Below, one piece after another: positions 1 to 26,836 of a stretch of DNA of 26,836 nucleotides; positions within the stretch are counted from its first letter, which is position 1, and each line of letters starts with the position of its first letter. The notes under the pieces were generated by a model. The model did not search any database and was not told where the DNA came from. It worked only from the letters and a program-made list of their open reading frames with translations. The translations under genes were made by a program, and so were the position numbers. This DNA comes from an uncultured Micrococcales bacterium (GTDB taxonomy: Bacteria; Actinomycetota; Actinomycetes; Actinomycetales; Microbacteriaceae), in contig CAIJJH010000097.1 in NCBI GenBank assembly GCA_903820955.1, forward strand, positions 1-26,836. Reading direction: 5' to 3'.

Positions 1-656
1 ATTCCATTTTCGATGGCATTAATAATCACGTCCACAACGTGTTGCGGGCCCATTCCTTGAGCAAAAGCCGGAGCGGTACCGAAAAGGGGACGAGTGGCGA
101 GACCGGTTTCGGTGTGGCCAGGGCGGGCATCGATGACGCGAATCTTTTGGCGGCGGGCTTCTAGAGCCAGAGCTTTCAGCCAAGTCGAGTGGGCGGTCTT
201 GCTGGTCGTGTAGGCGGCCATGCCGGGGAATACCTTTTCGGCAACCACGCCGGTGATGGAAAGCACAAATGGTTCGTTGGTCGATTTGGCGAGTTGAGGC
301 ATTAGCCCGACGATCACCTGCGATGGACCGAAGTGGTTGATTTGCATCAACCTTTGGGAATCTTCGATCGTGGTTTCTGCTATCGAACCAAAGCCCACGC
401 GTCCGGCGGTGTTGATGATTCCGTCAATTTGAACATCCGCCGAGGTTAGGTATTCGACGAGTGTATTTATGGACTCTGGTGATTCGAGATCGAGCAGCAA
501 CTTCTGGCTCAGTTGCTCGGGCAAATTCGCTGCGGAGTCGTTGTTTCTCGCGGTTCCGATAACCGCTGAACCACGTTCAATCAGCGCTTCGCTGATCAAC
601 CGACCAAACGCTCCACCAGCGCCAATAATTAGGAATCGCCTGCCACTGAGCTGCAT
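1..656 (-). CDS. Short-chain dehydrogenase/reductase, 3' end missing
   Basis: The gene starts at an ATG (654-656, minus strand) and runs off the left edge after 218 residues, so only the last part is missing. It has a Rossmann nucleotide-binding loop near the N-terminus (GAGGAFG, residues 12-18, a variant of the TGxxxGxG loop), an NTAG segment after the fourth strand, a catalytic Ser in SITG, and the YTTSK Tyr-x3-Lys pair, followed by ARPGHTETGL. This is the classical SDR active site, so an NAD(P)H-dependent oxidoreductase acting on a hydroxyl or keto group is likely. The substrate cannot be read from the sequence. Its start lies two bases after the stop of the CotH-like gene, with no good ribosome-binding site, so translation is probably coupled to that gene. 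Confidence 0.9.
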   Translation of the reverse strand, partial: MQLSGRRFLIIGAGGAFGRLISEALIERGSAVIGTARNNDSAANLPEQLSQKLLLDLESPESINTLVEYLTSADVQIDGIINTAGRVGFGSIAETTIEDSQRLMQINHFGPSQVIVGLMPQLAKSTNEPFVLSITGVVAEKVFPGMAAYTTSKTAHSTWLKALALEARRQKIRVIDARPGHTETGLATRPLFGTAPAFAQGMGPQHVVDVIINAIENG

Positions 657-658
657 GT

Positions 659-2404
659 TTAGCGTTCGAATTTAATACTGAGCGCCAAAGTGTTAGCGCC
701 CTTCACCGTCGTGATGATCAAGGTTACCGACGTCGGGGTAATGCCGGCCTTGTTTAAAGCAGTTTGAATTCCCGCATATCTTGACCGGAGCAATGAGGAG
801 GCGTTTTTCGATGTCATATTTGCAGGTCTCTGCATTTTGACGGTTAGAACCGCATTTTGGCCATCCATCGCAGAGTCGGCAAGAGCCTTCACGGCCTTTG
901 CAGCAAGCGAGTTCAGTGTTGATTTTCCGGCGGCAAAGACGACGTTTGCCGTCTTGGTATACAAGCCTCGGCGGTAGACATTCAACTGGTATGTCTTGTT
1001 AATAGCGCCGATGTGAACTGCAAGCGGAACGAGATTAAGTCCAACTGCTAGCGGCGTTAAGTTGGACGGATTCACAGTAGCACTCGCCGAATAGGCCCGG
1101 CCGGTGAGTGTGATTGCGTTAGTTGCATTTGGAACGGTCAGAGTGTCCTTCACCCCAAACTGGCCGTAGCCTATGGCAGAGAAGGTATTCAATGTCGCAT
1201 CGTAAGAGCTGATCATTCCTAGACCGTTTGAAATCTGGCTAGTTATAAAATTTCGCGATGCTGATTGATCGCCAGGGATTTCACCCGCGCCAAACTCTTT
1301 TCGAGGGTCGGCAATTAGAGACGGGTTTATTACCGCTGCAATGTTGCGGTTCATCTGGGGAAGGTTCAGTTCGGATGCCGAGTGAACAACCTTGACCAGT
1401 GCCTGGTGATAGAGGTTGAGGCACTGAGTGTCGGCGAGGCATTGGCTGAACAGTGCCGCGCCGTTGTTGTAGTCGAGTCCGCCGTTCCAGGTTTGATCCA
1501 TTCCCCAAGGAAGCATGATGAACTTGCCGTCTTGGCGAGAAACCAGATAGAAGTTGTTGTGATTGTTTACGTAGCCGTCCCAGTGGCCGGTAAATTTTTC
1601 GCTCGCCCAGTCGAGAGTCATTTCTTCTAGGTCGGCCACGGCAGACATTCTCGAGAACCAGTTTGGCCCGTTTCCCTGGTCGACAACGTGAGTTAGTGCA
1701 AGGAGATCAGAGGTGTCTGTTAGCGAACCCTGATCGATAGCGTAGAGGCCAATCTGGCTGCTGTAGAGATCAGGGAAGTACGGAACGCCACCTTTGTAAA
1801 TGTGGGTCGGGGTAATGCCCCAGTACGCCATTAGCTTGGTGTCCAGGGTTTCAAGGTTTAGGTATAATCCATAGTTTTGACCGTTGACGCTAACGTTTGC
1901 ATAGCCCGTTCGCGCGGTCGGAACGCCGACCGACCTGAAGAGTCTGTAAGACATGCTTTCGTGAACCGAGCTGTGATCTTGAACCATGTTGTTGAGAGTC
2001 AGCTTTGTGACTCCATAGAGCGAAGCGTTCTTGTTCTTGAAGTCGATCTTGATCTTAAAGCCAGCTTTGCCGTAAATGTTTCGCCAAGAACCCCATGCGC
2101 CTTTTAGGTGAACTCCGACATCCATCGACGCGAAGGGCACACCGTTCACCACACCCGAGAGCGTTGCTGGGAGGTATGGACCTTCGTTCCCCCAGTAGTT
2201 GGTTGAGCCGTTTAGGCCATCGATCGTGCTCTGAGGCATTTGCAGGTCTAGTTGGTTTACGACCAGCGGGTTGTAGAGAGCCGCGGCTTCGTCTGTACCC
2301 TCGACGTATTGGGTGTCTATTGTTGCGGCAGCCTGGCTCGGAATAGTCACGAACATCAGGGCGATACCAGCGGCAGCGCTAATGAGCCGTTTAAAAAGAA
2401 CCAT
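659..2404 (-). CDS. Secreted CotH kinase-like protein
   Basis: The 581-residue protein begins with a signal peptide (basic start, hydrophobic stretch to about residue 25, SQAAA cleavage region). The body matches the CotH family: LHLKGA-like strand (VHLKGAWGSW), KIKIDFKNK, LTLNNMVQDHS followed by the YRLFR helix, NYGLYLNLE, and later HWDGYVNNHNNFYL with LPWGMDQTW. The Asp of MDQTW (D303) corresponds to a metal-binding Asp of this atypical protein-kinase fold. CotH of Bacillus phosphorylates spore-coat proteins; relatives also occur as secreted proteins in non-sporulating bacteria, where targets are mostly unknown. Residues from about 430 to the end form a separate beta-rich tail I do not recognise. 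There is no Shine-Dalgarno sequence; a -10-like element lies six bases before the ATG. The SDR gene follows two bases downstream. Confidence 0.85.
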   Translation of the reverse strand: MVLFKRLISAAAGIALMFVTIPSQAAATIDTQYVEGTDEAAALYNPLVVNQLDLQMPQSTIDGLNGSTNYWGNEGPYLPATLSGVVNGVPFASMDVGVHLKGAWGSWRNIYGKAGFKIKIDFKNKNASLYGVTKLTLNNMVQDHSSVHESMSYRLFRSVGVPTARTGYANVSVNGQNYGLYLNLETLDTKLMAYWGITPTHIYKGGVPYFPDLYSSQIGLYAIDQGSLTDTSDLLALTHVVDQGNGPNWFSRMSAVADLEEMTLDWASEKFTGHWDGYVNNHNNFYLVSRQDGKFIMLPWGMDQTWNGGLDYNNGAALFSQCLADTQCLNLYHQALVKVVHSASELNLPQMNRNIAAVINPSLIADPRKEFGAGEIPGDQSASRNFITSQISNGLGMISSYDATLNTFSAIGYGQFGVKDTLTVPNATNAITLTGRAYSASATVNPSNLTPLAVGLNLVPLAVHIGAINKTYQLNVYRRGLYTKTANVVFAAGKSTLNSLAAKAVKALADSAMDGQNAVLTVKMQRPANMTSKNASSLLRSRYAGIQTALNKAGITPTSVTLIITTVKGANTLALSIKFER

Positions 2405-2420
2405 ATCTAGACTTTAGTCT
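2405..2420 (-). promoter_or_regulatory. Candidate leaderless -10 and small palindrome before the CotH-like gene
   Basis: On the minus strand TAAAGT (2416 to 2411) ends six bases before the ATG at 2404, and no ribosome-binding site is present. That spacing would place the transcription start at or next to the A of the ATG. The element sits inside a perfect inverted repeat AGACT-TT-AGTCT (2409-2420), which could be an operator. A clear -35 is not seen. Confidence 0.45.
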
Positions 2421-2435
2421 TTTGGTCGTAAAACA

Positions 2436-2723
2436 CTACAAAGCGAACGCTAGTTTGACCTTTACGTCAACGCCATTCTCGAGTTTTTCGCGGCTTCTGA
2501 CAGCCGCCTTAAGTCCTAGAAGGTAGCCGCCATCACGCGGGAACATGGACGTCTTGAAGGTAGTAGACCCGATAGTCGCGCTTACCGGAATTACACCCCA
2601 ACCGTAGGTGAGTTGGTTTGCCATCGACGCAACCAAAGTCGCGACGTCTTCTGGCAGTGCCACAAAGTAGAAAGGGGCTGGGCCTCGCCATTCAAATATG
2701 CGCGCCTGAAACTCAAATTCCAT
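2436..2723 (-). CDS. DUF1905 domain protein
   Basis: This 95-residue protein matches the DUF1905 family along its length: a first strand ending in W-x-G-P-x-P-F-Y-F-V-x-L-P, a middle segment GWGVIPVSATIGSTTFKTSMFPRD, and the end YLLGLKAAVRSREKLENGVDVKVKL. It is a small, probably cytoplasmic beta-barrel-like protein of unknown function; no catalytic residues can be assigned. The full family length is present. Transcription should come from the TTGAAC/TATTCT promoter just upstream, which leaves no leader. The neighbouring isochorismatase-family gene is divergent, with a 53-base gap. Confidence 0.85.
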   Translation of the reverse strand: MEFEFQARIFEWRGPAPFYFVALPEDVATLVASMANQLTYGWGVIPVSATIGSTTFKTSMFPRDGGYLLGLKAAVRSREKLENGVDVKVKLAFAL

Positions 2724-2729
2724 TTGACG

Positions 2730-2757
2730 AGAATACCAACTTACGTTTGTGGTTCAA
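2730..2757 (-). promoter_or_regulatory. Sigma-70-type promoter for the DUF1905 gene, leaderless
   Basis: On the minus strand TTGAAC (2757 to 2752), a 16-base spacer, then TATTCT (2735 to 2730) and six bases to the ATG at 2723. Both hexamers are close to consensus and there is no ribosome-binding site, so the messenger probably starts at the ATG. This is the best-formed of the leaderless promoters in the window. Confidence 0.65.
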
Positions 2758-2776
2758 TGTCGTTGAGGGAGTTTTT

Positions 2777-3274
2777 ATGTCTCGTTTACTAGTGGTTGTC
2801 GACGTCCAAGTGGTACTGGTCGCGGGTGACTACGCCGTGCCAAACGCCGAGGACTTTTTGTCGAAGTGGGGTGCTCGAATAGAAGAGGCCCGAGAAGAGG
2901 GTACTCCTGTCATGTTCGTTCAAAACGACGGCGAAGAACCCTGGGACGACGCGCCTGGCCACCCGGGTTGGGAACTCTATTTCACTCCACTACCGACCGA
3001 GCGAGTGGTTCGCAAAACGACCAAAAGCGTCTTTGCATCCAACCCTTCGCTGGCAGATGAACTTAGGGCAGGGGGCTTCGATGAACTCGAAATGATTGGC
3101 CTGCAATCGGAGCTCTGCGTGTTCGAAAGTAGCAAAAGCGCCTTATCCGAAGGATTCAAGGTCGTGCTACCCGTTGGCATGCATGCCACTTACGACGCCG
3201 ACTACGGGCTCGCTGCAAATATCTCGCAGGATATTCAGCGAACTCTAGAGGAGTTAGGCGCCACCAGCAACTAG
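2777..3274 (+). CDS. Isochorismatase-family cysteine hydrolase
   Basis: The reading frame is open from 2618, but the ATG at 2777 is chosen because GAGGGAG lies six bases before it and the family fold begins there (MSRLLVVVDVQ). The 165-residue protein has the catalytic triad: Asp9 in VVDVQ, Lys80 in VVRKTTKSVF, and Cys114 in LQSELCVFES. Family members hydrolyse isochorismate, nicotinamide, N-carbamoyl compounds and similar amides through a cysteine thioester; the substrate here is not evident. The acidic metal- or substrate-facing loop around DGEEPWDDAPGHPGWE resembles nicotinamidase-like members. It stands alone: its 3' end overlaps by four bases the end of a convergent small membrane-protein gene. 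Confidence 0.9.
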   Translation: MSRLLVVVDVQVVLVAGDYAVPNAEDFLSKWGARIEEAREEGTPVMFVQNDGEEPWDDAPGHPGWELYFTPLPTERVVRKTTKSVFASNPSLADELRAGGFDELEMIGLQSELCVFESSKSALSEGFKVVLPVGMHATYDADYGLAANISQDIQRTLEELGATSN

Positions 3275-3480
3275 CGGTGAACCTCGTTCACCAAAAAGTG
3301 CCAACCCACCCACCACCAGGCGATCATGATCGCCACTCTGGTTGCCCGATGGTGCATTACCCGGTCGAAGAGCTTGCCGATTGAGGCGGTATTAGAGTTC
3401 CTGCGCTTTGTGACTAGCCAAGCACCGATACCCGCCCCGATGAAGACTAGGTAGCCACAGACGGTGATCCAGTAAGTCAT
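3271..3480 (-). CDS. Small two-helix membrane protein (DUF6186-like)
   Basis: The start is the ATG at 3478-3480, which overlaps the TGA of the upstream gene as ATGA and gives a 69-residue protein; the frame extends further upstream but only inside the other gene. There is one hydrophobic helix at about residues 4-22, a basic loop with KRRN, the segment GKLFDRVMHHRATRV, and a second helix rich in Trp (IAWWWVGWHF). This layout resembles the small actinobacterial family DUF6186, a recollection not tested here. Function is unknown. It is translationally coupled to the membrane protein upstream, so the two probably act together. Confidence 0.7.
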   Translation of the reverse strand: MTYWITVCGYLVFIGAGIGAWLVTKRRNSNTASIGKLFDRVMHHRATRVAIMIAWWWVGWHFLVNEVHR

Positions 3481-4046
3481 TTGCGAATCCCCAGACGTAA
3501 GAAGCCCCAACCAGCGGCCAACCATAGCAAGACAAAAAGACTCTGACCCCAAACCGTATCTAAACTGGGATCAATCAAAACCGATATGGTGGGGAACTTG
3601 GTTAGCGTGTGATTGAGCTGACCAACGATGTTGGCTGCCAGCTCCCAAACACAGATTCCAACGGTTAGGGCTGCCCAGAGCGATCTAGCTCTTTTCTCAC
3701 GCAGATTAGGCTTTACCTTTTCTCCGGAATCCCTATGCCAAACCAGCGCCAAAACAACAGGCAAGATTCCGATGAATATCGCTGCGTGAATCGGACTGTG
3801 CCGCGGCAACAAGCTCAGCGCCAGCGCGAGGCCGATTGCGACAGGAACGCTTGCCGTGTGCCGAACCTGCTCTCGGTTCAAGAAGTCTCTATCTATAGAC
3901 CCGGTTGCGGCCAGAGCTACGACAAGTGCACCCAGGCCGAAGATTAATGTGTCGCCGAATGAACCTCTAAAGATTTGAAAACCGGCGGTGATTCCAAAGA
4001 ACCAGACCCAGGGCGACCTTAGGACTTTTGCGCCGGCGCTTCTCAT
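3477..4046 (-). CDS. Multi-pass membrane protein of unknown function
   Basis: This 189-residue protein has about five hydrophobic segments: about 10-25, 31-47, 66-82, 88-103 and 124-140, with a further one near the C-terminus (SLFVLLWLAAGWGFL). A short basic cytoplasmic loop (KVKPNLREKRARS) lies in the middle. I do not recognise the family. Its stop overlaps the start of the downstream small membrane protein by ATGA, suggesting a two-gene unit. A TAAACT element six bases before the ATG, overlapping the stop of the glycosyltransferase gene, suggests it can be transcribed on its own as a leaderless message. Confidence 0.65.
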   Translation of the reverse strand: MRSAGAKVLRSPWVWFFGITAGFQIFRGSFGDTLIFGLGALVVALAATGSIDRDFLNREQVRHTASVPVAIGLALALSLLPRHSPIHAAIFIGILPVVLALVWHRDSGEKVKPNLREKRARSLWAALTVGICVWELAANIVGQLNHTLTKFPTISVLIDPSLDTVWGQSLFVLLWLAAGWGFLRLGIRK

Positions 4047-4052
4047 GGATGA

Positions 4053-4058
4053 AGTTTA
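4053..4058 (-). promoter_or_regulatory. Candidate leaderless -10 fused to a stop codon
   Basis: TAAACT on the minus strand begins with the TAA stop of the glycosyltransferase (4056-4058) and ends six bases before the ATG at 4046. No ribosome-binding site is seen. No convincing -35 is present, so this rests on spacing alone. Confidence 0.35.
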
Positions 4059-5297
4059 GGCCTGAGCCTCAAACCATTCGAAGAGTGTGCCTTCGCCATG
4101 AGGCTTCTTGCCTGGCTTGTAGGTGAGTTTTTGAACTGGGCGATCTTCCAATATTTCGTTCATCGCCTCCTCGTCCCGAGCTAACCAAAGCGCTTTTTGA
4201 AGGTTGAGGCTCGGCCTTGCATCAAGTTGGCTGCCTGCGTCAAATTCGGCCTTGAATTTGGGGTCTAAGTGGTAGAGAACTTCAAAGACGTCATGAAACA
4301 AGAAGTAGTTCTTGAGTTTCCGGTTGGTTGACCAGTAGTTGAGCATTGCAGCGTAAAGCATTCGTGCCTGGTGGCTGCCTGGTCGAGCGACCATAAACCA
4401 GGACGCTATGCGAGGACCGTTGTACATGTGCACGAAAAAGTCGGATTTAAGATATTTCTCTGTTTGCAGAAGAGAATTCTCGACCGTGAAAACCGTTGCG
4501 TCAAGCCAAACCCCGCCGTGACGAGCTAGCAAACCAACCCTTATGGCGTCGGAATAGTTTGCTGGCCAAAGTTTTGCGACTCGACGCAATTGTCTTGCTT
4601 CGGGCAGGTATTCCTCGAGGTTCCTGCTGCTGAGCTCGACAAGTTTCTCGCCATAGACGCTGTGCATCTGGTGAATACAGGTTTTGACAAGTTTGGGGGC
4701 GTTCAATGCGCCAGTATTCCAAAACACAAAGGCTGGGCTTTCGGGGTGTTCAACGGGTCCGAGTTTTTCGGCAAGTCTCAGAATTTTCTCGAATTCTGGC
4801 TCCATCACCTTCAAAAGAATGAGTCTCGAAAAAATGTTGACCACTTGGTTTTCATTCATGATCAACGAAATCTGCGCTTCGCTGGGCTTTCGAAGCAGGG
4901 TAATGGCCCTCTTGCGAGATTTTTCAAGGGAGGCCAGGTCTTTGAGATGCCAAAAAGCTTCTGCCCTAGCCAACTCAAGCTCGAGACTAATTTTGCCTGC
5001 GCTGGTAGCCGAATCGGCCACCTTTAAGGCGTCCTCATAACGCTTCGCGCGGAGCATTGCCGAAGCCTGAAGAGCGAACTCTTTCGGGCTCAATTCGTTT
5101 TGGTTGGTCTTGTCCCAAAACTTCTCCGCCAGCTTCCAACGAGTGAGTCTGGTTGCTGCCATCGCTATTGTTCGCGAGGAGAACGGCGAGTTGCCGTTCA
5201 AAACCAACTTGCAAATTATTCGATCTACGACAATTCGGAAGATCGAAATCCCGTGACGGCGAAGGTTACGAATCACTACTTTCGGTTTCCGCCTCAT
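4056..5297 (-). CDS. Capsule-type glycosyltransferase with N-terminal helical repeats
   Basis: The 413-residue protein has two parts. Residues from about 45 to 180 are helical and TPR-like (for example ALQASAMLRAKRYEDALKVADS). Residues from about 190 match the capsular-polysaccharide-synthesis glycosyltransferase family (GT32-like): FVFWNTGALNAPKLVKTCI, then YSDAIRVGLLARHGGVWLDATVF, where D266 in GVWLDAT belongs to the variant DxD sugar-nucleotide and metal site. The middle segment WFMVARPGSHQARMLYAAMLNYW also fits. There is no signal peptide, so it should act at the cytoplasmic face on a cell-surface glycan. No other glycan genes lie next to it. It is divergent from the exported phosphatase gene with a 42-base gap; no strong promoter was seen for it. 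Confidence 0.75.
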   Translation of the reverse strand: MRRKPKVVIRNLRRHGISIFRIVVDRIICKLVLNGNSPFSSRTIAMAATRLTRWKLAEKFWDKTNQNELSPKEFALQASAMLRAKRYEDALKVADSATSAGKISLELELARAEAFWHLKDLASLEKSRKRAITLLRKPSEAQISLIMNENQVVNIFSRLILLKVMEPEFEKILRLAEKLGPVEHPESPAFVFWNTGALNAPKLVKTCIHQMHSVYGEKLVELSSRNLEEYLPEARQLRRVAKLWPANYSDAIRVGLLARHGGVWLDATVFTVENSLLQTEKYLKSDFFVHMYNGPRIASWFMVARPGSHQARMLYAAMLNYWSTNRKLKNYFLFHDVFEVLYHLDPKFKAEFDAGSQLDARPSLNLQKALWLARDEEAMNEILEDRPVQKLTYKPGKKPHGEGTLFEWFEAQA

Positions 5298-5339
5298 GAA
5301 AGATATCCAACCATCGAAAAAAGGGAGGACAATCAGATT

Positions 5340-6083
5340 ATGCGTATTGTCAGGACACTCTCAGTAATACTCGTCGCTGCTGGGTTGTTGTTGTCGCATG
5401 CGCCGGCTCAAGCGTCCAACGCGAATCTCTATGTCTATTTGGTGCGCCACGGGCAGTCGGTTGCCAACGCAACAGGTCTACAGAGCGGTTGGTCTCCGAC
5501 GCCACTTACTCCGCTAGGGCAGAGGCAGGCCACTGCCATTGGTAAAAAGTTGAAGTTTGTCGATTTCACGGCTGCTTACTCGAGCGGTTCGGTTCGATCA
5601 GTTGACACTCTTGCAGCAGTCCTTGCCTCTCGCACAAGCTCGCTCACCGCTCAGGTTGACCCGAGTTTCAGGGAGTGGGGCGTGGGTTTCTTCGACGAAA
5701 AGCCAGCTTCGGTTGCTCAAGCCGCCGAGGCGAAGGTCTTGAAGACCACCACTGCGAATCTTTGGAAGTTCACCGATGCCCAAAGGTTTGATGCTCTAGC
5801 CAAGGCAGACCCCTCAAAACAAACCGAGAATTGGCTTCAGTTCAAAACTCGAATCCTTCGAGGAATTGCAAACTTGAAGTCTGCTAACCCGTCTGGTCAG
5901 GTTTTGGTGGTTAGCCACGGATATGTGATCAAGCACCTGATAAAACTCTTGACCGGTTCTTACACCTCGTTACCAATCAAAAACACGACCGTAACTGTCC
6001 TCGAGTACACCAGAGGCCGCTGGATTCTGAAGCAGGGACCGACTCTTTCTCCAAAGGTTTATGGTGCGGTACTAACCCAATAA
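5340..6083 (+). CDS. Exported histidine phosphatase family protein
   Basis: The frame is open from 5100, but the ATG at 5340 is chosen because an AGGGAGG site (5322-5328) precedes it and a signal peptide begins there (MRIVRTLSVILVAAGLLL, cleavage near AQAS, residue 26). The mature part belongs to the phosphoglycerate-mutase-like histidine phosphatases: VRHGQS with nucleophile His37, TPLGQRQA, the REWGVGFFDE segment containing the general acid, and the second histidine His193 in VVSHGYV. It should hydrolyse phosphate esters outside the membrane. The substrate is unknown. Its 3' end overlaps hutG by 12 bases in a convergent arrangement. Confidence 0.85.
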   Translation: MRIVRTLSVILVAAGLLLSHAPAQASNANLYVYLVRHGQSVANATGLQSGWSPTPLTPLGQRQATAIGKKLKFVDFTAAYSSGSVRSVDTLAAVLASRTSSLTAQVDPSFREWGVGFFDEKPASVAQAAEAKVLKTTTANLWKFTDAQRFDALAKADPSKQTENWLQFKTRILRGIANLKSANPSGQVLVVSHGYVIKHLIKLLTGSYTSLPIKNTTVTVLEYTRGRWILKQGPTLSPKVYGAVLTQ

Positions 6084-6929
6084 TCCCTTGGCTCCCTCAA
6101 GAATAAGAAGCGCACCGAGTCTTACCGTTCTCTGGTCTCTCGAGTCCATCGTCGCGTCGATTTCGGTGATGTCCATGCTTCTAACGTTTGAACTTCTGGT
6201 CACCAAATTGGCGAAGGTTCGCAGCTCGAAGGCCGAAATTCCGCCAGGCGCACTCGCGGGGCAGGCTGGTACAAAAGAGCGATCGCAGACATCGACGTCG
6301 AAATCTACGTGCGTATCTGGCCCGGCAACTTCGAGTGCCTGAGCGATCACATCTTCTGGGCTTCTGCGGGCTAGTTCTTCTCGCGTGATCACCGTGATTC
6401 CGAGGTCACGCGCCTGGCGAGAGTACTCGGGTGAATTTGAGAAGTCGTTGATGCCAATCTGCACGATTCGCTTCGGGTCAAAACCTGCCTCGTCGATTAG
6501 CCTGCGAACCGGCGATCCGTTTGAGACGCCTGCTCGGATGTCGTGGTGAGCGTCGAACGTGATCAGTCCACCGTTCAGGTGACGGGCGACCGCAAAGGTG
6601 ATCGAGTTGTCGCCGCCCAGGGCAATGGTGAGCCGCGCTTCTCCGGTCAGCCGAGCGGCAAGTTTGCTGGTTGCGTCCTCGTTTTGATCAGGGTTAGAGA
6701 TGTCGCCAAAGTCTCGAGCGGTTAGCGATTCGAGGCTGCCGTTGCTGCTCTGGAGGCTGTAACGGCTAAGGGCTGCCCTAATTGCGGCGGGGGTTTTGTC
6801 GGCACCGGTCGGCGAAATGCTGGTCGAATTTGCTGGCACTCCAAATACCGCAATGTCTGGCTCTGTGCCGTCGTCCGGAATCAACCAAGCGCTGGCTCTC
6901 GGCCAGTTGGCGTCCTCGCTGATGCTCAT
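6072..6929 (-). CDS. hutG: Formimidoylglutamase (arginase family), histidine degradation
   Basis: The 285-residue protein belongs to the ureohydrolase family: ALGGDNS (residues 103-109), FDAHHD (D126, H128, D130) and [22 protein letters not shown] (D211, D213) carry the binuclear metal site. In the arginase family the first motif is usually GGDHS; here the His ligand is replaced by Asn108. Because it is divergent from hutU-hutI-hutH, the likely reaction is N-formimino-L-glutamate plus water to glutamate plus formamide, the last step of histidine breakdown. There is no hutF-like deiminase in the window. The start at 6929 has no clear ribosome-binding site and lies 35 bases from the hutU start. 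An agmatinase or guanidino-acid hydrolase role cannot be excluded from sequence alone, but context argues against it. Confidence 0.82.
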
Positions 6930-6951
6930 ACAAAGTAGTCTGCCAGAAGCC

Positions 6952-6957
6952 TAGGAT
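6952..6957 (+). promoter_or_regulatory. Candidate leaderless -10 of the hutUIH operon
   Basis: TAGGAT ends seven bases before the ATG at 6965, so transcription could begin at the start codon. AGGA inside the same stretch, eight bases before the ATG, could instead be a weak ribosome-binding site. No good -35 is seen, and the 35-base gap to divergent hutG leaves little room for separate operators. Confidence 0.4.
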
Positions 6958-6964
6958 GTATGTC

Positions 6965-8632
6965 ATGAGCAATGACGCACATTACCCACTGCACGCGGCA
7001 ACCGGATCAACAATTACGGCGCAGGGGTGGCAGCAGGAAGCTGCGATTCGAATGTTGCACAACAACTTGGACCCAGCCGTTGCCGAACACCCAAGAGAGC
7101 TCGTCGTCTACGGCGGCACGGGTAAGGCGGCTCGAAACTGGGAATCCTTCGACGCAATCGTCAAGACTCTGACCCACCTCAAGAACGACGAAACCATGCT
7201 CGTTCAGTCGGGCAAGCCGGTCGGTGTTTTTCAGACTCACGAGTGGGCACCGCGCGTCCTGCTAGCGAACTCAAACCTCGTCGGTGACTGGGCTACCTGG
7301 CCGGAGTTCCGCCGGCTAGAGCAGCTCGGCCTGACAATGTATGGCCAGATGACGGCCGGTTCGTGGATCTACATCGGTACCCAGGGAATCCTTCAGGGAA
7401 CCTACGAGACCTTCGCGGCGGTTGCCGCCAAACACTTCGGTGGCTCGCTTGCCGGCACGTTGACGCTAACCGGAGGCTGCGGTGGCATGGGTGGCGCACA
7501 GCCGTTGGCCGTCACCATGAACGAGGGCACCTGCCTGATCGTGGACATCGATGAAACCCGCTTGCGTCGCCGAATGGACGACCGCTACCTAGACGAAATT
7601 GCAGACAACATCGACGACGCGATTGATCGTGCCGTGGCTGCCAAGACTGCTCGTAAAGCAATCTCGATTGGGCTGGTCGGCAACGCTGCAACGGTCTTTG
7701 CCGAACTACTCAAGCGTGATGTGCCAATCGACATCGTGACCGACCAAACCTCGGCACACGACCCGCTCTATTACATTCCGGAGGGCATCGATGTTGACGA
7801 TGCGCGAGCGCTCGCCGACAAAGACCCCGAAGACTTCACCAAACGCTCAGAAGAATCGATGGCAAGACAGGTCGAGGCGATGGTCGGCTTCATGGACAAA
7901 GGCGCCGTCGTGTTCGACTACGGAAACTCGATTCGTGACGAAGCTCGCAAGGGCGGCTACTCGCGAGCCTTCGCGTTCCCAGGCTTCATCCCTGCCTTCA
8001 TTCGCCCGCTGTTTTGCGAGGGTAAAGGCCCGTTCCGCTGGGTTGCGCTGTCAGGCGACAAAAAGGACATCTGGCGCACCGACCAGGCGATTCTCGACCT
8101 GTTCCCCGAAAACGATCACCTTCGACGCTGGATCAACATGGCGCAGGAGCGAGTCGCGTTTCAGGGCCTGCCAGCTCGCATCTGCTGGCTCGGCTATGGC
8201 GAGCGCGACAAGGCCGGTGCGGTCTTCAACGATCTAGTCGCTCGCGGCGAGGTCAGTGCGCCCATCGTGATCGGTCGCGACCACCTGGACTGCGGTTCGG
8301 TTGCCTCTCCTTACCGCGAATCAGAGGCGATGCTCGATGGTTCAGACGCAATTGCCGACTGGCCGCTGCTGAACGCAATGATCAACATCGCCTCGGGTGC
8401 GTCCTGGGTTTCGATTCACCACGGTGGTGGCGTTGGCATCGGTCGAAGCATTCACGCCGGTCAGGTCTCGGTTGCCGATGGCACCGAGCTGGCGGCTCAA
8501 AAACTTCAGCGAGTGCTAACCAACGACCCCGGCATGGGTGTCATTCGTCACGTCGACGCCGGCTACCCGGAGGCCGTCGAGGTCGCCCGTCACAAGCACG
8601 TCCACGTGCCGATGCTAGACACCGAAGAGTAA
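6965..8632 (+). CDS. hutU: Urocanate hydratase
   Basis: This enzyme adds water to urocanate to give imidazolonepropionate, using tightly bound NAD+ as electrophile; it is the second step of histidine breakdown in the cytoplasm. The 555-residue length is normal. Visible signatures are [13 protein letters not shown] near the N-terminus, the dinucleotide loop [44 protein letters not shown] with Cys407 at the conserved active-site position, and the terminal [11 protein letters not shown]. An alternative start at 6956 would add three residues; 6965 is preferred because it fits the promoter spacing. hutI follows after a single base, so hutU-hutI-hutH form one operon. Confidence 0.97.
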
Positions 8633-8633
8633 A

Positions 8634-9812
8634 GTGCCTACCGCCTTTACGAACATTGGTTCGCTGGTCACCAACGACCTCGAACGAGGCACCGGGCTAC
8701 TCGGCGAGATCGACAACGCCGCCTTCGTAGTTGATGAAGGCAAGATTGCCTGGGTTGGTTCGGCTCTCGACCTGCCCGCGGTTGACGATCGGTTCGATCT
8801 AGAAGGCAAGACCGTGATCCCGGGTTTCGTTGACTCCCACGCTCACCTCGCCTTCGCGGGGGATCGCTCAGAAGAGTTTGCTGCCCGAATGGCTGGGACG
8901 CGCTACGAAGCTGGTGGCATAAAGACCACCGTGGCGGCGACTCGCGCTGCCAGCGACGAAGAGCTGCGAAGTCAAATCGCATCGAGAGTTGCTGAGTTTC
9001 ACCGTTCGGGAATCACAACTTTTGAGTCGAAGAGCGGTTACGGGCTAACCGTCGCCGACGAGGCTCGCACTGTTCGTTTGAATTCTGAAGTCACCAGCGA
9101 AAGCACGTTCTTGGGAGCGCATGTTGTGCCGGCGGAATTTGCCGCCAACCCAGATGACTACGTCGACCTGGTCTGTAACGAGATGATGTTCGCGTCGGCA
9201 CCAAACGCCAAGTGGATCGACGTTTTTTGCGACCGCGGAGCCTTCGACTACGACCAGGCCGAACAGGTTCTGCGAGCCGGCATGGCAGCTGGGCTCATGC
9301 CACGAATCCACGCCAATCAGTTAGAAGCCGGCAGGGGAGTCGAACTTGCCGTCAAGCTCGACTGCGCCAGCGCCGACCACTGCAGTCACTTGAACGTTCG
9401 CGACATCGAACTCCTTGCCGGCAGCAGCACCGTAGCCACGCTGTTGCCGAGTGCCGAATTCTCCACTCGAGCCGAATACCCGGACGCCCGAAGGCTTTGG
9501 GGTGCTGGAGTCACCGTGGCGATTGCGACCGACTGCAACCCAGGCTCCTCGTTCACCACCTCGATGGCGTTCTGCGTCGCCGTTGCAGTGCGCGACATGC
9601 ACTTCACGCCAGAGCAGGCCATATGGTCGGCAACCAAGGGCGGGGCCATGGCCCTGCGCCGAAGCGACATCGGTGCATTCGGCCTTTGCATGAAGGCAGA
9701 CTTTGTGGTCTTGGATGCTCCCAGTGCCACGCACATCGCCTACCGCCCCGGCGTAGACCTAGTCGAATCAACCTGGATTTCTGGAAAAGCTGTTCATCGG
9801 AGGAACAAATGA
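8634..9812 (+). CDS. hutI: Imidazolonepropionase
   Basis: This amidohydrolase opens imidazolonepropionate to N-formimino-L-glutamate, the third step of histidine breakdown. Start is a GTG one base after the hutU stop; the 392-residue length fits the family. The metal-binding HxH is His69 and His71 in VIPGFVDSHAHLAFAGDR; ARMAGTRYEAGGI, the glutamate and histidine strands around ARIHANQLEAGRG and CASADHCSHL, and the Asp of IATDCNPGSS complete the TIM-barrel metal site. The gene ends in an ATGA overlap with hutH, and the ribosome-binding site of hutH (GGAGG, 9799-9803) lies inside its last codons. Confidence 0.96.
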   Translation: MPTAFTNIGSLVTNDLERGTGLLGEIDNAAFVVDEGKIAWVGSALDLPAVDDRFDLEGKTVIPGFVDSHAHLAFAGDRSEEFAARMAGTRYEAGGIKTTVAATRAASDEELRSQIASRVAEFHRSGITTFESKSGYGLTVADEARTVRLNSEVTSESTFLGAHVVPAEFAANPDDYVDLVCNEMMFASAPNAKWIDVFCDRGAFDYDQAEQVLRAGMAAGLMPRIHANQLEAGRGVELAVKLDCASADHCSHLNVRDIELLAGSSTVATLLPSAEFSTRAEYPDARRLWGAGVTVAIATDCNPGSSFTTSMAFCVAVAVRDMHFTPEQAIWSATKGGAMALRRSDIGAFGLCMKADFVVLDAPSATHIAYRPGVDLVESTWISGKAVHRRNK

Positions 9813-11296
9813 CCGTAACCATCAACCCAACCGGAATGACCATGGAGCAAGTGGTCGCGGTTGCCAGAGGTAACGAGCCGATCGAGCTGTCTCAGCAGGT
9901 GCTCGAAGGCATGGCAAAGTCTCGAGCACGTATCGACGAACTCGCCGGTGGCGAAACCCCGGTCTATGGAATCTCGACCGGTTTTGGCGCCCTAGCGAAC
10001 CGCCACATCGCACCAGCCGACCGGGTGCAGTTGCAAAAATCGCTTATTCGTTCACACGCCGCCGGAATTGGCGCTTCGGTTGAGCGGGAGGTCGTCCGAG
10101 CATTGATGCTGCTTCGCCTAAAAACCCTTGCCTCCGGTCGCACCGGTGCCCGGCCGCTGGTTGCTGAAACCATGGCCGCAGTTCTCAACGCCGGTATCAC
10201 GCCGATCGTTCACGAGTTCGGCTCGCTCGGTTGCTCCGGCGACCTTGCACCCTTGGCGCACTGCGCGATGGTGTTGATGGGTGAGGGCCGCGCTCTCGAC
10301 GCCAACGACGTTGAGCGACCAGTGCTCGAACTTCTGGCCGAGGCGGGCATCACCCCGCTCGAATTACAAGAAAAAGAAGGTTTGGCGCTGATCAACGGCA
10401 CCGATGGCATGCTCGGAATGCTGATTTTGGCGATTCACGACCTACGCAAGCTTCTCGACCACTCAGATGTGATTGCCGCGATGAGCGTCGAGGGTTTGAT
10501 GGGCACCGACCAAGTCTTCCGCCCAGAGCTACACGAACCGCTTCGACCTCACCCCGGCCAAGCAAGGAGCGCGGCCAACATGTTTGCGGCGTTAGCAGGC
10601 TCCGAGATCGTTGCTTCACACCGCCACGGAGACAACAGGGTTCAGGACGCCTATTCGCTGCGCTGCGCACCACAGGTCGCCGGGGCGGTCCGAGACACCG
10701 TCGAATACGCAGCGCTCGTCGCAACTCGAGAGCTCGCAGCCACGGTTGATAACCCGGTCGTGCTCGATTCGGGCGAAGTCACCTCGAACGGCAACTTTCA
10801 CGGCGCACCGGTGGGCTATGTTCTCGACTTTTTGGCAATCGCCGCCACCGACCTGGGCTCTATATCTGAACGCAGACTCGATCGAATGCTCGATCGTGCT
10901 CGCAACCAGGACCTACCGCCGTTCTTGGCCGGTGACCCTGGTGTCGACTCGGGTCTAATGATTGCTCAATACACGGCGGCAGGTTTGGTTAGCGACTCCA
11001 AGCGCCTGGCTGTGCCCGCGAGCGTTGACTCGATACCGTCTTCGGCGATGCAGGAAGACCATGTTTCGATGGGTTGGCACGCGGCTCGAAAGTTGCGCAA
11101 GGTAGTCGATAACCTACGTTCGATCATCGCCATCGAATACCTAGGCGCTGCGCGCTGCATCGATCTGCGTGCACCTCACAAACCTGCCAAAATCACGGGA
11201 GAGTATGTTGCGAGCCTTCGCAAGGTTGTTGCCGGCCACGGCCCAGACCGCTTTTTGGCCCCCGAAATGGCCGCCGCTGCGGAGCTTCTTCGTTAA
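9809..11296 (+). CDS. hutH: Histidine ammonia-lyase, Cys-Ser-Gly prosthetic-group triad
   Basis: Histidine ammonia-lyase removes ammonia from histidine to give urocanate, the first step of the pathway. The frame stays open back to 9212, but that part only mirrors hutI; the ATG at 9809 has GGAGG five bases before it and overlaps the hutI stop as ATGA. The 495-residue protein has the catalytic Tyr53 in VYGISTGFG and the segment GSLGCSGDLAPLAH, which supplies the self-formed MIO group. Here the triad is Cys142-Ser143-Gly144, not the more familiar Ala-Ser-Gly; numbering matches the Pseudomonas enzyme. Later conserved parts include QDAYSLRCAPQVAG and VDNPVVLDSGEVTSNGNFHG. The enzyme is expected to be a cytoplasmic homotetramer. 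Confidence 0.97.
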   Translation: MTVTINPTGMTMEQVVAVARGNEPIELSQQVLEGMAKSRARIDELAGGETPVYGISTGFGALANRHIAPADRVQLQKSLIRSHAAGIGASVEREVVRALMLLRLKTLASGRTGARPLVAETMAAVLNAGITPIVHEFGSLGCSGDLAPLAHCAMVLMGEGRALDANDVERPVLELLAEAGITPLELQEKEGLALINGTDGMLGMLILAIHDLRKLLDHSDVIAAMSVEGLMGTDQVFRPELHEPLRPHPGQARSAANMFAALAGSEIVASHRHGDNRVQDAYSLRCAPQVAGAVRDTVEYAALVATRELAATVDNPVVLDSGEVTSNGNFHGAPVGYVLDFLAIAATDLGSISERRLDRMLDRARNQDLPPFLAGDPGVDSGLMIAQYTAAGLVSDSKRLAVPASVDSIPSSAMQEDHVSMGWHAARKLRKVVDNLRSIIAIEYLGAARCIDLRAPHKPAKITGEYVASLRKVVAGHGPDRFLAPEMAAAAELLR

Positions 11297-11299
11297 GAT
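11294..11299 (+). promoter_or_regulatory. Candidate leaderless -10 overlapping the hutH stop
   Basis: TAAGAT begins with the TAA stop of hutH (11294-11296) and is followed by six T residues and the ATG at 11306. There is no ribosome-binding site before that ATG. A matching -35 would lie in hutH coding sequence and is not recognisable. Confidence 0.4.
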
Positions 11300-11305
11300 T
11301 TTTTT

Positions 11306-11713
11306 ATGAATTTCTTAGCAATCAACTGGGCTGCCTTTGCAGTCGTTTATGTCATCGGCTTCATGTTTAGTGCCATCTGGTTTGGACCAAAGACCTTCTA
11401 CCCGACCTGGTGGAAGCTCATGGGTGACCGCCCGATGCCAACCCGCGACGAGCCGGACGCGACTCCCGCTATCGTCTTGTTCGGGTTGACCATGCTCGGC
11501 CTATTCGTTCAGGTAACCGCTGTGGCACTGCTTGTGCAGGTGCTTGACTTGCCAGGTGCACTGATCGGACTTGGCGTCGGGCTCGTTGCTGCCTTCGCCT
11601 CACTTGGTCACCGAATGTTCGCACGCCACGGCATCAAGGTTTGGGCTATCGAGGTAACACCCGACGTAATCGTCGCTGTCATCGCAGGCGTCATCCTTTC
11701 TCTCTGGCGCTAG
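11306..11713 (+). CDS. DUF1761 membrane protein
   Basis: The 135-residue protein begins with a transmembrane helix typical of DUF1761 (INWAAFAVVYVIGFMFSAIWFGP followed by TWWKLMG). Three further hydrophobic segments follow at about 49-73, 75-95 and 108-132. It carries no recognisable catalytic motif and its role is unknown. The gene starts nine bases after hutH without a ribosome-binding site, so it is either read through from the hut operon or transcribed from the overlapping -10 element. Its TAG stop shares one base with the GTG start of the next gene (TAGTG). Confidence 0.8.
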   Translation: MNFLAINWAAFAVVYVIGFMFSAIWFGPKTFYPTWWKLMGDRPMPTRDEPDATPAIVLFGLTMLGLFVQVTAVALLVQVLDLPGALIGLGVGLVAAFASLGHRMFARHGIKVWAIEVTPDVIVAVIAGVILSLWR

Positions 11714-12057
11714 TGTCCAAAGAGGAAGTCGACTTTTATCTGGCAGGTTTGCCGGAACCGAAGCGTTCTACCCTGGAGCTACTTCGCGAGCGAATCCTGC
11801 AGGTAATCCCAGAGGCCGAAGAATGTATTTCCTACGGCATGCCCGCATTTCGCGTGAACGGCAAAGTGCTCGCCGGTTTTGCGGCCTTCAAAAATCATCT
11901 GGCTTACCTTCCGCACAGTGGCTCGGTCTTGGGCAATTTAGATCTCTCGAATTATGAGCAAACGAAAGGGTCGCTTCATTTCCAAATCGACGACTGCCTA
12001 GAGCTGGAACTTGTGGAGAAGTTGATAAACCTAAAGCGCTTGAACGCTGGCGTTTGA
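11713..12057 (+). CDS. DUF1801 domain protein
   Basis: The start is a GTG that overlaps the preceding stop by one base, giving 114 residues; upstream in-frame sequence back to 11641 only mirrors the DUF1761 gene. The sequence fits the DUF1801/YdhG-like family: VDFYLAGLPEPKRSTLELLRERI, then IPEAEECISYGMPAFRVNGKVLAGFAAFKNHLAYLP, and a terminal KLINLKRLNAG. The conserved I-S-Y-G-M-P-A-F and F-A-A-F-K-N-H-x-x-x-x-P blocks are diagnostic. It is a small cytoplasmic protein of unknown biochemical function. The promoter of the next gene lies within its last codons. Confidence 0.85.
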   Translation: MSKEEVDFYLAGLPEPKRSTLELLRERILQVIPEAEECISYGMPAFRVNGKVLAGFAAFKNHLAYLPHSGSVLGNLDLSNYEQTKGSLHFQIDDCLELELVEKLINLKRLNAGV

Positions 12058-12068
12058 CATCGTAAAAT
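12040..12068 (+). promoter_or_regulatory. Sigma-70-type promoter for the 1319-residue protein gene
   Basis: TTGAAC (12040-12045), a 17-base spacer and TAAAAT (12063-12068) form a near-consensus promoter, partly inside the end of the DUF1801 gene. The spacer contains a perfect small inverted repeat AACGC-TG-GCGTT (12043-12054), a possible operator. A ribosome-binding site AGGGGA (12090-12095) lies four bases before the ATG at 12100. Confidence 0.65.
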
Positions 12069-12099
12069 GAAGGCTTAGAAACCACGCTCAGGGGAATAG

Positions 12100-15000
12100 A
12101 TGTTTAGAAGACTGGCAACGGCGCTAGCGGTGTTTTCACTCGCGATGGCTCCAGCATTGCTATCCCTGGGCAACCAAGAGGTTGCTTACTCGGTGCAACT
12201 TGAACCTGGTTGCGCGGTCACAGAAACCCAAGAAATACTTTGCACCAGGACATTTACCTACGCAGCAAATAGTTCCGGAGCGACTTGGACGATTCCAGCT
12301 CAGGTAACCAAAGTGTTGCTAGAGCAGTGGGGCGGCGCTGGTGGATCCGGCGGGCTTGACTGTGGAACCGGGTGTACCGCTCACGGGGGCAGCGAGGTTG
12401 GTCACCTCAGTTATCAATTGACGGTTACCCCCGGAGACACCATCGCTGTGTACCCTGGCCAAGGCGGAGGCAATGGTGCAAGCACTGCCTCGGGTTCAGG
12501 CGGTGGCTCTGCCGGCAGAAGTTCTTACTCCTCTTCGTATAACGGAGGTAGGGGTGGTAACGCCGGATCGGTTGGCACCTCGGGTGCCGGCGGCGGTGGA
12601 GGAGCCGCGACTGTTGTTAGCTACGGTCAATCATTCTTCATTGCGGCTGGTGCCGGTGGCGGCGGCGGTGCAGGAAACTACTCTGCCTCCGGCCGAGATG
12701 GCTCTGGTGAAAACATTCCGGCTGCCACGAGCGTTGGTGACAATGGAGGCGTGCCTGATTGCGTCGATATTTGCGACGGCGGTGGCGGCGGTGGCGGCGG
12801 TGGCGGTGCCACGGGAGGTGCAGGTGGCAATGTTTACGTTCTTCCAAGCCAGCTCGAAGTAGCTGGGCTTGGCGGCACTGTAGGTTCGAATTTTGTGGCA
12901 GCTCTTGCCACCAGGGTCATAAATAACGTGGTCTCACCTTCAAATGCGTCGAAGGTGCAGATTTCGTACTTTGCATCACCGGTTGCGACTATTTCATCTA
13001 CAAAGACCGTTTCAACCGACCCGAACATGAACTTTAGTGTCGAGTTCAGCACCAAAATTGACGACGCGAGTTTTACAGCTGACGATCTTTCGGTAACGGG
13101 TTCAGCTTCTCCATCGATAAATTGGGACATCTCTATAACCACCAGGCCAACGCATGGGCCTTGGACCTACGACGTTCGGGTGATCCCAAAAAGCGGCATC
13201 GAGCCAAGCGATGGAACAGTGGTATTGAATGTCGACACATCCAGAATTTTTGGTTTTGAAGGAACTCGGGGTAGCGCAGATGCAGCAGCCGGGACGATTG
13301 TCTTAGAGCGTTATTTGCCGACAGTCAAAATCACGCCGGATTCATCCTCGACTGGAACTGACGCGACTTTTAATCTTGTTTTCAGCGAACCGGTAACGGA
13401 TGTTTACGCGACTGGATTCAACGCCGCGGTCGGCTGTCAAATTTTAGAGGTAACTGGTTCCGGAACCGATTATCGAGTTTCTTTAAGTTGCATCGAAGGG
13501 TCTTCACCCTCGGTGAGTCTCATCGGTTCAACAGCTAAGGACTTTGCCGGAAACTTTGTCCCAGCGTCTCAATCCTCCGCATTGGATTTCACCCCGCCAA
13601 CTGGAAACTTCGTTTTAAATCAGCAAGCCAAGGACAGCACCTCACACGTTTTTTCAGTCATTTTCTCGGAACCCATTAAGGGGCTCACCGTTGGCGATTT
13701 CATTTTGCTAGCCGGAACAGCTAAGAATTGCAAGGTTGCTAGCGTAACTGGCACGCTGGAAACCTACACCGTCAAAATATCCGGTTGCACCGGAGGAACC
13801 TTTGGTTTGACCCTCAAATCCGACTCTGTGACCGACCGTGCTCGTAACGCCGGCCCAACCTCACCGATCACAAGCGGTATTCAAAACCTTGCTGTGCCAG
13901 CTCCAGTTGCGAATGTTATTGCCGGAACAATTCCGGCGAGCATCATAGACACCCCACTGACCACCTATTTCGGCTCGCTAAGGTCAGAGACCGTGTCTGC
14001 GTTGGACACTGCAAACATAATCGGTGCGCCAAGTGGGCTTCCGGCTCTTCGAGTTATTGCTGATTTGTCTACAATTTCTCCAATCGACCAAGTCGCCCTA
14101 ACTTCATCGAAATCCCTAGTTGCAGGCACAGGCCTATCGGTGGATCTGGTACCACCGAGCGGGACAAACGCGAATCTGGATGTTATGGCCTTCATCCAGA
14201 TAGATGGTCAGTGGCAATATCTGGGAAGAACGTCAATCTCCAATGGCGATATTCAAACACCGGAAATTGCATTCTTGAATTCGGGATCATATGCGCTGAA
14301 ACTTAGCTTGGTAGATCACAACTTTGCGTCAACTATCGGTTACTCGAAATCGCTCAATAACGGCCAGTTCAACACTGTCACCGCTGCCTTAGTAAAGGCC
14401 GGAGTTGATCCCAGCCTGACGAACTCCAACCAAACCATTTCAATCGTTGTGACGGTAACGCCGAACCCAAATGTAGTAATCACCATTCCTCAGCCAGTTC
14501 CAACACCCACCCCAACGCCTTCTCCTGAGATTACAGGCGGAAACCTAGGTGTCAGTCTGCCAACTTTCACCCCGGGTGCTCCTGTTGCAAACCCTGGAAT
14601 TGGCGCTACCGGTGACGATAACGCGCCATCGAAACCCTTCAATCCCATGGCATCCCCCGAGGGCATTAAGGCCGTCGCAACCACGACTACCGCAGTCGTT
14701 GCCGTTGCCGCGTCGGTCGCGGCGGCAGGCGCCGCGGCGGCTGGAGCGGGTGCTGCAGCCGGAGCCTCGGCAGGAGCCGGTTCTTCCGCGGGGGCCGGGC
14801 GAGGGGGAACCTCACAACCAAACAGCGCCAACAATTCAAGCTCGGATCCTGGCTCTTTGGCAAACATTGACGCCAGCATCGACACGTTTGAAGCCATGCA
14901 TCAACATGCCGGTGACCGGGCTCGAATCTTTAGGCCTCGGTGGATGCGGTTCTTTGACCGTAAAACTCACAATGCGACCGTTTTCTTCGCTCGGCTCTCT

Positions 15001-16059
15001 CCAATTTTGGCCAAAGCGTTGAACGATGGAGCATACCTTCGCGCAATTTTTGGAATTTTTTGGACTCTGTCGCCGGCGGCGGGGATTTCTTTGGCGGTAA
15101 TGGCCCTGCTGGATTCAAATCACGACGGCTTGGTCCCGGCTTGGACATGGCTTCTCCTGATTTCGGTTCTTGGAGTATTCGATGCGCTAGCCGGGTTGCT
15201 TGCCTCACTAACTCTCGGGATCGGCCTGATTTCGATTTACGGTATTCACTCGGCGAACGACATTCGACTTTTGCTTGGTGTAATGGTTCTTTGCTTCGGC
15301 CCTGTAATCATCTCTCTGGGATTCAGAGCTGTCCGACGACAAGGGATAGTTTCGCTTTCGCTCTTCTGGGAGCGAGTCGTTGATTTCGCAGTCTTGACCT
15401 TTTTCTCTGGTTGGACCGCGGCGACAATGATCAGCACACTCCCGGCTCTAGCGGGCCGCACTTTGGTGGTTGCTAATCACTTGAGTGACATCGCTGTCGC
15501 GATTGCCAGTGCGATTGCCGCACGTATAGTTCTCGAAGAAGTCGCCTGCAAGTGGTTCCCGGCTAGGCTCAACGTGATCTCGCCGACCGAAGTGCCAGAC
15601 CCAAACCTATTTCAACGCAGTGCAGCGCTCTGTTTGCGCGTGGGGTTGTTTGTATTCGTCACTGCAGCAATTGTTGGCTCTAGCTGGCAGGTTTGGGTAG
15701 GCGCGATACTTTTCGCAATACCAACCTTGCTGGGCTGGTTTAGCGACAAGTTTCCCAATTCGCGTAGGTTGTGGGTTATTTTACCTAGTGGCGTGCCGGG
15801 GTTAGCTTTCACTTTGCTAATCGCTTCGGTCTCATCAGCGTTTATCGGCACCGTTCTAGGCAATACCCCCGACCGCGCCCAGTGGTCTTTTGCTCTACTG
15901 CCGATTCCAATGGTTTTGCTTTCTTTCATATCACTATTTGGTCGCCATGGTCGAAATGCTGAGGAGAAACCACTTAAGCGCGACAAGTTCAGGTTCATCT
16001 ATCGCTTCGGTGGACCGGTGATCTTGCTCGTAACGATGAAACTTGCTGGCTTTATTTAG
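12100..16059 (+). CDS. Giant envelope protein: Gly-rich and Ig-like exterior fused to a polytopic membrane domain
   Basis: The 1319-residue protein begins with a signal peptide (about 1-28). Residues from about 50 to 285 form a glycine-rich domain (VLLEQWGGAGGSGG, repeated GGxGG, a run of ten Gly at 227-236) with two Cys pairs. About 295-395, 405-497 and 498-595 look like three bacterial Ig-like domains; the second and third contain FSEPV and FSEPI followed by D-F or G-F, typical of this fold. A less clear beta-rich region follows, then a Pro/Thr linker near 797-812 (PVPTPTPTPSP), an Ala-rich stretch at about 858-904, a basic segment, and from about 968 to the end eight or nine hydrophobic helices. 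I do not recognise the membrane domain. The layout suggests a surface adhesin or sensor whose long exterior is tied to a membrane channel, carrier or anchor; function is inference only. The end overlaps the convergent kinase gene by eight bases. Confidence 0.7.
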   Translation: MFRRLATALAVFSLAMAPALLSLGNQEVAYSVQLEPGCAVTETQEILCTRTFTYAANSSGATWTIPAQVTKVLLEQWGGAGGSGGLDCGTGCTAHGGSEVGHLSYQLTVTPGDTIAVYPGQGGGNGASTASGSGGGSAGRSSYSSSYNGGRGGNAGSVGTSGAGGGGGAATVVSYGQSFFIAAGAGGGGGAGNYSASGRDGSGENIPAATSVGDNGGVPDCVDICDGGGGGGGGGGATGGAGGNVYVLPSQLEVAGLGGTVGSNFVAALATRVINNVVSPSNASKVQISYFASPVATISSTKTVSTDPNMNFSVEFSTKIDDASFTADDLSVTGSASPSINWDISITTRPTHGPWTYDVRVIPKSGIEPSDGTVVLNVDTSRIFGFEGTRGSADAAAGTIVLERYLPTVKITPDSSSTGTDATFNLVFSEPVTDVYATGFNAAVGCQILEVTGSGTDYRVSLSCIEGSSPSVSLIGSTAKDFAGNFVPASQSSALDFTPPTGNFVLNQQAKDSTSHVFSVIFSEPIKGLTVGDFILLAGTAKNCKVASVTGTLETYTVKISGCTGGTFGLTLKSDSVTDRARNAGPTSPITSGIQNLAVPAPVANVIAGTIPASIIDTPLTTYFGSLRSETVSALDTANIIGAPSGLPALRVIADLSTISPIDQVALTSSKSLVAGTGLSVDLVPPSGTNANLDVMAFIQIDGQWQYLGRTSISNGDIQTPEIAFLNSGSYALKLSLVDHNFASTIGYSKSLNNGQFNTVTAALVKAGVDPSLTNSNQTISIVVTVTPNPNVVITIPQPVPTPTPTPSPEITGGNLGVSLPTFTPGAPVANPGIGATGDDNAPSKPFNPMASPEGIKAVATTTTAVVAVAASVAAAGAAAAGAGAAAGASAGAGSSAGAGRGGTSQPNSANNSSSDPGSLANIDASIDTFEAMHQHAGDRARIFRPRWMRFFDRKTHNATVFFARLSPILAKALNDGAYLRAIFGIFWTLSPAAGISLAVMALLDSNHDGLVPAWTWLLLISVLGVFDALAGLLASLTLGIGLISIYGIHSANDIRLLLGVMVLCFGPVIISLGFRAVRRQGIVSLSLFWERVVDFAVLTFFSGWTAATMISTLPALAGRTLVVANHLSDIAVAIASAIAARIVLEEVACKWFPARLNVISPTEVPDPNLFQRSAALCLRVGLFVFVTAAIVGSSWQVWVGAILFAIPTLLGWFSDKFPNSRRLWVILPSGVPGLAFTLLIASVSSAFIGTVLGNTPDRAQWSFALLPIPMVLLSFISLFGRHGRNAEEKPLKRDKFRFIYRFGGPVILLVTMKLAGFI
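12778..12807 (+). repeat. In-frame 9-base tandem repeat encoding polyglycine
   Basis: GGCGGTGGC occurs three times in a row (12778-12804) and is followed by GGT, encoding Gly227-Gly236 of the 1319-residue protein. Slippage in units of nine would change the glycine-run length without breaking the frame. Confidence 0.85.
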
Positions 16060-17386
16060 CGGGTAGTTGCAGTCGAATCGAGAGCCCACCCAGTTTGGAT
16101 TTGGAGAGTTCGACACTTCCGCCGAGAGATTCGGCGATTGCACCCATAATGCTCATTCCTAAGCCTGTGCCACCAGCTTGCTTTGATCTTGATGAATCAA
16201 ACCGTTTGAAACTGCGAATTCCTTTTTCGTAGGCGCCGTCTGGTAACCCTGAGCCGCCATCCTCGATGGCTAACAAGATTTTTCCACCGCTCTTTTTCAG
16301 GCTGACCTCAACCTTCGCGCTAACTGGCACGTAGCGATGGATGTTTGAAGTCACGTTGTTAAGAAACTTGGCAACCAGGTCTGGGTCAGTTCTGATGGCC
16401 ACTTTTGCAAGTGTCAATTTAATTGAACGTTTTGAATTGAGAATTAGTAAATCATCGAAGGCTTCCCGAACCAACGTGTCGATTTCGATCCACTGCAGCT
16501 GAGCTGCTCCAACTTCGCCGAGCCTCGCCAATAATAGAAGGTCACCAACCAGAACGCTCATCTTGTCGACTTCGCGGACGATTTTTTCGCTGGCGCTCTT
16601 TCGAAGAGCCGCGTCACCTTGAGTCAACAGTTCGCTGTAGCCTCGAATCACGGTTAGCGGGGTTCTGAGTTCATGGGAGGCGTCGGCTACGAAACTTTCC
16701 ATCGAGAGTTTGCTTCGCTTCTCGACTTCGAGCGCGTCGCTAAGCCTTTCAACCATCTTTCTGAGGGAGCGCGCGAGGCCCGCGATTTCAGAATTGCCTA
16801 TTTTGTTGGGGATACTCGAGCTCAGGTCTCCGTCGGCAATTCGCAGAGCAGCAGAGTTAATGATCTTTATGGACCGCAGGTCACGTCTTAGTGTCAACCA
16901 GACCAGGGCAACCATGAGTGCGAGAGTGGCCAGATATATGGCCACTAGTCCTTGGATGTTTTTGCCAAGATTTGTGTTTGCGCTCGCAAATGATGTCTCA
17001 AAAACCAGGTAGCCTCCTTGTTCTAGTTTCAAGGTCGAAATGAGTCGATCACCTTGCTCGATCGCTTTGCCTTGGGAGGCAAGTAATGCTGCTGCCGCCG
17101 GGGATTCGGTAATCTTTGGGCCGTCACTCGCAATAACGCTTAGTCTCCGTTGGGCATCAATGAAGGCAATCGAAACCGGCACCTGACTGCTTTGGGCCGA
17201 TATTAGGGCGTCGTCTAGCGCGTCCAAGTTGGTTGGATCAACCATAGCGACATCGCTCTTGAGAGACTTAGAGATTACGGTTCTTTCACCTTGGTAACCG
17301 AGGACGATGGATGCCGAACCTAGGGTTGCGGCCCCTAGAGTGGCCACAAGCGCTGTCGCCAAATAAACCTTGGTGGTTAACTTCAT
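16052..17386 (-). CDS. Membrane sensor histidine kinase
   Basis: The 444-residue protein has a first membrane helix at about 7-30, an extracytoplasmic sensor of about 115 residues, a second helix at about 147-167, then a HAMP-like linker. The dimerisation and phosphoacceptor box is ASHELRTPL with His238; the ATP-binding domain shows the N box (NNVTSNI), G1 (EDGGSGLP) and G2 (GGTGLGMSIM). It should autophosphorylate on His238 and pass the phosphate to the adjacent OmpR-type regulator, whose stop shares a base with this start (TGATG). The sensor domain is not one I recognise. Orthology to MtrB, PrrB or another named kinase cannot be settled by eye. The 3' end overlaps the gene of the large envelope protein. 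Confidence 0.92.
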   Translation of the reverse strand: MKLTTKVYLATALVATLGAATLGSASIVLGYQGERTVISKSLKSDVAMVDPTNLDALDDALISAQSSQVPVSIAFIDAQRRLSVIASDGPKITESPAAAALLASQGKAIEQGDRLISTLKLEQGGYLVFETSFASANTNLGKNIQGLVAIYLATLALMVALVWLTLRRDLRSIKIINSAALRIADGDLSSSIPNKIGNSEIAGLARSLRKMVERLSDALEVEKRSKLSMESFVADASHELRTPLTVIRGYSELLTQGDAALRKSASEKIVREVDKMSVLVGDLLLLARLGEVGAAQLQWIEIDTLVREAFDDLLILNSKRSIKLTLAKVAIRTDPDLVAKFLNNVTSNIHRYVPVSAKVEVSLKKSGGKILLAIEDGGSGLPDGAYEKGIRSFKRFDSSRSKQAGGTGLGMSIMGAIAESLGGSVELSKSKLGGLSIRLQLPAK

Positions 17387-18060
17387 CAGTTATCGGAGAT
17401 GGTGAAGCCCTCACCGCGGATTGTCTTGATTCCGTTCCAATCGGCGGTGTGCAGTTTGCGTCTGAGATAAGAAATATAGGTGTCGACGACGGTAGCGCCG
17501 GTGGCGAAGCCCATTCCCCAAATGTTTTCCAGCAGGTCTCGTTTTCTGACCAACTTGCCCTTGCGCTCCATTAGCTCGACGAGTAGGCGGTATTCGGTGC
17601 GGGTGAGTTGGACGCGCTCGTCGTTTACCTCGACCGCGCGTTCATCGTCGATAACTCGGATTGGACCACACTCGAGTATTTTGCCTGCCGAGAGAAGTCC
17701 GCTTCTGCGCAAAACAGCGTTGACGCGCAGGATCAGTTCTTGCAAGACAAAGGGTTTTGGCAGGTAGTCGTCGGCGCCGGTTGTGAAGGCCTCGGCGAGG
17801 TCTTTCTTTTCGGATCTCGCGGTCAACACGATTGCGGGAATGTCGTTGCCAGATGACCGAAGCCGCTCGAGCAGTTCGAAGCCGTCTAGTTTTGGCATGT
17901 TCACATCGGTGATAAGGAGGTCTGGGAGTCGGTCACGGAGGATTGCTAGTGCCGAGAATCCATCACCAGCAATTATTGTCTGGTGTCCGGCTAATGCCAG
18001 CGCATCACTGACCATCTCAGCTACGCCAGGTTCGTCATCGACTACAAGAATTAGGGCCAT
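17386..18060 (-). CDS. OmpR-family response regulator
   Basis: The 224-residue protein starts, by family alignment, at the ATG at 18060 (MALILVVDDEPGV); the frame is open to a GTG at 18108 but the extra 16 residues do not fit a receiver domain. The receiver has the acidic pair in VVDDE, phosphoacceptor Asp52 in LLITDVNMPKLDG, the Thr of VLTAR and the Lys of YLPKPF. The C-terminal winged helix is typical of OmpR/PhoB proteins (ERVQLTRTEYRLLVELMERKGKLVRKRDLLENIWG, ending with VDTYISYLRRKL and TIRGEGF). It regulates transcription when phosphorylated by the coupled kinase. No ribosome-binding site is visible, and a 20-base palindrome lies 13 bases before the ATG. Direct repeats suited to this class lie farther upstream. 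Confidence 0.92.
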   Translation of the reverse strand: MALILVVDDEPGVAEMVSDALALAGHQTIIAGDGFSALAILRDRLPDLLITDVNMPKLDGFELLERLRSSGNDIPAIVLTARSEKKDLAEAFTTGADDYLPKPFVLQELILRVNAVLRRSGLLSAGKILECGPIRVIDDERAVEVNDERVQLTRTEYRLLVELMERKGKLVRKRDLLENIWGMGFATGATVVDTYISYLRRKLHTADWNGIKTIRGEGFTISDN

Positions 18061-18072
18061 GGCTTTAGCCAA

Positions 18073-18092
18073 CCAGAGTGCGCGCGCTCTGG
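18073..18092. repeat. 20-base palindrome upstream of the response regulator
   Basis: CCAGAG and CTCTGG flank a GC alternation; the whole 20-base stretch is self-complementary except for one T/G pair (18079 with 18086). It lies 13-32 bases before the chosen start at 18060. It could be a protein-binding operator or an RNA hairpin in the regulator messenger. Confidence 0.7.
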
Positions 18093-18118
18093 CAAACTCC
18101 ACAGACACCTCTAGTGAG

Positions 18119-18153
18119 TTTCACAAACTTTTCACAAAGGGTTTGCTGTGAAA
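18119..18153. promoter_or_regulatory. TTTCACAAA boxes, probable binding site of the adjacent OmpR-type regulator
   Basis: TTTCACAAA occurs at 18119-18127 and again at 18130-18138, a period of exactly 11 bases, and an inverted TTTCACA lies at 18147-18153 (TGTGAAA on the plus strand). OmpR/PhoB-class dimers bind head-to-tail repeats spaced about 10-11 bases. The boxes sit between the divergent regulator and coiled-coil protein genes. Confidence 0.6.
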
Positions 18154-18159
18154 TAGAGA
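18131..18159 (+). promoter_or_regulatory. Candidate promoter of the Ala/Lys-rich protein gene
   Basis: TTCACA (18131-18136), a 17-base spacer and TAGAGA (18154-18159) give a weak sigma-70-like promoter. Its -35 is part of the second TTTCACAAA box, so regulation there would be direct. GGAAGG (18180-18185) is the ribosome-binding site, five bases before the ATG at 18191. Confidence 0.4.
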
Positions 18160-18190
18160 CAAGCGAAAACTCGCTCCTCGGAAGGCAGAA

Positions 18191-18745
18191 ATGAACAAAC
18201 TAACCAAAACGACGATTGCTGCAGCATTCAGCGTTTCGCTGATTATCGGCACTGGTGCATTTGCAACCGGTCACGAAAACCGCGTTCCTTGCCCAACCGT
18301 TTCTTCCACGGCAACGAATTCGGCAGCCGACTACGCAAACCTGAGCAACGCTTACGGCAATTACGTAAATGACACTAACTCGACCTACAACTCTTCGGTA
18401 TCAGAGGCTAACGTGGCAGCCGAAGCAGCAATTGCTGCTCAAAAGGCCGTCGTAAAGGCAGCTAAGGATGCCCTAAAGGTTGCCCATGACAAGGTAGTCG
18501 CCGCAAAGGAAGCCCTAAAGGTTGATCCAACTTCGGTTGAAAAGAAGGCAGCGCTTGACGCAGCCAAATTAGAGGCCAAAGCAGCTAAGGCAGTTGTTGC
18601 AGCTCAGCGAGTTCTCTTGAAGGCTCAACGCGATGCTAATGAGGCAGCGCGCAAGGCTATTCGCACGGCTACCCAGGACAGAACTCAAGCCCTAAAGTCT
18701 TGCCACGCACCGAAACCTCCTAAGGCAAAGGGCAAGAGAGACTAA
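18191..18745 (+). CDS. Exported Ala/Lys-rich coiled-coil protein, unknown family
   Basis: The 184-residue protein has a signal peptide (MNKLTKTTIAAAFSVSLIIG, likely cleaved near residue 26 after GAFA). The mature part starts with a Cys at 34 and a Ser/Asn/Tyr-rich stretch, then from about 72 to 160 is a long helix of Ala, Lys and Glu (for example AAIAAQKAVVKAAKDALKV), expected to form a coiled coil. A second Cys lies near 170 and the tail is strongly basic (KPPKAKGKRD). There is no lipobox and no membrane anchor. A cell-wall- or polymer-binding role is possible but not shown. It is divergent from the two-component system, with that regulator's likely binding boxes in its promoter, so it is a probable target. 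Confidence 0.75.
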   Translation: MNKLTKTTIAAAFSVSLIIGTGAFATGHENRVPCPTVSSTATNSAADYANLSNAYGNYVNDTNSTYNSSVSEANVAAEAAIAAQKAVVKAAKDALKVAHDKVVAAKEALKVDPTSVEKKAALDAAKLEAKAAKAVVAAQRVLLKAQRDANEAARKAIRTATQDRTQALKSCHAPKPPKAKGKRD

Positions 18746-18752
18746 AAGTTCT

Positions 18753-19256
18753 CTAGATAGTGCGAGCGGGGTTACCGATTACGGTGACCCCGTTTGCCAC
18801 GTCCTTGGTGACTACCGACCCAGCTCCAACAATCGAATCGTCATGCAAGGTGACATTGCCGATGACGATTGCTCCAGCGCCAATCACGACTCGGTTGCCG
18901 ACGGTTGGATGCCGTTTGCCCCTGGTAGCACTCTTAGCACCTAAAGTCACCCCGTGATAGAGAAGGACGTCGTCGCCAACCACCGCGGTTTCGCCGATCA
19001 CGATGCCCATTCCGTGATCGATTACTAGTCTCCGGCCAATCTTGGCGGCCGGGTGAATCTCGATTCCTGTGGCGATGCGGCCTGCGTATGCCCACATTCG
19101 GGCAAGAGTTTTGAGTCGAAGCGTCCAGAGGAGGTTTGCTTGGCGGTGGTTCCAGAGAGCGTGTAGCCCGGGTGAGGTAAGAATTACCTCTAATGCGTGA
19201 CGAGACGCTGGGTCTCTTTCAAGACCTGCTCTGATGTTTTCGCCGAAACGGATGAT
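18753..19256 (-). CDS. cysE: Serine O-acetyltransferase with no canonical start codon
   Basis: Serine acetyltransferase makes O-acetylserine from serine and acetyl-CoA, the first step of cysteine synthesis. The left-handed beta-helix is clear: GIEIHPAAKIG, DHGMGIVIGETA, LYHGVTLG, KRHPTVGNRVVIGAGA and VVTKDVANGVTVIGNPA, with catalytic His in DHGMG. The only ATG (19097) would give 114 residues, but the frame upstream encodes the family's N-terminal helices (IRAGLERDPASRHALEV, SPGLHALWNHR) back to the cysK stop. That part contains no ATG, GTG, TTG or CTG. I place the start at an ATC (19254-19256) as the best fit to the family's N-terminus; this is uncertain. The gene follows cysK directly, and its 3' end lies seven bases from the convergent coiled-coil gene. 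Confidence 0.8.
   Translation of the reverse strand: MIRFGENIRAGLERDPASRHALEVILTSPGLHALWNHRQANLLWTLRLKTLARMWAYAGRIATGIEIHPAAKIGRRLVIDHGMGIVIGETAVVGDDVLLYHGVTLGAKSATRGKRHPTVGNRVVIGAGAIVIGNVTLHDDSIVGAGSVVTKDVANGVTVIGNPARTI
18768..18795 (+). terminator. Strong hairpin after the Ala/Lys-rich gene, inside the cysE 3' end
   Basis: GGGGTTACCG (18768-18777), an ATTA loop and CGGTGACCCC (18782-18791) form a ten-pair stem with one wobble, followed by GTTTG. It lies 23 bases after the stop of the plus-strand coiled-coil gene. The short T tract makes it an imperfect intrinsic terminator. It is also coding sequence of cysE. Confidence 0.45.
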
Positions 19257-19261
19257 GTTAC

Positions 19262-20194
19262 CTAGCTCTCGATTAGGTCCTTGTACAGAGCGGTCGAAAG
19301 GTAACGCTCGCCAAACGAGGCGAAAATCACAACAATCTTTTTACCGGCGTTTTCAGGACGATTCGCGATTTGCGATGCTCCCCAGGCTGCAGCGCCGGAC
19401 GAGATACCTCCAAGAATACCTTCCTCCGCGGCCAAGCGTCTCGCGTAGGCAAACGCAGCCTCGCTCGGGGCATCCAAAACCTCGTCGTAGATGTCGGTGT
19501 CTAGAACCTCGGGGACGAAGTTGGCTCCGATTCCCTGAATCGGGTGACCCGCCGGGCTCCCGCCATTGAGAATTGGTGAGGCGGCAGGCTCAACCGCGAT
19601 GATCTTGATGTTTGGGTTTAAGGCCTTGAGAGCCTGACCAATACCTGTGATGGTTCCGCCGGTGCCGATGCCAGCCACCACGATGTCGACCTCTCCATTG
19701 GTGTCGCGCCAAATCTCGGCAGCCGTGGTTTCGCGGTGGATCTTGGGCCCAGCCGGGTTAGCGAATTGACGAACCGCAATTGCTCCGGTGCTTGCCGAAA
19801 GCTCTTCAGCCTTCGAGACCGCGCCTTTCATGCCCTCGGCGGCAGGGGTGAGAACTAGTTCGGCTCCGTAGGCTCGCAACAGGGTGCGACGCTCAATGCT
19901 CATGCTGTCTGGCATCGTGAGGATGACCTTGTAACCGCGGGCTGCTCCAACCATCGCCAGTGCGATGCCGGTATTGCCCGAGGTTGCCTCAACGATTGAG
20001 CCACCGGGCTTCAGCTCGCCAGTTTCCTCGGCGGCGTCGACCATTGCGATAGCGAGACGGTCCTTGACCGATGATGACGGGTTGTAAAACTCGAGCTTTG
20101 CGTAAACCTCGGCGGCTGCCCCATCGGTGATTCGGTTCAGTCGAACCAGGGGAGTGTTGCCGAACGCTTCGGTGATGTTGTTGTAGACAGTCAT
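19262..20194 (-). CDS. cysK: Cysteine synthase (O-acetylserine sulfhydrylase)
   Basis: The enzyme replaces the acetyl group of O-acetylserine with sulfide to give cysteine, using PLP. The 310-residue length is normal. The PLP lysine is Lys44 in [21 protein letters not shown] binds the substrate carboxylate, GIGTGGT cradles the PLP phosphate, and ISSGAA near the C-terminus contacts the ring nitrogen. The C-terminus ends in an Ile-containing tail (DLIES), which could dock into CysK from serine acetyltransferase only in the other direction, so no conclusion about complex formation is drawn. cysE follows immediately. A CAAAAT element lies six bases before the ATG, without a ribosome-binding site. 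Confidence 0.95.
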
Positions 20195-20200
20195 ACTTCG

Positions 20201-20206
20201 ATTTTG
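20201..20206 (-). promoter_or_regulatory. Weak candidate leaderless -10 of cysK
   Basis: CAAAAT on the minus strand ends six bases before the ATG at 20194, one mismatch from TAAAAT. No ribosome-binding site lies before the ATG at usual spacing, and no -35 is recognisable. Confidence 0.3.
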
Positions 20207-20249
20207 CCCCCAAAGCCTGAGAGCTTGCCGAGTGTTTCAACTTGTTACA

Positions 20250-20264
20250 TCAGTTCTAAACTGA
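20250..20264 (+). promoter_or_regulatory. Leaderless -10 of mmsA inside a perfect palindrome
   Basis: TCAGTT (20250-20255), CTA and AACTGA (20259-20264) form a perfect inverted repeat. It overlaps TAAACT (20257-20262), a -10-like element six bases before the ATG at 20269. There is no ribosome-binding site. A repressor bound here would block RNA polymerase directly. Confidence 0.5.
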
Positions 20265-20268
20265 AGCC

Positions 20269-21750
20269 ATGACTTCGAATTGGATCAATGGGCGGGTCGC
20301 CGAATCGACCAGTGGCAGAACCGCGGCCGTTTACGACCCTGCTCTCGGCATAGAGACCAAGCGCGTTGGGCTTTCGAGTCGCGCCGAGTTGGACGAAGCG
20401 GTTGCCGCTGCCAAGAAGGCTTATCCGGCTTGGCGAGATGCCTCGCTAGCCAAGCGCCAGCAGGTCATGTTTGCCTTTCGCGAGCTGCTAAACGCCCGAA
20501 AGGGAGAGTTGGCGGAGCTAATCACCGCAGAACACGGCAAGGTCATCTCGGACGCGCTTGGCGAGATTACGCGCGGGCAAGAGATCGTGGAATTTGCAAC
20601 CGGAATCCCCCACCTCCTCAAGGGTTCGTTCACCGAAAACGCTTCGACCGGGGTTGACGTCTACGAGATTCGCCAGCCGCTCGGCGTCGTCGGAATCATA
20701 AGTCCGTTCAACTTTCCCGCGATGGTGCCAATGTGGTTCTTCCCGCTGGCAATAGCCGCCGGCAACACTGTTATTTTGAAGCCATCCGAAAAGGCGCCGA
20801 GCGCGAGCATTTGGATCGCCAAGTTGCTCAAGGAGGCCGGTCTACCCGACGGTGTGTTCAATGTTGTTCAGGGTGACAAGGAGGCCGTCGATGGTCTGCT
20901 CGAAAACCCGGACGTCGCCTCGATTTCTTTCGTTGGTTCGACACCGATTGCCAAATATGTCTACGAAACTGGCACGGCGAACGGCAAGCGGGTGCAGGCT
21001 CTGGGTGGCGCGAAGAATCACATGCTCGTTTTGCCCGATGCCGACCTTGAGCTTGTTGCCGATTCGGCGATTAACGCGGGTTTTGGCTCCGCGGGAGAGC
21101 GCTGCATGGCGATTTCGGTGATGGTTGCCGTTGAACCGGTTGCCGACGCCTTGATTCCGAAGATTGTCTCGCGTATGTCGACGCTTCGAACAGGTGACGG
21201 CCGCAGAAACTGCGACATGGGCCCGCTGGTGACTCGTGAACACCGCGACAAGGTTGCCAGTTACATCGACATTGCGGCAGCCGACGGCGCTACCGTCGTG
21301 GTTGATGGGCGTGGAGTTCAGGTCGATGGCGATGCCAACGGCTTCTGGCTCGGCCCAACCCTGATCGACAAGGTCCCGACCACTTCGAAGGTTTATACCG
21401 AGGAGATTTTTGGTCCGGTGCTCTCGGTGGTTCGCGTAAAGAGTTACGAAGAGGGCCTAGCCCTGATCAACTCCGGCGCCTTCGGCAACGGCACTGCGAT
21501 TTTCACCAACGATGGCGGAGCCGCCCGCAGATTCCAGAACGAGGTCGAGGTCGGAATGATCGGCATCAACGTGCCGATTCCGGTGCCGGTTGCCTATTAC
21601 TCGTTCGGCGGCTGGAAGAACTCTCTGTTTGGCGACACCAAGGCCCACGGAGTCGAAGGCGTGCACTTCTTCACTCGTGGCAAGGCGGTCACCTCAAGGT
21701 GGCTAGACCCTAGCCACGGCGGAATCAACCTAGGATTTCCGCAGAACTAG
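20269..21750 (+). CDS. mmsA: CoA-acylating methylmalonate-semialdehyde dehydrogenase
   Basis: This aldehyde dehydrogenase converts methylmalonate semialdehyde to propionyl-CoA, or malonate semialdehyde to acetyl-CoA, with NAD+ and coenzyme A; it serves valine, thymine, beta-alanine or inositol breakdown. The 493-residue protein shows the subfamily signatures SPFNFPAMVPMWFFP, ILKPSEKAPSA, FVGSTPIAKYVYETG, ALGGAKNHM and AGFGSAGERCMAISV with nucleophile Cys279, and VPIPVPVAYYSFGGWKNSLFGD. Ordinary aldehyde dehydrogenases have a Glu where this class has Asn in GGAKNH, so the assignment is firm. It stands alone here, so the catabolic pathway it belongs to cannot be decided. Its end overlaps hisN by 26 bases on the other strand. 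Confidence 0.93.
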   Translation: MTSNWINGRVAESTSGRTAAVYDPALGIETKRVGLSSRAELDEAVAAAKKAYPAWRDASLAKRQQVMFAFRELLNARKGELAELITAEHGKVISDALGEITRGQEIVEFATGIPHLLKGSFTENASTGVDVYEIRQPLGVVGIISPFNFPAMVPMWFFPLAIAAGNTVILKPSEKAPSASIWIAKLLKEAGLPDGVFNVVQGDKEAVDGLLENPDVASISFVGSTPIAKYVYETGTANGKRVQALGGAKNHMLVLPDADLELVADSAINAGFGSAGERCMAISVMVAVEPVADALIPKIVSRMSTLRTGDGRRNCDMGPLVTREHRDKVASYIDIAAADGATVVVDGRGVQVDGDANGFWLGPTLIDKVPTTSKVYTEEIFGPVLSVVRVKSYEEGLALINSGAFGNGTAIFTNDGGAARRFQNEVEVGMIGINVPIPVPVAYYSFGGWKNSLFGDTKAHGVEGVHFFTRGKAVTSRWLDPSHGGINLGFPQN

Positions 21751-22504
21751 CTTCGTGTAGCAAGCCGTTGGTTGCCAAGACCGACGAAGTCGTCTCGGTG
21801 AGTTCGCCGTCAATCGCGGTGAGGCGCCCGCCGGCTTGCTCGACGATCGGCACAAGCGCCGCGATATCGTAAATCTTTAGGTCGTGCTCGGCAACTACGT
21901 CCAGCGCTCCCTCGGCGAGCAGCATGTAGCTCCAGAAGTCTCCATAGGCACGAGTGCGCCAAACCTTGCGGGTCAGGCTCAAGAGCCCACCCAGAAGCCC
22001 TGAGCGATCCCACAGTTTCAAGTTGTTGTAACTGATCGACGCGTCCTCTAACTGCGCAACCTTTGAAACGCTCAGCTCGCGAACCGCGCCATTAATCTCG
22101 ACGGTTCTTGCCCCGATGCCTGGAGCAGCCCACCAGCGACGATCGAGAGCGGGCGCAGAAACCACCGATACAACCGGCTTGCCGTCTATGGCTAGGGCGA
22201 TCAGGGTAGCCCAAACTGGGACTCCGCGCATGAAGTTGGCGGTGCCGTCGATGGGGTCGATGATCCAAACACGGTTATTGCCAACGCTGGTGCCGAATTC
22301 TTCGCCGATAACGCCATCTTCGGGCCGTTCTTGGGCGAGCATTTCCTTGATGGCCAATTCGGTCGCGCGGTCGGCGTCGGTTACCTCTGTAGCGTCCGGC
22401 TTCTTTTCGACCAGCAAATCTTGGGCCAAGAAACGCGCGCGTGTGATGGCATCGGCAATGTCGGCTAGCTCCAGGGCTAGCGCTAGGTCTTCGGTGTAAG
22501 TCAC
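21725..22504 (-). CDS. hisN: Histidinol-phosphatase of the inositol-monophosphatase family
   Basis: The 259-residue protein starts with GTG at 22504, two bases after the rsgA stop. It has the Mg2+-dependent IMPase motifs: GEEFG (Glu68, Glu69), WIIDPIDGTANF (Asp83, Asp86), and HDLKIYDIAALVPIVEQAGG near the C-terminus. In many actinobacteria the histidinol-phosphatase of histidine synthesis is of this type and lies beside rsgA and aroA, so histidinol phosphate is the likely substrate. An inositol monophosphatase or 3'-phosphoadenosine phosphatase cannot be excluded by motif alone. TAATCT lies six bases before the GTG and spans the end of rsgA, so it may also be transcribed separately. Confidence 0.85.
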   Translation of the reverse strand: MTYTEDLALALELADIADAITRARFLAQDLLVEKKPDATEVTDADRATELAIKEMLAQERPEDGVIGEEFGTSVGNNRVWIIDPIDGTANFMRGVPVWATLIALAIDGKPVVSVVSAPALDRRWWAAPGIGARTVEINGAVRELSVSKVAQLEDASISYNNLKLWDRSGLLGGLLSLTRKVWRTRAYGDFWSYMLLAEGALDVVAEHDLKIYDIAALVPIVEQAGGRLTAIDGELTETTSSVLATNGLLHEASSAEILG

Positions 22505-22506
22505 GA

Positions 22507-23523
22507 TTAGAGATTACCCGCCGTCGAAAGTGAGCTCATCAAACGTCTGAGCGAATCCAGACGCATTGCCGAAACAGCGCCCTCGGCCACAGCTTCGTCG
22601 AGTGCGCAGTCTGGTGAACCCTCGAGGTGGCTGCAGTCGCGGGGGCATTCCTCGGCGAGGCGGCTCAGATCCTCGAACGACTTGAGTAGGTTTTCTGGCT
22701 TCACGTGCCCAAGACCGAATGAGCGCACTCCCGGGGTGTCGATGATCCAACCCTCGGGGAGCTTTATCGCGCGTGCCGAAGAGGACGTGTGTCGACCGCG
22801 GCCGGTGACCTCGTTGACCACACCGGTGGCCCTGAATGTGCCTGGCACCAAGTCATTCACCAGCGTGGACTTGCCGACGCCCGAGTGGCCGACCATGACG
22901 GTCATGTTGTTTGCCAGTAGCGCGTGGACGGCTTCGAGGTTTGGCGTATCCGAACGGGTTTCGACCACGGGAATGCTGAGGCCTTCAAAGTTTTTCAAGA
23001 ATTCTTCGGTCGAGGCCAGATCGGTTTTCGTGATGATCAAAATCGGTTTCAGACCAGCATCGAAGGCCGCCGCCAGATAGCGGTCGACCAGTCGGGTTCG
23101 GGGTTCCGGGTTCGCAATGGCCACGACGATGGCCATCTGGGTCGCGTTTGCCACGATCACGCGCTCGACTTGGTCGCTGTCATCGGCGCTTCTGCGCAGC
23201 AACGATGTGCGCGGCTCTACTCGAACGATTCGCGAGAGTGCACCCTGAGTGTCTGATGTGTCGCCAGCCAGGGCCACTCGATCGCCCACCACGGCGCCGT
23301 CTTTGCGCAACTCTTTACCCATAGTTGCCATGACGCTGCGGTCGTCTTCTAGCAGGACGTGATATCGACCCAAGTCGACACCCGTCACCATTCCGACTAG
23401 TGCGTCCTTGTAACTAGGTCGGTTTTTGGTTCGAGGCTTGTTGCCCTTGGGGTTTGGGCGAATCTTCACATCAGTCTCGTCGAGGTCGTGCCCGCCGTCT
23501 TCCGGCTCGTAAAGCCAACTCAC
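22507..23523 (-). CDS. rsgA: Ribosome small-subunit-dependent GTPase A
   Basis: RsgA is a circularly permuted GTPase that assists late 30S subunit maturation. The start chosen is the GTG at 23523, which overlaps the aroA stop as GTGA and gives the family's usual N-terminus (VSWLYEPEDGG, then DVKIRPNPKGNKPRTKNRPSY); an ATG at 23547 lies inside aroA. The 338 residues comprise an OB-fold, then G4 (ITKTD), G1 (GHSGVGKSTL) and G3 (DTPGVRSFG) in permuted order, and a C-terminal zinc site with ECPRDCSHLEGSPDC. It is translationally coupled to aroA. Confidence 0.93.
   Translation of the reverse strand: MSWLYEPEDGGHDLDETDVKIRPNPKGNKPRTKNRPSYKDALVGMVTGVDLGRYHVLLEDDRSVMATMGKELRKDGAVVGDRVALAGDTSDTQGALSRIVRVEPRTSLLRRSADDSDQVERVIVANATQMAIVVAIANPEPRTRLVDRYLAAAFDAGLKPILIITKTDLASTEEFLKNFEGLSIPVVETRSDTPNLEAVHALLANNMTVMVGHSGVGKSTLVNDLVPGTFRATGVVNEVTGRGRHTSSSARAIKLPEGWIIDTPGVRSFGLGHVKPENLLKSFEDLSRLAEECPRDCSHLEGSPDCALDEAVAEGAVSAMRLDSLRRLMSSLSTAGNL
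22511..22516 (-). promoter_or_regulatory. Candidate leaderless -10 of hisN within the rsgA end
   Basis: TAATCT on the minus strand lies in the last codons of rsgA and ends six bases before the GTG at 22504. There is no ribosome-binding site. No -35 was identified. Confidence 0.35.
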
Positions 23524-24809
23524 TTTTGGCCCAGCATCGCGAGCCAAAGCTGCGTGAAATTCGGCATGGTCTTAGCCGTTGTGCCGATGTTTTCGATTTC
23601 GATGCCGGGCACCCGGAGCCCAATGATTGCGCCTGTGGTAGCCATGCGGTGATCCTCGTAGGTGTGCCACAGGCCACCGTGAAGTTTGTTAGAAGGCCGA
23701 ATGATTAGTCCGTCCTCGGTTTCTTCACAGTCGCCGCCGATTCGATTTATTTCGGTGGCGAGGGCCGAGAGCCTGTCGGTTTCGTGACCGCGCAGGTGGG
23801 CGATGCCGCGAAGGCGACTCGGGGTGGTCGCGAGGGTAGCCAAACCGGCTATGACCGGAGCGAGTTCGCCGCCGATCGATAGGTCGATATCTACGCCTAG
23901 GATTTCGCCGTTGCCGGTGAGGGTCAGCCCATGCTCATCCCTAGAAATCTGAGCGCCTAGCTGCTGCAGGATTCCGTCGAATTCGTCGCCGACCTGGGTG
24001 GTTTTGGTTGGCCAACCGGGAATCGTGACGCTGCCGCCAGCGACCATCGCGGCAGCCAGGAAGGGCCCGGCGTTTGAGAGGTCCGGCTCGATTGACTTGG
24101 TGCCGCCCGAGATTGCACCGGGTTCGACCCGCCAAACCAGCGGTTCGGGCTCAGAAACGCTGATTCCGCGCTCTCTGAGGCATTGCAGAGTCATTTCGAT
24201 GTGCGGCATAGACGGCAGGTGTTCGCCCCTGTGACGCAGGGTGATGCCGTTTTCGAAGCAAGGTGCGGCAAGTAGCAGGCCTGAGACGAACTGACTCGAG
24301 CTGGACGCATCGATGGTGATTTCGCCACCCGAAACCGCGCCTAGCCCGTGCACTTCGAAAGGTAGTGCGCCGTCTTGATTCTCGACCACCGCACCGAGAG
24401 CTCGAAGGCTATCGATGGTGGTTTTCATCGGCCGTCGCCTGGCAGCTTCGTCCCCGTCAAATTTTGTAATTCCACGGTTCAGCACCGATACCGGTGGAAC
24501 AAATCGCATCACGGTACCCGCTAAACCGCAGTCAATAGTTGCATCGCCGGAAAGCGTAGCCGGGTGAACGGTTGGACTTGTGCCGCTTGCATCGTCAACT
24601 TTGGCGCCAAGTTGCTGGAGTGCAGCGATCATAAGTGCGCTGTCTCGCGAAACCAGGGCGCCGGTAAGTCGGGTTTGCTCGATTGCCAGCGCCGAAAGCA
24701 CCAGTTCGCGGTTGGTCAGCGATTTTGAGCCAGGCAACTCAACCGACGCGCTGATAGCGCCACTGGCCAAGGGGGCATCCAGGTTGTTGGAATAAAGATC
24801 TGAACTCAT
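23520..24809 (-). CDS. aroA: 3-phosphoshikimate 1-carboxyvinyltransferase (EPSP synthase)
   Basis: AroA transfers enolpyruvyl from phosphoenolpyruvate to shikimate 3-phosphate, the sixth step of aromatic amino-acid synthesis. The 429-residue protein has PGSKSLTNR (Lys29), the PEP loop as GLAGTVMRFVPP in its actinobacterial form, the phosphate-binding ASSSSQFVSGLLLAAP, the catalytic Asp of EPDLSNAGPF, LRGHETDRL and YEDHRMA. All positions needed for activity appear present. The start codon lies inside the sigH promoter region, so the two divergent genes share regulatory DNA. A TAATTT element lies eight bases before the ATG. Confidence 0.96.
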   Translation of the reverse strand: MSSDLYSNNLDAPLASGAISASVELPGSKSLTNRELVLSALAIEQTRLTGALVSRDSALMIAALQQLGAKVDDASGTSPTVHPATLSGDATIDCGLAGTVMRFVPPVSVLNRGITKFDGDEAARRRPMKTTIDSLRALGAVVENQDGALPFEVHGLGAVSGGEITIDASSSSQFVSGLLLAAPCFENGITLRHRGEHLPSMPHIEMTLQCLRERGISVSEPEPLVWRVEPGAISGGTKSIEPDLSNAGPFLAAAMVAGGSVTIPGWPTKTTQVGDEFDGILQQLGAQISRDEHGLTLTGNGEILGVDIDLSIGGELAPVIAGLATLATTPSRLRGIAHLRGHETDRLSALATEINRIGGDCEETEDGLIIRPSNKLHGGLWHTYEDHRMATTGAIIGLRVPGIEIENIGTTAKTMPNFTQLWLAMLGQK

Positions 24810-24815
24810 GTGTTA
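24788..24815 (+). promoter_or_regulatory. SigH/SigR-type promoter of the sigma factor gene
   Basis: GGAAT (24789-24793), 18 bases and GTT (24812-24814), in the context TGGAATA and TGTTA, matches the known promoter class read by SigR of Streptomyces and SigH of Corynebacterium and Mycobacterium. It lies 30 bases before the sigH start and overlaps the first codons of divergent aroA. This indicates that the sigma factor activates its own gene. Confidence 0.75.
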
Positions 24816-24844
24816 CAAAATTACCAGCAACGAGAAGGAGCCAC

Positions 24845-25495
24845 TTGACCATTACTTTGGGGTTTTACGATTCGGCCATAGACTTTGGCTTGATGACTGA
24901 AGAGGCAACACCGCTAGATGCCGAAGCGAAACGTATCCAGTTTGAGGAGCAGGCCATGCCTCTAGCGCCATACCTGTACTCGGCAGCCCTAAAAAATACC
25001 AGGGGAAACTACTACGACGCCGAAGACCTGGTTCAAGAAACCTTCATAAAGGCCTTCAAGGCCTGGCACCAGTTTGAGCAAGGCACCGAGCTGAAAAGCT
25101 GGCTCTCAACCATTTTGAGAAACACTTATATCAACAAATTCAACAAGAAGAAAAAAGACAAGGCCGTCGGAGGCCTAGACGATCTCGAAGATTGGCAGTT
25201 GGGCTCCGCCGAGAGCATGAGTGCGGTCAAGGAGCTTTCGGCAGAAGTCGAGTCGCTCAAAGCGCTTTCATCAAAAGAAGTCAATGCCGCGATGCGCGCA
25301 CTTAGCCCCGAATTTCGTTCGGTGGTCTTCATGGCGATCGTCGAGCAGCTTTCGTACGCCGAAATAGCCGAACAACTGGAAGTTCCAATCGGCACCGTAA
25401 TGAGCCGCTTGCACCGAGGCAAGGCAAAGCTACGCAAACTGTTAGCGGAATTCGCTAAATCAGAGGGGTACAACGTGGAAGGCGAAGAGTCATGA
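24845..25495 (+). CDS. sigH: RNA polymerase sigma factor, SigH/SigR type (thiol-oxidative and heat stress)
   Basis: This group 4 sigma factor has region 2 (YYDAEDLVQETFIKAFKAWHQFEQGTELKSWL, then ILRNTYIN) and region 4 (LSPEFRSVVFMAIVEQLSYAEIAEQLEVPIGTVMSRLHRGKAKLR). The Lys-rich linker after region 2 (NKKKKDK) is typical of SigR/SigH. The TTG at 24845 is preferred as start because GAAGGAG ends four bases before it; an ATG at 24893 would give a shorter protein without a ribosome-binding site. The gene is followed, with an ATGA overlap, by a zinc anti-sigma factor, and preceded by a promoter of its own recognition class. The family controls thioredoxin, mycothiol and protein-quality genes. Confidence 0.9.
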   Translation: MTITLGFYDSAIDFGLMTEEATPLDAEAKRIQFEEQAMPLAPYLYSAALKNTRGNYYDAEDLVQETFIKAFKAWHQFEQGTELKSWLSTILRNTYINKFNKKKKDKAVGGLDDLEDWQLGSAESMSAVKELSAEVESLKALSSKEVNAAMRALSPEFRSVVFMAIVEQLSYAEIAEQLEVPIGTVMSRLHRGKAKLRKLLAEFAKSEGYNVEGEES

Positions 25496-25749
25496 CCGAA
25501 AAGGTAATGAACTGCGAAGAAACCAAACGGCACGTTCACGAGTATCTGCAGAAGGAGCTGAGCGAGGCCGAGCTGGAGTCGATCACCACTCACATCGCCA
25601 ACTGCGACCACTGCGAGTGGGAGTATGACTTTGAGGCCGCCCTCAACCGAACGATTCAGATGTCTTGCACCGAAACACCGGCCGAGGAAATCGCCGAAAA
25701 GATTCTCGAGCGAATTCGTTCAATCGATCTAAACGACATTCAACACTAG
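25492..25749 (+). CDS. rsrA: RsrA-type zinc anti-sigma factor
   Basis: The 85-residue protein has the ZAS signature H34-x3-C38-x2-C41 with Cys8 as the further ligand; the spacing Cys8-His34-Cys38-Cys41 is the same as in Streptomyces RsrA (Cys11-His37-Cys41-Cys44). Another Cys lies at 59. In this family, reduced protein with zinc binds and blocks the sigma factor; disulfide stress expels zinc and releases it. The ATG overlaps the sigH stop, which ties the two translation rates. Its TAG stop and the TAG of the convergent SGNH gene share the palindrome CTAG (25746-25749). Confidence 0.92.
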   Translation: MTEKVMNCEETKRHVHEYLQKELSEAELESITTHIANCDHCEWEYDFEAALNRTIQMSCTETPAEEIAEKILERIRSIDLNDIQH

Positions 25750-26345
25750 GCTTCGGCTAACCCCAGCCACTCGTTCCAACCGCGGTTCAAAACCAGCCAG
25801 GCGATAAGCCCGTGCCCAACTTGGCCTGGAACCCCGTTATCGGAATCGGCCATTTCACTGCGCCAACCCTCGTGTTCGACGAGTGGTTTGAAGCAGTCCA
25901 CGAACGGAATCTGCCTTCTGGTAGCCACGTCTTCAAAACCCCAAGCGAGATGCTCGATTTCGGCGTTTTGCTCTTCGAAACGGCTAGGAGCCGGCCCAAC
26001 CACAAATGGCTCTAGGTGACGCTTGCGTGCATCGTCAAGGATGGTGGCAAGGTTGAGGCGACTTCGAGAGATCGAGATGCCGGCAGCCGGGTCGGTGTTT
26101 CCGAGAGCGACAACCAAACGAATCTCGTCGGCTCCGCTAATTCGCCTCTCAACCTCACCCCACCAGCGTTCACCAAGTTGCGCGGTGGTTTCGTTCGGCA
26201 CTGGCAGTGCGATGACTTCGAAGGTTAGTTCGTCGCTGAATGAGCGAGAAAGCACGCGCCCGAGCCAGCCCAAGCCGCGCGGGTCGCCGCTGGGGCTGAC
26301 CAAAAGGTCGCCCAAGACGATGATGCGAATGATTCGCTTAGCCAT
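25746..26345 (-). CDS. SGNH-hydrolase-like protein lacking the catalytic residues
   Basis: The 199-residue protein aligns along its length with bacterial GDSL/SGNH hydrolases: an opening VLGDLLVSPSGDPRGLGWLGRVL, LPVPNETT, RLVVALG, SRSRLNLATILDDARKR, FVVGPAPS and PGQVGHGLIAWLVL. The key residues are changed. The block I Ser of GDSL is Leu14 (GDLL); block III GxND is GNTD (residues 82-85); in block V the Asp is kept (D169) but the usual His before Pro-Gly is Val172. The frame is intact and conserved elsewhere, so it is not simply a decaying gene. It may be a binding protein or use another mechanism. It lies two bases downstream of kgd and is probably co-transcribed with it. Confidence 0.75.
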   Translation of the reverse strand: MAKRIIRIIVLGDLLVSPSGDPRGLGWLGRVLSRSFSDELTFEVIALPVPNETTAQLGERWWGEVERRISGADEIRLVVALGNTDPAAGISISRSRLNLATILDDARKRHLEPFVVGPAPSRFEEQNAEIEHLAWGFEDVATRRQIPFVDCFKPLVEHEGWRSEMADSDNGVPGQVGHGLIAWLVLNRGWNEWLGLAEA

Positions 26346-26347
26346 GG

Positions 26348-26836
26348 CTAGGCGTCGAACGCTCTCGCGACTAGGTCGGCCTGCTCGGCGGCATGGCGCT
26401 TAGCCGAACCTGTGGCAGGTGAAGCGCTCGCAGGCCGCGAAACCAGCTTGGCAACCTGTCCGTTCATGTACTTCGGTAGGAACAGGCCAATGTAGGTCCA
26501 AGGTCCTTGGTTGGCGGGTTCGTCCTGAGCCCAAACCAACTCCGCGTTCGGGTAACCGGCATATATCGTCTTAATCTCGTCGACAGGGGTCGGGTAGAGC
26601 TGCTCGACGCGCACGATTGCCGTGTCGCGCGTGCCACGCTTCTCACTCTCGGCAAGAAGATCCCAGTAGACCTTGCCGGAGCAGAAAATGACCCGCTTGA
26701 CGGCGTTTCTGTCTAGACCCTGCTCGTCATCAATTACCGGCATGAAGGTACCGGTGGTGAAGTCTTCGACCGAGGACGAAGCCGCCTTTAGGCGAAGCAT
26801 CGACTTAGGCGAGAAAACAATTAGCGGGCGACGAGG
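26348..26836 (-). CDS. kgd: 2-oxoglutarate decarboxylase/dehydrogenase E1-type enzyme, C-terminal part
   Basis: Only the last 162 residues are in the window; the frame continues past the right edge. The fragment matches the C-terminus of the OdhA/Kgd/SucA thiamine-diphosphate enzymes: RRPLIVFSPKSMLRLKAA, FMPVIDDE, RVIFCSGKVYWDLL, VRVEQLYPTPVDEI, LVWAQDEPANQGPWTYI and the actinobacterial tail RPASASPATGSAKRHAAEQADLV. The enzyme decarboxylates 2-oxoglutarate in the TCA cycle; actinobacterial forms usually carry an N-terminal succinyltransferase domain, which would lie outside the window. The start is not visible. The SGNH-like gene follows after two bases. Confidence 0.92.
   Translation of the reverse strand, partial: PRRPLIVFSPKSMLRLKAASSSVEDFTTGTFMPVIDDEQGLDRNAVKRVIFCSGKVYWDLLAESEKRGTRDTAIVRVEQLYPTPVDEIKTIYAGYPNAELVWAQDEPANQGPWTYIGLFLPKYMNGQVAKLVSRPASASPATGSAKRHAAEQADLVARAFDA

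Follow-up and report, generated by a model that had tools for sequence, protein, structure and literature searches.

Surface proteins anchored by sortase through an LPXTG motif follow a common plan: a signal peptide, immunoglobulin (Ig)-like repeats, a Pro-rich linker and a C-terminal motif followed by one membrane span and a charged tail. Very long surface proteins are described from Gram-positive bacteria, such as the 7651-residue adhesin of Mobiluncus mulieris, which has Ig-like domains (PMC10619420), and Giant1-5 of Apilactobacillus kunkeei, which take up roughly 6% of a genome of 1.5 Mb (PMC12863079). Rhodoluna lacicola belongs to the small planktonic actinobacteria described with streamlined genomes (PMC4156110) and is reportedly open to genome editing (PMC11577799).

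The window analysed here, a stretch of 26,836 nucleotides, is one contig, C97, from a draft genome of 1.27 Mb that is 94% complete. A sequence-only reading had singled out four of its genes, encoding a giant surface and membrane protein (P0001), a histidine kinase, a response regulator and an exported protein (P0004), and had proposed that they might form one surface-sensing or surface-remodelling module. All four ORFs lie where that reading had placed them (Table 1). Our best reading of the sequences is that P0001 belongs to an undescribed actinobacterial family of surface proteins ending in a polytopic membrane domain, which would serve them as a dedicated anchor or platform in the membrane.

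Table 1. Features of the four-gene region, in window positions
Feature	Position	Strand	Basis
P0001, surface/membrane protein, 1319 aa	12100..16059	+	ORF; homologues in relatives
P0001 signal-peptide-like N-terminus, ~aa 1-31	12100..12192	+	sequence reading; hydropathy peak at residue 14
P0001 Gly-rich region, ~aa 75-245	12322..12834	+	read from sequence
P0001 Ig-like region, ~aa 397-595	13288..13884	+	Big_12 below cut-off
P0001 Pro linker and juxtamembrane motif PSKPFNPMASPEGIKAV, ~aa 795-860	14482..14679	+	read by eye
P0001 Ala-rich helix, ~aa 853-900	14656..14799	+	hydropathy; low-confidence helix in AlphaFold model
P0001 conserved C-terminal membrane domain, ~aa 930-1319	14887..16056	+	conservation and AlphaFold model
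Histidine kinase	16052..17386	-	HisKA, HATPase_c, HAMP over Pfam cut-offs
OmpR/PhoB-type response regulator	17386..18108	-	Response_reg, Trans_reg_C over Pfam cut-offs
Direct repeat TTCACAA-N4-TTCACAA	18120..18137	+	repeat comparison across loci and genome scan
Exported Ala/Lys-rich protein (P0004), 184 aa, signal-peptide-like start	18191..18745	+	ORF

The 1319-residue protein and its membrane domain

P0001 is composed of the parts first read from its sequence: behind an N-terminus that looks, by sequence and hydropathy, like a signal peptide come a Gly-rich region, an Ig-like region, a Pro linker, an Ala-rich stretch and a membrane part. Pfam matched nothing in the Gly-rich region; the glycine-rich domain ALK_LTK_GRD is present in one relative (L068) and in a cousin encoded by the same genome, a surface protein of 781 residues (L257, 9338-11680) that is 36% identical to P0001 over residues 424-592 (E 7.6e-21). 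The Big_12 match in the Ig-like region stays below the cut-off (18.8 bits vs 27, E 0.0019, best stretch 407-488), and the same domain is above it in the homologues L068 (120.9 bits, eight stretches) and L056. A motif resembling PSKPFNPMASPEGIKAV precedes the membrane part, by eye, both in fused relatives and in the split versions considered below. Throughout P0001 there is no LPXTG-like motif (LP.T[GANS]), and Pfam found no signalling domain. The conserved part of the protein is the C-terminal one, comprising the last ~400 residues.

An AlphaFold model of residues 845-1319 (pTM 0.75, mean pLDDT 75.8; not reliable over its first 83 residues) contains about ten membrane-length helices between residues 978 and 1316, rather than the eight or nine counted from the sequence, plus the Ala-rich helix, which is a possible first membrane span. 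From residue 1076 onward, Lys/Arg-rich loops, which fit the cytoplasmic side, alternate with Lys/Arg-poor ones; because of this alternation the C-terminus is predicted to lie outside. The side occupied by residues 885-977 depends on the Ala-rich helix, which may or may not cross the membrane. Among 41 representatives of the domain sharing less than 60% identity with each other, D1028, R1076 and G1193 do not vary, D976, D1095 and P1229 are conserved at 98%, and R1092 and R1142 at 95%, while no Cys or His is conserved at 70% or more. Membrane enzymes of the exosortase/archaeosortase type have conserved Cys, Arg and His, and an assignment to them was rejected on the missing Cys and His.

The domain is so far undescribed: no library or fold search used recognised it. 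The combination of parts had already looked unfamiliar in the sequence-only reading, and profile and structure comparison of the C-terminal domain gave no family match over a cut-off and no convincing fold match. For the P0001 domain, Pfam returned no match at E 1 in set A1 and nothing better than E 0.98 in set A4; when 30 of the 41 A4 members were scanned one by one at E 0.05, three matches came up, every one below its cut-off. TauE/SafE (PF01925) matches two of the 41 members at E 1, but membership was rejected, the better of the two (L198) scoring 23.4 bits where the cut-off is 32.6 and the other being absent from the matches of those 30 members at E 0.05. NCBIfam gave no match for the window's own member, the best E value of any single member among the 41 being 0.016. 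With PDB sequences, A1 produced mostly Ala-rich low-complexity or weak matches (best E 0.00095) and A4 only E 0.44. No fold match stood out among those listed by Foldseek and VIA-align, which does not in itself prove a new fold, and profile comparison of the segments tried revealed no internal repeat. A phage origin was dismissed as well: a pattern scan of viral contigs confirmed no relative, and there were no viral fold matches at E 0.001. The best-ranked literature contained nothing recognisable on this domain or on Luna/acI giant proteins, and two Luna papers gave no relevant passage on giant or surface proteins.

Fused and split forms of the domain

Matches to some part of P0001 occur in 50 of 60 genomes of the genus, many solely in the Ig-like region; among the matches listed, some extend into the membrane domain in at least 32 of these 60 genomes. 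Beyond the genus, matches were found in 8 of 150 genomes of the family (two of these weak and with stops), 10 of 296 in a sample of the class, 9 of 198 in a sample of another class, and 11 of 396 in a sample of the phylum (two marginal). Some genomes carry several copies. The domain closes the protein in all 44 ORFs of a first set, with tails of 0-27 residues and one member (L064) terminating at a contig end. It is also near the C-terminus in all 70 ORF rows of a later set, at most 11 residues from the end in 57 and at most 60 in all, six rows repeating another row's gene and one (L199) consisting of two halves in different frames.

The proteins that end in this way can be extremely long. The longest frame listed from Rhodoluna-type genomes has 12,006 codons and was read whole as two pieces (6532 + 5474 codons); most of the genomes are drafts, in which frames and contig ends may mislead. 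Another frame, of 7968 codons, sits in a single-contig genome. These bacteria are considered streamlined, yet one relative devotes 36 kb of its 1.4 Mb to the 12,006-codon frame. Of three giants scanned with Pfam, L068 and L056 (the latter belonging to a different genus within the family) both have Big_12 and a C-type lectin domain, L068 has a Gly-rich domain as well, and the third gave no match within its first 4000 residues. In the domain tree, P0001 is a long branch whose placement is weakly supported (82/27), and the domains of the relatives G033 (7153-codon frame) and G008 (8162-codon frame) belong to a different clade. Three short copies from one distant genome (L182, L183; 435-499 residues) show neither an obvious surface part nor an obvious signal peptide.

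In family f98, which includes several small complete genomes and might correspond to the acI group, 15 of 101 genomes have the domain (one of them, G1008, as a partial match). Here a separate gene encodes it in most cases, and the product has a short outer part and begins like a signal peptide. We read 21 stand-alone ORFs, leaving out the partial match, and the upstream DNA was readable for 16. Eleven of these 16 are directly behind a repeat-protein gene on the same strand, of secreted type (signal-peptide-like) where the start is visible. The complete partners measure 2014, 3452, 3319, 2105, 3632, 668 and 405 residues, and four others are cut by contig ends; eight of the 11 have LKPGQ[KR][IV] as their last residues, and the two scanned with Pfam hold Flg_new, fn3 and Gly-rich domains. 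Ten of the 11 gene pairs overlap by 1-8 bp (eight by 4 bp) and one pair is 2 bp apart, an arrangement in which the split gene is probably translationally coupled to the repeat-protein gene. As fused and split forms both exist, the classical fusion argument suggests that the two parts work together.

The other five copies lack a preceding repeat protein: one is preceded by a second copy of the domain, one shows neither arrangement, and three sit in a different operon, behind a gene for at most 258 residues and before a DnaJ-like gene. This operon (L251 13709-17873, L252 and L226) joins a protein of ~250 residues, the membrane-domain gene and a DnaJ-type gene, and is opened in L251 and L252 by a small secreted protein. 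In L251, the ~250-residue protein is peptidase-S26-like, just below the cut-off, and the DnaJ gene has collagen repeats.

Several other genes occur around giants. Near three of them stand genes that look alike by eye (L068 11399-12820, L044 8012-9409, L076 4138-5601); the one in L068 encodes a 474-residue sigma-70-like factor whose C-terminus has a long additional part, and it is followed by a large secreted protein. The giant genes of G049 and G005 (L179, L212) are seemingly right behind ribosomal genes (rplJ/rplL, by eye). A convergent CotH gene abuts the genes of ~1250-residue relatives in six of seven loci, the seventh contig ending inside the gene, and a second CotH is nearby in five of the seven. 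The locus common to L063 (5842-16703), L058-L062 and L064 comprises DUF4956, CotH, the giant gene, SDR, a phosphodiester glycosidase (NAGPA), the second CotH and a cadherin-like repeat protein, with a 286-residue membrane gene in several of L058-L064; the Pfam names come from L063 alone. In the genome of the window, one CotH gene lies in the window (659-2404) and there are two more; the contig G000:C57 (L256) carries the CotH1 orthologue, and behind it a lipoprotein-like gene where relatives carry the giant gene. CotH was rejected as a general partner, and the association looks like local synteny, because the other 33 loci have none at E 1e-10 and this genome has the lipoprotein-like gene at that place.

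The kinase, the regulator and the exported protein

The four domains expected of an OmpR/PhoB pair (HisKA, HATPase_c, Response_reg and Trans_reg_C) are all above cut-off. An identity with MtrAB was rejected, the scores being 142.8 of 450 bits for MtrB and 151.5 of 300 for MtrA (NCBIfam equivalog cut-offs). The true start of the regulator is probably the inner ATG at 18060, which suits the family better than the start at 18108. In 14 of 30 kinase loci, that of the window among them, a small Ala-rich ORF points away from the regulator gene; these ORFs have a signal-peptide-like start, and two are truncated by the end of the stretch. The remaining 16 loci comprise ten with a kinase of ~490-510 residues and other neighbours, five with a 412-residue kinase and one that is cut. 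P0004, for which no Pfam family scored over its cut-off, is recognised by sequence in just 4 of 60 genomes; the partners elsewhere are therefore alike in kind and not proven homologues. The 412-residue kinase (L045 49-1997, L178, L153-L158) has a visible regulator in five of the six loci L153-L158 and has an APH-type kinase gene (one scanned) behind it, to which L178 adds a mannosyltransferase-like gene; some contigs with this kinase also carry giant genes.

A 7-base direct repeat with 11-bp spacing and at most one mismatch lies between the regulator and its divergent neighbour in 9 of 13 loci and is absent in four, compared with a mean of 2.0 loci and a maximum of 6 in 300 dinucleotide shuffles of the same stretches. 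If TCACA is required in both halves, a core picked after seeing the sequences of these related loci, 8 of 13 have it, vs a shuffle mean of 0.003 and never more than one. The exact repeat occurs once in the 1.27 Mb genome, before P0004, and its reversed control 0 times; with up to two mismatches allowed, there is one box match in the window, no better than chance, and none near 12100. It is probably the regulator's box, which would make the exported protein its likely target. The sequence-only reading had seen the regulator diverge from the exported protein with regulator-type boxes in the latter's promoter, and on this point the comparison agrees with it.

The comparison of neighbourhoods bears on P0001 itself, whose gene does converge with that of the kinase and overlap it, as had been reported; the overlap is 8 bp. 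The closest relative, G033, keeps the order of the window: hutG-hutU-hutI-hutH-DUF1761-DUF1801, kinase-regulator, exported protein, cysE-cysK-mmsA-hisN-rsgA-aroA-sigR. Identities are mostly 97-99%, with 95% for the regulator and sigR and 89% for the kinase and the exported protein. The 1319-residue gene is missing there, the last sense codons of DUF1801 and the kinase being ~13 bp apart, and it is missing too in the more distant G008, where the ends of these two genes overlap; in a third relative, G039, the contig stops at this site. Thus, both relatives that can be checked on both sides lack the P0001 gene and keep the other three. Conversely, 39 of 40 loci with a domain gene (3-19 kb each) contain no homologue of the window's kinase or regulator at E 1e-10. 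The fortieth, L045, has a different kinase-regulator pair 5.5 kb from the domain gene; similar pairs occur ~11 kb or more from giants on the larger contigs G049:C20 and G031:C12, and L060, L062 and L063 have an unrelated receiver-type protein (by eye). Judged by gene order, the trio of kinase, regulator and exported protein forms a conserved unit that is separate from P0001 and merely adjacent to it. What remains of the module first proposed is the link between regulator and exported protein; the membership of P0001 falls with the empty site.

Just beyond P0004, the cysE-like ORF of the window (18753-19097) has only 114 residues, which correspond to the hexapeptide part. In the window, G033 and G008 the helical N-terminal part of serine O-acetyltransferase is seemingly missing; L176 shows an N-terminal part.

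Explanations of the domain and comparison with known systems

We put at about 55% the probability that the membrane domain anchors giant surface proteins, either fused to them or as a separate partner, and that the trio is merely a neighbour. The signal peptide would initiate export of the chain, and the Gly-rich, Ig-like and other repeats would be exposed outside the cell; the C-terminal domain, synthesised last, would remain in the cytoplasmic membrane and retain the chain there, standing in for the single span in which ordinary surface proteins, such as the cousin in the same genome, end. Rhodoluna-type genomes would have the domain fused to the surface protein, and family f98 as the separate partner of a secreted repeat protein. 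We infer export, anchoring and binding between split partners from sequence. A domain made last is unlikely to be the export channel for its own chain, and holding that chain is thus its simplest role. Against anchoring count the short copies L182 and L183, the five of 16 f98 copies without a repeat partner, and the weak placement of P0001 in the tree.

Ten or more helices, together with D1028, R1076, D1095, R1092 and R1142 conserved at 95-100%, suggest some activity beyond anchoring. The domain could then be an active device, such as an enzyme, a transporter or a modification or attachment machine acting on a surface protein or polymer, with anchoring secondary. The near-invariant charges within many helices, the short copies without obvious surface part, the f98 operon with its signal-peptidase-S26-like gene (below cut-off) and DnaJ-collagen gene, and the contact of one member with the TauE transporter family would all suit such a device; however, with nothing above a Pfam cut-off, nothing notable in NCBIfam or PDB sequences, no conserved Cys or His, and most of the copies read being tied to surface proteins, we consider it unlikely. 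A receptor that informs the cytoplasm of force or binding at the outer repeats is more doubtful still: a big outer part is linked to a conserved polytopic domain, many of whose conserved charges are on the Lys/Arg-rich, presumably cytoplasmic, side, but P0001 has no signalling domain in the Pfam scan and no conserved regulator stands immediately beside its gene. As for the four genes forming one surface-sensing module, their adjacency in the window, the convergent overlap of kinase and giant, and the different kinase-regulator pairs on giant-bearing contigs (L045, G049:C20, G031:C12) speak in its favour. The module is rejected because G033 and G008 lack the giant gene at this site and keep the other three, and the single exact box, before the exported protein and with no counterpart near 12100, also argues against it; we find it barely credible.

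Anchoring as the preferred role can be extended, tentatively and with odds clearly below even, to a so far undescribed polytopic machine, shared by aquatic Actinomycetota, that does more than hold its chain: fused or coupled to chains as long as 12,000 residues, it would position them, put them under tension or release them. If true, this would mean a dedicated apparatus for ~12,000-residue chains in genomes thought to be streamlined. A domain common to giants across families and classes, and sometimes split off, offers a handle on how giants stay at the surface, and as a gene family it is amenable to deletion tests.

The trio resembles OmpR/PhoB systems with a divergent target in its HisKA/HATPase_c kinase, its Response_reg/Trans_reg_C regulator and its 11-bp direct repeat, and differs from them in an Ala/Lys-rich target for which no Pfam family scored over its cut-off. 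P0001 resembles the Gram-positive giants of M. mulieris and A. kunkeei in being one of a family of very long surface proteins, and that of M. mulieris in its Ig-like domains; it differs in the conserved polytopic domain that closes its type of chain, a comparison that leaves the anchoring of those giants aside. With LPXTG/sortase proteins it shares a signal-peptide-like start, Ig-like repeats, a Pro linker and a C-terminal membrane part, but it is without the motif and has about ten helices in place of one span and a charged tail. The 781-residue cousin from the same genome also starts like a signal peptide and is Gly-rich, and its Big_12 repeats resemble the Ig-like region of P0001; it ends in one ordinary span, LGFAALALAFLLGGGWLYRRMR, whereas P0001 ends in the polytopic domain.
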